64,000 bases of DNA from Sulfitobacter undariae. GTDB taxonomy: Bacteria; Pseudomonadota; Alphaproteobacteria; Rhodobacterales; Rhodobacteraceae. The notes below the pieces were generated by a model. It was not told the origin of the DNA. It did not search any database and saw nothing but the letters and a program-made list of their open reading frames with translations. The stretch's first letter is position 1, and each line of letters starts with the position of its first letter. The position numbers and the translations under genes are program-made. This document shows, in pieces, positions 1-64,000 of the stretch. The DNA is taken from assembly GCF_014196805.1 (NCBI RefSeq), contig NZ_JACIEI010000012.1, positions 1-64,000 on the forward strand, given 5' to 3'.

Positions 1-95
1 GCTCACAGCCATCGTTGCAGGCCACAAACAAAGCCAGATCAACGATCTGCTACCGTGGAATTACGTCAAATAGGTGGGATCGACGCACCGCTTAC
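1..95 (+). mobile_element. Right end of an IS66-family insertion sequence
   Basis: The window opens inside the last codons of an IS66 transposase, and an IS66-like terminal sequence ends at about position 95. Read on the reverse strand, that end begins GTAAGCGG, the usual start of IS66 terminal repeats. The bases after it (96-103) would be the expected 8-bp target duplication, but the left copy lies outside the window. The insertion lies in chromosomal sequence just outside the integrated element that starts at 122. Confidence 0.75.
2..73 (+). CDS. tnpC: IS66 transposase TnpC, C-terminal 23 residues (partial)
   Basis: The frame starting at base 2 is open and ends at the TAG at 71-73. It reads LTAIVAGHKQ followed by a stretch ending DLLPWNYVK. 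The HxQxxIxDLLPW pattern is the characteristic C-terminus of IS66-type DDE transposases. The gene runs in from outside the window, so whether it is intact cannot be judged. No tnpA or tnpB partner is visible here. Confidence 0.8.
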   Translation, partial: LTAIVAGHKQSQINDLLPWNYVK

Positions 96-121
96 AATGC
101 ACTGATTTAACAGTAACAAAT

Positions 122-134
122 TGGTTGCGGGAGT
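122..134 (+). repeat. attL core: copy of the tRNA-fMet 3' end
   Basis: The 13 bases are identical to 22075-22087 in direct orientation and correspond to the tRNA 3' acceptor end with CCA. The inverted arm AACGAAC at 149-155 mirrors GTTCGTT at 22063-22069 when the ends are joined. By symmetry the crossover centre would be the AG at 132-133. Confidence 0.8.
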
Positions 135-236
135 GCGTCACTACCGAAAACGAACAGTTGTTGCGTTTCAAGTGTAATAAAGTTGGCCATGTATTGGACC
201 CAACATTGACCAGCCGACCAAAAGTTCAACCTAAGC

Positions 237-1619
237 TCACATTATGTTGGTCTCGTCAGCCGACATTTTTGCAAAAGGAACAAAACTTCCATCGCCAGAC
301 TCACTCATGTCTAACACACCTACCAACAGACTCACTGTTATCGGTAATTCAGTACGCCATTTAGATAGCCATCGATTTATCAGTTCCGTGGCATCGGATT
401 CATTTTCAGTGACCAAAACGATTGTAACACCATCTAAGTCACCTTCAGTAGCTTCGTAGTGGGCTTGATGAACAAATTCACGAGCCCTTTGCCCTATGAA
501 TTTTGGGTGCGAAATCAATTTAACTTCGAAGCCTATGTTTCCTCCATTTAGCTTTACCGTAAAGTCTGGATACCCCCGTTGGTTTGCATCTACTTGGCCG
601 TGGTGCTTAATCAGCCAAGCGTGGACCGCCCTCTCAGCGCCCCGGGCACGGTTCATCATGTCACGATGTCTTCGGACATTCTCGGTTCGGACACTTGAGA
701 CATCACGGACCTCTTGGATAGCTTCATTCGAGATATCCGATTTCATAAACTCTTTGGAATACCTCAAAAATCCTTCAGGTTTGTACATATTGAATTGAGA
801 TATTCCACCTACTCGGCTTGCTTCATCTCGGAGTTCTGGCCTTGGCCCAAGAGTCTTTGGGCCATCGGACTTTACTTTCCACCACCAGTCATCTTTCGCA
901 TCGTCTGTTACAAAAACGACTGATTGAATTCCCTGCTCCTTGGCATATGAAAGAAGTTGGTGCCAGATTAGGAAATCACCGTACTTACGTTTGTAATTCA
1001 CACCGCTATGAACGTACTCCGCTGGTCCGCTTTTGTCCTTATTCGCATCTAGATATCCAGGAGGAATTTCCAATTGGTACCGCTTTTCGGCACTGCTATA
1101 GATAGTATCGATCTCTGCTTGCTTGCTAACTTCAGGTCCAACACGACCACTGAAGAGTGTCTCGATCTTATCTTTAAGCGGATCAGGCTCTGTCAGCTTT
1201 TGCTGGTCCCTTTGTATTTCCTCCAATGAAGCAAGGAACGTATTGGCAAGTAAATCGAAACCATCGACCAATGGCGCGGGGTCGATGAGGGAGTGACGCC
1301 GCTCCAATTGCAACTTTTCGAGATCAATGCGCAGTCCATCTTTCGCCTTACTCACGACATTCTGAACTTCAGAGAAACGCTTGTTCTGATCCGCTAGGAC
1401 GGTAAATCGGTTGCGCTGAAATTCTAATGCCACATGATGCGGTATCCAAATCCGTTCGGACAGCTTACCCAGAATATCCAAAAGCTGATCACGCGTCGAA
1501 GCTTGGTAGCGATAAAGGTTCAGCAGCACGTTAGTGTCGAAGACGAATAGCGCCGTTTCCCAGATTGCCTTATAATCAACGGCTGCTCCAGGGTCGAACT
1601 GAGGGAATTGTCCCTTCAT
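237..1619 (-). CDS. PIN-like nuclease fused to a PD-(D/E)XK nuclease-like domain
   Basis: This 460-residue protein has two putative nuclease domains. The N-terminal half has the PIN-like signature: VFDTNVLLNLYRY with D28, E66 in HHVALEF, D215 in GDFLIWHQ, and the acidic cluster DDAKDD at 239-244. This matches the PIN-like RNase family seen in defence islands (PF18476 type). After a linker, residues about 325-430 contain RGYPDF, then GFEVKL, giving D352, E365 and K367 spaced as in PD-(D/E)XK nucleases. The pairing suggests an RNase plus DNase effector, probably anti-phage. It is the first gene inside the left end of the element and is transcribed leftward. The promoter lies in 1620-1914. The fold assignments come from motifs only, and the activity is inferred. 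Confidence 0.65.
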   Translation of the reverse strand: MKGQFPQFDPGAAVDYKAIWETALFVFDTNVLLNLYRYQASTRDQLLDILGKLSERIWIPHHVALEFQRNRFTVLADQNKRFSEVQNVVSKAKDGLRIDLEKLQLERRHSLIDPAPLVDGFDLLANTFLASLEEIQRDQQKLTEPDPLKDKIETLFSGRVGPEVSKQAEIDTIYSSAEKRYQLEIPPGYLDANKDKSGPAEYVHSGVNYKRKYGDFLIWHQLLSYAKEQGIQSVVFVTDDAKDDWWWKVKSDGPKTLGPRPELRDEASRVGGISQFNMYKPEGFLRYSKEFMKSDISNEAIQEVRDVSSVRTENVRRHRDMMNRARGAERAVHAWLIKHHGQVDANQRGYPDFTVKLNGGNIGFEVKLISHPKFIGQRAREFVHQAHYEATEGDLDGVTIVLVTENESDATELINRWLSKWRTELPITVSLLVGVLDMSESGDGSFVPFAKMSADETNIM

Positions 1620-1914
1620 AGCTTACGTTGCTCCAATGGCTTATCTCTTATACATCCTAAGCGGTTGCCTTATACTTTGACCATATGCGATTTTAATGAA
1701 TGCGATGGTCTTGTTAAATTCTACGCGACCTCAATCTGTTGAGAACTTGATATTTTTGAATTCTTAAAAACGGTCGTTATCCGAGTTCTCGATACCAATG
1801 TATGATACAGCCACTGTTGCCCTTACAAATCAGATTCCAAAATTATCAATACCCCCTATCGTAACGAATCGCAAACCCAGCTATGAAGGTGATGAGTTTC
1901 GAGAAGGAGGCACA
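1620..1914. promoter_or_regulatory. Divergent intergenic region with inverted repeats
   Basis: This AT-rich stretch separates the nuclease fusion (leftward) from the resolvase (rightward), so it must hold promoters for both. It contains GAGAACT at 1741-1747 paired with AGTTCTC at 1784-1790, and an imperfect palindrome centred near 1785. Small serine resolvases often bind such palindromes upstream of their own gene, so this could be a res-like or operator site. No clear -35/-10 pair stands out. Confidence 0.35.
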
Positions 1915-2475
1915 ATGAACATCGGCTACGCAAGGATCAGCACTGACGGTCAAACCCATGCTGCACAGATCAACGCATTGGAGGCTGCGGGATGTGCCAA
2001 GATTTTCACCGAGACCGCTTCTGGTGCAAAGAAGGATCGACCTATTCTAGCTGAAGCACTGGCGTACCTTCGTCCAAACTCTGATGATAAACTGGTTGTC
2101 TACAAGCTGGACCGTGTGGCCCGCAGCCTTCCGCACTTGATCGAGATTATGGAGACGCTGAATGCTGACGGTATCGAGTTCCAAAGCCTTACCGAAGCTA
2201 TCGACACAAAGACTCCTGGTGGTCGTTTGCTCTTTCACGTGATGGGGGCAATTTCTGCCTTCGAAAGAGACCTCGTAATCGAACGCACACAAGCTGGCCT
2301 CAAGGCGGCAAGAGCCAAAGGACGTGTCGGCGGGCGTCCACGTCGTATGACCGACGACAAGATCAACGCCGTGCGTGAACTACTGGCCAGTGGAACGCCA
2401 GTGAAGGACGCTGCCACGGCTGTTGGGGTGTCTGTACCAACGTTGTACAGATGGCTACCTGGTGCTTCGCGTTAG
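1915..2475 (+). CDS. Small serine recombinase (resolvase/invertase family)
   Basis: This 186-residue protein has the classic two-part resolvase layout. The catalytic domain begins MNIGYARIST with the nucleophile at S9, followed by KLDRVARSL and the helix-E region ending near residue 135. The C-terminal HTH_7 domain is GRPRRMTDDKINAVRELL and onward, with VSVPTLYRWL as its recognition region. The ATG at 1915 is chosen because AAGGAGG lies at 1904-1910 and the homology begins there; the open frame continues upstream without support. It could resolve multimers or invert a segment. It is distinct from the large integrase at 20496 and probably not the integrase itself, since it lacks the long recombinase domain. 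Confidence 0.85.
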   Translation: MNIGYARISTDGQTHAAQINALEAAGCAKIFTETASGAKKDRPILAEALAYLRPNSDDKLVVYKLDRVARSLPHLIEIMETLNADGIEFQSLTEAIDTKTPGGRLLFHVMGAISAFERDLVIERTQAGLKAARAKGRVGGRPRRMTDDKINAVRELLASGTPVKDAATAVGVSVPTLYRWLPGASR

Positions 2476-2567
2476 GCAGCTAAAGCGGATACTGATCGAC
2501 TTCGGTTTTGCACGACGCAGGTATGGTTCGATTGCGGTGACAAACTCACGGCGATCCAATCTAGAAT

Positions 2568-2939
2568 TTATGGTAAGCCTTTGGTTGAATAGACTTCAAT
2601 GAACGAGGGGAGGTCAATAACGCGGGGGAGTCGCCGCGTATCGCCGGTCAGGTCTTCGAGATCGGCTTCAGCTTTCTTGTACACCTTAGCCATCTGAAGA
2701 ACTCGGCCAGCAATACCAGGGCCACCATCAATCTCTGACCACGCCTGTTTAACAAAGGGCCACAGTTTTATTTCATAGATCAAATCAGTCATAGTGAATT
2801 GCCCACCATCGTTTCCAGCGATCATTGGCAACTGTCTCATGAGGTCTAGGACATCTCTATCACAAGCGATCTCCAAGTAACTCTGGGTGTTGGGAATGTC
2901 GTCGATGTCGTTCAGGGACAATTCTTGGGGTGGTTGCAT
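2568..2939 (-). CDS. Hypothetical protein, 123 aa
   Basis: No family is recognised. The protein is acidic and soluble, starts MQPPQELSLNDIDDIPNT, has no signal or membrane segment, and is probably mostly helical in its second half (VKQAWSEIDGGPGIAG, then VYKKAEADLEDL). It points toward the resolvase and is divergent from the operon starting at 3145, with 205 bp between them. The ATG at 2939 has no strong Shine-Dalgarno sequence. It is considered a gene because no other long frame occupies this stretch and the composition is protein-like. Confidence 0.5.
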   Translation of the reverse strand: MQPPQELSLNDIDDIPNTQSYLEIACDRDVLDLMRQLPMIAGNDGGQFTMTDLIYEIKLWPFVKQAWSEIDGGPGIAGRVLQMAKVYKKAEADLEDLTGDTRRLPRVIDLPSFIEVYSTKGLP

Positions 2940-3144
2940 TTGGTATCAGTCCTTTGATCAGCTACTTTGCATGCATCAATTCATTAAAAATGATGCTCAA
3001 GAATATTTAGCCAAACACTCCTGGATCGGGCCAAGGTTCATGCCGTTGCAGTCTCACTGGCATGATCTCAGTTGCGCCTCCGACGATGCACGTGCAGGAT
3101 GTTGATGATTGTAATGACAGTACTAATTGTAGGAAGGCGCGATA

Positions 3145-3558
3145 ATGGCAGGAAATGAGGTAGCAAAGGCGGATGGTGGCAAATCTCTGTCGTTGGACAC
3201 GTCGAAAGGTCAAATTGATATCTCCGGACTGTCGGAAGAGGCGCAACAGGAATTGACAATGTATGCGGCCCGGAAGCAAATCGACCTGCAATCCGCTGCA
3301 CAGAAGTTGAGCATTGATCTGCAGGGAACGTCCTCTGCCGTGAACAACATGGCGGATGTTACCAGACGCATGACAGAGTCAGGCGATGCCAACACCACAC
3401 GGATCACACTCGAAAACAGTGCCGGAAAAACAGAAGTGATCATGGGCAACACCGACGAAGCCAAACGCGGCAATGTGGACAAGAAAAATGACACATGGAT
3501 GTATATCGTCGGCGGCATAGTAGTCTTGATGATTGTTGCATCGGTCCTTAGCAGCTAA
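3145..3558 (+). CDS. Predicted tail-anchored protein, 137 aa
   Basis: First gene of a tightly coupled four-gene operon (3145-5120). The protein has no N-terminal signal. A hydrophilic body contains a likely helical stretch (LSEEAQQELTMYAARKQIDL, then SAAQKLSID), and a single hydrophobic segment, MYIVGGIVVLMIVASVL, lies at the extreme C-terminus, so it is probably tail-anchored with its body in the cytoplasm. The start is supported by AGGAAGG about 8 bases upstream. The stop TAA shares its last base with the next ATG. The family is not recognised and the function is unknown. Confidence 0.7.
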   Translation: MAGNEVAKADGGKSLSLDTSKGQIDISGLSEEAQQELTMYAARKQIDLQSAAQKLSIDLQGTSSAVNNMADVTRRMTESGDANTTRITLENSAGKTEVIMGNTDEAKRGNVDKKNDTWMYIVGGIVVLMIVASVLSS

Positions 3559-3830
3559 TGCCAAAAACCATTTTCTTGGGCAACGGGTCCACCGCTGACG
3601 CAGTATTGGATCGACACGGGCGCTGGGCGTCCAAGCTGAACGAACAAGATGCACGGCGGCTGCGCAATGATGTCACCGATCTGGTGACGCATGGGAAGTT
3701 ACTGAGCGATCATGGTGCATCGTTCAAGAGCAAGCGGACGGTTGAATTGACTGACGCGCAGGTCGTGTTGGATGCCCGGTTTGGGGCGGTAAATCTATGG
3801 GATCGACTCTTGTTGAAGTTGAGGGCGTAG
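3558..3830 (+). CDS. Hypothetical protein, 90 aa, operon member
   Basis: Starts on the last base of the preceding stop codon (TAATG), which indicates translational coupling. The small basic protein begins MPKTIFLGNGSTADAVLD, has an RRLRNDVTDLVTHGKLL helix-like stretch, and ends VNLWDRLLLKLRA. No membrane segment or known domain is recognised. Its place between two predicted tail-anchored proteins suggests it bridges or regulates them; this is inference only. Confidence 0.6.
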   Translation: MPKTIFLGNGSTADAVLDRHGRWASKLNEQDARRLRNDVTDLVTHGKLLSDHGASFKSKRTVELTDAQVVLDARFGAVNLWDRLLLKLRA

Positions 3831-3831
3831 C

Positions 3832-4671
3832 ATGGCGGCACGGCGCAGGCGTTCAGGCTACAAAGGCAGCTATCCTACAAACTATGGTCAAGAGGCGGCA
3901 CGGCGGCACATCGCAGAGGCGGCGGAATTGTCCGAACGTCTTGGTGGTATGGACAACGAGGTGAAGGACTTTTTCTTTGGTCTCGATTCATCCCGGCTCA
4001 AAGACGTGTTCGTTGCATACGGACGCCAGTTCGGGTTCGATAAACAGGACTATGCAGAACAGACCTTCACCAAGTGGAAGGGTGGAGAACGGAAAATGAG
4101 CGGCCTTGTGGCAGGGCGATTGTTCGACCTGTTACCACCGATCATGCCAATGGACTTAAAACTACGTATTGTGGAAGGTTTGTTTGATAAGGCGGGTAAG
4201 AAGCGCACCGATCATGTCTTGGCACCGTTGACGATGCCCGCCGCACAGGTCGTGGCTTTCGTGGACCAGACGTTGTTCTCAGACTTGAGTGAGGAGGGCA
4301 TAGACGCTGGGTTGAAGCGTCAGTTCAAGTGGCTGGCAGGCGACGATGCAGCGGTGTCTGAAAAGCTGTTGAACCATTCCTTGCAGGTCACGTTCGATGC
4401 CAAGAAGGCGGCATTTTCGGCGATCATGGACCAGTTTGACCGCGAACGGGAAAACCACGCCGATACCATCACAGAGGTGGTGTCTACTATTCGTCTGCGT
4501 CAGCACGAAGTGCGGATCAAGCGGACAGACACAATTGAAGCCCCCAAGGTCGTTGACCCAATGACATTTGAGCGTGGAGGGCGTGAACCGCCCAAGGCGG
4601 ATAGTGACTACGGATGGCTGGTGTGGCTGGGGATTGGCGGGGCGGTCCTCTACTTCCTGTTTACACAGTGA
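3832..4671 (+). CDS. Predicted tail-anchored protein, 279 aa
   Basis: Begins one base after the previous stop. The N-terminus is very basic (MAARRRRSGYKGSY), the middle is a long soluble region (about residues 25-250) including FFFGLDSSRLKDVFVAYGRQFGF, and a single hydrophobic helix, YGWLVWLGIGGAVLYFLF, closes the protein. This repeats the C-terminal anchor of the 3145 gene, so the operon makes two membrane-tethered cytoplasmic proteins. No domain is recognised. The stop codon overlaps the GTG start of the nuclease gene. Function unknown. Confidence 0.65.
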   Translation: MAARRRRSGYKGSYPTNYGQEAARRHIAEAAELSERLGGMDNEVKDFFFGLDSSRLKDVFVAYGRQFGFDKQDYAEQTFTKWKGGERKMSGLVAGRLFDLLPPIMPMDLKLRIVEGLFDKAGKKRTDHVLAPLTMPAAQVVAFVDQTLFSDLSEEGIDAGLKRQFKWLAGDDAAVSEKLLNHSLQVTFDAKKAAFSAIMDQFDRERENHADTITEVVSTIRLRQHEVRIKRTDTIEAPKVVDPMTFERGGREPPKADSDYGWLVWLGIGGAVLYFLFTQ

Positions 4672-5120
4672 TTCAAAAGCGGGTTGCATGGCTGTTTGTC
4701 CCGGCAATGCTGCTAATGGTCGGCTGGGTGGCCACCGATCAGAAGGCAAACCGGGTGGTCCCTTCCATGTCCACTGTTCCGTCCACCATACGGGCGCAGG
4801 ATATAAGGGTGGTTGACGGGGACACTATTGCGCTGGGCGCTCACAACATCCGCTTGATGGGGTTTGATACGCCGGAAACGTACAGGGCGAAATGCACATT
4901 TGAGCGGAACAGAGGGGACGCCGCAACGAAGCGTCTGCGTAACCTCGTGAATGGCGCGAACACGCTTGATGTGCGCCTTACAGGACGCCGTGATAAGTTC
5001 GGGCGGGGTTTGGGTGGTCTTTATGTAGATGGGCGCGACGTGGGTGCGTTGTTGATTGAGGAAGGGCTGGCACGGCCTTATCATGGCGGAACGCGGCAAG
5101 GGTGGTGTGATGGTACGTGA
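4668..5120 (+). CDS. Staphylococcal-nuclease-like protein with N-terminal membrane segment
   Basis: The GTG at 4668 overlaps the upstream TGA (GTGA), giving 150 residues. The N-terminus KRVAWLFVPAMLLMVGWVA is a signal peptide or membrane anchor. The rest is an SNase (thermonuclease) domain: IRVVDGDTIALG, then IRLMGFDTPETY carrying the Arg and Glu expected of the active site, then the KFGRGLGGLYVDGRDVG core and LLIEEGLARPY. SNase proteins are calcium-dependent sugar-nonspecific nucleases. With two tail-anchored partners this suggests a membrane-associated nuclease module, for example cutting incoming DNA. An upstream in-frame start at 4614 is less likely because it lies deep in the previous gene. 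Confidence 0.75.
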   Translation: MIQKRVAWLFVPAMLLMVGWVATDQKANRVVPSMSTVPSTIRAQDIRVVDGDTIALGAHNIRLMGFDTPETYRAKCTFERNRGDAATKRLRNLVNGANTLDVRLTGRRDKFGRGLGGLYVDGRDVGALLIEEGLARPYHGGTRQGWCDGT

Positions 5121-5191
5121 GCGCCTAACATTGCGCATCCGGTCCTTTGGTGATCTTTGTCAATCCTACCGCCCCTGGACCACATAAGCCC

Positions 5192-5929
5192 ATGATGGAA
5201 AATCTCGAACAGCTTTTAAAACTACCCTACCAGACGCTTGCTATTCTGGTCGGTGGCTATCTTGCGTATCGTTTAGCCTACACTGGGCGGGACAGTACCC
5301 ATAGGACGATTGACACGGCGGCGATTGCGTTGGTGTTTGCGTTTATTGCTCAGGCGGCGTCTGCGTGGGCGCTGGTTACCTACGGTACCAGTTACCCGTC
5401 TAAGGCCAACGAAGTGCCTTTATGGTTTGGATATAGTGCAAGCATCGCCGGGATCATATTCGCGTTGATTTCCGCTGCCGTGTGGCGGCGCACCAGCGTC
5501 TCAGGCTTTGCATGGTTTCTACGCAAAACGCGGATTTCCTCATCAGACAGGCATATGGCCGCATGGGAAACCATCATTAACAAAGAAGACTCCGGGCCAT
5601 CATCTATAGCAGTGATTAGGAAAGACGGGTCAGCAGTCGCATGTGAACGATTGGACGCTTTCAAAAATGCGCCTTTTGGCCCAATGATCCAAGGTCAGGA
5701 TGGCTCAATCGCCTTGTATGTAACATCATCACGGGCTGCGGGGTCAGAAAACTGGATTGACGCTGACCCAAACTATGCAGATTGGGGGCCAGAGATAACA
5801 ATCATCCCCGCTGGGGAAGTTTCAGAGGTGCGTATCCGACACAACCCATCACTTCTTAGGCGGTGGCGGCGCAGACGGGGCGCTGGGGATGGGCCTGGCG
5901 TTGTCCGGGATGAAGACTCCACCAGCTAA
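5192..5929 (+). CDS. Three-helix membrane protein with soluble C-terminal domain
   Basis: Starts at ATG 5192 (a second ATG follows at once); the open frame extends to a TTG at 5147 without better support. Three hydrophobic segments are visible: LPYQTLAILVGGYLAYRLAY, IDTAAIALVFAFIAQAASAW and WFGYSASIAGIIFALISAAV. A cytoplasmic domain of about 130 residues follows and contains IAVIRKDGSAVACE and GQDGSIALYVTS. The last 26 residues (RRWRRRRGAGDGP region) lie antisense to the proline-rich micro-gene at 5849-5959, so the true C-terminus is coded in doubly used DNA. The family is not recognised. It lies 71 bases after the nuclease gene and may belong to the same operon. Confidence 0.65.
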   Translation: MMENLEQLLKLPYQTLAILVGGYLAYRLAYTGRDSTHRTIDTAAIALVFAFIAQAASAWALVTYGTSYPSKANEVPLWFGYSASIAGIIFALISAAVWRRTSVSGFAWFLRKTRISSSDRHMAAWETIINKEDSGPSSIAVIRKDGSAVACERLDAFKNAPFGPMIQGQDGSIALYVTSSRAAGSENWIDADPNYADWGPEITIIPAGEVSEVRIRHNPSLLRRWRRRRGAGDGPGVVRDEDSTS

Positions 5930-5959
5930 CGCTGGTTCAGTTGCTGTTTCGGTATTCAT
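5849..5959 (-). CDS. Proline-rich micro-protein E (36 aa), last of five tandem paralogues
   Basis: Starts MNTETATEPA and ends with the family tail IPSAPSAPPPPKK before TGA. It is the most divergent member: the tail is KK rather than KR, and the gap from the previous stop is 11 bases, placing the AAGAGG of the upstream stop region too far away for an ideal ribosome-binding site. It overlaps the 3' end of the rightward membrane-protein gene by 81 bases, antisense. It has no signal peptide or membrane helix. Confidence 0.6.
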   Translation of the reverse strand: MNTETATEPALAGGVFIPDNARPIPSAPSAPPPPKK

Positions 5960-5970
5960 AGTCAAGTGAT

Positions 5971-6096
5971 CTACCTCTTGGGTGGCGGCGGTGCTGTCGG
6001 GGCACTGGGCGTCGGACGGGTGTTTGTTTCAGGTATGCTTCTACCGCCACCGGGAATTGTGCGGGGTGTTGGCATCGGTGCGGGTGACTTGGCCAT
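5971..6096 (-). CDS. Proline-rich micro-protein D (41 aa)
   Basis: Reads MAKSPAPMPTPRTIPGGG and ends TPSAPTAPPPPKR before TAG. Start and stop fit the array: the stop region of member C (AAGAGGTAA) lies just upstream, and only four bases separate that TAA from this ATG. The protein is disordered and basic-proline-rich, with no Cys or Trp. The shared tail with members A, B, C and E marks it as a paralogue, not a chance frame. Confidence 0.75.
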   Translation of the reverse strand: MAKSPAPMPTPRTIPGGGRSIPETNTRPTPSAPTAPPPPKR

Positions 6097-6100
6097 GATG

Positions 6101-6223
6101 TTACCTCTTAGGTTTTGGTGGTGGCGCAGATGCTGGGGCGCTGGCAGTCGGTTGCTGCGAACGAGTTAGCGGTGTCGAAGGCCGGGATGCGGGTTTGGCA
6201 ATCGGTGCTGATTTCTGTGACAT
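6101..6223 (-). CDS. Proline-rich micro-protein C (40 aa)
   Basis: Reads MSQKSAPIAKPASRPSTPLT, then RSQQPTASAPASAPPPKPKR and TAA. The tail shares QQPTASAP with member B almost exactly. The codons for its last lysine and arginine and its stop (AAGAGGTAA) form the Shine-Dalgarno sequence for member D. Its own start lies six bases after the stop of B. No known family. Confidence 0.75.
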   Translation of the reverse strand: MSQKSAPIAKPASRPSTPLTRSQQPTASAPASAPPPKPKR

Positions 6224-6229
6224 ATGATC

Positions 6230-6382
6230 TTACCTCTTAGGCTTCGGGGGCGGCGGTGCAGTCGGTGCGCTTGCTGTTGGCTGTTGCGACCCTGTGTGCC
6301 GTGTTGAATCACGTGACGCGGGTTTTGCAGTCGGTACGATCCTGACGGTGGATTTTGATGGTGGCGTGGGCGTCTTAGCCAT
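6230..6382 (-). CDS. Proline-rich micro-protein B (50 aa)
   Basis: Reads MAKTPTPPSKSTVRIVPTAK and ends QQPTASAPTAPPPPKPKR before TAA. The N-terminus resembles member D (MAKTP versus MAKSP) and the middle KPASR motif is shared with C. The start lies six bases after the stop of member A. AAGAGGTAA at its end doubles as the ribosome-binding site of C. It is predicted to be disordered, with no signal or membrane segment. Confidence 0.75.
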   Translation of the reverse strand: MAKTPTPPSKSTVRIVPTAKPASRDSTRHTGSQQPTASAPTAPPPPKPKR

Positions 6383-6388
6383 CGGCTT

Positions 6389-6535
6389 TTACCTTTTTGG
6401 TTTCGGTGGTGGTGGCGTGGTCGGTGCGCTGGCGTGTGGTTGTTGTGAGTGAATAGAGAGGTATGGGTCGTTAGGGGGGCGTTCGCTCACTTGTGGTGCG
6501 GGCTTGGTTTCTCTGTCTCCATCGTCCTTGGGCAT
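6389..6535 (-). CDS. Proline-rich micro-protein A (48 aa), first of the array
   Basis: Reads MPKDDGDRETKPAPQVSERP and ends SAPTTPPPPKPKR before TAA. It is preceded by GAGG eight bases upstream, so the first member has a conventional ribosome-binding site within TAAGAGG, the same motif that ends the other members. It is the only member with an acidic N-terminus. Promoter candidates must lie in 6536-6861, unless transcription continues from the primase-helicase gene. Confidence 0.75.
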   Translation of the reverse strand: MPKDDGDRETKPAPQVSERPPNDPYLSIHSQQPHASAPTTPPPPKPKR

Positions 6536-6861
6536 GCTTTTTGCCTCTTAGTTGTGTATTGGGGTTAGCGTGAACATACCGCGAACCGGTGTAGTCTGCC
6601 ACACATAATATGGCAGAAATGGTTGACGGTGGTACAGGGTGCGGTACGGACAGCCAAGTGATGTTCGGGTACGTGGGCGCGGCCAATGGTGAAGGGGGGG
6701 GAAGGGGGGATGCTAATAGTATACCTTAGTGGTTGCTCTTCGTTCCCCTAAATCTGTTTGACCAAGCCTAACTACGAATCCATTCATGTTGGGGGACGCC
6801 GCAGAGCGGCGGCTTAACCGGGGCCCTGTTGATCCGATGAGTGCCGGAGGCACGATGCGGG
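6536..6861 (-). other. Intergenic region with G-tracts and two strong hairpins
   Basis: Between the primase-helicase stop and the micro-gene array. The + strand holds G8 at 6694-6701 and G6 at 6704-6709. Two perfect stem-loops follow the primase gene: GTGCC/GGCAC with a 3-base loop at 6841-6853, and CGCCGC/GCGGCG with loop AGA at 6797-6811. Neither has a T-run, so simple intrinsic termination is not clear; processing or pausing is possible. A leftward TTG-started frame (6471-6686) crosses the region but lacks the array tail and is not called. Confidence 0.5.
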
Positions 6862-9840
6862 TCAATGGTTCCCGTCAGGTAGATCATCATGATACAGGCG
6901 ATATCGGTCATGGGTCGCGCCCGTGAACAGTTTCAGATCGCGGTAGAGAGATGATTTGATGAATACCATGTGCATATCTTGTTTCTGCTCTGGTGTTGAT
7001 CTGAGCCCAAGGTTTCTCCCTAAATCCTGAAACAAGGTATCCCTCATCGCCATTGCAACAGGATCATCAAGATCGAATTTTTGACCAAGGATACAAAGCT
7101 GATCATATTCACCCAAGCTGGGATATGTGATGATAGTAGCGATGGTCATGCCCGTCAGGTCATTTCGACCACGTGCTGCCTGATGTGAACAAACTTGGTC
7201 TTCGTATTTCTTGTCGATGTTCTTCAGATTGTTGCTGATCACAAAATCGATTCCGGACTCCAGCAAGTCCTGAGCCATGTCGATTACGCTGGTGCGGCCC
7301 TTCTTGTCTGGTGCACGTGCATCTTCATCGAAATAGATAGGTACAAGCTCATTGAACAGATGTGGGGTGTTCGTGAGGTTCATTGTCCTCAGGTATTGCG
7401 ACTCTTCCCTATGAGGTTTTTGGCCAGCAGCCAGCTTGAGTTGATCTTCTGCTCGATGGGCCAATGTAATGGAGCTTGCGATGCAGCGTGGTAGGTCTTC
7501 AGTCGTCAGTATGACCACGGGACAACCAAGGTTTGACCACCAGCGGTGTTCTTTGCTGTAGTACGTACCGATACGCTGCGCGTAGATATTGATTTCATCT
7601 ACACCTTTCCCAAATGGGAACCGCTTCGCATCGACTTTCAGCTTGTCCGATTTCTGGTATCCGATCTGGTTGATCCGGTTACACTCATCGAACCCCATAG
7701 GTGGTGACATGTACCCCCCAACAACCGCGTCGAATGCCTGTACTTGGGCTGGCAGACCAGCATCCTTCCACGAACACCCTGTGGACTTCTTGGCCACTTT
7801 TGCCACCTTTTTCGCCAGTTTAACATCTTCCTTGGTGTCGATGCCGACCAAATCTTCCCACCCCACTTCATCGTATATGACTTGGTAGAGGCCCATCTCA
7901 CGTATGCAATGTTTTACCCCATCTTGGTTAAAGTCATCCGGGAAGCCTGGATGCAGGAACGCTTTGCTGATCTGTGAATGGGGCCAGTTTTTCAGCAGGC
8001 TATGAACGCAAAATACCACCGTGTGGGTCGGATCAAACATTGAATGCCCGTTAATCATCCACATTTCATCGCGGAGTTCCGTCATACGGGTGTAGACAGC
8101 AGGCTGCATTGATTTGACTGCATGGAGGAAGCTGACACTACCATTGGCCCCTGCCTGTCGTCGCTCTATCGGTTTGACGCCAAACTCATCTGCGGCTTCT
8201 TGGTAGAGCTTGCTCAATGACTTGATGACTACCGCACAGGTGTTGCCATTTTCAATTCCTATGAATTCATTGCGTTTTGCATTTGCCTGTTCATATGATT
8301 TGCAGGCGAAACATATAAAGCCTGGTATTGGCGACCACGTGTCTCCATCCCGTTGCGTGGTTCGGTGTTGGCTATCAGCTTCCCGATCCCAGCGCCGTTC
8401 CTGTACGTGTTGCATCAGTGCATAGGTCTTGCCGATACCCTCTGGTGCCTGGACCAAAGTGGTACCAGGTGCGTCAGCGACATTACGTAAGATGCCGCTA
8501 AGGTTCGCTCTGGCCGTGTCACGACTTAAAGCCTTTTCACCAAACGATGCTGAGTATTTTCGAGGTCGGTTGGATTTTGATTTTTCCGACGCAATGGGGC
8601 TAACCTGTTGTACGGCCAGGCGCTGCTCAACAATGTTCAGTGTTTCATCCAGCGTGTATCCATTCGGTAGGAACAACGGGCCGCTGTGAGCGCCGATACC
8701 TGACGGGGCAACCATTCGGTAGTCGCCACGCACAAAGGTGGTCGGATTGCCATCATTAGCATGGTTCTTGAAGAACAGGTAATTGTAAGGCTCAAGATAT
8801 TCGATCCTGGTCGGCTCAGGGTATTGGGCCCATCCACATTCGTGCAGATACCTTTTCAACTCATTGATGAATGCATCCCCACCCTTCAGCGATACCGCCC
8901 GTTTGCTCGGTCTACTCTGAGAATGTCGTTCTACCTCCATGATCGCTTTCGCTGACTTGGCCAGCATCAGCGTGTTCGTTGAGCCGGTAGGGGCACGTGA
9001 CAACATATGCTCTTGGATGACGGTCTGCTCAATGAAATCGCCTGGCTGGAACCCATGGACGTTTGGCTTTTCACCATCCTGGAACATTCTGGTTCCCCAA
9101 GGAGATCGGCGCTTTTGGATATATGATGATAGGCGTTCATCAAACTTGATGGGCACACCAAGTGACTGTTGAACGGTTGTGGCCAAATGCACCCAAGTTG
9201 ACCGGTATAGCTCATGCAGCACCTGGTCCGGTACGTCGCCTTGCCACGTGGCATTGGCCCATGCCGATTTCTTTGCTAATTCATTTGATAGGTGCCGGGT
9301 GTCGAATACCAGGTGTATGTGAAGGCTCTTGTTACCGCTGAAAACAGTGGAGTACCCTCTATAATCTTGGTATCGGGACAGTGCTGTGTGTACTTTGTGA
9401 AAATCACAAATATCACGTTTGCCAGCAAACCAATCCAACTGCGTTTCCAAAGATGCGGCATCAGGGCCATCGTGTTCAAACGTAAAAACCATCCACCCAC
9501 CATTGGTGATGCGCTGTCCGGGCGGTGTGTAGCCGGATGCCACACCGCGCTTCTTTTTTGATGGATCGTATTGAGCGAAACGAAGCGGATTGCTGAACAA
9601 TTCCGCTTCCTTCTGAATGCTATCGTTGTCGTCGCCAAATTCTTGTTTTAACTCCTCCAACGCGCTCTGACTAAAGTTGCCCATCTTGTGATAGAAATGT
9701 GGGACATGCAGGTCTTCCTTTGGCAAATAAAGGATTGGTGAAATGAATTCCTTGAACATCCTGTTGAGATGCCTGTTGCTGGCACGTTCGATTTGCCTTT
9801 GATGCTTTGGACTTATGGCTAAGTCAGATGGTTTTTTCAT
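6862..9840 (-). CDS. Primase-polymerase (AEP) / helicase-like replication protein
   Basis: This 992-residue protein appears to be the replication enzyme of the element. The N-terminal third resembles an archaeo-eukaryotic-type primase: MVFTFEHDG (E122, D124) as the metal motif, SGNKSLHIH (168-176) as the SxH nucleotide motif, and IKFDERL (D234) as the third acidic motif, with RRSPWGTRMF after it. The middle has a P-loop, APEGIGKT (465-472), and a Walker B-like VIYDEVGW near residue 680, suggesting a helicase or ATPase module. Primase-helicase fusions are typical of plasmids, phages and their satellites. The start is the ATG at 9840, next to MKKPSDLAIS; no strong Shine-Dalgarno sequence is visible. 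It is transcribed toward the micro-gene array and away from the RHH gene. Confidence 0.7.
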   Translation of the reverse strand: MKKPSDLAISPKHQRQIERASNRHLNRMFKEFISPILYLPKEDLHVPHFYHKMGNFSQSALEELKQEFGDDNDSIQKEAELFSNPLRFAQYDPSKKKRGVASGYTPPGQRITNGGWMVFTFEHDGPDAASLETQLDWFAGKRDICDFHKVHTALSRYQDYRGYSTVFSGNKSLHIHLVFDTRHLSNELAKKSAWANATWQGDVPDQVLHELYRSTWVHLATTVQQSLGVPIKFDERLSSYIQKRRSPWGTRMFQDGEKPNVHGFQPGDFIEQTVIQEHMLSRAPTGSTNTLMLAKSAKAIMEVERHSQSRPSKRAVSLKGGDAFINELKRYLHECGWAQYPEPTRIEYLEPYNYLFFKNHANDGNPTTFVRGDYRMVAPSGIGAHSGPLFLPNGYTLDETLNIVEQRLAVQQVSPIASEKSKSNRPRKYSASFGEKALSRDTARANLSGILRNVADAPGTTLVQAPEGIGKTYALMQHVQERRWDREADSQHRTTQRDGDTWSPIPGFICFACKSYEQANAKRNEFIGIENGNTCAVVIKSLSKLYQEAADEFGVKPIERRQAGANGSVSFLHAVKSMQPAVYTRMTELRDEMWMINGHSMFDPTHTVVFCVHSLLKNWPHSQISKAFLHPGFPDDFNQDGVKHCIREMGLYQVIYDEVGWEDLVGIDTKEDVKLAKKVAKVAKKSTGCSWKDAGLPAQVQAFDAVVGGYMSPPMGFDECNRINQIGYQKSDKLKVDAKRFPFGKGVDEINIYAQRIGTYYSKEHRWWSNLGCPVVILTTEDLPRCIASSITLAHRAEDQLKLAAGQKPHREESQYLRTMNLTNTPHLFNELVPIYFDEDARAPDKKGRTSVIDMAQDLLESGIDFVISNNLKNIDKKYEDQVCSHQAARGRNDLTGMTIATIITYPSLGEYDQLCILGQKFDLDDPVAMAMRDTLFQDLGRNLGLRSTPEQKQDMHMVFIKSSLYRDLKLFTGATHDRYRLYHDDLPDGNH

Positions 9841-9876
9841 GAGATGCCCGTCAGTGTGTTTGTAATCTATTTAGCC

Positions 9877-9897
9877 TGTCAGACATCTTGTCTGACA
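9877..9897. promoter_or_regulatory. Perfect 9-bp inverted repeat, candidate operator or origin
   Basis: TGTCAGACA, spacer TCT, then TGTCTGACA forms a perfect palindrome in the divergent gap between the primase-helicase (start 9840) and the ribbon-helix-helix gene (start 9968). Its size and position suit autoregulation by the RHH protein or a replication-initiator site. No experiment is implied. Confidence 0.55.
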
Positions 9898-9916
9898 CAA
9901 ACAATGCGGATGGTCT

Positions 9917-9927
9917 GCCCTGTCGTG
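9917..9927 (+). repeat. Left arm of an 11-bp inverted repeat flanking the RHH gene
   Basis: GCCCTGTCGTG here is the exact reverse complement of CACGACAGGGC at 10323-10333. The two arms enclose the RHH gene and part of the non-coding stretch. They may be a second binding site pair or part of an origin. Confidence 0.45.
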
Positions 9928-9967
9928 CTGTGTTGCCTAAATACTGTACAACCATAGGAGTGATGTC

Positions 9968-10147
9968 ATGCAACAAAACAGGATCACGATCAGAAACATT
10001 GACGATGCCATTCTGGCTGAGGCCAGAGCTATCGTGCGGTATAATGCTCAGGAAACCATGGGGGCGTTCATGTCGTCTGCCCTGGAAGCATATATCATGT
10101 CGTTACCATATGAGGCTGACGACTACTTCATTGATACCATTGACTGA
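9968..10147 (+). CDS. Ribbon-helix-helix (Arc/CopG-like) DNA-binding protein, 59 aa
   Basis: A short gene not obvious in a long-ORF scan. The N-terminus QQNRITIRNIDDAILAEA is the beta-strand plus first helix of an RHH fold; MGAFMSSALEAYI supplies the second helix. AGGAG at 9956-9960 gives a seven-base spacing to the ATG. It is divergent from the primase-helicase, with a perfect palindrome between them, a typical arrangement for an autoregulated copy-control or excision-control repressor. The C-terminal DDYFIDTID tail is acidic. A longer frame on the same strand (9888-10289) overlaps it, but lacks domain features. Confidence 0.75.
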   Translation: MQQNRITIRNIDDAILAEARAIVRYNAQETMGAFMSSALEAYIMSLPYEADDYFIDTID

Positions 10148-10482
10148 TTGCTTTGGTGAAACGCCAGCATTGCTTCATAAGTGTTTTCTCAATTTCAAAG
10201 TGCCAACAAGAAATAGCATGGGCTTGTGCATAGACTATCCACTATCCCTTATGTCCAAGGGACCGGTTGTTACAGGTGCCGCGAAATGACCCGGTTCAGA
10301 TGCTCAACACCCTAATAGACAACACGACAGGGCGGAGCGACATGCGGACAAACATGCTTTCCGAACCGGGCACTCTCTAATTTCGATCAGTTCCCTTGGA
10401 AATCAAGATCGTGATCAAGATAATTCGGATTAACCATCAAACATGGCTTCATTCAGCTATACATAGTCATTGGTGGTAGGAG
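10148..10482. other. Non-coding stretch with inverted repeats
   Basis: No convincing gene. It contains CCCGGTTC at 10290-10297 paired with GAACCGGG at 10363-10370, and the right arm CACGACAGGGC (10323-10333) of the 11-bp repeat seen upstream of the RHH gene. Next to a primase gene this could be a replication origin or a structured RNA; nothing in the sequence decides between them. Confidence 0.4.
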
Positions 10483-10710
10483 CTATCGCATGATGAATGG
10501 AATGACTTCAGCGGTTTCAGGTGAGGTCGCACTTTGAGCCAGGACAGGGACCACTGCCGCTTGTTTCAGGTTGGCACGAAGCAGTCGGTTCAATCCCTTA
10601 GCAGAGGCCAACTTGATATTCAGGGGCGAAATTCCACAATGGTGACGTATGTGGTTCCGTTTGAAGATCGCTTCAACAAGACGTTGACGTTGATCGGCTG
10701 ATGCTTCCAC
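10483..10710 (-). CDS. Hypothetical basic protein, 75 aa
   Basis: Starts at a GTG (10710) preceded by GAAGG at a good distance. The sequence is basic and helical in the first half (SADQRQRLVEAIFKRNHIRH), then CGISPLNIKLASAKGLNRLL, and ends in a hydrophobic stretch. A DNA-binding role is possible, but no motif proves it. It shares strand with the secreted protein and Cro-like genes upstream, so it may be the tail of that operon, about 110 bases downstream. Confidence 0.45.
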   Translation of the reverse strand: MEASADQRQRLVEAIFKRNHIRHHCGISPLNIKLASAKGLNRLLRANLKQAAVVPVLAQSATSPETAEVIPFIMR

Positions 10711-10817
10711 AAATTTCCCTTCTCAGTTTTGGTACGATCTTCCCGACCGCCATCTTGGCATTGAACGAAAATTCTTCAGGTTAGTCAGACTTATGTCCCG
10801 GACGCCGGAGTCCGGTT

Positions 10818-11147
10818 TCAGTCAGACACATTAGCCGCTTTGACCCAAAGCCCGTCCTGTCCCTCGACACCTGCCCAAGCCAAATTCTGCTCCTGGAGGA
10901 AGTCACGGACATGATCGTCCAATTCGCCGTTCTGGAATTGGCAGGTGCCGCCATCGGGGCTCCGTGTAAAGAGTATGCCAAACACCTCTTCGTTTGTTTG
11001 GCCAAGTGTCATATTTTGGCAGGTTTCTTGAAGCTCCAACAGGTCAGCCAAGATGACTTTGGGATCGAGGTATTTTGGATCGCTGTCCGCCCAGACTGGG
11101 GCTGCAATCAAGAGCGATGCGATTGAAAGCGCGTACTTAAACATCAT
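10818..11147 (-). CDS. Small exported protein, 109 aa
   Basis: The double ATG at 11147/11144 is preceded by AAGGAA. The N-terminus MMFKYALSIASLLIAAPVWA is a clear Sec signal peptide with a likely cut after AWA. The mature part of about 88 residues has two cysteines (LQETCQNMT and GGTCQFQNG) that may form a disulfide in the periplasm. The start overlaps the end of the XRE gene by 11 bases, so the two are probably coupled. A regulator-exported protein pair inside a defence element is unusual; the function is unknown. Confidence 0.6.
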   Translation of the reverse strand: MMFKYALSIASLLIAAPVWADSDPKYLDPKVILADLLELQETCQNMTLGQTNEEVFGILFTRSPDGGTCQFQNGELDDHVRDFLQEQNLAWAGVEGQDGLWVKAANVSD

Positions 11148-11466
11148 GGGTTCCTTTGTGTGGTGTCGCTTGGTGTAGGACGGTGCTGCTCGACTGTGCT
11201 GGGCAGCAAGTATTGGTGACATCAAATTGATCATCTCCCCGGCAGATCGAAGCCACCGCTCCACACGGCTGTACGCAAAACAAACCGAAGATATCATTCG
11301 GCGTCACCTGACCCCGTGTCTCCTGGTGAATACGCTTCATAAGCTCCCTGCGTGGCACGACAGAACCGTCAGATATTCTGCTGATGGTTGCCGCTGTAGT
11401 GCCCGCTAATGCAGCGAACCGTGACATCGATATGTTGTTCTGTTCGAGAAATTCATTGAGCCTCAT
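11137..11466 (-). CDS. Cro/CI-type XRE transcriptional regulator
   Basis: Residues 1-62 form an XRE helix-turn-helix: LNEFLEQNNISMSRFAALAG, then TAATISRISDGSVVPRRELM, with ATISRISDG as the recognition region. The remaining 45 residues are Cys-containing (CVQPCGAV, then CRGDDQ) and of unknown role. The gene is divergent from a second XRE regulator at 11584 across a 117-base gap with two matching operators. This looks like a bistable phage-style switch controlling the defence block on one side and the exported-protein genes on the other. Confidence 0.75.
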   Translation of the reverse strand: MRLNEFLEQNNISMSRFAALAGTTAATISRISDGSVVPRRELMKRIHQETRGQVTPNDIFGLFCVQPCGAVASICRGDDQFDVTNTCCPAQSSSTVLHQATPHKGTHDV

Positions 11467-11478
11467 CTGACTTACATC

Positions 11479-11552
11479 TTACGGTTTATGTAAGTGATTC
11501 GCTAGTCCCGATCTTCATGAACAGGGGTTCCAAAGCGTTACATTTTTTGTAA
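11479..11552. promoter_or_regulatory. Paired operators TTAC-N7-GTAA between divergent XRE genes
   Basis: Two 15-bp sites have identical half-sites and spacing: 11479-11493 and 11538-11552. The first sits inside a longer symmetric cluster that also contains CTTACAT at 11471-11477 with ATGTAAG at 11488-11494. Their placement next to each start is as expected for Cro/CI-like autoregulation. Which protein binds which site cannot be read from the sequence. Confidence 0.6.
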
Positions 11553-11583
11553 AAGGGAAGTATGAAGCAATGAGATCGAACCA

Positions 11584-12003
11584 TTGGCAATCTATCAGAC
11601 CCTTCGTATGGCACGTGAGCAGGCTGGGCTTTCCCTTGAGAAGGCGGCGGAGTGTATTGGCATCAGTGGGGCCAGCTTCTCGCGAATGGAGAATGGCCTC
11701 AGCAAGGTTTCGACTGACAGGCTGGAAATGCTTGCCAGTCTGTATCAGGTATCTGCGTCAGCCCTTATCGAGGGCAGTATCATAACCATGCCCTCCACTG
11801 TTGATCTTGATAGGATGCGGGCGGTCGTTGAGGCCGTTCAGAGGGGGGTATACAAGCTCCGTGTAAGGCCCTCATCAGAGAAGATGGGTATTGCCGTGGC
11901 AGAGGTATACCGCATGGAGATCGAGCGTATTGTGAATGATCCCAAAGCCGAATTTGATCCAACCCGATATAACAGCCTCATCGAGGCCATGTTCCGAAAG
12001 TGA
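11584..12003 (+). CDS. XRE-family regulator upstream of the type I RM operon
   Basis: A 139-residue protein with an N-terminal XRE domain: LRMAREQAGLSLEKAAECIG, then SGASFSRMENGLSKVSTDRL, and a C-terminal region with a GVYKLRVRPSSEKMG helix. The only start that keeps the first helix is TTG at 11584; no strong Shine-Dalgarno sequence is seen, which implies weak translation. The hsdM start lies five bases after the stop, so it is the first gene of the restriction operon and a likely controller of it, comparable to C proteins that time restriction expression. Confidence 0.75.
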   Translation: MAIYQTLRMAREQAGLSLEKAAECIGISGASFSRMENGLSKVSTDRLEMLASLYQVSASALIEGSIITMPSTVDLDRMRAVVEAVQRGVYKLRVRPSSEKMGIAVAEVYRMEIERIVNDPKAEFDPTRYNSLIEAMFRK

Positions 12004-12007
12004 ATAT

Positions 12008-13516
12008 ATGACGCCCGTCACCCAATCCGAGATCAACAAGGCCGCATGGGGTGCATGTGATACCTTCCGGGGTGTCGTCGATCCTTCGATCTACAAGGAT
12101 TACGTCCTGACGATGTTGTTCCTGAAGTACCTCAGTGACGTGTGGCAGGACCACATGACACGGTATCAAACTGAGCACCCCAATGCCCCAGAATTGGTAG
12201 AGGCTATGATGCAGCAGGAGGCGTTTGTTCTCCCCGATGGTGCCAGCTTCACCGCTCTGCACAAACGCCGCCATGAGCCTGGCAACGGGGAGCGGATCGA
12301 TAAGGCGCTGCATGCCATCGAAGAGGCCAACATTACCAAGCTGCGGGATGTGTTCCAGGACATCAGCTTCAACAGCAACAAGCTTGGGGATGAGGAACAG
12401 AAGAACGATATCCTGCGGCACCTGATCGAGGACTTCGCCACGGATGCATTGGACCTACGGCCCACGCGCGTGGGCCAGTTGGATATCATCGGCGGTGCCT
12501 ATGAATACCTGATTAGCCGGTTTGCGGCCACGGCGGGTAAGAAGGCAGGAGAATTCTATACACCGGCAGAGGTGTCGTCGCTGATGGCACGTCTGGTTGA
12601 TCCCCAGGAGGGGGATGACATCTGTGACCCCACATGCGGCTCTGCATCGCTGCTAATGAAGTGTGGCAGGCTGATCCGGCAGAATACGGGCACCAAACGC
12701 TACGCGCTGTTCGGGCAGGAGGCTATTGGCTCCACCTGGGCACTGGCCAAGATGAACCTGTTTCTGCACGGAGAAGAGAACCATCAAATAGAATGGGGAG
12801 ATACAATTCGGAACCCCAAGCTACGGACCAGTGATGATATGCTGCGGCACTATGATGTGGTTGTGGCCAATCCACCGTTCAGTCTGGACAAGTGGGGCAC
12901 GGAAGCTGCGGAGACAGACAAGTTTGCACGGTTCCGCCGTGGCATGCCGCCCAAGACCAAGGGCGACTATGCCTTCATCCTGCACATGATCGAGACCATG
13001 AAGCCCAAGACGGGCCGTATGGCGGTGGTGGTGCCCAATGGTGTGCTGTTCCGGGGATCGACCGAGGGTAAAATCCGGCAGAAGCTGATTGAGGAGAACC
13101 TGCTGGATGCGGTGATCGGCCTACCGGAGAAGCTATTCTTTGGGACGGGTATTCCAGCGGCGATCATGGTGTTCCGCAAATCCAAGGCTGACACATCGGT
13201 GATGTTCATTGATGCCTCACGGGAGTTCATCTCGGGCACCAACCAGAACGTGCTGGACGATACCCATCTGGAGAAGATCGTGGCGACTTACCGCGAACGG
13301 GAGACGGTGGACAAATACGCCTACCGTGCCACATGGGAAGAGATAGCAGAGAATGATTTCAACCTGAATATCTCCCGATATGTGGATACGTTTGAAGAGG
13401 AAGATGAGATCGATCTGATGGCCGTTCGTGACGAACGAAGCCGATTGAAGATCGATCTGGCCGAGTTGGAGACCCGCATGGAGGGGTACCTCCAGGAGCT
13501 TGGTTATGGTTCCTAA
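12008..13516 (+). CDS. hsdM: Type I restriction-modification DNA methyltransferase subunit
   Basis: 502 residues from ATG 12008; the frame is open further upstream, but homology begins at QSEINKAAWGACDTFRGVVD. The HsdM_N helical domain is followed by an N6-adenine methyltransferase domain with motif I DICDPTCGSASLL and catalytic motif IV VVANPPFS (NPPF). It methylates adenine within the bipartite site chosen by HsdS and forms the M2S core. It overlaps hsdS by 11 bases. The length is normal for the family, and no damage is seen. Confidence 0.95.
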   Translation: MTPVTQSEINKAAWGACDTFRGVVDPSIYKDYVLTMLFLKYLSDVWQDHMTRYQTEHPNAPELVEAMMQQEAFVLPDGASFTALHKRRHEPGNGERIDKALHAIEEANITKLRDVFQDISFNSNKLGDEEQKNDILRHLIEDFATDALDLRPTRVGQLDIIGGAYEYLISRFAATAGKKAGEFYTPAEVSSLMARLVDPQEGDDICDPTCGSASLLMKCGRLIRQNTGTKRYALFGQEAIGSTWALAKMNLFLHGEENHQIEWGDTIRNPKLRTSDDMLRHYDVVVANPPFSLDKWGTEAAETDKFARFRRGMPPKTKGDYAFILHMIETMKPKTGRMAVVVPNGVLFRGSTEGKIRQKLIEENLLDAVIGLPEKLFFGTGIPAAIMVFRKSKADTSVMFIDASREFISGTNQNVLDDTHLEKIVATYRERETVDKYAYRATWEEIAENDFNLNISRYVDTFEEEDEIDLMAVRDERSRLKIDLAELETRMEGYLQELGYGS

Positions 13517-14690
13517 CGGGTGGGAAGCATCGTCTCTTGGGGAGTGTGCAACATTCCGTTCGGGAGGAACGCCCAGTAAGCAACGACCAGAGTTTTGGGG
13601 TGGTGATGTGCCTTGGGTCTCGGCAAAAGATTTGAAGACACACCTCATCTGTACAGCAATAGATCGACTCACAGAAGTTGGTGCTCGTGGAGCTAAAATG
13701 GCTCAGCCGGATCATATTCTGATGCTGGTAAGGGGTATGACGCTTTTGAAGGATGTTCCCATAGGGTTTGTAACCAAACCCGTGGCGTTCAACCAGGACT
13801 TAAAGGCGCTGGTCGCCAATGAGAATGTTAACCCGCTATTTCTGTCGTATCTGCTGGTTGAAAAAAAGCGTGTGATGATGGGGCTGGTTAATACGGCAAA
13901 CCATGGCACAGGTAGGCTTGACACAAATCTATTAAAGGCATTGCCGATAGATATCCCGCCACTTCCCGAACAACGCAAGATCGCGGATATCCTCTCAACC
14001 TGGGACCGTGCCATCGAGACCAGTGAGGCGCTGCTGGCCACAGCCCGCACCCAGAAACGCGCCCTCATGCAGAGCCTGCTCACGGGTAAACGCCGCTTCC
14101 CGGAGTTCGAAGAGCAGGAGTGGAAAATCGGCGGGTTAGATTTATTGGCAGAAATTCACATGGGGCAAAGCCCGGCTGGTAGCACTTACAACTCGGATGG
14201 CATTGGATCGCCGTTATTGAACGGACCCACGGAGTTTACTGACCGCCACCCTGTTGCACGGCAATGGACAACAAAGCCGACCAAGATGTGCAAAGACGGG
14301 GATGTTCTAGTTTGTGTGCGAGGAAGCTCGACTGGACGCATGAATGTCGCAGATGGTGCATATTGTATCGGACGTGGTATTGCTGCTGTCCGCAAACGGA
14401 ATGGTTTGACAGATACCGTGTATCTTCAGCAATTGCTCCATTCTCTTGTAGAGTTGGTGCTCAGCCGGGCCGCCGGATCGACGTTCCCAAACATAGACAA
14501 AAAGTCGTTGAACGCGCTTCAGGTACACATCCCTACCTACGAAGCACAGAAAAGAATTGGGCTTGTTCTGGCTGATGCGGACGATGAGATCGACAGCTAT
14601 GTCGGTGATATTAAAAACCTCCATGCTGAAAAAAAGGCCCTGATGCAGCAGTTACTTACGGGCAAGCGGCGGGTGAACGTAGATGCTTAG
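13506..14690 (+). CDS. hsdS: Type I restriction-modification specificity subunit
   Basis: 394 residues from ATG 13506, preceded by AGGAG. Two target-recognition domains are visible, each followed by a conserved coiled-coil spacer: EQRKIADILSTWDRAIETSE ending LLTGKRRFPEF at about residue 200, and QKRIGLVLADADDEIDSYVG ending LLTGKRRV at the C-terminus. The matching LLTGKRR repeats are typical of the two half-subunits. The protein sets the DNA target of both modification and restriction. The DNA site cannot be deduced here. Confidence 0.95.
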   Translation: MVPNGWEASSLGECATFRSGGTPSKQRPEFWGGDVPWVSAKDLKTHLICTAIDRLTEVGARGAKMAQPDHILMLVRGMTLLKDVPIGFVTKPVAFNQDLKALVANENVNPLFLSYLLVEKKRVMMGLVNTANHGTGRLDTNLLKALPIDIPPLPEQRKIADILSTWDRAIETSEALLATARTQKRALMQSLLTGKRRFPEFEEQEWKIGGLDLLAEIHMGQSPAGSTYNSDGIGSPLLNGPTEFTDRHPVARQWTTKPTKMCKDGDVLVCVRGSSTGRMNVADGAYCIGRGIAAVRKRNGLTDTVYLQQLLHSLVELVLSRAAGSTFPNIDKKSLNALQVHIPTYEAQKRIGLVLADADDEIDSYVGDIKNLHAEKKALMQQLLTGKRRVNVDA

Positions 14691-15204
14691 TGGGTTGGCA
14701 AGAATTTCACTAACCGCCACGGCGATTGCTCCTGTCGGGTTCACCTATGCTGCTGTCGCTGCGTTGAACGACCGATACGACATCATGTTCTTTCTGCTGG
14801 CTGGGTCTCTGTTACTTGTCAGGGTTTGCGTCTGGGTTCTGAATGCCACCAAAGGCAAGAGTGCACCAGCATCTGAACGCCACAAGATCACAACGGTTGA
14901 GCCAGCCGACCGTGAAAACACAGCTATCATCCTGCTGTACCTGATGCCCTTATTTACCGCTGATTTTGACGATCTGAACTGGATGATCTGGATACCAACA
15001 TTGCTGATATTTGCTGTGATTGCCTTCACCAGCCACAGCTATTTTTTCAATCCACTACTTGGGCTCTTTGGATGGCATTTCTACAAAGTGGGAACACCTG
15101 AGGCGGTCACAAGGGTTTTGATTTCCAAGAGAACTATACGCAAAGGTAACTGCGAAATCACTGGGATCGATCTCGGTGATTATGTAATTTTAGATACGGA
15201 GTAA
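14683..15204 (+). CDS. kwaA: KwaA-like four-helix membrane protein (Kiwa defence)
   Basis: 173 residues, starting eight bases inside the end of hsdS. Four hydrophobic segments are visible: SLTATAIAPVGFTYAAVAAL, IMFFLLAGSLLLVRVCVWVL, AIILLYLMPLFTA and WMIWIPTLLIFAVIAFTS, followed by FFNPLLGLFGWHFYKVGTPE and a short soluble tail. Topology, size and position directly before a DUF4868 gene match KwaA of the Kiwa anti-phage system, in which the membrane protein senses infection and the partner acts on DNA. The call rests mainly on the pairing; on its own the protein would be only a membrane protein of unknown function. Confidence 0.7.
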   Translation: MLSGLARISLTATAIAPVGFTYAAVAALNDRYDIMFFLLAGSLLLVRVCVWVLNATKGKSAPASERHKITTVEPADRENTAIILLYLMPLFTADFDDLNWMIWIPTLLIFAVIAFTSHSYFFNPLLGLFGWHFYKVGTPEAVTRVLISKRTIRKGNCEITGIDLGDYVILDTE

Positions 15205-15207
15205 TTG

Positions 15208-16077
15208 ATGCCCAGAAGCTTTTTCGCGTTATGTCGCGTTGGTGAAGAAAACGTCGTCCGCCGGATACCTCTCCAGGCCGGAGTGCAGGCAGAGCTTGAA
15301 CAACTTTTTGATGCACAAGAGGCTGCATTTCTGAATGGTCGCGATGAAGAGGTCGTGTTTGATGGCGACTGGAAGCCTGACAGGAATCAGATCATGACTC
15401 TCCAAGATGCGGGATTGGTTCAGCCCTTTCTTGAAACGCTGGCCGATGGTCCGGCGGCATATGAGGTTTTGGATATAAGCCAGTATGGTCAGGCAGGGAT
15501 CAAGGCGGTCTTTTCCCATTCAGAGGCTCTTGAGGGTCGTGTCCTCATTCAGCGATTCAGAACATCCCAGTACCTTCAAAAAAGCGGTGTCACCCTGGTG
15601 TTCAACAACAATCGATTTGGAAAGCTGGCCAAGCAAGGTTTTGCCCTCGATGCACGTCTTACAGCTATCGTTGAAGGCGATACAGTGAAGTTCCACAGCT
15701 TCGCCAGCCTGAGAACGATCCTTACGGTCCAAGAGCATTATCACGAAGCGACCGAACAGCAGGTGATAGACTTTTCGGAACACGTGAACTTCCATATAGA
15801 AAACGCGGCCTTGTTTGATGCTGCGATGGATGAAAGGTCACGCAAGCTCATCCGGGGGATCGCGCTGTCCGACGTTTTGAATCAACATGATGTCACATCA
15901 ATTCGCGAAAAGGCCCTCAGTGTTGGTTTGGATATAGGTCTTCAGGAAGGGAAACTGGTTCTGCCAGGAGAGAAAAGAAGATTGAAGATTATCCTGAGTT
16001 TCTTGGAACAGAGCGTCTACAAAGGTGTGTTCACCGATGAAACCTTTGAAACCAATTCTAAACGTGCGGTGCAGTAG
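15208..16077 (+). CDS. kwaB: KwaB-like DUF4868 protein (Kiwa defence)
   Basis: 289 residues from ATG 15208, preceded by CGGAG; three bases separate the kwaA stop from it. The central part has the DUF4868 pattern: GVTLVFNNNRFGKLAKQGFA, then LDARLTAIVEGDTVKFHSFA and TILTVQEHYHEATEQQVIDF. DUF4868 defines KwaB, the cytoplasmic, DNA-binding partner of KwaA that blocks late phage transcription and replication. Both genes are inserted between hsdS and hsdR on the same strand with tight spacing, so the two defence systems share one transcript. A homology search would confirm the family. Confidence 0.75.
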   Translation: MPRSFFALCRVGEENVVRRIPLQAGVQAELEQLFDAQEAAFLNGRDEEVVFDGDWKPDRNQIMTLQDAGLVQPFLETLADGPAAYEVLDISQYGQAGIKAVFSHSEALEGRVLIQRFRTSQYLQKSGVTLVFNNNRFGKLAKQGFALDARLTAIVEGDTVKFHSFASLRTILTVQEHYHEATEQQVIDFSEHVNFHIENAALFDAAMDERSRKLIRGIALSDVLNQHDVTSIREKALSVGLDIGLQEGKLVLPGEKRRLKIILSFLEQSVYKGVFTDETFETNSKRAVQ

Positions 16078-16079
16078 GG

Positions 16080-19000
16080 ATGCGGCGCTCCCCTGATACC
16101 AACGAGGAAGCCGCTGCAAAGCTTCCTGCACTACATGTGTTGATGGTGATGGGATGGGAGTATGTGTCGCCTGCCGCCTGTCTTACCCTGCGAGGATCAG
16201 AGCGGTCTGTGGTGCTGGAAGATGTGCTGCGGGTATACTTGGGGCGGCATCGGTTCGAATACAAAGGTAAGAGCTTGGCGCTATCTCCCAGTGGGATGGA
16301 TCAGGTGGTTCGCGATATTACGTCAACGGGACTGTCAGAGGGTCTGCTGGCCGCGAACAAAGCGGTCTATCAGCATCTGACCCAAGGTATCACCGTGCGG
16401 GAGGTGATCGATGGTAAGCAGCACTATGTGACCGTGCCGCTAATCGACTGGCAGGATGTTACGGGCAACCGGTTCCAGGTGACCGAAGAATTGAGCGTTG
16501 AGCGTCCCGCAGGGCTTGGTCGCTTCAGGCCGGACATCGTGTGTTACGTCAACGGTCTGCCGCTGGTGGTGATCGAAGCCAAACGCCCGGTGTCATCAAC
16601 CAAGACCACCGCGATGGTGGATGAGGGGATATCACAACACTTACGCAACCAGAAAGGTGATGGCATCCAGGATTTGTATGCCTATTCCCAATTGTTGCTG
16701 TCGATCTCTGGTGTGGAGGGACGCTATGGCACCACAGATACACCCAAGAAGTTCTGGTCCAAATGGCGGGAAGAGCAGATAGGCGATGCCGAGGTCGCTG
16801 GGATCAGGGCGACGCCGCTCACAGCGGCCCAGATAGAGGCTCTGTTTAAAGATAGGCCCACGTGGGCACGGAAGGGCTATGAGGCCCTCCACAGGGGCGA
16901 TGTGCTGCCCACAGAGCAAGATTGGTTGATCATATCGCTGCTGCGGCCAGACCGGCTGCTGGAATTCATCAAACTATTCATTCTGTATGACCGAAAGACT
17001 GGCAAAATCGCAGCCCGTTACCAACAAGCGTTTGGCATCAAGTCGCTGCTGGATCGGGTATCACAAGTGCGCCCTGATGGGGGCCGTGAGGGTGGCGTGA
17101 TCTGGCACACCACCGGTAGCGGCAAGAGCAATTTGATGGTCTTCCTGTACAAGGCTTTGCTGCTTGATCCTGATCTGGCCGATTGCCGGGTGATTGTGGT
17201 GACGGATCGGGTTGATCTGGAAAAGCAGTTGTCATCGACCTTCCTGACCGGCGGTGCGTTTGGTTCAGACGTTGCCACCAAGAAGGACGGTGAGAAGGCC
17301 AAGGTGCAGTCGGGCCGTGATCTGGCCGAACGTATCGGGTCGGGCAATGAGCGGATCATCTTCACGCTCCTGCAAAAATTCAACTCGGCCACCAAGCTGC
17401 CGGAATGCCAAAACACCACTAACAAGCTCATCGTGTTGATTGATGAAGGCCACCGGAGCCAGGGCGGTGAGAACCATGAACGGATGCGTAAGGCGCTGCC
17501 CAATGCGGCTTACGTCGCTTTCACAGGCACCCCGCTGCTGAAAGATGACAAAACCCGCAACAAGTTTGGCCCCATCCTGCATGCCTATACAATGCAGAGG
17601 GCAGTCGAAGATGGCGCTGTCACACCTTTGGTTTATGAAGAACGAAGGCCGGTGGTGGATATCAATGAGGCTGCGATTGATGCCTGGTTTGACAAAATCA
17701 CTGCTGGATTGTCAGACAAGCAGCGGTCCGATCTGAAGAAGAAGTTTGCGACCCGAGGACAAATCTATGGTGCAAACAACCGGATCGAGTTGATCGCATA
17801 TGACATAGCGGTTCACTTCAATGAGAACTTCGCCAAGCTTGACCTTGGGTTGAAGGCTCAACTAGCTACTGACAGCAAAAACTCTGCGATCCGGTACAAG
17901 GCCGCGTTGGATGCCACTGGTTTGGTAACCAGCGCCGTTATCATCTCACCTCCGGACACCCGGGAAGGCCATGATGATACGGACGAGACCAAAGACCCGG
18001 AAGTTCAAGCTTGGTGGAAGGCTGCCGTTGGCAATGATCCCGATGCTTATGAAAATGGTGTGATCGAGGATTTCGGAACTGATGGGCCACCAGATATATT
18101 GATTGTGGTGGATAAGCTTCTGACGGGCTTTGATGAACCCCGCAATGCGGTGCTCTACATCGACAAGTATCTGAAGGGGCACAATCTGCTTCAGGCCATC
18201 GCTCGGGTGAACCGGCTGCATGAAGCCAAGAAGCATGGGTTCCTAATCGATTACAGAGGTATCCTTGCAGAGCTTGATACATCCATTCAGAACTATCAGG
18301 ATTTGGCGGACCAGACCCAAGGCGGCTATGACATCGGTGACTTGGTGGGGACCGTCACCAATGTCTCCATGGAGTACAAACGTTTGCCATCCCTGCATGA
18401 TGCTGTTTGGGCCATCTTCCGCGATGTTGTGAACAAACAAGACCGTGAACAGTTTAGACGGGTGCTGATGCCGGATTTTGTTGAGAATGACACGGGTGTA
18501 GCTCATGACCTTCGTCAGAAGGTGCGGGATGACTTCTACGACGCGCTGACTTCCTTCGGCATGTGCTTGAAGTTGGCGTTGTCATCGCGGTCATTCTTTG
18601 AGGATGGGGCATTCTCTGAAGCCACCATTCAAGGATACAAGCGTGACCTCAAGTTCTTCACCGAACTGCGTATTCAGGCAAAGCGCGATGCACAGGAAAC
18701 CGTAGATTTTTCAGCCTATGAAACCCAGATCAGGAACCTTGTGGACAAGCAGGTGATCGGTCAGGAGATTGTTGACCCTGAGGGCGTGATCATGATCGGT
18801 GAATTGGGTCAGAGCGACGATGTGAATGATTGGACAGATGAGAAGAAACGCACCGAAGCCGACCTTATAAAAACCCGGATACGCAAATCTATCGAACAGG
18901 AATTGATCGATGATCCGTACGCCCAACGGGTGTTTTCGGAGATGTTGAAAGAAGCCATCCGGGAGGCCGAGTCCCTGTTCGATCACCCTGATAAGCAATA

Positions 19001-19361
19001 CACCATGTTCAAAGACCTGGAGGCCATGGTCGGGGAGAGGGCCACACCGACAGTGCCGAATGGGTTTGGTGACAATAAGTTGGCCCAGGCTTTCTACGGA
19101 GCCTTCGCGATGTCACTGGATCAGGGACAGCTTGACGAACTTGGTGACACCAAACTGGTTGAAGAAGCTTTGTTCACGGATAGCGTGGTACAAGGTGCTG
19201 TACGATCCCATTCGATCAGTCCAGCCAGCATCGAAGCTGAAATCCGGAAGGCTCTGTTACCACGGCTGTTCAATCTGTTAGGTGGGCTGAACCCGGCGAA
19301 TGCCGTTATCGAACACGTTGTCTCTATCGTCCGTGCCGGTGACACAAGGCGGAATTCATGA
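16080..19361 (+). CDS. hsdR: Type I restriction endonuclease/translocase subunit
   Basis: 1093 residues. The order is the standard one for HsdR: a PD-(D/E)XK nuclease motif RFRPDIVCYVNGLPLVVIEA (about 150-170), a superfamily 2 helicase core with Walker A HTTGSGKS (near 345), DEAD-box variant IDEGHRSQ, motif III FTGTP, and motif VI AIARVNR, then a helical C-terminal domain that docks on the methylase core. It translocates and cuts unmodified DNA using ATP. The start is two bases after kwaB; the end overlaps the metallopeptidase gene by four bases. No inactivating change is seen. Confidence 0.95.
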   Translation: MRRSPDTNEEAAAKLPALHVLMVMGWEYVSPAACLTLRGSERSVVLEDVLRVYLGRHRFEYKGKSLALSPSGMDQVVRDITSTGLSEGLLAANKAVYQHLTQGITVREVIDGKQHYVTVPLIDWQDVTGNRFQVTEELSVERPAGLGRFRPDIVCYVNGLPLVVIEAKRPVSSTKTTAMVDEGISQHLRNQKGDGIQDLYAYSQLLLSISGVEGRYGTTDTPKKFWSKWREEQIGDAEVAGIRATPLTAAQIEALFKDRPTWARKGYEALHRGDVLPTEQDWLIISLLRPDRLLEFIKLFILYDRKTGKIAARYQQAFGIKSLLDRVSQVRPDGGREGGVIWHTTGSGKSNLMVFLYKALLLDPDLADCRVIVVTDRVDLEKQLSSTFLTGGAFGSDVATKKDGEKAKVQSGRDLAERIGSGNERIIFTLLQKFNSATKLPECQNTTNKLIVLIDEGHRSQGGENHERMRKALPNAAYVAFTGTPLLKDDKTRNKFGPILHAYTMQRAVEDGAVTPLVYEERRPVVDINEAAIDAWFDKITAGLSDKQRSDLKKKFATRGQIYGANNRIELIAYDIAVHFNENFAKLDLGLKAQLATDSKNSAIRYKAALDATGLVTSAVIISPPDTREGHDDTDETKDPEVQAWWKAAVGNDPDAYENGVIEDFGTDGPPDILIVVDKLLTGFDEPRNAVLYIDKYLKGHNLLQAIARVNRLHEAKKHGFLIDYRGILAELDTSIQNYQDLADQTQGGYDIGDLVGTVTNVSMEYKRLPSLHDAVWAIFRDVVNKQDREQFRRVLMPDFVENDTGVAHDLRQKVRDDFYDALTSFGMCLKLALSSRSFFEDGAFSEATIQGYKRDLKFFTELRIQAKRDAQETVDFSAYETQIRNLVDKQVIGQEIVDPEGVIMIGELGQSDDVNDWTDEKKRTEADLIKTRIRKSIEQELIDDPYAQRVFSEMLKEAIREAESLFDHPDKQYTMFKDLEAMVGERATPTVPNGFGDNKLAQAFYGAFAMSLDQGQLDELGDTKLVEEALFTDSVVQGAVRSHSISPASIEAEIRKALLPRLFNLLGGLNPANAVIEHVVSIVRAGDTRRNS

Positions 19362-20089
19362 GCCCCAAGCACATCCTGGCCTATGGTGATGAGCGGATAC
19401 CCTACGAGGTCAAGTTTGACCCAAGCAGAAAGACCCGCATCGCCATCCATGTTGAACCCGATGGCAGCGTCATCGTGGATGCCCCAAGTGACCAGCCCGA
19501 CGAGATGATCCAGAAGGCGGTTCACAAACGTTCACGCTGGATCATGGATCATGTCGCTGAAGCGCGGGATCGTTTCAGTCACGTCCGGCCAAAGGCATAC
19601 GTATCCGGTGAGGAAGTCCTCTATCTGGGGCGGCGGTATATGTTGAAGGTGGTCCAGGATGACGCCGCAACCGGCACTGCACGGCTGCGAGGAAACCGCC
19701 TGGAGATTTCAACCAAATTTACTGACGCTGGCAAGGTCAGAGGTATTGTTAGGGCTTGGTATCGTCTGCGGGCACGTGACTACTTCGCCAAGCTCATCGA
19801 TAAGCAGTCTGCTGCGCTCCCATGGATTGCCCAGGCACCACCGTTCAGGATGCTGGAGATGACACGACAATGGGGTAGCTGCTCACCACAGGGGCAGGTG
19901 ATCCTTAACCCGCACCTGATCAAAGCGCCCCGGGCCTGCATCGAATACGTTATCATTCATGAATTGGCCCACCTGAAGCACCACGACCATAGTCCTGAAT
20001 TCTTTGATTTGGTGGGGCGGCATGCTCCTGGTTGGGAGAAGCCCAAGAAGCTGCTGGATGGTATGGTCGAGGTTTTGGTGAATGATTGA
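19358..20089 (+). CDS. DUF45 / YgjP-type zinc metallopeptidase
   Basis: 243 residues, ATG overlapping the hsdR stop (ATGA). The C-terminal half carries the zincin motif HELAHLKHHDHSPEF: two His and a Glu, with a third zinc ligand downstream. RQWGSCSPQGQVILNP precedes it, as in the YgjP/SprT-like family. These genes are frequent companions of hsdR and may protect against or turn over the restriction enzyme or DNA-protein crosslinks; the specific role is inferred. It is the last gene of the defence operon, and 227 bases separate it from the next likely gene. Confidence 0.85.
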   Translation: MSPKHILAYGDERIPYEVKFDPSRKTRIAIHVEPDGSVIVDAPSDQPDEMIQKAVHKRSRWIMDHVAEARDRFSHVRPKAYVSGEEVLYLGRRYMLKVVQDDAATGTARLRGNRLEISTKFTDAGKVRGIVRAWYRLRARDYFAKLIDKQSAALPWIAQAPPFRMLEMTRQWGSCSPQGQVILNPHLIKAPRACIEYVIIHELAHLKHHDHSPEFFDLVGRHAPGWEKPKKLLDGMVEVLVND

Positions 20090-20316
20090 TGGGTAGTGAG
20101 CATTAATGAAAATGGCGAAACTTTGGTTTCGACCCTTGAAACTTGCCACAAGCTCCCCCACCTAAAACTCGTAAACTGTGATGTTCCCTTGCTTAGACGA
20201 CCAGTCAGAGCCGAACCACAGATAGGTCAAATATCGTATATTCAACGCATTTGCGCTGAGCCTATTTGTGCGCTTCTTTAACTGGTCCTGAGGGTGGAAA
20301 ACTCAGCCCCAAGTAT

Positions 20317-20495
20317 ATGGGTCTGAACATGGATTCCCACCTACCAAAGTCGGAAATGCTCCCGGCTAACAATAGCGACACTTCCCAACTCAAGGCATTA
20401 GATGATGCTCTACTTCTGTTAACACGCTTGTTCGGGCGGCAAACAGCATTGGACTTTATCCGAGATGCTGACATTCTGTTTAAAGGAGGATCAGA

Positions 20496-20499
<4 letters not shown>
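20317..20499 (+). CDS. Small hypothetical protein coupled to the integrase, 60 aa
   Basis: The frame ends TGA at 20497-20499, overlapping the ATG of the large recombinase (ATGA), a sign of translational coupling. Likely starts are ATG 20317 or ATG 20329; neither has a good ribosome-binding site. The C-terminal half is helical (LKALDDALLLLTRLFGRQ, then ALDFIRDADILFKGG). Position and size would suit a recombination directionality factor, but there is no sequence proof. Confidence 0.4.
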
Positions 20500-22151
<1,652 letters not shown>

Positions 22152-22411
22152 CCAATTCGTTTGGTCTTCCTAAGGTTGCCTGCCAATGAGCGCAAGCGGA
22201 AAATAATGGAATGAGTGAATTTTTTTACCGGCTGAAGATTTTTCGGCAAATAAGGGGGGTAGAGGTGCGCGCGATCAATGCCGTGACGCTCTTGGCTATT
22301 CGGGATCTGCGATTGGCAAAGCCCCGCGCATGTATGCGTGTGACCTGTTGTCTTGGGCCTGTAATCAGATACGATGCTCCAAAACCCACACAACATAAAC
22401 GGGGCAGCAGT

Positions 22412-23557
22412 ATGCGACTTTCACGGCGGAATTTTGGATTGAGCTTGGGTGCTCTGACGGCGCTTTCGGCGTGCGGCGGTGCATCTTCGGTTGGAGGCAG
22501 CGAGGGGTGGTCTGGCGGATTGTCGTCTGATTTGCTACCTGCGCCGAACGCGGCCTACGATACATGGGTTGCAAATTTTAGGGGCCGTGCAGCGGGGCAG
22601 GGGATTTCGCAGGCAACGCTTGCTTCTGGCTTCCGTGGCGCTGGATATCTTCCTGGCTGTGTGACCCGCGACCGCAACCAGACTGAATTCAAACGCAGTC
22701 TAGAGGACTATCTCGCTATTGCCGCGTCGGATGAGCGGATCAGCAAGGGTCGTGCGGCTTTTGCCCGTCACCGGAGCACTTTGCAGACCCTTGAGGGGCG
22801 ATATGGTGTAGATGCAGAAATCATCTGTGCAATTTGGGGGCTTGAAAGCTTCTTTGGGGAACGTCGCGGTGATGTCCCTGTGATCTCGGCTACTTCTACC
22901 CTTGCGTTTGACGGCCGGCGTGGTGCGTTTTTTGAAAAGCAACTCGTCGCTGCGCTTAAAATTATTCAAAACGGGGATATTCCGGCATCGCAATTAACGG
23001 GGTCGTGGGCAGGCGCCATGGGGCATACACAGTTCATCCCGACATCCTATCAGGCCTTTGCTGTTGATTTCACGGGTGACGGGCGTCGCGATATTTGGTC
23101 AGACGATCCGACCGATTCACTCGCTTCTACCGCGGCTTACCTGCAACGAAACGGTTGGGCGCGTGGCACTAAGTGGGGCAGTGAGGCTGGCGCTGGTGCG
23201 CAAGGTAGCATCATCCAGCCGCAAGCAGGCGGACCCCGTTTTGCGGTCACTGGAAATTTCCGTGCGATCAAGCGGTATAACAATTCGGACGCCTACGCTA
23301 TTGGCGTGGGGCATCTGGCAGACCGTATCGGTGGTGCGGGCCCGTTGCGTGCCAGCTTCCCGCCGGATGCCAACGGTTTGACCAAAGATGACCGCGTTGC
23401 CTTGCAGCAACGTCTGACTGCACGGGGTTTTGATACCCAAGGCAGCGATGGCGTTATTGGGCCGAACAGCCAAAAGGCGATCAGCGCCTATCAAGCAAGT
23501 AAAGGGATGGCCGTTACCGGACAGCCGTCGCCAGCATTGTTGCAGGGTTTACGCTAA
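22412..23557 (+). CDS. Lytic murein transglycosylase, MltB type, with peptidoglycan-binding domain
   Basis: 381 residues from ATG 22412; homology does not extend upstream. The N-terminus has RRNFGLSLGALTALSACGG: a Tat-like RR pair and a lipobox (LSAC), so probably an exported lipoprotein. The catalytic domain contains ICAIWGLESFFGERRGDVPV with the conserved Glu, then GSWAGAMGHTQFIPTSYQ. The C-terminal PG_binding_1 domain spans about 315-381 (ALQQRLTARGFDTQGSDGVI). It cleaves glycan strands in the periplasm to give anhydro-muropeptides. It is the first chromosomal gene right of the element. Confidence 0.9.
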   Translation: MRLSRRNFGLSLGALTALSACGGASSVGGSEGWSGGLSSDLLPAPNAAYDTWVANFRGRAAGQGISQATLASGFRGAGYLPGCVTRDRNQTEFKRSLEDYLAIAASDERISKGRAAFARHRSTLQTLEGRYGVDAEIICAIWGLESFFGERRGDVPVISATSTLAFDGRRGAFFEKQLVAALKIIQNGDIPASQLTGSWAGAMGHTQFIPTSYQAFAVDFTGDGRRDIWSDDPTDSLASTAAYLQRNGWARGTKWGSEAGAGAQGSIIQPQAGGPRFAVTGNFRAIKRYNNSDAYAIGVGHLADRIGGAGPLRASFPPDANGLTKDDRVALQQRLTARGFDTQGSDGVIGPNSQKAISAYQASKGMAVTGQPSPALLQGLR

Positions 23558-23594
23558 ATTCTGAACAACTTTCATTAGCTTTAATCGCTCTAGC

Positions 23595-23625
23595 CAGCTC
23601 TCGCGCCGTTCCTGTGCGGGAGCTG
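23595..23625. terminator. Stem-loop after the transglycosylase gene
   Basis: CAGCTC, one mismatch, CGC pairs with GCG, one mismatch, GAGCTG. There is no strong T-run, so it may be a weak or factor-assisted terminator. It lies 38 bases past the stop at 23557. Confidence 0.4.
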
Positions 23626-23840
23626 TGCGACGTCTACGTTACCCATCCTATTTTATGAATTGAGGTCCTAAACTGTAGCGCCCGCCGCAACAGTTTGGTG
23701 TCCTTGCGCGGCGGCGTTGTTGGGTATGTACACACTTTAAAAGTGTAGAGTGCTGGAAAATATGAATTTTAACTGTTTCGTCACAATTCCGCCCCGTTTC
23801 GCATTTATGAACAATGCAACAGAATAACAGGAGCGTTACA

Positions 23841-24551
23841 GTGGACATGCGCAGTTACATCATTTCCCCGCTAATATTTGTCGCCTTGGCGTCTTGCGGG
23901 CCGTCCCCCTCGGGGGTTTCGAGCCGCTCTGACGTGGCACCCTTGAATTTTGTCGCCGAGCTGACAGAAGAAGGGGCGCAAACACAAGCGTTGAGCGATT
24001 TGTCGCGTAGGATCGTTGTGCAAACAACAATTAAGGGCGCTGGCATTGGTAGCGCGCTCGGGTGCGGCATCGCTGTTGCATCAGGTGGTAACGTGCAGAA
24101 TTGTGTGACGGCTGTGGCTGCTGGTGCTGTAGGGGGAGCGATTGTTGGTCGCGTAGCAGGACAGCAGGACGTCGCGCGCCGGATAGAAAAGGTTTCTCCT
24201 AGTGCGGTTGTGCGTACGCTACGTGAAGCGAATGACCAAATGGAACTGGTGCAGTCATCTTTGCCGGCACGGCTTGCAGCGCATGAAGAATCGCTGGCAC
24301 AGCTCGAGCTTCTATATGCGACAGGCGAAATCAGTCCTAAAAAATATGCGCGTAGCCGCGCAGATATCGCTGCCGAACGGCAAGCGATGGCGGCGGCTTT
24401 GATCCAGACCGAGCGACACGCCGAAGAGGCAACGCAAAACTTGCTTGCTGCGCAGAGCCAAGGTCAAACTGATTTGCATTGGCATATCGGCGCCACGAAA
24501 AAGTTGGCAGCAGAGGCCAGCTCAGCCCGCTCTCGTATTAGCTTGCTGTGA
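23841..24551 (+). CDS. Glycine-zipper lipoprotein with coiled-coil C-terminus
   Basis: 236 residues from GTG 23841, chosen because AGGAG lies seven bases upstream. The signal ends in the lipobox ALASC. A Gly/Ala-rich segment (IKGAGIGSALGCGIAVASGG and AVAAGAVGGAIVGRVAG) is a glycine-zipper membrane domain of the type found in outer-membrane lipoproteins. Residues about 125-235 are a long amphipathic helix. The role is unknown; a cell-envelope structural or stress function is likely. Confidence 0.7.
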   Translation: MDMRSYIISPLIFVALASCGPSPSGVSSRSDVAPLNFVAELTEEGAQTQALSDLSRRIVVQTTIKGAGIGSALGCGIAVASGGNVQNCVTAVAAGAVGGAIVGRVAGQQDVARRIEKVSPSAVVRTLREANDQMELVQSSLPARLAAHEESLAQLELLYATGEISPKKYARSRADIAAERQAMAAALIQTERHAEEATQNLLAAQSQGQTDLHWHIGATKKLAAEASSARSRISLL

Positions 24552-24606
24552 CGCATTTCGGCGGGCTGTGCCCCATGCAATAAGGAGTGGTGTCTGGGGG
24601 GTATCA

Positions 24607-24681
24607 TGGTGCTGTTGGGGAGGATTGAACTCCCGACCTCGTCATTACCAATGACGCGCTCTACCACTGAGCTACAACAGC
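24607..24681 (-). tRNA. tRNA-Thr (GGT)
   Basis: A 75-nt cloverleaf with CCA encoded. The acceptor GCTGTTG pairs with CAACAGC. The anticodon loop TTGGTAA places GGT at 24647-24649, which reads threonine codons ACC and ACU. The T-arm is GTTCAATCC. No variable-arm or intron oddity is seen. Confidence 0.95.
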
Positions 24682-24778
24682 GCCGATAGCGCGCTGATTA
24701 GCGCCTATTGCGTCCCCATGCAACCCAAATTCTGCGCCTAATCTAGACCCCGCTTAACTGCTGGGTTAGACAGACGCC

Positions 24779-24976
24779 ATGGCAGATAATCAACACCCTC
24801 AAAAACCAGCCCAAACGCCCAAGGCAGAAGAAGCTGCGCGTAAGCAGGCAAGGCTCTCGCAAGCGCTCAAAGCCAACATGGCAAGGCGCAAAGGGCAGGC
24901 GCGTGCGCGCGCCGCCGATGCAGAAGAGGGTGCACACACAGGTAAAGCGCAAATAGCGCAACAAAAGGATTCCTAA
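24779..24976 (+). CDS. Small basic hypothetical protein upstream of murA, 65 aa
   Basis: A Lys/Arg/Ala/Gln-rich protein, MADNQHPQKPAQTPKAEEAA, with a central ANMARRKGQARARAADAEEG. It is probably disordered or a single helix. It ends three bases before murA, so it is co-transcribed. Similar short reading frames precede murA in related Rhodobacterales, which supports it being real. The function is unknown. Confidence 0.6.
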   Translation: MADNQHPQKPAQTPKAEEAARKQARLSQALKANMARRKGQARARAADAEEGAHTGKAQIAQQKDS

Positions 24977-24979
24977 CGC

Positions 24980-26251
24980 ATGGACGCAATTTTAGTACGC
25001 GGCGGTGGCCCGCTGAGTGGCTCAATTCCTATCGCGGGGGCAAAAAACGCCTGCCTTCCCTTGATGCCTGCAACCTTACTGAGTGAAGAACCGCTGACAT
25101 TGACCAACGCGCCGCGGCTGAGTGATATTCGCACGATGACGCAGCTTTTGCAGTCTTTGGGCGCGGAAATCACTACCTTGCAAGAGGGGCGTGTGATCTC
25201 CATGTCGTGTCACGGTGCAATCAACACCCGTGCGGAATATGACATTGTACGCAAGATGCGCGCTTCCAATCTGGTGCTTGGCCCGCTTTTGGCGCGTGAA
25301 GGCTATGCCGAGGTATCCCTGCCGGGGGGCTGTGCGATTGGTGCACGCCCGATGGATATTCACACGGATGGTCTGGCGAAGATGGGGGCCGAAATTGATC
25401 TGCGTGACGGATATCTCTATGCTAAAGCAGCCGGTGGTCGCCTCAAAGGTGCAGTGATTGATTTCCCTTTCGCGTCTGTGGGTGCCACGGAAAACATCAT
25501 GCTGGCGGCGACTTTGGCCAAAGGCACTACTGTTATCAATAACGCCGCTCGCGAACCAGAGATTGTTGATCTTGCCGATTGCCTGCGCAGCATGGGTGCG
25601 CAGATTGACGGGGACGGGACATCCACAGTGACAATTCAAGGTGTTGACCGCCTTGGTGCGGCAACCCACCCTGTTGTCGCAGACCGTATTGAATTGGGCA
25701 CCTATATGCTGGCCCCCGCGATCTGTGGCGGCGAGATTGAGTTGCTGGGCGGGCGGATCGACCTGATCGGCGCTTTTTGTGAAAAGCTGGATTTGGCAGG
25801 CATCGAAGTGACCGAGACGGATAAAGGTCTTAAGGTCAAACGCCGCGGTGATCGTATTAAGGCCGTGGATGTCACGACTGAGCCCTTTCCGGGCTTCCCG
25901 ACCGATCTACAGGCGCAGATGATGGCGTTGCTGTGCACGGCGGAAGGCACCTCAACACTTGAAGAAAACATCTTTGAAAATCGGTTTATGCATGCGCCCG
26001 AGTTGATCCGCATGGGAGCCAAAGTTGATGTACATGGCGGTAAGGCGGTCGTCACAGGTGTAGAGAAACTCAAAGGTGCGCAGGTGATGGCAACCGATTT
26101 GCGGGCGTCGATCTCGTTGATCCTTGCTGGTATGGCCGCTGAGGGCGAAACAAAAGTGAGCCGCGTCTACCATCTTGACCGTGGATATGAGCATGTTGTC
26201 GCAAAGCTGCGCGGTGTAGGCGCCAATATTGAACGGATTAAAGACGAATGA
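24980..26251 (+). CDS. murA: UDP-N-acetylglucosamine 1-carboxyvinyltransferase
   Basis: 423 residues, full length. It transfers enolpyruvyl from phosphoenolpyruvate to UDP-GlcNAc, the first committed step of peptidoglycan synthesis, in the cytoplasm. The EPSP-synthase-like fold is indicated by the repeated [19 protein letters not shown] start, and the loop [14 protein letters not shown] carries the catalytic cysteine (fosfomycin target). [19 protein letters not shown] and [15 protein letters not shown] are conserved C-terminal motifs. It overlaps the next gene by four bases. Confidence 0.97.
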
Positions 26252-26718
26252 GTAATGATGCACGTTTTGAAGACGGCGGCGAAACACCGTTAAACCTTGG
26301 TGCGTTAGATGGGGATGATCTGTCGGTTCTTTCTTCGCTGGCGCAAGACGCAGTTTTTCCCGCTTCGGAAATGAGTTGGCACAAGCGTGACGGGCGATTT
26401 GCCTTGTTGCTTAACCGCATGCGTTGGGAAGACGAAGGCGCGGATCGTCATGCGCCCGAACGTGTGCAATCTGTGCTGATGTTTGCAAATGTGCAGAGCG
26501 TCTCTTCGCAAGGTGTGGAAAAAGGCGATGCGGATACCGTTCTGTCCTTGCTTCATATCGGCTTCGAGGAAACGGATGCCCCGTCTGGGAACGTTATCCT
26601 GACATTGGCGGGGGATGGTGCAATTCGCCTGAACGTGGAGGCGCTTGATGTGACACTCAAAGACGTCACACGCCCCTATGTAGCGCCGTCTAAAAAGCGC
26701 CCCAGCCATCCCGATTGA
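26248..26718 (+). CDS. DUF2948 family protein
   Basis: 156 residues. The sequence [20 protein letters not shown], then [14 protein letters not shown] and [19 protein letters not shown], matches the DUF2948 family, which is nearly confined to alphaproteobacteria and commonly lies between murA and hisD. No catalytic motif is visible and the function is unknown. Its ATG overlaps the murA stop (ATGA), so translation is coupled to cell-wall synthesis. Confidence 0.8.
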
Positions 26719-26862
26719 TACCCTCGTAGAAAGTAAGCGTCAGCATGGAAGTGCTGGCGCATGCTTGCTGCGCCTGCCGGACATCCATGTCTATACTGTC
26801 CAGCCGCCAGCGCCCCAATAGTCTTTTTTTCTACCTGATGGCCAACACAGGAGCCTTCTTTT

Positions 26863-28164
26863 ATGCCCGTATTCCTTGACGCTACCTCCGCCGATTTCGA
26901 AGTCGAATTCACCAAGCTTTTGAATGCCAAGCGCGAAGATAGCCCCGATGTGGATGCGGTGGTGGCTGACATTATTGCGGATGTGCGTGCGCGCGGCGAT
27001 CAGGCGGTGATAGACCTGACTGCCAAGTTTGACCGTCTTACTCTCACGGCTGACACATTGCGGATCACTGATGATGAAATCGCGGCAGCTATTGCCCAAG
27101 TCAGCACAGAAGACAGAACCGCACTGGAACTGGCCGCCGCCCGCATTCGCGCCTACCACGCACGGCAGCTTCCTCAGGATGAGCAATGGACAGACGAAGC
27201 AGGGGCGACACTTGGTTGGCGCTGGGGGGCGGTGTCTGCTGCGGGGCTTTATGTACCGGGTGGATTGGCCAGCTATCCCAGTTCTGTTTTGATGAATGCG
27301 ATTCCAGCCAAGGTTGCAGGGGTAGGGCGCTTGGCCATGGTTGTGCCTACGCCTGACGGCGTCCTGAACCCGCTGGTTCTGCTGGCTGCACAGATCTCTG
27401 GTGTGGATGAGGTCTACCGCATTGGTGGCGCACAGGCGGTGGCGGCTTTGGCCTATGGAACGGATACAATTGCGCCCGTCGATAAAATCACAGGTCCGGG
27501 CAATGCCTTTGTTGCCGCTGCTAAACGTCGTGTGTTTGGCAAGGTCGGCATTGATATGATCGCCGGCCCGTCCGAGATATTGGTGGTCGCGGATGGCGAT
27601 AATGATCCTGAATGGATTGCGCTCGATTTGCTGTCACAGGCTGAACATGACGAAAGCGCCCAGTCGTTGTTGATCACCACCGATGCTGCTTTTGGGCAGG
27701 CCGTGGCCGATGCTGTGGAAAAACAACTGGAAACATTGCAACGTGCACATATCGCTGGCCCGTCGTGGCGCGATTTCGGGGCAATCATCACTGTGCCTGA
27801 TCTTGCGACTGCGGCGGCTCTTACGGACCGTATTGCGCCCGAGCATCTTGAGCTTTGCGTGGGTGATCCCGAGGCGCTGAGCAAGAACATCTCCCACGCG
27901 GGGGCGATATTCTTGGGGCAGTGGACGCCCGAAGCCATCGGTGATTATGTCGGCGGTCCGAACCATGTTCTGCCTACGGCCCGCTCCGCGCGGTTCTCGT
28001 CTGGGCTATCTGTTCTCGATTTCATGAAGCGTACGACCATTGCGCGTATGACACCTGAGGCCCTTCGTGCGATTGGCCCTGCCGCAGAACGCCTTGCCAC
28101 CTCGGAGAGCCTTGAGGCGCATGGGCTGTCAGTCACGGCACGTCTCAAGAAACTGAACGACTAA
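26863..28164 (+). CDS. hisD: Histidinol dehydrogenase
   Basis: 433 residues. It catalyses the last two steps of histidine synthesis, histidinol to histidine with two NAD. The family signature is complete: GWRWGAVSAAGLYVPGGLAS, then YRIGGAQAVAALAYGT, DKITGPGNAFVAAAKR, and the zinc/catalytic region LLSQAEHDESAQS. GPNHVLPT and ARFSSGLSV follow. A 144-base gap with a GC-rich hairpin separates it from the previous gene, so it may have its own promoter. Confidence 0.97.
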   Translation: MPVFLDATSADFEVEFTKLLNAKREDSPDVDAVVADIIADVRARGDQAVIDLTAKFDRLTLTADTLRITDDEIAAAIAQVSTEDRTALELAAARIRAYHARQLPQDEQWTDEAGATLGWRWGAVSAAGLYVPGGLASYPSSVLMNAIPAKVAGVGRLAMVVPTPDGVLNPLVLLAAQISGVDEVYRIGGAQAVAALAYGTDTIAPVDKITGPGNAFVAAAKRRVFGKVGIDMIAGPSEILVVADGDNDPEWIALDLLSQAEHDESAQSLLITTDAAFGQAVADAVEKQLETLQRAHIAGPSWRDFGAIITVPDLATAAALTDRIAPEHLELCVGDPEALSKNISHAGAIFLGQWTPEAIGDYVGGPNHVLPTARSARFSSGLSVLDFMKRTTIARMTPEALRAIGPAAERLATSESLEAHGLSVTARLKKLND

Positions 28165-28256
28165 GCTCTTCTCTGCGCCTGATCGCCTGCGCATTGCCTC
28201 GCGCTTTGTGCTGGCGTATCCTTTTTTAGAAACCTGACAATAGAAGGATGCGCCCC

Positions 28257-28736
28257 ATGTCCCGCATCAGCCATATCAACCTTGATGACGCAGGCCTGCC
28301 GCCGCCGACAGCCGAGATCGAGCAAGAGCGCCACGTCGCGATGTTTGACCTGTTGGAAGACAATTCATTTGTTTTACCGGCCCGCGACGACCGCGCTGTC
28401 CCAATTGGCCCGTATCACTTGGGCCTCTCTATCCGCGACAAGCGGTTGGTGTTTGATGTGGCGACAGAAGCAGGTGAAAAAGCCGCTGAATTCCATCTGT
28501 CGCTGGGACCATTCCGGCAGGTGGTCAAAGACTACTTCCAGATTTGCGAATCCTATTTTGACGCTGTGAAAAAACTGCCCCCCGCCCAGATCGAGACAAT
28601 TGATATGGCGCGGCGCGGTATTCACATGGAAGGCAGCCGCGTGCTGCAAGAACGCCTGGAGGGCAAAGCCGAGATCGACATCGATACGGCTCGCCGCCTG
28701 TTTACTCTCATTTGTGTTCTACATTTCGGGGGCTGA
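28257..28736 (+). CDS. UPF0262 family protein
   Basis: 159 residues from ATG 28257; the ATG nine bases upstream overlaps the AAGG of the ribosome-binding site and is rejected. Conserved blocks LDLLEDNSF-like (FDLLEDNSFVLPA), GPYHLGLSIRDKRLVFDV and LGPFRQVVKDYFQICESYFD match UPF0262, a small alphaproteobacterial family of unknown function found after hisD. It is soluble, with no signal. It ends one base before the phosphatase GTG. Confidence 0.85.
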   Translation: MSRISHINLDDAGLPPPTAEIEQERHVAMFDLLEDNSFVLPARDDRAVPIGPYHLGLSIRDKRLVFDVATEAGEKAAEFHLSLGPFRQVVKDYFQICESYFDAVKKLPPAQIETIDMARRGIHMEGSRVLQERLEGKAEIDIDTARRLFTLICVLHFGG

Positions 28737-28737
28737 G

Positions 28738-29202
28738 GTGACGCAAGAGCTGCCACAATCAGTTTTGTTTTGTTGCGATCACAACGCCGTTCGCTCGCCG
28801 ATGGCGGAAGGGTTGATGAAAAAACTCTACGGGATGGAGGTTTATGTTCAATCCGTAGGGGTCAAAAATGACCTTGAGATTGACGGCTTTTCTATCGCCG
28901 TCTGTCAGGAAATGGGGGTTGAGTTGTCGCGCCACCGGTCGCGCAGCTTTGATGAAATGCAAGAATGGGGCGATGATCTGAGTTCTTTTGATCTGGTGAT
29001 CGCCCTCTCCCCTGCGTCTCAGCGTAGAGCACTGGAACTGACGCGGTATTTCCATCTGGATGTAGAATACTGGCCCATCCTAGACCCCACCGGATTGGGC
29101 GAGGGGCGCGAGGCCAAGCTGGCGCAATTTCGTGCCGCGCGTGATCAGATCGTCACCCGTTTGCACGGTCGCTTTGGCCAGCCCACGCAAGCTGATGTCT
29201 AA
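28738..29202 (+). CDS. Low-molecular-weight protein-tyrosine-phosphatase-like protein
   Basis: 154 residues from GTG 28738, directly after the UPF0262 stop. The P-loop CDHNAVRSPMAEGL gives the C-x5-R-S signature of LMW phosphatases, although the family's usual CxxN spacing is slightly changed. WPILDPTGLG contains the general-acid DP. It likely dephosphorylates tyrosine or acts as a small-molecule phosphatase. The order hisD, UPF0262, LMW phosphatase is conserved in Rhodobacterales. In relatives infA and maf usually follow; here an unrelated islet does. Confidence 0.8.
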   Translation: MTQELPQSVLFCCDHNAVRSPMAEGLMKKLYGMEVYVQSVGVKNDLEIDGFSIAVCQEMGVELSRHRSRSFDEMQEWGDDLSSFDLVIALSPASQRRALELTRYFHLDVEYWPILDPTGLGEGREAKLAQFRAARDQIVTRLHGRFGQPTQADV

Positions 29203-29440
29203 AAGCTGGCGTTCGCGTGGAATGTCGCACATCTTTGGCTCGATACGGCTGATGTTCTAAGCCCAGTTTAGTAGTGGCGTCACGCATTTTTGACCCGAAC
29301 AGGACGTTGGGTGGGGGCAAGGACCGATGTGCGGACAAAGCTGCCATTCGCGTTTAGATGCTCAAGGTCTGCTTTCGATCTTGATGCGAGAGAACCTTTT
29401 TGCATAACTTAATCCAGAAACGCACATCAATGAGAGACGA
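29203..29440. other. Intergenic stretch without recognisable feature
   Basis: No gene, tRNA or clear terminator was found in these 238 bases. It separates the conserved hisD cluster from a poorly conserved islet. Confidence 0.4.
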
Positions 29441-29986
29441 ATGCAACAAGGCGACAAAGACTCAGCGAAGCATGTCTATTTGGACATTTGGAACCCCTTC
29501 GTTGCGTGGAACGTGTCTAGGGGTGGTTTTGCTTCTGCTGATGTTTTGCTCACGAATAGAGGCTTCTCCGAAACCAGCATTCCACTATCCCCTTGGTCAG
29601 AAGCTCTTTTTAGAGCAGGAAATGAATCGAAACTGGTAGTCGAGTTTAAACTCGAAGTTATGCGCAGAGAGCACTTTCCGAAAGAGGTTTCGCGCCTATC
29701 AGGCATTCTCCTGTTTGCTTGCATTGAAGACGTGGCCGCCCTTTGGAAAACGAAAGGATGGGGCGCTCACTTTGAAGATAAAAATCTCGCGGATGTCGGC
29801 GTTCAAGCCACTGCCACAAGCAAGTTGGACGCAAACTGGATGTCGATGCTCGTCTGTCGCGACGGTACGCTCGCAAGTGATTGGCAAGCAAAAGCGCGGG
29901 CTTACTGGAATGGTGAAAGTGCCCTCAACAGCACACCGATTTGGGAGACAATACCCGCAAGCAGAGACGGCTTGGTCATATTCTGA
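29441..29986 (+). CDS. Hypothetical protein, 181 aa
   Basis: No family is recognised. It reads as a soluble protein: DSAKHVYLDIWNPFVAWNVS, then WSEALFRAGNESKLVVEFKL and KTKGWGAHFEDKNLADVGVQ. Codon use is less GC-rich than the neighbouring core genes, which suggests acquired DNA. A 55-residue frame begins one base after its stop and could be a coupled partner. No signal or membrane segment is present. Confidence 0.5.
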   Translation: MQQGDKDSAKHVYLDIWNPFVAWNVSRGGFASADVLLTNRGFSETSIPLSPWSEALFRAGNESKLVVEFKLEVMRREHFPKEVSRLSGILLFACIEDVAALWKTKGWGAHFEDKNLADVGVQATATSKLDANWMSMLVCRDGTLASDWQAKARAYWNGESALNSTPIWETIPASRDGLVIF

Positions 29987-29987
29987 G

Positions 29988-30155
29988 ATGGCTTTCGATC
30001 TCGAAAGTCTCGATGGTATCGTTGCACCAGTTGCTGTTTTGAAGGGGGGTGATCTTGAGATTGAATGCCGTTTCCGCTTTGTTGATGGAGCGAATAGGCA
30101 TTTTCGCCAAAAACTTTCCCGAGGGGGTAATAGGCCAATCTGGCAGAAGCTATAA
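29988..30155 (+). CDS. Small hypothetical protein, 55 aa
   Basis: Begins one base after the stop of the 181-aa gene (TGAGATG). It reads MAFDLESLDGIVAPVAVLKG and ends NRPIWQKL. The next frame downstream continues with protein-like sequence (GIFAKNFPEGVIGQSG onward to 30267), so the two may be halves of one frameshifted gene. No family is recognised. Confidence 0.35.
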   Translation: MAFDLESLDGIVAPVAVLKGGDLEIECRFRFVDGANRHFRQKLSRGGNRPIWQKL

Positions 30156-30420
30156 ATTCGCAGAAGACCGTAAATTTTCGTTTCCTCAAATCACAAATAC
30201 TGTCAGTCTTGAGCCTTCATACCGCGTTGATCCAGCAGAACTCATGCGCAGTGCTGGGCTGCTTTAAGTTGAGTCGGGATGACAAAATTAAGTTCAACGC
30301 TATTTCCAAGCGAAGGAAGATTGCCCCGCTCTTTCTTGCAGAAGCGGCCATTGGGGCTAAGAGCAGCATCCGTCAAATTGAGCTCTTCACCGACCTTCGC
30401 TACAAATGAACGAACGGCAG
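30156..30420 (+). pseudogene. Fragmentary coding remnants
   Basis: Two short overlapping frames look protein-like: one ends at 30267 (SGRSYKFAEDRKFSFPQITN, then VDPAELMRSAGLL), the other at 30409 (SRDDKIKFNAISKRRKIAPL, then FLAEAAIGAKSSIRQIELF). Neither has a convincing start. They suggest decayed genes in the islet rather than functional ones. Confidence 0.3.
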
Positions 30421-30963
30421 CTATTCGCTTTCAGAGATATTTAGCAATCCGAGAGCTGCGATCGTTGGCGCGTCCTTAATTTGACCGGTGCAAATTAAAT
30501 CGGCTACTTCTTTAGGGCTGAACGATGCCGTAAGCATGTCTTGCTCCTCATGACCTCGAGCAGCCTCTCCTTGCACCAGTTTATCAGCTAAGAAGACATG
30601 GAAGCCTTGGTTTGAAAATCCGTAGGCTTCGAACAGATGACCCAGCTTTTGAAGAGATTCGGCACGAAATCCAGTCTCTTCTTCCAGCTCGCCCAAAGCA
30701 ACTATCTCAGGGTTTGATCCGGGTCTTGTCTCCCATGAGCCTTGTGGAAACTCCCAATAGCGGTTTGCGACTGGATACCGAAATTGCTGCACAAGCTGAT
30801 AGCGACCATCATGATGTCGGGGGATGATCAGCACAAAGTCTTCTTTGTCCACTATCCCATAAATGCCTTCGGACCCATCGGGGAACCGCACATCGTCTTC
30901 ATGAACTTTCATCCACCGATTTTCGTAAACTGTGCGCCGACCAATTCGCTTAATATCGCCCAT
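30421..30963 (-). CDS. Nudix hydrolase (ADP-ribose-pyrophosphatase-like)
   Basis: 180 residues. The Nudix box is WEFPQGSWETRPGSNPEIVA followed by LGELEEETGF. The RE pair of the usual box is GE here and the loop is slightly longer, as in a known subgroup of ADP-ribose-type Nudix enzymes; the metal-binding EEETG core is kept. It probably hydrolyses a nucleoside diphosphate derivative. The ATG at 30963 follows GGGAGCG. It is transcribed toward the islet remnants. Confidence 0.8.
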   Translation of the reverse strand: MGDIKRIGRRTVYENRWMKVHEDDVRFPDGSEGIYGIVDKEDFVLIIPRHHDGRYQLVQQFRYPVANRYWEFPQGSWETRPGSNPEIVALGELEEETGFRAESLQKLGHLFEAYGFSNQGFHVFLADKLVQGEAARGHEEQDMLTASFSPKEVADLICTGQIKDAPTIAALGLLNISESE

Positions 30964-31013
30964 TAAAACGCTCCCTGAAATTCACGGTTTTCTCGAAGCT
31001 GACTTTGGCTGCG

Positions 31014-31030
31014 TTGCATAAACTATGCAA
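31014..31030. repeat. Perfect short palindrome TTGCATA-AAC-TATGCAA
   Basis: Seven-base arms with a three-base centre in the gap upstream of the Nudix gene. It may be an operator or a relic of an insertion-sequence end. The similar string TTGCATAACTTAATC near 29400 is not a full match. Confidence 0.3.
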
Positions 31031-31137
31031 GAAACCCTCGTTCCTGCCGTTCGTTGCAATCTGCGCGAAGGCCCAGTTTTCATTTCTGGGTCAGTTTGTG
31101 GCGTGACGGTCAAAACCATCTATCGTTCGACGGTTAA

Positions 31138-31163
31138 CCTCTCTGGCGGGGGCCGCCAAAGAG
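31138..31163 (-). terminator. Stem-loop downstream of the small lipoprotein gene
   Basis: CTCT, one mismatch, TGGCGG pairs with CCGCCA, one mismatch, AGAG. It lies about 25 bases after the lipoprotein stop on the reverse strand. There is no T-run, so its efficiency is uncertain. Confidence 0.35.
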
Positions 31164-31188
31164 GAAGTGTTGTGTACTTTGAGGGGTG

Positions 31189-31551
31189 TCAGAGGCTTGA
31201 GCAGCTGCGCTCGGCATTCTGTCCAAAGGCTTTCCAAACGCTCCAGAAATCATTGTCGCCTGTGCGGTCCGACTGGCGCCAGTCCTGAAGCTTGTGCGGG
31301 TCTTTGAATACTTTAACGCCGCGGCGCTGTTCAGCGGAGGACAAGCTTTGATCCGCAACAGCTTGAATGCAGCCACATCGCTGTGCATTTGCGGCTTTGC
31401 GGCCTTGCGCCATACAGGCGCGTTGCAGCGGACCTGTTGCAAACAACTGTGTGGGCGTAAACGCACCACGTGTCGTATAGTTGCTGGCTTTGCCGCCACC
31501 ACAGGCGGCCAATGTCGATAGCGCAAGCAGCGCCAGAACTGTGGTTTTCAT
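31189..31551 (-). CDS. Small lipoprotein, 120 aa
   Basis: The N-terminus MKTTVLALLALSTLAACGGG is a lipoprotein signal with lipobox LAAC at 14-17. The mature part has paired cysteines (QRACMAQGRKAANAQRCGCI and a late ERSCSSL), suggesting disulfides in the periplasm. The pattern resembles small periplasmic lipoproteins common in Rhodobacterales, but no function can be assigned. It is transcribed leftward. Confidence 0.65.
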   Translation of the reverse strand: MKTTVLALLALSTLAACGGGKASNYTTRGAFTPTQLFATGPLQRACMAQGRKAANAQRCGCIQAVADQSLSSAEQRRGVKVFKDPHKLQDWRQSDRTGDNDFWSVWKAFGQNAERSCSSL

Positions 31552-31655
31552 GTCTTCTGCCTTTGTCTCATTGCCGCAAGCGGGGTTTTCCCCTTTGGAT
31601 GCAGCGTTATTTGCTCTGGACAGAGTATGACGAAGAACCCGCCATTTTTCAATTC

Positions 31656-31693
31656 ACAAAAAATTGGCCGCTGCGCGTGTGTTCGCAGCGGCC
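31656..31693 (-). terminator. Rho-independent terminator of the porin gene
   Basis: A perfect 10-bp stem, GGCCGCTGCG/CGCAGCGGCC, at 31666-31693, with an A-run on the + strand at its left, that is a T-run after the stem on the reverse strand. The right side (TGTTTTTGG) could allow some termination in the other direction too. Confidence 0.85.
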
Positions 31694-31719
31694 TGTTTTT
31701 GGCAACGTCTTGTTTTGTA

Positions 31720-32802
31720 TCAGAACTTAAAGCGTGCGCCTACAAATGCCACGTCGACACCTTGGGTTGCTGCACTGGCTGTGTCAAAATCATAGGTACG
31801 GTATACACCGTATATTTCCAGATTCTGGGCATCCAGTTTTTGAACCACAGCAATGGAAAGGGATTCTGAGTCGCTGCCCAGAGAATCAAAGTCTTCACCG
31901 CTGTAATAATCCAAGGACAGGCTGGTGCTGCCGTAAGGCAGCCAATCACGCTGAATACCTGCTTTTGCATAGACGTAAGATGCGTCGCTTTCACGCGCAC
32001 GGCCTGCTGCCACTGCAAGGTTGATGCCTGTGGGGTTGTGCATGATTGCGGCAGAGCCGAGTGTGTAGGCTTCTGCGCTGTCACGGATCGAGTGACCAAG
32101 GCTGGCGCCGAATTTGTAGTCGCCATAGGTGCGGGCATATTTGACTGCGAAATCATAGTATTCGTTGTCATTGCCGCTGGAAATTACTTCTTGCCCTGCC
32201 GAAAGCGCGATGCCGAAACCTTGGTAAGTTGGGGTGTCATACCGCACGCGGAAACGGCGGCTGCCGTCAAATGCCGAGAATGCATCACCAATAGCGACGC
32301 CCGAATCTGTGCCGTCGGCCAGCAGCAAGCTCTGCGATCCTGCCAGATCCGAGATGCCAGAATAGGCTGCAACACCCGTGCCGGAGAAGTCTGTTTCAGC
32401 AGAACCATCTGTTGCGGTTGAGCCTTGACCGAAGGAGAATGTACCGATGGTGGCTGTTTTGTAGACGATTTCCAGCTTGCGCAATTCGTTGCGACGGTAT
32501 TCGGCATCAAAGCTGTCGTCTGTGCCGTTAAGGCTGCTCGAGCCTGTCAGGCCAATCGCGGTTTCAAAGTTGAGGCGGAATTCACCGCCGTTTGCCAGCC
32601 CTTGGGTAAAGCTGACGCCGACCCGTGAGTTGGAGTTGTCATTGTCGGTCAGAGTTGTGTTGCGGTCTTCGCCATTGTCGACGCTGATCACACCAAGGTT
32701 CAGTTGTCCGTAAAAATCCCAAACAGGATCAATGTCTTGAGCCGCAGCAAAAGTCGGAGCGGCAAGAAGCGCAGGCAGCGCAAAGCGTGTAATATTTTTC
32801 AT
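31720..32802 (-). CDS. Outer-membrane porin
   Basis: 360 residues. The signal peptide MKNITRFALPALLAAPTFAA is followed by the mature start QDIDPVWDFYGQLNLGVIS. Many alternating short beta-strands and the C-terminal VAFVGARFKF ending in phenylalanine (the assembly signal) identify a general-diffusion trimeric porin. The acidic loop near EDRNTTLTDNDNSNSRVGVS lies after the first hairpins. It is single-gene, with a strong terminator downstream. Expression is probably high. The substrate range cannot be read from the sequence. Confidence 0.9.
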   Translation of the reverse strand: MKNITRFALPALLAAPTFAAAQDIDPVWDFYGQLNLGVISVDNGEDRNTTLTDNDNSNSRVGVSFTQGLANGGEFRLNFETAIGLTGSSSLNGTDDSFDAEYRRNELRKLEIVYKTATIGTFSFGQGSTATDGSAETDFSGTGVAAYSGISDLAGSQSLLLADGTDSGVAIGDAFSAFDGSRRFRVRYDTPTYQGFGIALSAGQEVISSGNDNEYYDFAVKYARTYGDYKFGASLGHSIRDSAEAYTLGSAAIMHNPTGINLAVAAGRARESDASYVYAKAGIQRDWLPYGSTSLSLDYYSGEDFDSLGSDSESLSIAVVQKLDAQNLEIYGVYRTYDFDTASAATQGVDVAFVGARFKF

Positions 32803-33053
32803 GAGTTTCTCTGGTGTAGGAGTTCGTTAACCGGATTTCTACCTCCGGTTATTCACGGACTACGCTTTATGAGGCAGAGTTAAACCCTAGGGTTGTACAC
32901 AAAATTGTGAGGCGGGGGCGTTACAGGGCCTATGTTGCTGCAAGCCCGTATAAGTGGTGAAAAATGTCGCTGATCAGTAAAGGCTGATTTGAAAGCGCGC
33001 GGGCTGCATCATCCACCTTGACCGCCCCTTAAATCCACACCATATCCTCATAT

Positions 33054-34853
33054 ATGACACCACTTTCACACATCCGCAATTTCTCCATCGTCGCTCACAT
33101 TGACCATGGCAAATCCACCCTCGCTGATCGTCTCATCCAAGAGACGAAGACGGTCGCTGTGCGCGATATGAAAGCGCAGATGCTGGACAGCATGGACATC
33201 GAGCGCGAGCGCGGAATTACGATCAAAGCACAGACAGTGCGGATCAACTATCAGGCGCTCAATGGTGAGGAATATGTCCTCAACTTGATCGACACCCCCG
33301 GTCACGTCGATTTTGCCTATGAAGTCTCCCGCTCGATGCGTGCGGTTGAGGGGTCATTGTTGGTGGTGGACAGCACGCAGGGCGTTGAGGCGCAGACGCT
33401 TGCCAACGTTTACCATGCTCTGGATGCAGATCATGAGATCGTGCCCGTCCTGAACAAGATTGACCTGCCTGCGACAGACTGTGACCGTGTTGCGGAACAG
33501 ATCGAAGACGTGATCGGCATTGACGCCTCTCAGGCGATCCGCGTGTCTGCCAAGACGGGCGAAGGCATTGTTGAGACACTGGAAGCCGTGGTGCATAGGC
33601 TACCAGCGCCGACAGGCACATTGGATGCGCCGCTAAAAGCAATGCTGGTTGATTCATGGTACGACAGCTATCTGGGCGTGATCGTTCTGGTGCGGATCAT
33701 GGATGGCCAGTTGAAAAAGGGCGACCGCATCACGATGATGCAAAACGGCTCTATTCACCACGTAGACCGCATCGGTGTTTTCCGCCCCGCGATGACAGAG
33801 ATAGACGTGCTGGGACCCGGCGAAATCGGGTTCCTCACCGCGTCGATCAAGCAGGTGCGTGATACCCGTGTGGGGGATACGATCACCCATGATAAAAAAG
33901 GCTGTGAAACTGCGCTGCCGGGCTTTAAGCCATCGCAGCCTGTGGTTTTCTGTGGCCTGTTCCCCGTTGATGCAGCGCTGTTCGAAGACCTGCGCGATAG
34001 CATCGAAAAACTGGCGTTGAACGACGCGAGCTTTAGCTATGAGATGGAAACATCCGCTGCACTTGGCTTTGGTTTCCGCTGTGGCTTTCTTGGTCTGCTG
34101 CACCTCGAAGTGATCCGTGACCGGATCGAGCGTGAATACGATATTGATCTGATCACTACAGCGCCGAGCGTTATCTATAATATCCACATGAAAGACGGGA
34201 CGATGCAGCAATTGCACAACCCCGCTGACATGCCTGATCTGACCTTTGTCGAGCATCTTGAGGAGCCACGGATCAAGGCGACAATCCTTGTGCCTGATGA
34301 ATACCTCGGTGACGTACTTAAGCTTTGCCAAGACCGTCGCGGTATCCAGATGGATCTGACCTATGCCGGTTCGCGTGCGATGGTTGTCTATGACCTGCCG
34401 TTGAACGAGGTTGTGTTTGATTTTTACGACCGTCTGAAATCAGTGACCAAAGGCTATGCATCGTTTGACTATCAGATGATCGGCTACCGAGAAGACGCGC
34501 TGGTCAAGATGTCCATCCTTGTCAACGATGAACCCGTCGATGCCTTGTCCACCATGGTTCACCGCGACCGCGCCGAAATGCGGGGCCGCGCCATGGTTGA
34601 AAAGCTCAAAGACCTGATCCCGCGCCACATGTTCAAAATCCCGATCCAAGCGGCAATTGGCGGCAAGGTAATTGCACGCGAAACTTTGAGCGCCATGCGC
34701 AAAGACGTGACGGCCAAATGTTATGGTGGTGACGCCTCGCGTAAGCGCAAGCTGCTGGACAAGCAGAAAGCGGGTAAGAAGAAGATGCGCCAATTCGGGT
34801 CAGTGAACATCCCGCAAGAAGCGTTTATCTCTGCGCTGAAGATGGACGGGTGA
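33054..34853 (+). CDS. lepA: Elongation factor 4 (LepA) GTPase
   Basis: 599 residues. It is a ribosome-associated GTPase that back-translocates or assists initiation and assembly, in the cytoplasm with some membrane association. The G1 motif is [15 protein letters not shown]3 is [18 protein letters not shown], and G4 is NKIDLPA. Domain order and the LepA-specific C-terminal domain ([20 protein letters not shown]) are complete. The start [15 protein letters not shown] is the family norm. An unusual start-less frame follows it. Confidence 0.98.
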
Positions 34854-34872
34854 CCCTTTAATCGGCTGTGGG

Positions 34873-34887
34873 GTGGGTGAAACCCAC
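34873..34887. repeat. REP-like hairpin GTGGGT-GAA-ACCCAC
   Basis: A perfect palindrome 19 bases after lepA. A related but imperfect sequence (GGGTTTTACCC) is found near 35757-35770 next to a transposase relic, in opposite orientation. Such short GC palindromes are typical substrates of REP-associated tyrosine transposases. It may also help end lepA transcripts. Confidence 0.45.
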
Positions 34888-35591
34888 GCGTAAGAAACAT
34901 CCGGTGCTGGCGTAAAGCGAAAACGGAACACGTTGAGTGGCAAAAAGACAAACCGACCATAGAGCAATACCGTGAACGGTTAGAGCGGGAGTTTTATCGA
35001 CTGATAAGTGATCTATCATTTTGTTATGAGCTGCTGGGCCGTAAAGAACTTCTGATGCCAGACGTCGATGTTAGTCGTGCAGAAGTTCAATCAATTTATA
35101 TCGTTTTTAAATCCTGCGAAGAGTGTGCGATTTCTGCGACTGCAAGGCTCTGGGACATGAATTCTGATGTAGTTTCACTTCCAAATGTTGAGAAGTTGAT
35201 AGCGGAACTCTGGAAAGTTAATCCCGATTTACAAACAGGGTTTCTGGAAGAGTGGCAGGCGAGAAATAAATCAGCATCAAACTCAGCGACCCAACCTAAA
35301 CTGCTTATTCTGCGGGATGAAGAATTTGGGCACAATTTAATCGACTCCGGCAAGCGGAGAAAATCGGATGAGTTGGTAAACTTGGGTCCAGTCGGTAAAC
35401 GTAGATTCGGTGTTAAAAATGGTGATGTATTGGCCTTCTGTAAGGAAACCGCGCTTTTGCTCTTTCAGACGATCGCCCCATTTTCGGAGCACCCAGCACT
35501 AGTTGGAAACTACGAAACTCGTTTTGAACTAAAATTTAATGCGTATCGAAAACTTCACTCTGGTTTGCTTGATTTGTTGTACCGCGCGTAA
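34881..35591 (+). pseudogene. Start-less ORF, 5'-truncated gene of unknown function
   Basis: The frame is open from the TGA at 34878-34880 to the TAA-type stop at 35591 with no ATG or GTG until codon 59. The upstream 58 codons look fully protein-like (EHVEWQKDKPTIEQYRER, then LEREFYRLISDLSFCYELLG), continuing into MPDVDVSRAEVQSIYIVFKS. So the ATG at 35055 is probably internal and the real 5' end is missing. The rest is soluble, with YETRFELKFNAYRKLHSGLL near the end. Composition is lower in GC than lepA. No family is recognised. A CTG start or a functional internal start cannot be excluded. Confidence 0.5.
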
Positions 35592-35754
35592 GCCGGCCTG
35601 CTTTCATCGCGCGATGAACTGTTGAATACGGCCAATCTTCCGCGTCATCGACCAATCCATGTTTCACTGGATTCCAAGGGCAATAATCCACATACATGGG
35701 ACGATATCTGCTCATCCACAAATTGTGGCGCGGCTTGGTTAACAAATAGTTGCG
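35588..35754 (-). pseudogene. C-terminal relic of a REP-associated tyrosine transposase
   Basis: The reverse strand reads NYLLTKPRHNLWMSRYRPMY, then VDYCPWNPVKHGLVDDAEDW and PYSTVHRAMKAG. The block NPVKHGLV-x-DAEDWPYSTVHR is the hallmark C-terminal block of Y1 (REP-associated) transposases. The catalytic N-terminal part (HxH and Tyr) is absent, so it is a fragment. A REP-like palindrome borders it at its upstream end, and another lies near lepA. Confidence 0.65.
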
Positions 35755-35784
35755 TGCGGGTTTTACCCCCCCTACACCAACCCT

Positions 35785-36282
35785 ATGATATGTCCCCTCT
35801 GCACAACAGATGCCCCGCTTATAACAACCGCTGTTTCTGGCGGTCCTGCTGACGCTTCCATCGAAATCTGCGCGGCCTGCGCGGATGCTGGTACGCCGCC
35901 GGATCATTTCCGTCCTATCGCTTCAACAATGTGGACCGAAGACCCTGCCTTGCAGGTCTATGCGGCGCGCACGCTTAAACGTCTCGATACCGACTGGTCC
36001 CGTGATTTGCTGGAGCAGCTTTACCTTGACGAGGAAACCCAAGCTTGGGCCGATAACGTTGCAGCGCAGACCAACCACAAAGACAGCAATGGCGTGGCAT
36101 TAGCTAATGGCGACACGGTTGTGTTGATCAAAGACCTCAACGTCAAAGGCGGGGGATTTACTGCCAAACGTGGCACGGCTGTACACCGGATATCCCTTGT
36201 TGCGGATAATGATGCGCATATCGAGGGCCGTGTTGAGGGCCAGCGCATTGTGATCCTGACCGAGTTTGTGAAAAAACGCTGA
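35785..36282 (+). CDS. PhnA/YjdM-type zinc-ribbon protein
   Basis: 165 residues. The N-terminus MICPLCTTDAPLIT gives CxxC, and a second cysteine pair ICAACADAG completes a zinc ribbon. The C-terminal PhnA domain is seen in DSNGVALANGDTVVLIKDL, then NVKGGGFTAKRGTAVHRISL and RIVILTEFVKK. Despite the name these proteins are not proven phosphonate hydrolases; their role is unclear. It is preceded by the transposase relic, so its promoter may be new. A strong stem-loop follows. Confidence 0.85.
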   Translation: MICPLCTTDAPLITTAVSGGPADASIEICAACADAGTPPDHFRPIASTMWTEDPALQVYAARTLKRLDTDWSRDLLEQLYLDEETQAWADNVAAQTNHKDSNGVALANGDTVVLIKDLNVKGGGFTAKRGTAVHRISLVADNDAHIEGRVEGQRIVILTEFVKKR

Positions 36283-36295
36283 TATTACGATTTGC

Positions 36296-36320
36296 CCAAG
36301 GAGGGCGGCGCTCTCCTTGG
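36296..36320 (+). terminator. Stem-loop after the PhnA-like gene
   Basis: CCAAGGAG, GGC-GGC-GCT centre, CTCCTTGG: an 8-bp outer stem 14 bases past the stop. No T-run follows, so it is a weak or factor-assisted terminator. Confidence 0.45.
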
Positions 36321-36456
36321 CAATAAAGCGCCTTACTGACGTGCAGATTTTCAAATCCCTGTGACGCAAGCTTGTGATTGCTGCCAAAAAAACTTGATAC
36401 TTCCTTCCTTTGCCTTAGCTATTTGCAAGTAAAATTGTCATGCCAAGGAGATTTAC

Positions 36457-37242
36457 ATGTCAGAATTCGCCACGCCCTCGCGCCGTCGCTTTATGCTCAC
36501 CACTGCCGCCGCCGTTGGTGCGGTTACAATCCTGCCGTTTGCCGCCCGCGCTGATGATCATGTTGGCGATGTTTTCGAGACGCCATCAGGACCAATCACG
36601 ATCACACCCGTTGCACATGCTTCGTTTGTAGCGCTGACCCCTGTAGGGGTGATTTATGTCGATCCAGTGGATGGCGCTGATAAATATGGCGCGTTTCCTG
36701 CGCCGGATTTGGTTTTGATCACGCATGAGCACGGCGATCACTATAATCAGGAAACGCTGGATGGTATTGTGGTTGAAGGTACGCAAATCATCGCCAACCC
36801 TGCCGTCTTTGCCATGTTGCCCGAGGCAATGCAGGCCAATGCCAGCGCTGTAGAGAATGGTGGCGCTGCCTTGTTTAATGATCTCAGCATCGATGCGATC
36901 CCTGCCTATAACACGACAAAAGACCGCCTGAAGTTCCACCCACAGGGGCGTGACAATGGCTATGTTCTTAACTTCGAGGGTTTCCGGATGTATATTTCGG
37001 GTGACACCGAAGACACGCCGGAAATGCGCGCCTTGGTGAATATTGATCTGGCATTTGTTTGCATGAACCTGCCGTTCACAATGGATGCAAATGCGGCGGC
37101 TTCCGCTGTTGCGGACTTCAAGCCGACGTATGTGTACCCCTATCACTACCGCGGCCGCGATAATGGTACGCAAGACCCAGCAGAGTTCGCCAAAATGGTT
37201 GGCACTGGGATTCAGGTGAAAATGGGCGGCTGGTATAGCTGA
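36457..37242 (+). CDS. Tat-exported metallo-beta-lactamase-fold hydrolase
   Basis: 261 residues. SRRRFMLTTAAAVGAVTILP is a twin-arginine signal, ending AARADDHV. The mature part carries LVLITHEHGDHYNQETLDGI, the HxHxDH zinc motif, with DPVDGADKYG and YISGDTEDTPEM as further ligand regions, and PYHYRGRDNG near the end. The pattern is that of UlaG-like MBL-fold enzymes acting in the periplasm on an unknown substrate. It is single-gene, with a hairpin after it. Confidence 0.85.
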   Translation: MSEFATPSRRRFMLTTAAAVGAVTILPFAARADDHVGDVFETPSGPITITPVAHASFVALTPVGVIYVDPVDGADKYGAFPAPDLVLITHEHGDHYNQETLDGIVVEGTQIIANPAVFAMLPEAMQANASAVENGGAALFNDLSIDAIPAYNTTKDRLKFHPQGRDNGYVLNFEGFRMYISGDTEDTPEMRALVNIDLAFVCMNLPFTMDANAAASAVADFKPTYVYPYHYRGRDNGTQDPAEFAKMVGTGIQVKMGGWYS

Positions 37243-37260
37243 CCTCCGCTAGACTAACAG

Positions 37261-37295
37261 ATTTGTCGGGTGGGTGATCTGCCTGCCCGGCAAAT
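37261..37295 (+). terminator. Stem-loop after the MBL-fold gene
   Basis: ATTTG, mismatch, CGGG pairs with CCCG, mismatch, CAAAT, with further G/C pairing near the loop. There is no T-run. The rest of the gap to 37594 shows no clear feature except the promoter region expected for the IclR gene. Confidence 0.4.
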
Positions 37296-37594
37296 GTAAG
37301 AGGCTCTGCCTCTGCTGGGCCCCTGCGCTTTTCCAAACATTGTGAGACGATCCTTGGTAAGAGGAACAGCGCGGCGAGTAGGGCCGGCGGTAACTTCTGC
37401 TTGCGCGTGTCCGCGACTCAATTTAGGTATCTTGTGACGAAAGTGAAACGCGATTTCGCTTGGTGGAACAAATGTCCTTGGGAGGGGTGTCATGTGTTTT
37501 CGAAATATCTCTGACCGTAAGAAGTTATGCGCCGCATGAATGTTGCAGGGGCAGATTGGGCCACAAATAGCCTTGCGGCTGTGGCTGTCTTTTG

Positions 37595-38368
37595 ATGGAT
37601 GCCAGCGCGGATCGTAAGTTTGCCAATACTTTGGCGCGGGGATTGGGCGTTTTGCGTGCCTTTCATGCCAGCGACAATGGGCTAACACATGCCCAGATCG
37701 CCGAACGGACAGGGCTACCCAAGCCGACAATTTCGCGTTTGACCTATACTTTGTGTGAGCTTGGGTATCTCTCTCATGGCGGTCGCAATGATCGTTTCCG
37801 TTTAGGGCCTGCGGCGATTGTTCTGGGGTCTGTTGCGCAAGTTGCCGTCGGTTTTGTTGATCGTGTCAGTGATGACATGCAGCGGTTGGCCGATGAGACT
37901 GGCACATTGGCGCTAATCTCGGTGCGTGATGGTGACAGAATGATGTTGGTGCGCACGTGGCGTCCTGTTTCGGCCTCCACTATTTGGCTGGAGCCGGGGC
38001 ACCGTATTCCGCTTCACGGGTCTTCCTCAGGGATGGCGTTTCTAGCCGCGCTGGATAGCGAGCGCTTTGATGCGCTGGAGCCAAGTGACGACATGGCCGA
38101 ATTCCGACAAGAGGGTTACGATCAATTGGTTGCGCACGGTTTCGCGATTGCGCCTGAGGCGACGCGTTATTCGGGTACAGTGAACGCCGTGAGCGTTCCG
38201 TATTTTTCAGATGAATTCGGTGAATGCGTGGCCTTTACCTGTGGCGCCACACCCGCCGATTTACCCCGAGCACGTATGCAAAACGAAGTTGGCCCAGCTT
38301 TACACAGACTTGTACAAGCACTCGAACACCGCACCGGACGCATGCCCGCGTTGAGCCGTCGTGGATAA
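37595..38368 (+). CDS. IclR-family regulator of the beta-oxidation operon
   Basis: 257 residues from ATG 37595. A winged HTH fills the first 75 residues (LTHAQIAERTGLPKPTISRL, then TYTLCELGYLSHG), and the effector-binding GAF-like domain follows (ALISVRDGDRMMLVRTW and GHRIPLHGSSSGMAFLAALD). IclR proteins commonly control catabolic genes on their own strand or divergently; here the catabolic operon starts 17 bases downstream, so it is the probable regulator, responding to an acyl-CoA or acid. It is in the same direction as the operon. Confidence 0.88.
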   Translation: MDASADRKFANTLARGLGVLRAFHASDNGLTHAQIAERTGLPKPTISRLTYTLCELGYLSHGGRNDRFRLGPAAIVLGSVAQVAVGFVDRVSDDMQRLADETGTLALISVRDGDRMMLVRTWRPVSASTIWLEPGHRIPLHGSSSGMAFLAALDSERFDALEPSDDMAEFRQEGYDQLVAHGFAIAPEATRYSGTVNAVSVPYFSDEFGECVAFTCGATPADLPRARMQNEVGPALHRLVQALEHRTGRMPALSRRG

Positions 38369-38385
38369 TTTTAAGGAGAGACCTG

Positions 38386-40482
38386 ATGTCTAACCCCGTA
38401 TCATATAATGCCCACGGTCCAGTTGCCGTTTTGCGCATTCAAAACCCGCCAGTGAATGCGCTGTCACAGGCTGTGCGCCAAGGGCTGAGTGAAGCGATGG
38501 ACCGTGCCGAGGCGGATGCGGACATCAAGGCTGTTGTGATCGTGGGCGATGGGAGGGCTTTCATCGCAGGGGCTGACATTACGGAATTCGGTAAACCCCC
38601 GATGGAGCCGAACCTGCCCGACCTATGCAGCCGCATTGAAGCATCGCCGCTGTTGGTTATCGCCTCTATGCACGGTGTGTCATTGGGAGGCGGGCTAGAG
38701 GTCGCGCTGAGCGCACATTACCGCATCGCGCAACCCGATGCGCGTGTTGGCCTGCCCGAAGTACATCTTGGCTTGTTGCCGGGGGCGGGCGGTACGCAGC
38801 GCCTGCCGCGTCTGACAGGGGCGGCAAAAGGGATTGAGATTATGACCTCGGGCGGGCAGGTAAAAGCCGCTGCCGCCCTTGAGATGGGGATCATTGATAA
38901 AATCGAAACAGGTGACCCTCAGGAGGTCGGGTTGGCTTATGCCACGGAATTGGTGAATTCAGCCGCGCCGCGCCGCGCCGTTTCTGAATTGGCAGGCCCT
39001 GAGGCGATGGATTGGGATGCGGCCTATTCAGGTGCGGTCAGCAAGGCGCGTGGACAAAACAGCCCCGGCGCCATTGTACGCGCAGTTCAGGCGGCCTCCG
39101 AACTTCCTTTTGCGCAGGGATTGGCGCGCGAGCGAGCGCTGTTCACCGAGCTGCTGCAAGGCGACCAAAGCAAAGGCATGATCCACGCCTTCTTTAATGA
39201 GCGCGCTGTGAGTAACCTGCCTGAGCTGAAAGGTGTCACGCCACGCGCATTGAATGCCATTGGTGTGATTGGCGGCGGGACAATGGGCGCTGGTATTGCG
39301 ACTGCTGCCCTGTTGGCCAAAATGCAGGTAGTGCTGATCGAAACAGGCGAAGCCCAAGCCAGCGCAGCGCGGGGCCGCATTGAAGGCAACCTGCAAGGCG
39401 CATTAAAGCGCGGCAAAATCAGTCAGGAGCAATATGACGCCCTGACCCAAGATGCGTTGGTTGTTGCCATAGATTACGCCAGCCTAAGTGATGTTGATCT
39501 GGTGATTGAAGCCGTGTTCGAGAACATGGATGTGAAGAAAGAAGTCTTTGGCAAGCTGGATGCAGTTTGCAAACAGGGGGCGATTTTGGCGTCCAACACT
39601 TCCTATCTGGATGTGGACGAGATCGCCGCCGCCACGTCGCGCCGCTCAGATGTGATCGGCTTGCACTTTTTCTCGCCTGCGCATGTGATGAAGCTGCTCG
39701 AAATTGTTGTGGCAGATAAAACCGCGCTGGATGTTGTCGCGACGAGTTTTGCCTTGGGTAAGGCGTTTGGCAAAATATCGGTTCGTGCGGGCGTTTGTGA
39801 CGGGTTCATTGGCAACCGTATTCTGGCTGTTTACCGCACGGCGGCGGATCACATGGTGCTGGATGGCGCGTCGCCCTACCAGATTGACCGCGCATTGACG
39901 GACTTTGGTTTTGCCATGGGCCCATTTGCCGTGGCTGACCTTGCAGGTCTTGATATCGGTTGGATGACTCGCAAACGCAAAGCGCCTGATCGCCATGCTG
40001 ACGAACGTGTGCCCACCTATATCGATAAACTTTGCGAAGAAGGGCATTTTGGGCAGAAAACCGGCGAGGGTTACTACCTTTATGAAAAGGGCCAACGCGC
40101 CTCTGTACCGAACCCGAAAATTCCTGCGCTGATCGCCGCCGAACAGGCTGATTTGAGAATTACGCCACGTGATTTCAGCGATGAAGAGATTGTCAGGCGC
40201 TACATGTGTGCGATGGTGAATGAAGCTGCGAAAGTGGTGGAAGAGGGCATCGCCCGCCGCCCCGCTGACGTGGATATGGTGCTGCTGTTTGGCTATGGCT
40301 TCCCGCGCTATCGTGGCGGGCCTTTGAAATGGGCTGACTTGCAGGGCTTGGATACGGTGCTGGCTGATATTGAGCGATATGCGCAGGAGGACGCATGGTT
40401 CTGGAAACCTGCTACATTGCTCAAAACACTGGTGGCTGATGGCCGTAATTTTGATGATTTGAACCGTGCCGCAGGTAAATAA
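38386..40482 (+). CDS. Bifunctional enoyl-CoA hydratase / 3-hydroxyacyl-CoA dehydrogenase
   Basis: 698 residues from ATG 38386, with AAGGAGAG upstream. The N-terminal crotonase domain has IAGADITEF and MHGVSLGGGLEVALSAHYRI for the oxyanion hole and catalytic Glu. The central NAD-binding domain starts VIGGGTMGAGIATAALLA, and LHFFSPAHVMKLLEIVVADK contains the catalytic His. It performs hydration and oxidation in beta-oxidation. The domain order and length match FadJ/PimF-like proteins that lack a separate isomerase. It is the first structural gene of the operon. Confidence 0.93.
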   Translation: MSNPVSYNAHGPVAVLRIQNPPVNALSQAVRQGLSEAMDRAEADADIKAVVIVGDGRAFIAGADITEFGKPPMEPNLPDLCSRIEASPLLVIASMHGVSLGGGLEVALSAHYRIAQPDARVGLPEVHLGLLPGAGGTQRLPRLTGAAKGIEIMTSGGQVKAAAALEMGIIDKIETGDPQEVGLAYATELVNSAAPRRAVSELAGPEAMDWDAAYSGAVSKARGQNSPGAIVRAVQAASELPFAQGLARERALFTELLQGDQSKGMIHAFFNERAVSNLPELKGVTPRALNAIGVIGGGTMGAGIATAALLAKMQVVLIETGEAQASAARGRIEGNLQGALKRGKISQEQYDALTQDALVVAIDYASLSDVDLVIEAVFENMDVKKEVFGKLDAVCKQGAILASNTSYLDVDEIAAATSRRSDVIGLHFFSPAHVMKLLEIVVADKTALDVVATSFALGKAFGKISVRAGVCDGFIGNRILAVYRTAADHMVLDGASPYQIDRALTDFGFAMGPFAVADLAGLDIGWMTRKRKAPDRHADERVPTYIDKLCEEGHFGQKTGEGYYLYEKGQRASVPNPKIPALIAAEQADLRITPRDFSDEEIVRRYMCAMVNEAAKVVEEGIARRPADVDMVLLFGYGFPRYRGGPLKWADLQGLDTVLADIERYAQEDAWFWKPATLLKTLVADGRNFDDLNRAAGK

Positions 40483-40523
40483 CGCTGCTGCGCAACCGAC
40501 CGAATATTGAGGAGGAACACAAT

Positions 40524-41723
40524 ATGGACCTGAGTTATTCTGATGAAGACAAGACATTTCGCGACGAAGTCCGCGCGTTTATGCAAGAAAAAGTCACTCC
40601 TGAACTGCGCGACAAAGTGCGCGGCATGGGTGAGCTGACAAAAGACGACATGGAAGGCTGGCACGCGACGTTGAACGCACGCGGCTGGCTGGCCCCGAAC
40701 TGGCCCAAGAAATTTGGCGGTGCCGAATGGAACGCCGTTCAAAAGCACATTTTTGATGAAGAAGCCGAAGCCGCCTCTGCCCCGCGCATTGTGCCATTTG
40801 GCCTGAGCATGTTGGCTCCTGTGTTGCAGAAATTCGGCAGCCAAGAGCAGAATGATTACTGGCTGCCACGTTTGCTCAAGGGCGAAGACTGGTGGTGTCA
40901 GGGGTATTCCGAACCGGGTGCTGGCTCCGATCTGGCGTCTTTGAAAACAAGCGCTGTCAAAAACGAAGCGGGCACGCATTACATCGTCAACGGTCAAAAA
41001 ACGTGGACGACACTGGGTCAGCACGCCAACATGATCTTCTGTCTGGTGCGGACAGACAAAGACGTGAAGCAACAAGAGGGCATTTCCTTCTTGCTGATCG
41101 ACATGGCCACACCGGGCATCGAAGTGCGCCCGATCATCCTGCTGGATGGCACACCAGAGGTGAACGAAGTCTGGTTCACAGATGTTGAAGTCCCTGTTGA
41201 AAACCTTGTCGGGGAAGAGAACAAAGGCTGGACCTACGCCAAGTATCTGCTGACTCATGAGCGCACAAACATTGCAGGCGTTGGCGCATCTCAGGCTGGT
41301 CTGGCTTCGGTAAAACGTCTTGCGCGTTCCGAGATGTCGAATGGCAAGCCGCTGATCGAAAACCCGCACTTTTTGGCACGTATCGCACAAGTTGAGATTG
41401 ACCTGATGGCCATGGCGACCACCAACATGCGTATCGTTTCCAAAGCGGCAGCAGGCCAAGCACCGGGCGTTGAATCGTCCATGCTCAAGGTCAAAGGCAC
41501 GATCATCCGTCAGGAAATCAACGATCTGGCACGCCGGGCCGCGGGCGTCTACGCGATGCCGTTTGCATCTGAAGCAGTTGAAGGCGCGAATGAAGCACTG
41601 CCTGATCCGTTGGGCGCTGGGCCAGTCGCAGCTAAATATTTCAACAACAGAAAATTGTCGATCTTCGGCGGATCAAACGAGATCCAGCGCGGGATTATCG
41701 CAAAAGTAACGATGGGGAGCTAA
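40524..41723 (+). CDS. Acyl-CoA dehydrogenase, large (PimC-like) subunit
   Basis: 399 residues, AGGAGG before ATG. The FAD-dependent acyl-CoA dehydrogenase fold is shown by WWCQGYSEPGAGSDLASLKT and YIVNGQKTWTT, then GGSNEIQRGIIAKVTMG at the C-terminus. Its immediate partner is a smaller homologue five bases downstream. Paired large and small subunits occur in pimeloyl/dicarboxylyl-CoA and steroid-chain dehydrogenases, so this may act on a dicarboxylic or cyclic-derived acyl-CoA rather than simple fatty acids (inference). Confidence 0.9.
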   Translation: MDLSYSDEDKTFRDEVRAFMQEKVTPELRDKVRGMGELTKDDMEGWHATLNARGWLAPNWPKKFGGAEWNAVQKHIFDEEAEAASAPRIVPFGLSMLAPVLQKFGSQEQNDYWLPRLLKGEDWWCQGYSEPGAGSDLASLKTSAVKNEAGTHYIVNGQKTWTTLGQHANMIFCLVRTDKDVKQQEGISFLLIDMATPGIEVRPIILLDGTPEVNEVWFTDVEVPVENLVGEENKGWTYAKYLLTHERTNIAGVGASQAGLASVKRLARSEMSNGKPLIENPHFLARIAQVEIDLMAMATTNMRIVSKAAAGQAPGVESSMLKVKGTIIRQEINDLARRAAGVYAMPFASEAVEGANEALPDPLGAGPVAAKYFNNRKLSIFGGSNEIQRGIIAKVTMGS

Positions 41724-41728
41724 GGCAC

Positions 41729-42862
41729 ATGAACTTTGATCTGACAGAAGAGCGGCAAATGCTGCAAGACACGCTCCGCCGTTTTCTACGCGAGCGTTAT
41801 GACACCGCAACCCGCAACAAGATTTTGGAAAGCGACACAGGCCTGTCCACCGAGATTTGGGCCGAATTGGCCGAACTGGGTGTGATCGGCGCGTTGTTCA
41901 CAGAAGAGCAGGGCGGCTTTGGCGGCAAGGGCTTTGACATCTCAGTTGTGTTTGAAGAACTGGGCCGCGCAGGCGTTGTTGAGCCCTTCCTCGATACGGC
42001 TGTCCTTGCTGGCGGTTTGATCGCTGATCTGGGCAACGACGACCAGCAAGCGCATGTGGAAGAAATCATCGGTGGCAGCCTGCAATTGGCCTTTGCGCAC
42101 GGTGAGCCGACCAGCCGCTATGACCTGACCCGTGTTGGCACAACTGCAACCGAAAAGGGTGGCGATATCATCCTCAATGGCCGCAAAGCTGTGGTTGTGA
42201 ATGCTGAAGCCGCTGACATGCTGGTTGTTTCTGCCCGCGAAAGCGGTGGAGAAGGGGACGCGGATGGTATTTCGCTGTTCCTGGTACCCAAAGACGCCAA
42301 AGGTCTTACAGTTCAAGGCTATGCCTTGCTGGCTGGTGGCCGTGCCGCCGAAGTCACGTTGGACGATGTGGCGGTTCCTGCCTCTGCGCGTCTGGGCGAA
42401 GCTGGCAAAGCATCACCTGCCATTGAGGCACGTGTTGCGGCCGCAAATGTGGCCCAAACCGCCGAGACATTGGGCGCGATGGAAACGGCCTGCGCATTGA
42501 CCAAAGAATACCTTGGTACACGCAAGCAGTTTGGCCGCCCGATTGGCACGTTCCAAGCTTTGGCGCATCGCTATTCCGATCTGCTGATCGAGATGGAGCA
42601 GGCGCGCTCTGCCGTGATCCTGATTGCGGGCAATCTGGAAGCCGACCGTGGCACGCGTGAGCGTTACGTTTCAGCCACCAAAAACCTGATTGGCCGCGTA
42701 GGCCGTTTGGTGGGTGAAGAAGCGATCCAGTTGCACGGTGGTATCGCCATGACGCAAGAATACGAACTGGCCCATATCGCCAAGCGTATCATCATGGCCG
42801 ATCACCGCTTTGGTGATGTTGATTTCCATCTGGAGCGTTTCATTGCCCTCGCAGCAGCCTGA
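41729..42862 (+). CDS. Acyl-CoA dehydrogenase, small (PimD-like) subunit
   Basis: 377 residues. MNFDLTEERQMLQDTLRRFL and YDTATRNKILESDTG mark the N-terminal helical domain; GAMETACALTKEYLGTRKQF, then GRPIGTFQALAHRYSDLLIE, the C-terminal domain, and LHGGIAMTQEYELAHIAKRI the cofactor-adjacent end. The subunit is degenerate in parts of the FAD region, as expected when it pairs with the large subunit. It is co-transcribed with the gene before it. Confidence 0.88.
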   Translation: MNFDLTEERQMLQDTLRRFLRERYDTATRNKILESDTGLSTEIWAELAELGVIGALFTEEQGGFGGKGFDISVVFEELGRAGVVEPFLDTAVLAGGLIADLGNDDQQAHVEEIIGGSLQLAFAHGEPTSRYDLTRVGTTATEKGGDIILNGRKAVVVNAEAADMLVVSARESGGEGDADGISLFLVPKDAKGLTVQGYALLAGGRAAEVTLDDVAVPASARLGEAGKASPAIEARVAAANVAQTAETLGAMETACALTKEYLGTRKQFGRPIGTFQALAHRYSDLLIEMEQARSAVILIAGNLEADRGTRERYVSATKNLIGRVGRLVGEEAIQLHGGIAMTQEYELAHIAKRIIMADHRFGDVDFHLERFIALAAA

Positions 42863-43274
42863 AGAAGAAGCCGGTCTCATTCGTAATGAGACCGGCACAC
42901 AACGTCTTGTCGGATATGTGGTGGATGTGCGCGACCCTGCGCATGCCCGCTGCTATCTGGATGTCACTGAAGATCACTTGAACCGCCACGGCGTATTGCA
43001 TGGCGGGATTGCGGTGACCCTGTTGGATAATTCCTGTGGCACTACAGGGTCGCTGAGCGTTGATCCAACGGGCAAGGCACCGTTTTTGACCGTTTCTATG
43101 AATACCAATTTTCTGGGTGCGGGACGTCCGGGGCGGGTCACTGCCACGGGAACGATTAAGGGAGGAGGGCGCAGTTTGTTGTTTATCGAAGCTGAATTGC
43201 GCCATGAGGACGGCACATTGATTGCCACAACATCGGGCGTGTTCAAACGCGTCCCAGTGGAAAAACTGACTTAA
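42843..43274 (+). CDS. PaaI-type hotdog-fold thioesterase
   Basis: 143 residues if started at TTG 42843, chosen because GGAG lies seven bases upstream; the frame is open to 42810. It overlaps the end of the dehydrogenase gene by 20 bases. LNRHGVLHGGIAVTLLDNSC is the hotdog catalytic motif (HGxxHGG), and the LGAGRPGRVTATGTI strand follows. It likely cleaves acyl-CoA esters that stall in the pathway, releasing CoA. The start codon is the least certain part of the call. Confidence 0.85.
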   Translation: MPSQQPEEEAGLIRNETGTQRLVGYVVDVRDPAHARCYLDVTEDHLNRHGVLHGGIAVTLLDNSCGTTGSLSVDPTGKAPFLTVSMNTNFLGAGRPGRVTATGTIKGGGRSLLFIEAELRHEDGTLIATTSGVFKRVPVEKLT

Positions 43275-43289
43275 CGGGAGAAGACCGAG

Positions 43290-44060
43290 ATGAGCGCACG
43301 GCTTGAGGATGCAGGCGATCGCCTGATTATTTGGAACGGAAACACAGAAAAGCGCGGCGCACTTTCGCCTGAGCTTTATGACTGCATTATGCAGGCCTGC
43401 GAAATGGCGCAGGAGCGCCGTATCCGGTCAATCATCCTTACATCAGAGGGGCCGTTTTTTTGTGCGGGGGGCGATCTAACTGTCCTCATCTCACGTCAGG
43501 GAATGCCTGAGGATCAGCGCCGCGCTGGTATTGAGGGGCTGCACGATGTCATTCGCGCCATTCGCGCTTGCCCTGTGCCGTTTATCGCCGCCGTTGAAGG
43601 GGGCGCTGCTGGTGCAGGCCTGAGCTTTGCGCTGGTCTGTGATATCATCGTGGCTGCAAAAGGCGCAAAGTTTGTCGCAGCTTATGTCAAAGCGGGTCTG
43701 GTGCCTGATGGCGGTCTGACAGCGCATCTGTCGCGTGCTTTGCCGCGCCAGTTGTCGATGGAAATGTGCATGTTGGCGCAGCCTGTTCTGGCTGACCGGA
43801 TGCACGCTTTGGGTGTGGTCAATACCCTGACGGAAGTGGGCGGTGCAATGGATGTTGCCCGCGCCTATGCGGATCGCTTTGCTGCAGGTCCACGCGATGC
43901 GCAGGCCGCAATTCGCAAGATGGTTGCCGCAGCGTATGACGCGAGCGAGGCCGAGCAGTTGGACCATGAACGCGATGCAATGGGCTATGCCACAGGCGCA
44001 CCCGAAGCGGCCGAAGGCATCGCCGCATTTTTAGAAAAACGCAGCCCGAACTACGGGTAA
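43290..44060 (+). CDS. Enoyl-CoA hydratase/isomerase family protein
   Basis: 256 residues, GGGAGAAG before ATG. The crotonase fold is supported by ILTSEGPFFCAGGDLTVL and AAVEGGAAGAGLSFALVCDI, then AYVKAGLVPDGGLTAHLSRA. The first catalytic Glu is seen less clearly than in typical hydratases, so isomerase or dehalogenase-type activity is possible. As part of the operon it probably handles an unsaturated or branched intermediate. Confidence 0.87.
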   Translation: MSARLEDAGDRLIIWNGNTEKRGALSPELYDCIMQACEMAQERRIRSIILTSEGPFFCAGGDLTVLISRQGMPEDQRRAGIEGLHDVIRAIRACPVPFIAAVEGGAAGAGLSFALVCDIIVAAKGAKFVAAYVKAGLVPDGGLTAHLSRALPRQLSMEMCMLAQPVLADRMHALGVVNTLTEVGGAMDVARAYADRFAAGPRDAQAAIRKMVAAAYDASEAEQLDHERDAMGYATGAPEAAEGIAAFLEKRSPNYG

Positions 44061-44075
44061 GAAGGAATACATCAT

Positions 44076-45569
44076 ATGAAACGGGTCGAAGATTTATTGA
44101 AAGACCGCGTTGCCGCAGCGCCTGACAGTACGGCTGTCAGCGACTCCAGCGGTGCGCGTTGGAGCTTTGCCGAGCTGGACAGCGCCAGCGACGATCTGGC
44201 GGACTGCCTGCGGGATGCGGGTGTGCAGCCCAATGACCGCGTGTTGCTGTTGGTTGAAAACTGCGCCGCTGCTGTCGCGGCATTGCATGCAAGCTGGAAG
44301 GTCGGCGCGGTGGTTATTCCGTTCAACGCCCGCCAGACCGAAGCGGAAGTTGCGCGTGTGGTGAAACATGCAACCCCTGCCGTTGTTTTGATGACGGCGC
44401 ATGTCTCGGCTGATGCGGCGGCCCACGGAACGCGGATGGGCGCAAAAGAGATCACTGGCGCTTTCGGCTCGCTTTTGCTGGCCAAAGGCACATCTGATCC
44501 AGACCCGATTTTGCATGATGTTGCGGTGCTGCTCTATACCACGGGCACCACGGGCGATCCAAAAGGCGTGATGCTGACACATAGTGGCATTCGCTTTGGG
44601 GCTGCTGCCTCCAGCGACATTCGCAAAATGAGCCCCGAAGATATCGTTTACGGTGCGCTGCCGATCAGCCATGTTTTCGGCCTTATTTCGGTGCTTACAG
44701 CGGCTTGCCACGCGGGCACACATGTTCTCATTGAGCCACGGTTTACTGCACAAAAGCTGTATGATGCGGCGATGAACGGCGTGACGATTATTCCCGCTGT
44801 GCCTCAAATGCATGCGCTGGTGATGCAATACACCAAAGAGCAAGGCATGGAGAAACTGAATTCACCGACCTTGCGCTATGTCTCTTCGGGCGGTGCGCCT
44901 CTGGACCCTGCGTGGAAACGTAAGGCGGAGGCGTTTTATGAATTGCCGCTGCAAAACGGGTTTGGCATGACCGAAACCAGTTCGGGCGCGTCAGGGACGA
45001 TGAACACTATCGGGTCCCCCGATGTTTCCGTAGGTCCGCTCACCCCCGATACAGAAGCGCGGATTGACGTTGATGCAACGGGCGGTAACGGCGTGGACGA
45101 AGGCGAAGTGCTGGTGCGTGGTCCGCATGTGATGAAGGGCTATTACCGCAACGAGGCCGAGACGGCCAAAGCGCTCGATGCGGATGGTTGGCTGCATACA
45201 GGTGATCTGGGCAAGATCGATGATGAAGGGCGTCTGTATATTCTGGGCCGCTCGAAAGAGTTGATCATTCATGGCGGTTTCAACGTCTATCCGCCTGAAG
45301 TCGAGGCGGCGCTGAATGACCATCCACAGGTGATCCAATCCGCCGTGGTCGGGCGCACCAAGGAGGGCGATGAGGAAGTGCTGGCTTTTGTGCAAGTCTC
45401 TGACAACGACAGGCCAACAGTTGAGGAATTGCGTGCGTTTATCAAAGAACGCCTGACAGGGTACAAACGGCCCAAGCACATCGTCCTGACCACGGCCTTG
45501 CCCGCCGCACCAACGGGCAAGTTGCTCAAGCATAAGATGATTGCGACCTTTGCGGATGAACTCCCCTAA
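44076..45569 (+). CDS. Acyl-CoA ligase (class I adenylate-forming)
   Basis: 497 residues. It activates a carboxylic acid to its acyl-CoA through an acyl-AMP. Core motifs: LLYTTGTTGDPKGVMLTH (P-loop-like A3), NGFGMTETSSGASG (A5), LHTGDLGKIDDEGRLYILGR (A7/A8 hinge), and PTGKLLKHKM with the catalytic Lys (A10). It is the last gene of the operon, 15 bases after the hydratase gene, and supplies the substrate for the pathway. The substrate is not defined by motifs; dicarboxylate or aromatic-derived acid is plausible. Confidence 0.92.
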   Translation: MKRVEDLLKDRVAAAPDSTAVSDSSGARWSFAELDSASDDLADCLRDAGVQPNDRVLLLVENCAAAVAALHASWKVGAVVIPFNARQTEAEVARVVKHATPAVVLMTAHVSADAAAHGTRMGAKEITGAFGSLLLAKGTSDPDPILHDVAVLLYTTGTTGDPKGVMLTHSGIRFGAAASSDIRKMSPEDIVYGALPISHVFGLISVLTAACHAGTHVLIEPRFTAQKLYDAAMNGVTIIPAVPQMHALVMQYTKEQGMEKLNSPTLRYVSSGGAPLDPAWKRKAEAFYELPLQNGFGMTETSSGASGTMNTIGSPDVSVGPLTPDTEARIDVDATGGNGVDEGEVLVRGPHVMKGYYRNEAETAKALDADGWLHTGDLGKIDDEGRLYILGRSKELIIHGGFNVYPPEVEAALNDHPQVIQSAVVGRTKEGDEEVLAFVQVSDNDRPTVEELRAFIKERLTGYKRPKHIVLTTALPAAPTGKLLKHKMIATFADELP

Positions 45570-45608
45570 GGCCGCGCGATCTTAATTTCCTTTCGGGCGC
45601 GCGTCGGT

Positions 45609-46298
45609 TTAGACGTAGACGCCCGAAACGGCTTGGCGAATGGCGCGGATGTTTTCGCCATAAGGCGCAGGATTGCTGACCGAACCACCTTTGAATACGG
45701 CAGAACCTGCCACCAGCACATCCGCGCCTGCGCCGGCAACGATGGGCGCGGTTTTCGGATCAACGCCGCCGTCTATTTCGATGTGAATGGGGCGGTCACC
45801 GATCATGTCGCGCAATGTTTTGACCTTGGCGCTCATGTCGATGAATTTTTGCCCGCCAAAACCGGGGTTCACTGTCATTACACAGACAAGATCGGTGAGG
45901 TCCAGTAAATGCGCTACCGCTTCGGCTGGGGTGCCGGGGTTCAGGGCAACACCTGCTTTGGCACCTGTGGCGCGGATCGCTTGCAGCGTGCGGTGGATAT
46001 GCGGCGTGGCTTCGACGTGGGCGGTGATGAAATCGGCACCCGCATTGGCGAAGTCCTCAATATAGGCATCCACAGGTGCGATCATCAAATGCACGTCCAT
46101 CACGCCTTTGATATGCGGGCGGATCGCAGCACAGGTGGCGGCACCGAAGGTGATGTTAGGCACAAAATGCCCGTCCATGACATCCACGTGAATCCAATCT
46201 GCGCCTTGGGCCTCAACGGCGGCACATTCTGCGCCAAAATTGGCAAAGTCGGCGGCAAGGATAGACGGGGCGATTTTGAGCGAACGGTCGAAGGACAT
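45609..46298 (-). CDS. rpe: Ribulose-phosphate 3-epimerase
   Basis: 229 residues. It interconverts ribulose 5-phosphate and xylulose 5-phosphate in the pentose phosphate pathway or Calvin cycle. The TIM-barrel signature is intact: [15 protein letters not shown], then [19 protein letters not shown] with metal ligands, [14 protein letters not shown], and [20 protein letters not shown]. It is convergent with the ligase gene, 39 bases apart. Confidence 0.97.
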
Positions 46299-46458
46299 GG
46301 GCAGCAGCCTTTGATAAGTGGGGTTGTGTCCCAGATAACCACTGCGTGCAGATGAGGCAATCGGTGGTGTGTAAATATATCGGGGCAGCGGTGCTGCTCG
46401 CTTGACTCTTCAAAGCGGCTAAGCGCACTCTTGCGCCAGATTTTTGGGAGGATTTATC

Positions 46459-47481
46459 ATGACAATTTTGACACGTCGCCAGACACTTGGCGGATTGGCC
46501 GCATCAGCTGCGGCTTTGGGGTTGGCGGCACCAGCAATCGCGCAGGGGCGCAAGATTGTATTGGGCGCGCTTAGCTTTACCAGCCACGCAGGCACCTTTG
46601 TTGCTGTTGAAAACGATTATTTCAAACAGGCAGGTATGGACGTTGAACTGCGTTTCTTCCAAGCTGCCCAGCCTATGGCGGTTGCCATTGCTTCGGGTGA
46701 TGTGGATTACGCGGTTACCTCGATTTCCGGTGGGCTTGTGTCGCTGGCCGACAAGGGCGCGATTAAGGTTATCGGCGGCGCATTGCAAGAAGAGCCGGGT
46801 ATTGACGGGCAAAAGTTCCTTGCCTCGGACGCCGCGTTTAAGGCGGGTATCACGGCACCAAGCATGCTGGACGGTAAATCCTACGGCATCAGCACGGCGG
46901 GATCGTCCTTCCACTATATGGGCGCGAAAATGGCTGCCGCCGAAGGCATCACGCTGCAATTCAAACCGCTGCAAAAGGTAGGCGCGATCATTGGTGCGCT
47001 GAAGACAGGCCAGATTGATGCATGGTCCATCGTACCGCATATCGCCAAGCCTTTGGCAGGGTCTGGCGCGGTTCATATTATCGGTGACGTGTCGACCTAT
47101 TTGCCTGATTACCAAGTCACAACTCTTTTCACCTCGGCCAAAAACGCAAGCGATGAAAAGCAGATGACACAGGATTATTTGGCCGCCTATTCCAAAGGTG
47201 CCGCGGATTATAACGCCGCCATGATTGAGCGCACAGGCGGCGATGCAGGCGAAGCGGCGATGGTCGAATTGCTGCATAAATACGTCTACACTGATCGTCC
47301 GCTGGAAAAAGCTGCGCCCTCGATCATCAACGGCACTATGCGCCTTAATGAAGGGGCAAAGATGAACGTCGCCTCTGTGCGTGACCAGTTGGAGTGGTTC
47401 CAGTCCGAGGATCTGGTGGGCAAAGACATCCCGCTGGATGCGCTGATTGACACCTCTTTTGTAGAGACCAGCGGTGCCTGA
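46459..47481 (+). CDS. ABC transporter substrate-binding protein (SsuA/TauA/NMT1-like)
   Basis: 340 residues from ATG 46459 with GGGAGG upstream. LTRRQTLGGLAASAAALGLA is a twin-arginine signal with a probable cut after AIAQ. The periplasmic part starts RKIVLGALSFTSHAGTFVAV and has AQPMAVAIASGDVDYAVTSI, typical of NMT1/TauA-type binding proteins for sulfonates, pyrimidines or similar small organic compounds. It is the first gene of a four-gene cluster, with a partial terminator after it. Confidence 0.88.
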   Translation: MTILTRRQTLGGLAASAAALGLAAPAIAQGRKIVLGALSFTSHAGTFVAVENDYFKQAGMDVELRFFQAAQPMAVAIASGDVDYAVTSISGGLVSLADKGAIKVIGGALQEEPGIDGQKFLASDAAFKAGITAPSMLDGKSYGISTAGSSFHYMGAKMAAAEGITLQFKPLQKVGAIIGALKTGQIDAWSIVPHIAKPLAGSGAVHIIGDVSTYLPDYQVTTLFTSAKNASDEKQMTQDYLAAYSKGAADYNAAMIERTGGDAGEAAMVELLHKYVYTDRPLEKAAPSIINGTMRLNEGAKMNVASVRDQLEWFQSEDLVGKDIPLDALIDTSFVETSGA

Positions 47482-47502
47482 TAAAGGCACATGAATACGA
47501 AG

Positions 47503-47529
47503 GGTCGGGCGTCTGCGTCCGGCCTTTTT
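47503..47529 (+). terminator. Attenuator-like terminator between binding protein and ATPase genes
   Basis: A 9-bp stem, GGTCGGGCG/CGTCCGGCC, with two wobble pairs and a 4-base loop, followed by TTTTT. It ends 15 bases before the ATPase ATG. It would allow high expression of the binding protein and lower expression of the rest. Confidence 0.65.
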
Positions 47530-47544
47530 ATTTGGGAGAAGTTG

Positions 47545-48306
47545 ATGGACCTGAAACTGGATGCGGTGACACATCGCTATAGCGATGTGGATGTTTTACG
47601 CGATATTTCACTGGATATCCCGTCTGGAAAGATCACCTGCATTGTGGGTCCGTCAGGGTGCGGGAAATCCACGCTGCTGCGTTTGCTAGGGGGGCTAGAA
47701 AAACCCACCGAAGGCGCTGTTCGCCAAGTGGGAAGCCCGCCAGAAGGCTGCCTGAACGCGCTGACCTATGTGTTCCAAGATTTCGCTCTGCTGCCGTGGC
47801 GCACGGTGGAGGGCAATGTGGCATTGGTGCTAGAGGATCATAAGCTGCCGGATCAGGCCGCGATCATTGCGGATGTACTGGCGCGCACCCGCCTGACTGA
47901 TTTTGCAGGGGCGCTGCCCAAACAGCTGTCTGGTGGCATGAAGCAACGTGTTGCGATTGCACGCGCGCTGGCCGTGAACCCTGCGGTGATGTTGATGGAT
48001 GAACCGCTCAGTGCGTTGGACAGCCAGACACGCGAATTGTTGATGGACGATCTGGTGGGTCTGTGGACGAAGCAACCGTTCACTGCCGTTTATGTGACCC
48101 ATAATTTGGCTGAGGCCGTGCGGTTGGGCCACCGAATTGTGGTGCTCTCGCGCCGTCCCGGCGAGGTGCGTGAGATCGTTGAGATTGACACCGCCCTTGA
48201 TGAACGCGCCCACGGTGATGCGGGCTTGGAGGCGCAGCAGCAATACCTCTGGGGGTTGATGCGGGAAGAAGCGGCAGCAGCAGATGCGGAGTTGATGAAT
48301 GTCTGA
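47545..48306 (+). CDS. ABC transporter ATP-binding protein (SsuB/TauB-like)
   Basis: 253 residues from ATG 47545, GGGAG upstream. Walker A is GPSGCGKSTLLRLL, the Q-loop is FQDFALLPWRTV, the signature is LSGGMKQRVAIARAL, and Walker B with its Glu is VMLMDEPLSALD, then the H-loop YVTHNLAEAV. It powers uptake for the binding protein before it. It overlaps the permease start by eight bases. Confidence 0.93.
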   Translation: MDLKLDAVTHRYSDVDVLRDISLDIPSGKITCIVGPSGCGKSTLLRLLGGLEKPTEGAVRQVGSPPEGCLNALTYVFQDFALLPWRTVEGNVALVLEDHKLPDQAAIIADVLARTRLTDFAGALPKQLSGGMKQRVAIARALAVNPAVMLMDEPLSALDSQTRELLMDDLVGLWTKQPFTAVYVTHNLAEAVRLGHRIVVLSRRPGEVREIVEIDTALDERAHGDAGLEAQQQYLWGLMREEAAAADAELMNV

Positions 48307-49084
48307 TCAAGTGACTTTTCGCGGGGGCGGTTTCGCCCCCAAACGCGTACGCGGCCTTGGGGTTTTGGTTTTTGTGCTGCTGATCGCCTTTGCTGAATGG
48401 GGCACCCGCAGTGGCATGATTTCGGCGTTGACGTTGCCCAGACCCTCGGATGTTTTGGGCACTTTTGTTGAACTCTGGCAAAGTGGTGGCTTGTTTAAAC
48501 ACCTACTTCCTTCGCTCAGCCGGTTGGCGGTGGGGGCCACGCTAGGGGTGATTGCAGGTGTCTCTGTAGGGGTGATGATAGGCCTGTTTGCTTATGCGCG
48601 GGCAGGGCTGGTGCCGCTGGTGGCGGCGATATTCCCGATCCCTAAAATTGCTTTGCTACCGCTATTTGTGATCTGGTTCGGGATTGACGAGGCATCCAAA
48701 TACGCGCTGATCGCTTTCGGGACGTTCACACCCACAGTTGTGGCCACCTATGCCGCCGTCGATAACGTGGACCGAACGCTCATTCGTATGGGGCAGAGCT
48801 TTGGCCTGACGTGGTGGTCTATCGTGCGTAAAATTGTGCTGCCAGGGGCGATGCCCGGCATATTGTCGGGGCTGCGGATATCTTTGAATATCGCGATCAT
48901 CTTACTGGTGGCCGCCGAAATGCTGGGTGCGCAATATGGTGTGGGGGCTTATATCTTGGAAGCAGGTAGCCTCTATGATCTTGAGCGTCTGTTTGCAGGG
49001 GTGGTGATCCTGTCTGTGCTGGGGGTGGCCGTGTCATCGGTGATCGGCATGGTAGAGCGGCGATTGCTGCGTTGGCGTGTGTGA
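48299..49084 (+). CDS. ABC transporter permease (SsuC/TauC-like)
   Basis: 261 residues with about six membrane helices, for example VLVFVLLIAFAEWG and LAVGATLGVIAGVSVGVMIG. The EAA-like coupling loop is MGQSFGLTWWSIVRKIVLPG followed by AMPGILSGLRISLNIAI. The binding-protein-dependent transport permease fold is clear. The substrate is that of the cluster, unknown. Confidence 0.92.
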   Translation: MSDQVTFRGGGFAPKRVRGLGVLVFVLLIAFAEWGTRSGMISALTLPRPSDVLGTFVELWQSGGLFKHLLPSLSRLAVGATLGVIAGVSVGVMIGLFAYARAGLVPLVAAIFPIPKIALLPLFVIWFGIDEASKYALIAFGTFTPTVVATYAAVDNVDRTLIRMGQSFGLTWWSIVRKIVLPGAMPGILSGLRISLNIAIILLVAAEMLGAQYGVGAYILEAGSLYDLERLFAGVVILSVLGVAVSSVIGMVERRLLRWRV

Positions 49085-49181
49085 TTGGCAATAGGACCGT
49101 TTCGGACCCGTAGGGCATATCCATTGACCTAAATTAAGATTTCATGCTTTGTGTGCAGACTCAAAGTTCAGGGAGGCCGAA

Positions 49182-50387
49182 ATGGACTGGCACCAAATAT
49201 TCGCAACACGTAATGACCGCATGAAAGCCAGCGAAATTCGCGAGCTTCTCAAGTTGCTGGACCAGCCTGATATTATCTCCTTCGCGGGAGGTATACCTGA
49301 CCCCAATCTTTTTCCCGCCGAGGCGTTCAAAGAGGCGTTCTCAGATGCGCTTGGGCCTGAGACACAGGCAACCGCGCTGCAATACTCCGTATCAGAAGGC
49401 TATGCGCCGCTGCGCGACTGGATCGTTGGCGAAATGGCGCGTCTGGGCATTCCCTGTAGCCGCGACAACATCCTGATTACCTCTGGCTCGCAGCAAGCGT
49501 TGGATTATCTCGGCAAGCTGTTGCTCAGCCCCGGTGATACGGCGCTGGTGGGGTGGCCAACATATCTGGGCGCATTGGGCGCGTTCAACGCTTATGAACC
49601 CCGCTATGATCGTTTGGACCCCGAAACAAACCGTAGCGCCGAGGATTACGCCGAAGCGGCAGGCGAGGGCCGTGTAAAGTTTGCCTATATGTCTGTTGAT
49701 TTCGCAAACCCTACAGGCCGCACGCTGGATGCTGCCATGCGGGAACGGGTTATTGATCTGGCTGACGCGCTGGACATTGCTGTGATCGAAGACGCGGCCT
49801 ATCAATCGCTGCGTTATGAAGGTGAGGCGTTGTCGCCTGTTCTGGCGCGTGAGATCGAGCGCAAAGGCGATATCAACGCGTGTCGCACGCTCTATTGCGG
49901 TAGTTTCTCTAAAACGCTGGCCCCCGGTTTGCGGGTGGGCTGGGTCTGTGGCGCGCAAGATGTGATCAACCAGATGGTTCTGCTCAAGCAAGCAGCGGAT
50001 TTGCACAGCTCAACGATCAACCAAATGGCGATTGCCACAGTGGCCACAGCGCAATTTGACAGCCATGTCTCCAAGATCAAAGCAGCCTATCTTGAGCGGC
50101 GCGATTGGATGTTACAGGCGCTAGAGACGCATATGCCCGCTGGTGTGACATGGACACGCCCTGAAGGCGGGATGTTTGTCTGGCTGGAACTGCCGAAAGG
50201 CATTGATTGCGCTGCGTTGTTGGCACAATCGCTGAAAACCGAACGGGTCGCGTTTGTGCCTGGTCATGCGTTTTTTGCAGATGGCTCTGGAACCAACACA
50301 ATGCGGTTGAGTTTCAGCAATGCAAATGAGGACGGCATTGAAGAGGGCATCAAACGCTTGGGTCGGCTGATTTCAGCTGCCTTTTGA
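49182..50387 (+). CDS. PLP-dependent aminotransferase (2-aminoadipate/alanine-like)
   Basis: 401 residues from ATG 49182; the frame is open upstream, but homology starts at WHQIFATRNDRMKASEIREL. Fold type I: LITSGSQQALDYLGKLLLS and YMSVDFANPTGRTLDAAMR contain conserved substrate and PLP residues, and YCGSFSKTLAPGLRVGW carries the Schiff-base Lys. The N-terminal DNA-binding domain of MocR proteins is absent, so it is an enzyme. It follows the ABC transporter by 97 bases, so it may catabolise or convert the imported compound. Confidence 0.9.
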   Translation: MDWHQIFATRNDRMKASEIRELLKLLDQPDIISFAGGIPDPNLFPAEAFKEAFSDALGPETQATALQYSVSEGYAPLRDWIVGEMARLGIPCSRDNILITSGSQQALDYLGKLLLSPGDTALVGWPTYLGALGAFNAYEPRYDRLDPETNRSAEDYAEAAGEGRVKFAYMSVDFANPTGRTLDAAMRERVIDLADALDIAVIEDAAYQSLRYEGEALSPVLAREIERKGDINACRTLYCGSFSKTLAPGLRVGWVCGAQDVINQMVLLKQAADLHSSTINQMAIATVATAQFDSHVSKIKAAYLERRDWMLQALETHMPAGVTWTRPEGGMFVWLELPKGIDCAALLAQSLKTERVAFVPGHAFFADGSGTNTMRLSFSNANEDGIEEGIKRLGRLISAAF

Positions 50388-50434
50388 GGGTGTTGGTGAT
50401 TGATTAGGCGCATCGGGATGCATAGGTTGGCCAA

Positions 50435-51082
50435 ATGAAGATATTCCCCGCCTTGTCCCTGATGTTGTTTGCTGCGCCTTTGCAGGCGCATCCGCATATC
50501 TTTATCAATACGGGGCTAAGCATTCTTGTCGATGAACAGAACCGCCTGACCCATGTGAAAGTCACTTGGGAGTATGACGAACTGTATTCCTTGCTGGTGA
50601 CCGAAGACATGGAGGTGGACAGCGACTATGATGGCATGTCCACCCCCGAGGATGTCGCGAAGCTGACCGGTTTTGATGCGCATTGGATTGACGGGTATAA
50701 CGGCGATCTGGTGGGGACGTTGGGCGATGCGGCATTAGAGCTTTCGGGCCCGACAGCACCCACCGCAGAGCTGGTGGATGGCAAGATCATCACAACCCAT
50801 ATGCGCAGCGTTATCGGCACGCCGCAGATCACGGAGCCAGTGATTTTCAAACCCTATGACGGCACTTATTATACCGCCTATGACGTAACACTGCCCGTCA
50901 CCCTAGAAGGGGGGAGCGGCTGTGGTGTCACCGTTGATACTCCTGATCTGGATGCTGCACTGGCGATGACCAAGGCCGAGCTGTCACAAATGCCCGTTGA
51001 TATGGATATGGAAGCGGCTGGTCTGGGCGATATTGGCGAACGTTTTGCAAGTGAGATTCAGGTTACATGCAGCGCGCTTTAG
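50435..51082 (+). CDS. DUF1007 periplasmic protein
   Basis: 215 residues. The signal peptide MKIFPALSLMLFAAPLQA ends before HPHIFINTGLSILVDEQ. The PHIFI motif and TWEYDELYSLLVTEDMEVDS match DUF1007, a family of small exported proteins encoded next to nickel/cobalt or zinc transporters. The next gene overlaps it by 16 bases and is such a transporter, so a metal-delivery role is likely. Confidence 0.85.
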   Translation: MKIFPALSLMLFAAPLQAHPHIFINTGLSILVDEQNRLTHVKVTWEYDELYSLLVTEDMEVDSDYDGMSTPEDVAKLTGFDAHWIDGYNGDLVGTLGDAALELSGPTAPTAELVDGKIITTHMRSVIGTPQITEPVIFKPYDGTYYTAYDVTLPVTLEGGSGCGVTVDTPDLDAALAMTKAELSQMPVDMDMEAAGLGDIGERFASEIQVTCSAL

Positions 51083-51987
51083 CTTTTGCACTTCTCTTGG
51101 CCTCGGCTGTTTTGGTTTGGCTCTGGATGAGTGGCGGTGGCAGTCAGATCACCGCTTGGGCGGCGGGCGAACAACGCGAGTTTCAAAACGGTATTGCGCG
51201 CACTCTACGCGCTCTGCGCCGGGGCGATTCAGGCGCTTATGCATTGCTGCTGGGCAGTTGCTTTGCTTACGGGTTCTTTCACGCAATTGGGCCCGGTCAT
51301 GGCAAGCTGCTGGTTGGCGGCTATGGTGTCGCGCGTAAGGTGCCGATGCTACGCCTGTCGCTGATTGCGCTGATCTCAAGCTTGGGGCAGGCCGTGATGG
51401 CGGTGGTGCTGGCGTATAGCGGTGTTTGGCTGCTGGGCCTCACCCGCGAACGGATGGTAGATACGGCTGAAAGCTGGCTGGCGCCCCTGAGCTATGGGTT
51501 GATCGTGTTAATTGGTCTGTGGTTGGTCACACGCGGCCTGCGGCATTTGACCCAAGCACAAGCAGCCCCGCTGGGAGGGGACCACGATCATGACCACGCA
51601 CATCACGGCGATGAGGAAGTATGTGGCAGTTGCGGTCATAAACACGGCCCGTCGCTGGCGGAAACGGAACAAGTGTCGGGGTTGCGCGATGCACTGATCC
51701 TGATTGGCGGCATTGCGATCCGCCCCTGTACGGGCGCGCTGTTTGTGCTGTTGATCACGTGGCAGATGGGCATCCCCATGGCGGGAATTGCAGGGGCGTT
51801 TGTTATGGCGCTGGGCACGGCTTCGGTCACGATTGCGGTCGGCATTGCTGCCTCGGGTTTTCGGGGTGGGTTGATGCGGTTTGTGGCACAGGCGGGGGCG
51901 CTGGTGTGGATGATGCCTGTGATAGAAATCGCAGCGGGGCTGGTTGTGGTCGCGCTGTCGCTGACCTTGCTGTTGCGGGCGCTGTGA
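51067..51987 (+). CDS. NicO-family nickel/cobalt transporter
   Basis: 306 residues with six to seven helices, for example LLGSCFAYGFFHAIGPGHGK carrying the NicO HAxxPGH signature, and LILIGGIAIRPCTGALFVLL. A cytoplasmic or periplasmic loop near residue 175 is rich in histidine (GGDHDHDHAHHGDEEVCGSC, then GHKHG), with paired cysteines, and would bind metal. Whether it imports or exports cannot be decided; the DUF1007 partner suggests a specialised uptake system. Confidence 0.87.
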   Translation: MQRALAFALLLASAVLVWLWMSGGGSQITAWAAGEQREFQNGIARTLRALRRGDSGAYALLLGSCFAYGFFHAIGPGHGKLLVGGYGVARKVPMLRLSLIALISSLGQAVMAVVLAYSGVWLLGLTRERMVDTAESWLAPLSYGLIVLIGLWLVTRGLRHLTQAQAAPLGGDHDHDHAHHGDEEVCGSCGHKHGPSLAETEQVSGLRDALILIGGIAIRPCTGALFVLLITWQMGIPMAGIAGAFVMALGTASVTIAVGIAASGFRGGLMRFVAQAGALVWMMPVIEIAAGLVVVALSLTLLLRAL

Positions 51988-52102
51988 TCGCAAATCCGAT
52001 TGACCTGCACGGCAGGGCAGAGGATGGTCAGGGTAAATCGCAGCACAAAAGGTTCGGGATGACAATGGATTGCTGTTTTAATCACGCGGTAGAGGTGCTG
52101 GC

Positions 52103-52756
52103 ATGAGTGTACGGGTTGTCTTTGATCTGGATGGTACACTGATTGATGCCGCGCCTGATATTCACGGCGTTGCTAATAGCCAGCTTGCGCCGCATGGCGC
52201 GCAGATTACGCTGGAACAAACACGTGATTTAATCGGCAACGGGGTATCTGTGCTGATCACACGCATGCTTGCTGCGGTGAACTTGCCCGATACGTTACAC
52301 GCACAAATGTTACCCGCGTTCAAAGAGGCATACCTCACGGCGGTTCACAAAACCCACCCTTATGATGGGGTGCGCGATACGTTGGACGCTTTGAAAGAGG
52401 CGGGGTATCTGTTGGGTGTCTGCACCAACAAGCCGATAGCGCCGACAATGGCGGTGCTGGATCACCTTGGGCTGACGCATTATTTTGATACGATCTGGGG
52501 CGGTGACACGTTGCCTGTGCACAAGCCCGATCCCGCGCCGTTGCATGCAGCCTTTGATGCGCTTGGTGATGGCCCGTGCATTTTTGTCGGCGATAGCGAG
52601 GTCGACGCAGAAACGGCCCAACGGGCGGGCGTGGCGTTTCTACTTTATACCGAAGGGTATCGGAACATTGATGTTAGCCAAATTCCGCATACCGCCGCGT
52701 TCAATGATTTCGCGCAGCTACCTGCCTTGGTCAAGAAATATGCTGGATTGCGGTAA
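52103..52756 (+). CDS. HAD-family phosphatase (phosphoglycolate-phosphatase-like)
   Basis: 217 residues. HAD motif I is VFDLDGTLIDAAPD, motif II LGVCTNKP, motif III KPDPAP, motif IV FVGDSEVDAETAQRAG. The helical cap after residue 20 places it with Gph-type phosphatases that remove phosphate from 2-phosphoglycolate after oxygenation or DNA repair. The substrate is not proven. Its end overlaps the convergent monooxygenase gene by 26 bases. Confidence 0.85.
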   Translation: MSVRVVFDLDGTLIDAAPDIHGVANSQLAPHGAQITLEQTRDLIGNGVSVLITRMLAAVNLPDTLHAQMLPAFKEAYLTAVHKTHPYDGVRDTLDALKEAGYLLGVCTNKPIAPTMAVLDHLGLTHYFDTIWGGDTLPVHKPDPAPLHAAFDALGDGPCIFVGDSEVDAETAQRAGVAFLLYTEGYRNIDVSQIPHTAAFNDFAQLPALVKKYAGLR

Positions 52757-53042
52757 AGCCTTCGAACACAGGCGTGCCTTCATGTAGCTTGGCCGTCTGT
52801 TTCGCGCCTTTGTGCGAGTTGCGGAAAGCATCGCTTGTGGTCCAACTGCGAAAGGCGTCTTCCGAGGCCCACTCGGTATGGGACGCATAGACAATCTTGC
52901 CATCCACCTCTGGGCCTTTGAGCATGTGAAACGCGACAAAGCCGTCCATGTTTTTCAGGTTGCTTTCGCGGTTCAGCCAGAGATCTTCAAACGCCTGTGC
53001 ATTCTGGGTTGTGACGGTAAAGCGGTTCATTGCCAGATACAT
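52731..53042 (-). CDS. Antibiotic-biosynthesis-monooxygenase-like (IsdG/HmoA type) protein
   Basis: 103 residues. MNRFTVTTQNAQAFEDLWLN, then FVAFHMLKGPEVDGKIVYAS and HTEWASEDAFRSWTTSDAF fit the ABM fold of IsdG/HmoA heme-degrading proteins. Position next to an iron(III)-binding protein gene supports a role in heme-iron release, but the catalytic residues of IsdG are not certain here. Start at 53042; an internal ATG at 53030 is also possible. The 3' end overlaps the HAD gene. Confidence 0.75.
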   Translation of the reverse strand: MYLAMNRFTVTTQNAQAFEDLWLNRESNLKNMDGFVAFHMLKGPEVDGKIVYASHTEWASEDAFRSWTTSDAFRNSHKGAKQTAKLHEGTPVFEGFTAIQHIS

Positions 53043-53081
53043 GGGAGTTCTTTCTAGGATGGGACGTGTTTGTAAGAGGGA

Positions 53082-53115
53082 TACCCCGCCACCAGATATT
53101 CAAGGCGGCGGGGTA
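53082..53115 (-). terminator. Stem-loop between iron-binding-protein and monooxygenase genes
   Basis: TACCCCGCC pairs perfectly with GGCGGGGTA across a 16-base loop. No T-run follows on the reverse strand. It may reduce read-through into the monooxygenase gene. Confidence 0.55.
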
Positions 53116-53122
53116 AAGGGGA

Positions 53123-54148
53123 TTACTTCCAGCCGACAGCGTTCAGGATTTTTTGTGCTGTCGGGATGTTTTCTGCAACTGCGGACAGATCAACTTTATC
53201 TGCTTTGAATTCGCCCAGCTTTGCAACGCTTTCGCTCAGCTCTGCGCTTTCTACGGTGGGGAATTCATCGTTGCCCGCTGAGAAATACTGCTGTGCTTGG
53301 TCGGAAGACAGGTACTCAAGGAAGGCAATCGCGTTCTCGCGGTTCGGCGCATTTGCAGCCACACCAGCACCGGACAGGTTCATATGTGCACCTTCTGCAT
53401 CTTGCGCAGGGAACAACCAACCGATCTGATCAAGGCTTTCTGTGACGCCAGACACGTCAATGCGCATGGCGCGAGCAAAGTAATACGTGTTGGCAATTGC
53501 AATATCACATTCGCCGGATACAACGCCGCGAATTTGGTCCGTGTCGCCACCTTGTGGATCACGGGCAAAGTTATCAACAACGCCTTGTGCCCAAGCGGTT
53601 GCAGCTTCTTCGCCGTGGTTCTCAATGACCGAAGCAACCAGCGTTTGTGTATAAGCGTTGGAGGACGAGCGGTGGCAAACCATGCCTTTGTACTTTGGAT
53701 CTGCAAGCGACATGTAGTCCATTGGCGGTTCTGTCACGTCCTTCTTGTCGTAAAAGAAGATACGCGCGCGCTGGGAGAAACCAAACCACTGGTTGTCGCT
53801 GTCTTGCAGGTTTGCAGGAATACGAGTTTCCAGAACATCGCTGTCGATGCTTTGAAGGACGCCTGCGGCTTTGGCGCGTGCAAGGCGGGATGTATCAACG
53901 GTGATCAATACGTCAGCAGGAGAGTTCGCGCCTTCGGCTTGCATCCGTGCGATCAATTCGTCGCCTTTGCCTTCAATGCGGTTCACCTTGATGCCTGTGG
54001 CTTCGGTGAAGTCGGAATAGAGGCGTTCATCTGTGTCATAGTGACGTGAGGAGTATAGGTTCACCTCGCCGTCAGCGGAGGCCATGCTTGTGCCTGCGAC
54101 AACTGCAACGGCGGCAATAACGAATGGTGAAAGTGACATGCGAGACAT
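53123..54148 (-). CDS. Iron(III) ABC transporter substrate-binding protein (FbpA-like)
   Basis: 341 residues. The signal peptide IAAVAVVAGTSMASA precedes DGEVNLYSSRHYDTDERLYS, the start of FbpA-type ferric-binding proteins. The C-clamp tyrosines are visible in IAIANTYYFARAM. It binds Fe3+ in the periplasm. No permease or ATPase is beside it, so it must use components encoded elsewhere. Iron-responsive control is likely, but no clear Irr or RirA box was identified. Confidence 0.88.
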   Translation of the reverse strand: MSRMSLSPFVIAAVAVVAGTSMASADGEVNLYSSRHYDTDERLYSDFTEATGIKVNRIEGKGDELIARMQAEGANSPADVLITVDTSRLARAKAAGVLQSIDSDVLETRIPANLQDSDNQWFGFSQRARIFFYDKKDVTEPPMDYMSLADPKYKGMVCHRSSSNAYTQTLVASVIENHGEEAATAWAQGVVDNFARDPQGGDTDQIRGVVSGECDIAIANTYYFARAMRIDVSGVTESLDQIGWLFPAQDAEGAHMNLSGAGVAANAPNRENAIAFLEYLSSDQAQQYFSAGNDEFPTVESAELSESVAKLGEFKADKVDLSAVAENIPTAQKILNAVGWK

Positions 54149-54366
54149 AACGAATCCTTCAGATACTAATTCTTGAGTGTTTTACTCGGCCAACTGAATA
54201 CCTGCTTTTTGGCAAAAAGCAATAATCTTTACTGTTTTAGTAGGAGAGGCGTGTGGTTGCCACACGATGCGCCGTTCGGACATGGCACGGGTATAGTGAG
54301 GTGGTTGTTCCGATGTGCGGTTTTGCGTGATATGTCTTCGTAGATACCCATAAAAGGCCGCAACGC

Positions 54367-55182
54367 ATGACGCAAACCACCAAACCCGCACGTAAAGGTA
54401 TTCAGTCACTTGTGACTGGTTTCGAGGTGATTGATTTTCTGGTCCGTGCGGGCCGCCCTGTGCCGCTGCGTGAAATTGCCACAGGGACGGGCCTGTCCCC
54501 CAGCAAGCTGCAATTTTATCTGGTCAGTCTGGTTGAGGTGCGCGTGGTTCACCAAGACCCGGCAACTGGGTTCTACGGGTTGGGGTCCTATACGCTGCAA
54601 CTGGGCATCGCAGGGCTGCAGCAATTTGATATTTTTGAAGCCACACGCACCCATTTGGATGCTTTTGCCGCGCGTCACGGACATAGTATGTTCTTGGGGG
54701 TGTGGGGCAATGAGGGGCCAACGGTAATTTATCGCGCCCGTGGTCAACAAGGTGGCAGCCTTATGGAGTTACGACTGGGCGCGGTTTTGCCTGTCTTGCG
54801 TTCGGCCTTGGGGCAGTTATTTCTGGCGCATTTGCCAGAGCGGATTACAAAGGATCATATCATCCAAGAACTGAAAGCGGGGGTCAACATGCCGCGTTTG
54901 GATGACGTGCCGCAGAGTGATGCGGAAATAGCAGCGCGCAATGCGGCCATTCTGGAGCAAGGGATCAGCCGCTGCCGTGGCGGGATGTTGTCCGACCACA
55001 CCAGCCTGTCGGCCCCTGTGTTTGATTATCGCGGCAAGATCGTTGCAGGGGTGACGCTGATGGCGCCGCTATCGGCAGTGGATGATGACCCTGACAGCGC
55101 GATGGCCAGTGACCTGCGCGATACTGCGCAGGCGATCTCCCGCGAGGCGGGTCAGAACAGCATTCATTACCTCGACATTTGA
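54367..55182 (+). CDS. IclR-family transcriptional regulator
   Basis: 271 residues. A winged HTH in the first 80 residues (FLVRAGRPVPLREIATGTGL, then SPSKLQFYLVSLVEVRVVHQ), followed by the IclR effector domain with DHTSLSAPVFDYRGKIVAG. It is divergent from the iron-binding-protein gene across a 218-base gap and convergent with the DUF1045 gene. The target is unknown; it may control one of its neighbours. Confidence 0.85.
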   Translation: MTQTTKPARKGIQSLVTGFEVIDFLVRAGRPVPLREIATGTGLSPSKLQFYLVSLVEVRVVHQDPATGFYGLGSYTLQLGIAGLQQFDIFEATRTHLDAFAARHGHSMFLGVWGNEGPTVIYRARGQQGGSLMELRLGAVLPVLRSALGQLFLAHLPERITKDHIIQELKAGVNMPRLDDVPQSDAEIAARNAAILEQGISRCRGGMLSDHTSLSAPVFDYRGKIVAGVTLMAPLSAVDDDPDSAMASDLRDTAQAISREAGQNSIHYLDI

Positions 55183-55190
55183 GCCGCTGT

Positions 55191-55862
55191 TCAACCCTCC
55201 AACGCAAACCGCGTTATGGCGTGGAACATGCCCTCTGAATCTTCGCCTGCAAGAGTCAGGCTGTTGAGGGTGAAAGGTGTCGGCAAGACGGGGTTGAAAT
55301 GCGCAGCAACGACAGGTGCTATTGCCTCGGCGTTATTCAGCGACCCCGTGAGAGTAATGTGGAAGTGAAAATCCTGCATGACATGGGGATAACCCCATTG
55401 GATCAGGTTTTGCTCTTGCGACGCACTCAGCGGGCGGGCGCGGCGGCGGGCCAGTTCCTGATCGGACGCTGGCGCGCGAAACGGATCAAGGGTTTTCACA
55501 ACATGCGCGGCAAGCGCGTTTAATTCGTTGGTGTCGCCAAGGGGCGTTAGAGCAAGGAAGCGCCCGATACGTGAGAGGTGCAGACCGTCAAGCGTGACCG
55601 CCGCAGTGCTCTTGGCGAGTGCACTAGTTGCGGCCTCTAGCGCGTCGCGGGTGGTGCCTTTAGCCAAGACCATCGGTGGCTTGATGGTTGCATGCAGCCC
55701 GTATTTGCGTGGCGTTTTAGTGAGGGCGGCAACGTCGATCCCGTCAATCTTCGGATGCGGTACGACTGCCCCTGCGGCCATATCCCACCCCAACCAAGCG
55801 GCACCGCGCTCTGCCAGATCAGCTTCGGGCGTGAAATAGAGGGCATAGCGTTGAAAGATCAT
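55191..55862 (-). CDS. DUF1045 family protein (2H phosphoesterase-like)
   Basis: 223 residues. RYALYFTPEADLAERGAAWL, then YGLHATIKPPMVLAKGTT and HVMQDFHFHITLTGSL contain the two HxT-type motifs (HATIKP and HITLTG) of the 2H phosphoesterase fold. DUF1045 proteins are often annotated in phosphonate metabolism because some lie in phn clusters; no phn genes occur here. It overlaps the next upstream gene by four bases. Confidence 0.83.
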   Translation of the reverse strand: MIFQRYALYFTPEADLAERGAAWLGWDMAAGAVVPHPKIDGIDVAALTKTPRKYGLHATIKPPMVLAKGTTRDALEAATSALAKSTAAVTLDGLHLSRIGRFLALTPLGDTNELNALAAHVVKTLDPFRAPASDQELARRRARPLSASQEQNLIQWGYPHVMQDFHFHITLTGSLNNAEAIAPVVAAHFNPVLPTPFTLNSLTLAGEDSEGMFHAITRFALEG

Positions 55863-56197
55863 TTTGCCGAAAACTCATCATAAGCTTCCAGCGCCTTTGC
55901 GCCATAAGCAATTGACGGCCCGCCGCCCATATAACCCACCATTTCCAGCGCCTCGCAGAGCTCATCGCGGGTGGTGCCAAGACGAACCAGTGACTTCACA
56001 TGAAAGCCGATGCAGCTGTCACAACGGGTTGAGATACCGATGCCCAGAGCGATGAACTCTTTGGTTTTTTCGTCCAATGCGCCGAATTTCTTGGCCGCTT
56101 TGCCCATGGCGTTAAATCCCGCAAACATGTCTGGTGTTTGCTTTTGTAAGGTGCCGATGCGGCCCATCGTATCATCCAGAAATTCGGTCCAGTTCAT
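55859..56197 (-). CDS. Carboxymuconolactone decarboxylase / AhpD-like protein
   Basis: 112 residues from ATG 56197; the open frame continues upstream, but the ribosome-binding site AAAGGAGA supports this start. TKEFIALGIGISTRCDSCIG, then FHVKSLVRLGTTRDELCEAL has the CxxC followed by His of the CMD/AhpD family, suggesting a thiol-dependent peroxidase-type activity instead of lactone decarboxylation. It forms an operon with DUF1045. Confidence 0.87.
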   Translation of the reverse strand: MNWTEFLDDTMGRIGTLQKQTPDMFAGFNAMGKAAKKFGALDEKTKEFIALGIGISTRCDSCIGFHVKSLVRLGTTRDELCEALEMVGYMGGGPSIAYGAKALEAYDEFSAK

Positions 56198-56207
56198 GAT
56201 CTCTCCT

Positions 56208-56978
56208 TTAGCGGCTTTCATCTGCGCCCATCTTACGCTCCAACCAGCGCACAAAGAAACTGATAACCAGCACCAGCACGAGGTATTCAAGGATGAGCAG
56301 GGTGTATATTTCCAGTGGGCGATATTCCGTCACCACCAGTTCATTTGCGCGGCGGGTGAGTTCCTGCATCCCGATGACCGAGGCAAAGGCGCTCATTTTC
56401 ACAATATAGATAAACTGATTTGCGAGTGGCGGCAGGATGCGGCGGATCGCTTGGGGGAGGATCACATACCGCATGGTCTGGGTGTATGTCAGACCGATGG
56501 TCTTGGCGGCCTCTGTCTGGCCGCGTGCGATACTTTGGATGCCCGAGCGGTAGATTTCTGCGGTAAAGGCGGAATCCGAGATCGCCAGTGTGATCACAGC
56601 CCCCCAAAACGCATCAATGCTGAGGGATATGCCCATGGATTTCAGAACCACTGGCAAGCCATAGAACACCCAAAACAGCATGGGCAGCAGCGGAATGGCG
56701 CGGACAAATTCGACGTAGATGCGGCTGGGTAATCTGACCCAGCGGTTTGAGGACATGCCGGGCAGGGCGACCAACAGACCGATCAGCATCGACATGACGG
56801 CTGCGAAAACTGACAGTAAAATCGTCGCGCCAAAGCCGTTCATCAAGAATTTGATGTGCGACATACCTTGGTGCGTTGTCGGGTCAATGACATACCAGCC
56901 CCAATTGCCCGAACCGCCACAACCTGCCAGAAATGCGATACTGGCGAGGGCGGCGATATTTTTCATGCGGGCGCTCAA
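56208..56978 (-). CDS. Polar amino-acid-type ABC transporter permease with N-terminal lipobox
   Basis: 256 residues. The membrane core is of the HisM/GlnP type: [20 protein letters not shown], then the coupling loop [20 protein letters not shown] and [20 protein letters not shown]. Odd: the N-terminus reads [20 protein letters not shown], a lipobox-like signal rarely seen on a permease, followed by [16 protein letters not shown] single permease gene implies a homodimer or a distant partner. It overlaps the ATPase gene by four bases. Confidence 0.85.
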
Positions 56979-57733
56979 TGTTTCAGGATCTGGTTAAGGA
57001 AAGTGCGGCAGCGCTCGGACTTGGGGTTCTCAAAGAACTCTTGCGGTGTGCCTGTCTCAACGATGGCCCCGTGATCCATAAAGACCATCCGATCTGCAGC
57101 GCGGCGGGCAAATCCCATTTCATGGGTGACAACAATCATCGTCATGCCGCTTTCGGCCAAATCGACAATCACATCTAAAACCTCCGCGATCATTTCGGGG
57201 TCCAGCGCCGATGTGGGTTCGTCAAAGAGCATGATTTTGGGTTCCATACACAAGGAACGCGCAATCGCCACACGCTGTTGCTGGCCGCCCGACAATGCGC
57301 CCGGTTTCTTGTTTGCCTGTTCGGGGATTTGCACACGTTCCAGATATTTCATCGCGCGGTCTTCGGCATCTGCACGTGATAGTCCACGTGCTTTCATCGG
57401 GCCAAGCGTCAGATTTTGCAAAATGGTCAGGTGCGGGAACAGATTGAACTGTTGAAATACCATCCCCACTTCGGCGCGGATGGCCTCGATAGAAGCGGCA
57501 TCGCCCATGCGTGTTCCGTCCACAGTGATTGTGCCGCTGTCATGCGCCTCAAGCGAGTTCACACAGCGGATCAAGGTGGATTTGCCAGAACCAGACGGGC
57601 CACAGACCACAATCCGCTCTCCATGTGCGACGGTAAGGTTCACGTCTTTGAGAGCGTGGTACGTGTCATACCACTTGTTCAGGCCGTTTATCTCGATCGC
57701 GTTTGTGTGATCAGGGGCGCTTGGTTGTGGCAT
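56975..57733 (-). CDS. Polar amino-acid-type ABC transporter ATP-binding protein
   Basis: 252 residues from ATG 57733, GAGGAGAGG upstream; a longer frame extends beyond it without support. Walker [18 protein letters not shown]-loop [12 protein letters not shown], signature [15 protein letters not shown], Walker [14 protein letters not shown]-loop [15 protein letters not shown]. Best fit is the GlnQ/HisP group. Divergent from the binding-protein gene by 127 bases. Confidence 0.93.
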
Positions 57734-57860
57734 GGACCTCTCCTCGTCGAGGGGTATAGTTAATTTCACTGTTGCCCAAAGCGCAACCAGCATTAGATTG
57801 CGAAAGATCATAACAACGTCGCTCTTGCGACGACATAGTACAATCCACTGGGGAAAACAC

Positions 57861-58637
57861 ATGAAATTGATAAAAAATATCGGCCTCGCGGTCGGCTTTG
57901 CGGCCACGATGCTCGCCGCGCCTGTAATGGCACAGTCGGCGTTGAAGGATATCCTTAGTGGTGGTGTTCTTAAGGTCGGAACAACGGGCGATTGGAACCC
58001 GATGTCTGTACGTGACCCCGCGACCAATTCTTATGTGGGGTACGATATCGACATCATGACCCAACTTGCCGCCGATCTGGGTGTTGAATTGGAAATGGTG
58101 CCAACCGATTGGAAAACGCTGGTGAACGGTGTTGTGGCGGGCAACTATCATGCGACTGGCTCTGCGTCGATCAGCCCTGCGCGGCTGAAGGCGGCGGGCT
58201 ATTCGCACAGCTATATCGCGGTTGAGATGTTCCCGTTTACCACGGATGATAAACTGGCCAAGTTTGACGGTTGGGACAGCATCAACAAACCTGACGTAAA
58301 GGTTGCTACTACTTTGGGCACGTCCTTTGAAAAAATGGTCAAAGAATGGTTCCCCGAGGCCGAGATCGTTGTTGTCGAAGCGCCTGCGCGGGGTTTTCAA
58401 GAGGTTCTATCTGGCCGTGCGGATGTGTTTGTAACGTCTAACATCGAAGGGTCTACCCTGTTGCAGAAGTTCCAGAATGTGAAACAGATTGAGGTCAGCA
58501 CGCCGCGCGCGCCGACACCTATCGCCATGCTGTTGCCGCAGACCGATCAGGTCTGGATCAACTATGTGAACAGCTGGATTGAGCTGAAAAAGGCGGAAGG
58601 CTTCTTTGAAGAAGTCGCTTTGAAGTGGGGCCTCTGA
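57861..58637 (+). CDS. Family 3 solute-binding protein
   Basis: 258 residues from ATG 57861. The signal peptide [18 protein letters not shown] is cut before [20 protein letters not shown]. The SBP_bac_3 fold is supported by [20 protein letters not shown] and [20 protein letters not shown]. The set with the divergent ATPase and permease makes a complete polar amino-acid-type importer. Similarity to cyclohexadienyl dehydratase, a relative of the same fold, cannot be ruled out. It ends with a strong terminator. Confidence 0.88.
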
Positions 58638-58658
58638 GCCGTAAGGTATAGACGAACA

Positions 58659-58685
58659 GGGGGCGCCTTCGGGCGCCCTTTTCTT
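58659..58685 (+). terminator. Rho-independent terminator of the solute-binding-protein gene
   Basis: A GGGCGCC stem with a short TTC loop, followed by a T-rich tract, 22 bases after the stop. Confidence 0.85.
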
Positions 58686-58691
58686 TGCAAG

Positions 58692-60083
58692 ATGGATGGC
58701 GCGATGATTGATACTGACCTGACCGAAGGCCCCATCAGTGGCCATTTTCGCCGTCTTGCCATTCCCGCAGCGGTTGGGATGCTGTTCAGTACCCTCTATA
58801 ATGTGGTCGATACTTTTTATGCGGGCTACTTTGGCACGCAGGCGCAGGCGGGGCTGACTATTGGCTTCCAAGCGTTCTTCATCCTTGTTGCCATCGGCTT
58901 TGGCCTCAGTTCTGCGATGAGTGCGCTGGTGGGCAATGCAAAGGGGCGCAAAGACGCGGCGGATGCACGGCATCTGGCGGCGCAGGGCATCGGCTTGGGC
59001 GTTATGGCGACTTTGGTGATGGTCGCTATCGGGGTGTTTGCAGGACCAAAATTGATTGCCGTCGTCTCTGAGCCGGGGGGCTACCGCGATGCGGGGCTGG
59101 GGTATTTCAGCTGGCTGATCTTTGCGCTGCCCGGTTTCATTATGGGGCCAACAGCCAATGGTATCTTACAAGCGCGCGGCGATACCCGCAGCTTGCAACG
59201 CGCGATGGTGGTGGCGTTTTTTGTGAACGTGGGGCTGAACCCGCTATTGATGTTCGGCATTCCGGGCGTGATTGGTGGGATGGGATTTAACGGCATCGCC
59301 TTGGCGACGATTATCAGCCAGTCAGGTGTGGCTATCTATATCCTGTGGCAGGTGTTCGGACGCTCGATGATGCAAGACCTCAAATGGTCCGAGTTCGCGC
59401 CCGTTCCCGCCAAATACGCCGAGATCATTGCGCAGGCATTTCCCTCCGCCTTCGCGCTCTTGGTGACATTTTCGAGCGGGTTCATCATACAGTTTGCGCT
59501 GAAAGATCACGGAGAGGCGGCACTGGCGGCCTATGGGATTGCCATGCGGGTTGAGCAGTTGTTTTTGTTACCTGCCTTGGGCATCGCGATTTCACTGGTG
59601 CCGATTGCTGCGCAGAACTTTGGCGCAGGCCAATCCGAGCGCGTGCGCGAAGCGTTTCACCGCTGTTGGATGTTGGGCGTCACGGGTACTTTGCTGGCCT
59701 TCCCGTTTTTATGGTTCGGGGGCGCGTTGGCGGCGCGTGTGTTTTCAGATGATGCCGAAGTCATCCGTGTGACTGCGCTGTTTTTAAAAGTCGAAGCGGT
59801 GATCTTGCCTCTTTATGTGGTGTTGTTTGCCATCAACTCCTTGTTGCAAGCCTTGCGCAATGCCGTGTGGACGATGTGGCTGGGCATCTACCGCCAATGG
59901 ATCGGTATGGCCTTGTTCATCTGGTTGTTCGCTTATGTTTTCGATGGCGGGATGACAGGGGTTCGTCTGGGCATTGCTGCCGCTGTTGGGACGGGTCTAC
60001 TGTTGGGGATTTGGGTCGGGGTGCGGGTGGCACGCACGCAAATTGGTGGTTTGGGCAAGCCGCCCTTTATGGCGAAAGGCTAA
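58692..60083 (+). CDS. MATE-family multidrug/metabolite exporter
   Basis: 463 residues, about 12 helices. The N-terminal repeat starts GHFRRLAIPAAVGMLFSTLY, then NVVDTFYAGYFGTQAQAGLT; the second repeat includes FPSAFALLVTFSSGFIIQFA. The paired repeats are typical of MATE Na+/H+ antiport exporters. ATG 58692 lies right after the previous terminator; an internal ATG 12 bases downstream is also possible. Substrates unknown. Confidence 0.9.
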   Translation: MDGAMIDTDLTEGPISGHFRRLAIPAAVGMLFSTLYNVVDTFYAGYFGTQAQAGLTIGFQAFFILVAIGFGLSSAMSALVGNAKGRKDAADARHLAAQGIGLGVMATLVMVAIGVFAGPKLIAVVSEPGGYRDAGLGYFSWLIFALPGFIMGPTANGILQARGDTRSLQRAMVVAFFVNVGLNPLLMFGIPGVIGGMGFNGIALATIISQSGVAIYILWQVFGRSMMQDLKWSEFAPVPAKYAEIIAQAFPSAFALLVTFSSGFIIQFALKDHGEAALAAYGIAMRVEQLFLLPALGIAISLVPIAAQNFGAGQSERVREAFHRCWMLGVTGTLLAFPFLWFGGALAARVFSDDAEVIRVTALFLKVEAVILPLYVVLFAINSLLQALRNAVWTMWLGIYRQWIGMALFIWLFAYVFDGGMTGVRLGIAAAVGTGLLLGIWVGVRVARTQIGGLGKPPFMAKG

Positions 60084-60190
60084 CTGCCTGCCCCTGCCAG
60101 ATCACAGTAGGGTCGCAACATGGGATTAAACCATGTCGCAGGTGGTCCCTGTAGTTTGCTGCCCTAGCCATTTGGAGGGAGCGCCGAGTT

Positions 60191-63100
60191 TCATGTTGTG
60201 TCGCTTCCCAGAGGTCTCAATGCAGATAAATCCACACCTTGCATGGCAGCAATTTGATGGGTCTCACGCAGGGCTTCTGCGGTGGCATTGAGGTGGCCTG
60301 CAACGGTTCGCAAAAGGTTGGTTGCCACCGCGGCGTCGTTTTCGATCACGGCCAGCAACTCCTGCGCACCGATGCGTAAAAACACGCTGTCTTCGACCGC
60401 AACCAAATCCAAAGTGCGGTTTTCGTTTTGAATAACAGCCAGATCACCGATCAAGCGGCCCGGGCCGACTTCGGTGATAGGAATAGACATGCCGTCTGCC
60501 TTTGGCCAATACACCCGGGCCAATCCGGATACACAAATATATGCAGCATCGGCTTTTTGATTGGCTTTAAAGATGCTTTTTGATGCCTTTACTTCGTACC
60601 ATTGACCACTGAACGCCAGCAGCCGCTGTTGTTTTTGGTCGAGGCCGCGGAAGGCTTCGGTCTTTGCAACGATGCGAAGCTTACGGTCCAAATCGCGACG
60701 GGCGTCATCATCAAGCGACTCGTTTGAGTGCTCCTCACCGCCAATTTTGCCATCCTCAATTTCGAAAAAGAGATCATAACCCGACGGGTCAACAAATTCT
60801 CGTTGGATGTAAATCTGGGTCGTGTCAGGCATCAAGCTGGCAAGGCTTTCGCGCATTTTTGCGCGGACATCTTTTTCCTGACTTGCGAATGCATTTCTCA
60901 TAATCATGATGTCAGGTTTTTTGACCGCAGCACGGCTTAGCGAAACGCGTTCGCGGAACTCGGAAGTCAGGTTTTCGCCACCTTGGCTGACCACCATGTT
61001 GAGAATGGACTGGGCGGCCAATCGCCGTAGACCTTTTTCTTCAAGAACCTTGATGACAACATCTTCGACATCTTTGGTACGCGCACCCGCCATGCAAGAT
61101 ATTCCGCCATAGAGAGCGTTTTCCAAAACTGAAATGGCCGAGATGTTTTTCTGCGGGTCAATTGTCTCAAACAATCCATCCAGTTCGGCAACCATCTGTG
61201 CTGCGTTTCCGGCCCGAATTTCAAGTATTCTGTCTTTTAGAGCCGCTGGGAAGGCGGGCCCGATTTGCTCGGCAGATAAGGTGAACGGCACTGTTAGCAT
61301 CAAAGCAAAATCTTCGGGCGGCAATGCAGCATTCCCAACCTTACGTCTCATCGCGACAATTTGGTTCAGCCGATTATAAAGCTGATCGTTCATGTTAAAG
61401 CGGCGGAACAAGGGATGGCTTGTATCGTCTGGGCCAAAGGTTGCATTTAACTCTTCGATGACGCTTGCAGCTATTTGTGCAAGTTCGTCGATCAATCCAT
61501 GCGCGCGCAAAATATCAAAAAATTTCGTTTCCCGCGACAGCAGCTCTTGGGTTTGCGGTTGGGTTGGCATTGCATAGAAAAGGTTGCTGCCCAGTGGCAC
61601 TACTTGATTGAACTTGGCCGGATCAAAAGGGAAGACAATGTCATCCAGACCAGCTTCGACAATGCGTTGCGCGACCAAGGGGCGAATTTGCACAATCGCA
61701 TCTGCTAGGTCTTGCTCGGAATCAGGCTTTAATCGAGAGTTCAGCACACTGCGCACCATAAAATCATCGTTACCCATGGCTTCGACCAGTGTGAACCACC
61801 ATTCGCGGATGTCGTCCATCGACTTGAAATTGGCGATTTCAGGCACGATCCAATCGGTGTTGTAAGGGTCCGTGCTGTTGCCTGTTATCGCGGCTTCTTC
61901 CTGCCAGAGCGTGACTTCCTCTGAAATGCCATTGGCAAACACAGGCTTGATCATGAAGGGCATAAACAGGTTTTCGCCAAGCGTGCCGTGAAACAGATAA
62001 GGCATTGAATTAACCGAGCCAATTCTGTTGGAAATGACGGCTTGGTGTAGTTCGTTCATGGCATAGCCCGCAACATTCACGGCACCGCGCGTGGGCAGCA
62101 CCTCTCGTGTTAGCAGGTCTACAAGAGCCATTTCTGTGGTTTCGCTGTGGGTTTTAAACGCAACGCGGGCGCCTTGGGGAATAACCAGATTGATATCATC
62201 TAAAACGGTGTACCCCTCTTCATTCAGTACAGTCACACCGCGAAACTGGATCTCGCCGTCTAATTTGGGAATGGTATCGGGTGTGCCTTCGAACAACGAG
62301 GCATCAACGAGGGTTTTGAAGGTGAACTTCTCGGTTACAACTTCCCAACGGACCGCCATGTCCTGTAGCTGATTGTAGTAGTCCAGTACTTCTTTCCAAG
62401 GTGACGATAGGTCCTTATAGGCCGCCAAAGCCGCAACAAGAGCACCAACAGTGATTTCGCCGGTGATGGCAAGATAACCCCCGACAGAATAGAAAAAGAA
62501 AGGCGTCAACTGGTTGATGAAGTTGTTCAGGAACTTCATGAAGTATTTTTTTTCGTATATTTTCAGACGGATGCCAAACAAAATGCCCAGACGGTTGGAG
62601 AAGAGCGCCATCCTGTGCCTGATCCCTCCGTTGGTACGAATGTCGCTGGCTCCGGCGGCTGTTTCGCCGATCTCGGCGGATAGTGTGCGCACCTCTAGAA
62701 TACGTGATTTGTTCAACAAGCTGAGCTGACGTTGCAGTTTCGGAATGATCCAAGCTTGCAGTGGAATTAGGGCGATGGATACCATGCCAAACCAGAAACT
62801 TTGCCCAAACAAAAACGCCAGAATGGTCAACATCTGCCCGCCTTGGAACAAGGGTTGCGATAGCATATCCCCCATCAGCCCGCCCATCGGCTCTGCCTCT
62901 GAGGTCACCATTGAAACCAGTTCGCCCTGACTGCTAGAGCGGAAAAACGGGCGGGGAAATCTGAGGGTGCGGGTTATGAGCTGAAACCGAAACCTTCGCA
63001 ACAACCGCTCGGCCAAGACACCTTTCATGGTGTTGAGCCGCATTTTCAGCAATCCGTTTGCCAGCACTGCCAGCAAAAAGCAAACACAGAGGACCATCAG

Positions 63101-63295
63101 GAATTCAACTTGGGTTAAAGTGATACCCAGAAGAGTGATATCTTCACCTGTGCCGCCGATGGCGTCATTGATGATACGTTTAGGCAGTTCCAGTGACACA
63201 TACAGCAGCGGGAAGGTTAGCAGAGTAACGAACAGGAGTATAATTTGACTGCGTTTCGAGTTTTTCCAGATGAACTGGAAGAGGCTCTTTTCCAT
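60191..63295 (-). CDS. ABC-exporter-like protein with decayed ATPase motifs and C-terminal cyclic-nucleotide-binding domain
   Basis: 1034 residues. Residues 1-320 form an ABC exporter membrane domain (SQIILLFVTLLTFPLLYVSL, then FFRSSSQGELVSMVTSEAEP in the coupling region). The following ATPase-like domain is degenerate: the P-loop position reads GARVAFKTHSETTEMALVDL without GKS/T, and the Walker B position reads IMIMRNAFASQ without DE. A long insertion occupies about 460-750. The C-terminus (about 905-1015) is a cNMP-binding fold: ISGLARVYWPKADGMSIPIT, then EVGPGRLIGDLAVIQNENRT. ATP hydrolysis is doubtful. It may be a regulated structural or signalling membrane protein. Confidence 0.75.
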   Translation of the reverse strand: MEKSLFQFIWKNSKRSQIILLFVTLLTFPLLYVSLELPKRIINDAIGGTGEDITLLGITLTQVEFLMVLCVCFLLAVLANGLLKMRLNTMKGVLAERLLRRFRFQLITRTLRFPRPFFRSSSQGELVSMVTSEAEPMGGLMGDMLSQPLFQGGQMLTILAFLFGQSFWFGMVSIALIPLQAWIIPKLQRQLSLLNKSRILEVRTLSAEIGETAAGASDIRTNGGIRHRMALFSNRLGILFGIRLKIYEKKYFMKFLNNFINQLTPFFFYSVGGYLAITGEITVGALVAALAAYKDLSSPWKEVLDYYNQLQDMAVRWEVVTEKFTFKTLVDASLFEGTPDTIPKLDGEIQFRGVTVLNEEGYTVLDDINLVIPQGARVAFKTHSETTEMALVDLLTREVLPTRGAVNVAGYAMNELHQAVISNRIGSVNSMPYLFHGTLGENLFMPFMIKPVFANGISEEVTLWQEEAAITGNSTDPYNTDWIVPEIANFKSMDDIREWWFTLVEAMGNDDFMVRSVLNSRLKPDSEQDLADAIVQIRPLVAQRIVEAGLDDIVFPFDPAKFNQVVPLGSNLFYAMPTQPQTQELLSRETKFFDILRAHGLIDELAQIAASVIEELNATFGPDDTSHPLFRRFNMNDQLYNRLNQIVAMRRKVGNAALPPEDFALMLTVPFTLSAEQIGPAFPAALKDRILEIRAGNAAQMVAELDGLFETIDPQKNISAISVLENALYGGISCMAGARTKDVEDVVIKVLEEKGLRRLAAQSILNMVVSQGGENLTSEFRERVSLSRAAVKKPDIMIMRNAFASQEKDVRAKMRESLASLMPDTTQIYIQREFVDPSGYDLFFEIEDGKIGGEEHSNESLDDDARRDLDRKLRIVAKTEAFRGLDQKQQRLLAFSGQWYEVKASKSIFKANQKADAAYICVSGLARVYWPKADGMSIPITEVGPGRLIGDLAVIQNENRTLDLVAVEDSVFLRIGAQELLAVIENDAAVATNLLRTVAGHLNATAEALRETHQIAAMQGVDLSALRPLGSDTT

Positions 63296-63436
63296 CGTAA
63301 GTGTCCTTGAAACGAGAAGGTGTTGGTCTGTACGGGAATTATTTACCGAAGAACATCACCTTTCTTTGCACAGGTCGTAAACAACTGTCTGTATTGATCT
63401 AAACGGTCCGGCTTAATGCGGCACCTGATGTAGTTA

Positions 63437-64000
63437 TCAAATTGGAAAATATAAGTTTTTTATTTTTGGTTGCGGCAGTTCACTTTTCCGCGTGCTTAGA
63501 TTGATCGGCGTTGCACCGCCCTCCAAAAGCATACTCAGGCAATTTTTGGTGAAATCCCAGATGTCTTCATTATGCACCAGATGGTGGCTCAAAAACCCAA
63601 GCGGCTCAGCGGCATCTGTTCGTCCTGCGCGTCTATCTTGCAGCAGCGTGACAATTTGTTCGATGATGTGTTCAGGCGCGTGGAGACCTTGACCCCCGTG
63701 CCAGTTGATCGGGTCAATATGCGTGTTAATCTGAACTACGCCTGCTACCTGTCGTGATTTGCGCGGTGTGAACGTTGAAACACCTACATAACCTTGTGCT
63801 GAAAGCCCCTCCAGTACGCCTGTGTCGATGCGGTTCCATGGAGGGACAAACATAGCCAGTACATCCGCGCCAAAAAGGTGTTTCATTCTGGTCAAAGCGG
63901 CTTCTGTCTCGCTGCGCGCTTGGGAACGGGGCTGACCGAATTCGGCCTTTTTGGCCCCCACAGGGGCGTTGTTCTGGTGTGCCCAGCCGTGGACAAGCGG
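63437..64000 (-). CDS. Polysaccharide-deacetylase-like protein (partial, runs off the window)
   Basis: The frame is open to the window end at 64000, so the N-terminal part is missing. The last 187 residues begin PLVHGWAHQN, then KKAEFGQPRSQARSETEAAL and FVPPWNRIDTGVLEGLSAQG, which resemble the catalytic-half motifs of carbohydrate esterase family 4-like proteins (His-Gly-Trp-x-His and PPWNR). Such proteins deacetylate surface polysaccharides. The function is inferred from a partial sequence. Confidence 0.7.
   Translation of the reverse strand, partial: PLVHGWAHQNNAPVGAKKAEFGQPRSQARSETEAALTRMKHLFGADVLAMFVPPWNRIDTGVLEGLSAQGYVGVSTFTPRKSRQVAGVVQINTHIDPINWHGGQGLHAPEHIIEQIVTLLQDRRAGRTDAAEPLGFLSHHLVHNEDIWDFTKNCLSMLLEGGATPINLSTRKSELPQPKIKNLYFPI

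Follow-up and report, generated by a model that had tools for sequence, protein, structure and literature searches.

We describe an array of five micro-genes that appears, from sequence comparison, to belong to a widespread and almost undescribed module, in which a small DUF6338-type membrane protein is accompanied by one to five micro-proteins. The array lies in the window, by which we mean the whole 64,000-nucleotide stretch of DNA that was analysed. We are close to certain of the identity of the array and of the module, and we think it likely, given how the genes pair across genomes, that the micro-proteins are functional partners of the membrane protein. As to what they do, we lean, if only slightly, toward an explanation in which they would be translationally coupled, multi-copy ligands of this membrane protein, in a module that is sometimes found near anti-phage genes. 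Such small micro-proteins are usually missed by annotation, and the whole class can be found through the partner gene.

Five tandem frames, A to E, occupy positions 5849-6535 on the minus strand and end in one common tail, as read from the sequence and the list of open reading frames; all five are where the original prediction had placed them. The features of the region are:

6544..6547, minus strand: GAGG, probable Shine-Dalgarno sequence of A, which opens the array, at a distance of 8 nt from the ATG (read from the sequence)
6389..6535, minus strand: micro-gene A, 48 aa, tail SAPTTPPPPKPKR, with orthologs in three other lineages (alignment)
6389..6394, minus strand: AGG-TAA, last Arg codon and stop of A, Shine-Dalgarno for B
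6230..6382, minus strand: micro-gene B, 50 aa, tail SAPTAPPPPKPKR (sequence and reading-frame list, array comparison)
6230..6235, minus strand: AGG-TAA, end of B, Shine-Dalgarno for C
6101..6223, minus strand: micro-gene C, 40 aa, tail SAPASAPPPKPKR, missing from the Alexandriicola array
6101..6106, minus strand: AGG-TAA, end of C, Shine-Dalgarno for D
5971..6096, minus strand: micro-gene D, 41 aa, NTRPTPSAPTAPPPPKR (sequence and reading-frame list, array comparison)
5971..5976, minus strand: AGG-TAG, end of D, Shine-Dalgarno for E (TTG)
5849..5965, minus strand: micro-gene E, the last of the array, 38 aa counted from TTG, NARPIPSAPSAPPPPKK, ending in AAG AAG TGA
5195..5929, plus strand: convergent membrane-protein gene, a divergent relative of DUF6338; translation from ATG 5195 gives 244 aa, and the frame is open from 5147 on (helices assigned by eye)
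5849..5929, both strands: 81 nt over which E and the membrane-protein gene overlap tail to tail, coding for a basic C-terminal extension of the membrane protein

The intergenic gaps from A-B to D-E are 6, 6, 4 and 5 nt. The first three had been predicted correctly; the fourth, given as 11, is the distance to a downstream ATG, and the likeliest start of E is TTG 5965, given that three other arrays begin E 4-5 nt past the stop of D. The position of this start is kept in the other arrays. By their composition, A-E should be intrinsically disordered. The claim that they have no recognised family stands for A-E in Pfam and NCBIfam and for A and B in PHROGs, and it overlooked the DUF6338-type partner; NCBIfam gave no match either for the membrane protein of the window, one DUF6338 protein or the micro-proteins of three relatives. 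We found no promoter-like sites between 5600 and 7000 (0.8 in shuffles) and three terminator-like ones (1.1 in shuffles). Two other accounts of the repeated tail were set aside. An RNA element was sought with Rfam, which at gathering scores returned just two tRNAs in the window, and a DNA-level repeat or iteron is at odds with the absence of any tandem-repeat row in the window and with tails that differ at synonymous sites. This combination places the conservation of the tail at the level of the peptide and not of a DNA repeat.

Strain CCMM004, Alexandriicola marinus and plasmid CP081163.1 each carry a one-to-one orthologous array, with C missing from that of Alexandriicola marinus, which amounts to five genes in two further Rhodobacterales lineages and four in a third. 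A blastn search of 72,556 plasmids returned a single record, CP081163.1, with A-E in identical order; the membrane protein used as query on 394 family genomes gave 10 matches, its own genome included, among which were two more arrays (L007 with A-E, L008 with A, B, D and E). The DNA pattern of the tail occurs in 11 stretches of genome contigs, with an array in five (L016, L017, L022, L023 and L026) and none in six. The peptides of L016, L023 and L026 are identical, and those of L017, which ends at the edge of its stretch, nearly so. We thus count, on sequence grounds, four distinct array lineages, one of them carried by several near-identical replicons.

Codon-level conservation among these copies, suggested at the outset as a check on the frames, reveals purifying selection. 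Over six lineage pairs, A-D have pN/pS of 0.21-0.45 with pS of 0.63-0.83, and the last 12 residues have pN/pS of 0.04-0.23, values that are simple Nei-Gojobori counts uncorrected for multiple hits, with pS near saturation. E combines a lower pS (0.40-0.57) with a higher pN/pS (0.37-0.71), as expected from its antisense overlap of 81-84 nt with the membrane-protein gene. On this pattern of substitution A-E are genuine protein genes, and the tail is the most constrained part in A-D.

The tail seems to do double duty. The end of a gene, Lys-Arg-stop, had been predicted to supply the Shine-Dalgarno sequence of the next one in A to C; it is present there and also in D, that is, at all four junctions. 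Across the four arrays, the final sense codon of genes that are not last is AGG in 14 of 15 cases, the single exception being a CGC at the end of A in CCMM004, where the gap shrinks to 2 nt (gaps across arrays are 2-8 nt). AGG makes up 5.7% of the 1607 Arg codons on the contig of the window and 8.1, 8.5 and 9.8% in three other replicons, counting Arg codons in the long frames of all four, and it accounts for 5 of 44 internal Arg codons within the same micro-genes. The last gene, E, ends in AAG in all four arrays. The contrast between 14/15 and a background of about 6-10%, together with the use of AAG by the one gene that has nothing to couple to, fits selection of the terminal AGG as a Shine-Dalgarno sequence and not for the amino acid alone. 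With a selected codon at the stop and a short gap after it, coupling of the array genes through these sites is, we think, very probable. A-E would then form one operon on a single mRNA, with a coupled output set by the terminal codons. Comparable junctions occur in family f178, which we take for Pseudomonadaceae because its locus L120 fits the Pseudomonas stutzeri locus discussed below: AGGAGG lies in the final codons of one gene with the next start overlapping (L112), and an ATGA overlap joins genes in L120. The terminal AGG is a clean natural case of one codon serving both the end of a peptide and the start of the next gene.

The original prediction saw another purpose in the tail, in which poly-proline before the stop would stall the ribosome over the next start region unless EF-P intervenes, making translation coupled and EF-P-sensitive. 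Taken as a full rival account, the pause would regulate initiation of the next gene, and the peptides themselves would matter little. All 19 array peptides do place three or four prolines among their final eight residues, the gaps are short with the Shine-Dalgarno supplied by tail codons, and several phage-contig proteins with the same tail closely precede an ATG. However, poly-proline is not restricted to genes followed by another: the tail is retained in E in 4/4 arrays and in modules judged to hold a single gene, which keep a Pro-rich basic end (for instance ...APPPKKP in L094-L097), and this disfavours stalling as the selected feature. Moreover, some relatives (L106, L107) end without PPP, tails are kept as amino acids with synonymous change at the low pN/pS given above, and a ribosome paused on the prolines would, by geometry, cover the next Shine-Dalgarno sequence. 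We therefore consider stalling a quite unlikely reason for the tail.

Coupling of the micro-genes leaves their partner to be considered. Whether the array recurs near primase-helicase genes had been posed as a check, and that link was dropped: of 295 genomes of the family, the 992-aa gene matched its own alone, and 72,556 plasmids gave no match at all. The neighbour that does recur is the convergent membrane-protein gene, whose 3' end is overlapped by E, with an overlap of 84 nt in all three arrays outside the window. A 260-aa frame of the membrane protein matches phrog_12870 (2.6e-35). Against PF19865 the protein does not reach the Pfam gathering cut-off and shows no match up to E 10; L013, found with it as query (6.2e-20), passes PF19865 with 27.5 bits against a cut-off of 26.5, and it is via this distant homolog that the protein can be classed as a divergent DUF6338 relative. 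A scan of genome contigs with the window protein found no relative, nor did scans of viral contigs with the L009, L011 and L068 proteins. A phage origin was also discarded, the lone match among 50,697 phage records being a plasmid-like record.

The nine non-self matches of the membrane protein comprise two with the array, six (L009-L014) with a small convergent gene and one (L015) that is a fragment and was left unjudged. In L009-L014 the small gene is of disordered composition and ends no more than 8 nt from the membrane-protein stop; one locus, L010, has three such genes in tandem, with tails KPQPKD, KPQPKD and KPKEKD. These small genes were chosen, among several loose-filter frames per locus, for ending at that stop, and a count by one rule serves as the control: within -10 to +10 nt, a convergent micro-gene is present at the stop in 6/6 of these loci versus 2/135 control genes, and within -100 to +10 nt in 10/10, the four arrays included, versus 5/135. 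The micro-genes of the four arrays, like those of the six distant relatives that were judged, thus converge on the membrane-protein gene and do not share its strand, as they do at the canonical loci. Window-clade micro-genes accordingly sit outside the operon of the membrane protein, which speaks against the explanation we lean toward.

DUF6338 proteins that are recognised as such have their micro-genes on the same strand. In three genome samples that overlap slightly, PF19865 has matches in 12 of 240 from the class (at E up to 0.001; nine above the cut-off), 18 of 398 from the phylum (at up to 1e-6) and 20 of 298 from f178 (at up to 1e-10), and it is also found on 14 plasmid records and 14 IMG/VR contigs. 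An adjacent same-strand micro-gene is present at 52 of 66 DUF6338 loci (20/25, 6/8, 14/14 and 12/19 by set) versus 4 of 169 control genes drawn from those loci; as the loci are phylogenetically related, the p-value of this contrast is overstated. The rule asks for a frame of 25-100 aa from any in-frame start, starting within 60 nt of the gene end, with limits on hydrophobic and Arg content. The count omits two loci with no frame of the required size (L073, L086), three below the cut-off (L055-L057), three that are second pieces or weak (L058, L059, L077) and five of the 14 plasmid records. Fourteen of the 66 loci failed the rule, and the seven misses in f178 have Pro-rich small frames at the same site, just outside it. 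A stricter first count gave 16/33 versus 0/75 and 0/140 controls.

Tandem arrays are not confined to the window clade: two micro-genes are found in L082, L085, L047 and L049, three in L080, L092 and L120, and four in L112, while extra frames that the loose filter gave in L093 and L098-L101 were judged spurious. In several arrays the tail is common and the N-termini divergent, and the tail varies from locus to locus, a pattern from which we infer that the tail could be a docking piece matched to the membrane protein of its own locus. The window-clade motif occurs in 19/19 array peptides and in 9/17 f178 micro-proteins (mean of 0.20 in shuffles, with 0/2000 reaching 9); the pattern was composed after both sets had been viewed and is a support, not a blind test. 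That count drew on 17 of 20 f178 rows, with the L121 row, the fourth from L120 and one of the L109 pair set aside, and took several peptides from an internal start. In the explanation we favour, the common motif and tail ([N/S]x[R/Q]P...PPPPK[R/K]) would dock each peptide on the C-terminal soluble domain of the membrane protein, and the divergent N-termini may give every peptide its own partner or role.

The same tail is also found on phage-contig proteins with no recognised DUF6338 gene nearby, so that the partner of the tail may be something else: a 462-aa protein by a terminase-like gene (L029, L030), a 60-aa protein (L027, L035, L038) and a 23-aa peptide (L124, L125, L127), the gene functions at these loci being judged by eye. 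It could then be a general C-terminal docking or stability tag for a common host factor, its proximity to DUF6338 reflecting no more than shared mobile cargo. Against this, micro-genes lie next to DUF6338-type genes far more often than next to control genes, also where the orientation has changed, and we give the general tag little credence.

The same tight pairing in either orientation, along with mobile contexts such as plasmids and proviral contigs, would suit a toxin-antitoxin pair, with the membrane protein as putative toxin and the unstable, disordered micro-proteins as antitoxins kept in excess and lost when a phage shuts off its host. In P. stutzeri, moreover, the micro-proteins were well detected and, in the portions of the report drawn on here, no DUF6338 peptide was (PMC10433244). 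Several divergent antitoxins for one toxin would nevertheless be unusual, and since this possibility overlaps the ligand explanation, we hold it as doubtful in its own right.

A different use would be as secreted, antimicrobial or ribosome-acting peptides of the Pro-rich PrAMP kind, with the membrane protein serving for export or immunity. The Pro-rich cationic composition suits this, and VYIPDNARPIP, in E of two arrays, presumably resembles apidaecin-type PrAMPs. Yet no signal sequence is apparent by eye, and the canonical relatives have GYQP repeats and in some cases acidic ends (PPGEE, PPGDE), so that, even though the P. stutzeri authors mention antimicrobial roles in passages of their article (PMC10433244), we find such a function very improbable.

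The module occurs on plasmids, on proviral contigs and in islands that sometimes carry defence genes. Among its neighbours are TIR and caspase genes downstream and Tn7-like genes upstream (L079), an E1/JAB protein (L080) and a CHAT protein (L083). One E. coli strain (L103) has TIR and SIR2 near the module, L004 encodes a CapP-like protease upstream of its array, and a type I R-M is present in the window. PADLOC matched none of the tested DUF6338-type proteins save one weakly (L014, E 0.016) and named none of them as a defence system; of its families, none had more than two matches among 46 further neighbour proteins, scanned out of 52 listed for 19 chosen loci. A PDB sequence search gave just three matches, at E about 0.5, for alignment A5 and none for A7. 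With neighbours this scattered and no fixed system, the link to defence is suggestive only. In the ligand explanation, the peptides would restrain a membrane effector or set it off, with phage defence as the probable role; that they are ligands of an anti-phage effector is a tentative idea, which we would not bet on. Bolder still, and in our view rather improbable, would be an unrecognised anti-phage system in which the N-termini of disordered micro-proteins act as separate sensors or baits that plug, through a common tail, into one membrane effector, arrays growing by duplication of the plug and diversification of the sensor, and being kept coordinated by the ribosome-binding sites that the plug contains.

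Three known cases can be set beside the module. Locus L046 has DUF6338 and its micro-gene preceded, at 11 nt, by a reverse transcriptase gene (PADLOC generic RT model 157 bits, RT_UG17 second-best at 148). In the part of the published account drawn on here, the UG17 (DRT10) reverse transcriptase requires the SLATT membrane protein for defence (PMC12632851); DUF6338 is placed next to the RT of L046 much as SLATT is next to UG17, and given that requirement, this would fit a membrane effector. By contrast, the module of the window has no RT. Closer at hand are DUF6338 (PF19865) loci in Acinetobacter, Proteus, E. coli and others, with GYQP-repeat micro-proteins annotated just as hypothetical. They too have adjacent micro-proteins of disordered composition, with PPxK-type ends and sometimes in tandem with a common tail, but their motif is GYxP, their micro-genes are on the strand of a partner annotated DUF6338, and the window type has NxRP/SQQP.

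The closest published case is that of P. stutzeri ATCC 14405; beyond it, our literature search on DUF6338, coupled Pro-rich micro-genes, micro-proteins in defence, coupling through EF-P and small P. stutzeri proteins had nothing on point among the papers listed. As far as the cited portions of the article go, direct-sequencing mass spectrometry detected three Pro-rich proteins of fewer than 50 aa (44-114 spectra), whose genes are predicted to share an operon with DUF6338; the authors considered them unique to P. stutzeri and suggested that they may have arisen de novo (Meier-Credo et al., 2023; PMC10433244). Locus L120, from a 4.6-Mb single-contig genome, has its DUF6338 gene in frame +3 and its peptides in +1, +1 and +3; since gene number and frames match the published legend, it is very likely this locus or a close copy. 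Its peptides end in NVRPAMAPTAPPPPKK, TNIRPAQPPKAPPPPPKRDSK and TSQRPSAPPSAPPPPPKKGG and have an NxRP...APPPPK motif in common with those of the window, D being the one to compare. Both systems, then, place tandem Pro-rich micro-genes beside a DUF6338-type membrane-protein gene; they differ in that P. stutzeri has three genes, on the DUF6338 strand, and the window five, convergent and with the Shine-Dalgarno within Lys-Arg-stop. With a membrane protein as partner, on mobile DNA, the function can be approached directly in laboratory E. coli and P. stutzeri. To judge from these shared features and from the part of the report cited, the P. stutzeri peptides look like one case of a widespread module with relatives in other bacteria, which gives the published suggestion of de novo gene birth a different reading.

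The membrane protein encoded convergently to the array, a divergent DUF6338 relative, carries a basic C-terminal extension in all four arrays (4/4) that is absent from five distant relatives (alignment A5); the protein has this extension because its gene overlaps E, the last of the five micro-genes, at 5849-5929. Leading up to it lie several small genes, two of which have apparent membrane helices at the end, and a Pfam search of these small genes gave no matches. Further along, the frame of a large serine recombinase extends into a tRNA-Met gene, and this region is probably the boundary of a genomic island.

Features of the window:
3145-5120, co-directional small genes, together with one SNase-domain gene, ahead of the gene for the membrane protein
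11936-22151, type I restriction-modification genes, a YgjP-like protease and a large serine recombinase
22075-22151, tRNA-Met gene

An A, B, D, E array is also divided between both ends of PP438431.1 (L078), where the A, B and D peptides are identical to those of Alexandriicola. The title of this record is Synechococcus phage Ssp-JY41. It carries genes for ParA and a RepA-like initiator, and the replicon, titled as a phage, looks like a Rhodobacterales plasmid.

The proline-rich basic tail of the array peptides, e.g. PKASAPTSPPPPKPKR, is also C-terminal in proteins of phage contigs, near which no DUF6338 gene was recognised, neighbour functions being judged by eye.

Phage-contig proteins with an array-type tail:
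L029:1658-3046, also L030, 462-aa protein downstream of a terminase-like gene
L027, L035, L038, 60-aa protein
L124, L125, L127, 23-aa peptide
L034, small membrane-like ORF

DUF6338 itself is also found in Haloferax volcanii. A Streptomyces micro-gene (L083:2827-2973), flanked by DUF6338 and CHAT genes, retains an RGYTPK motif, and the GYxP motif therefore extends to Actinomycetota. At L046:1313-3344, a reverse transcriptase, a DUF6338 gene and a GYQP micro-gene are consecutive. Among PADLOC models this reverse transcriptase is UG17-like, and, compared with the UG17 and SLATT pairs of DRT10-type defence systems, DUF6338 occupies beside it the position usually held by SLATT.
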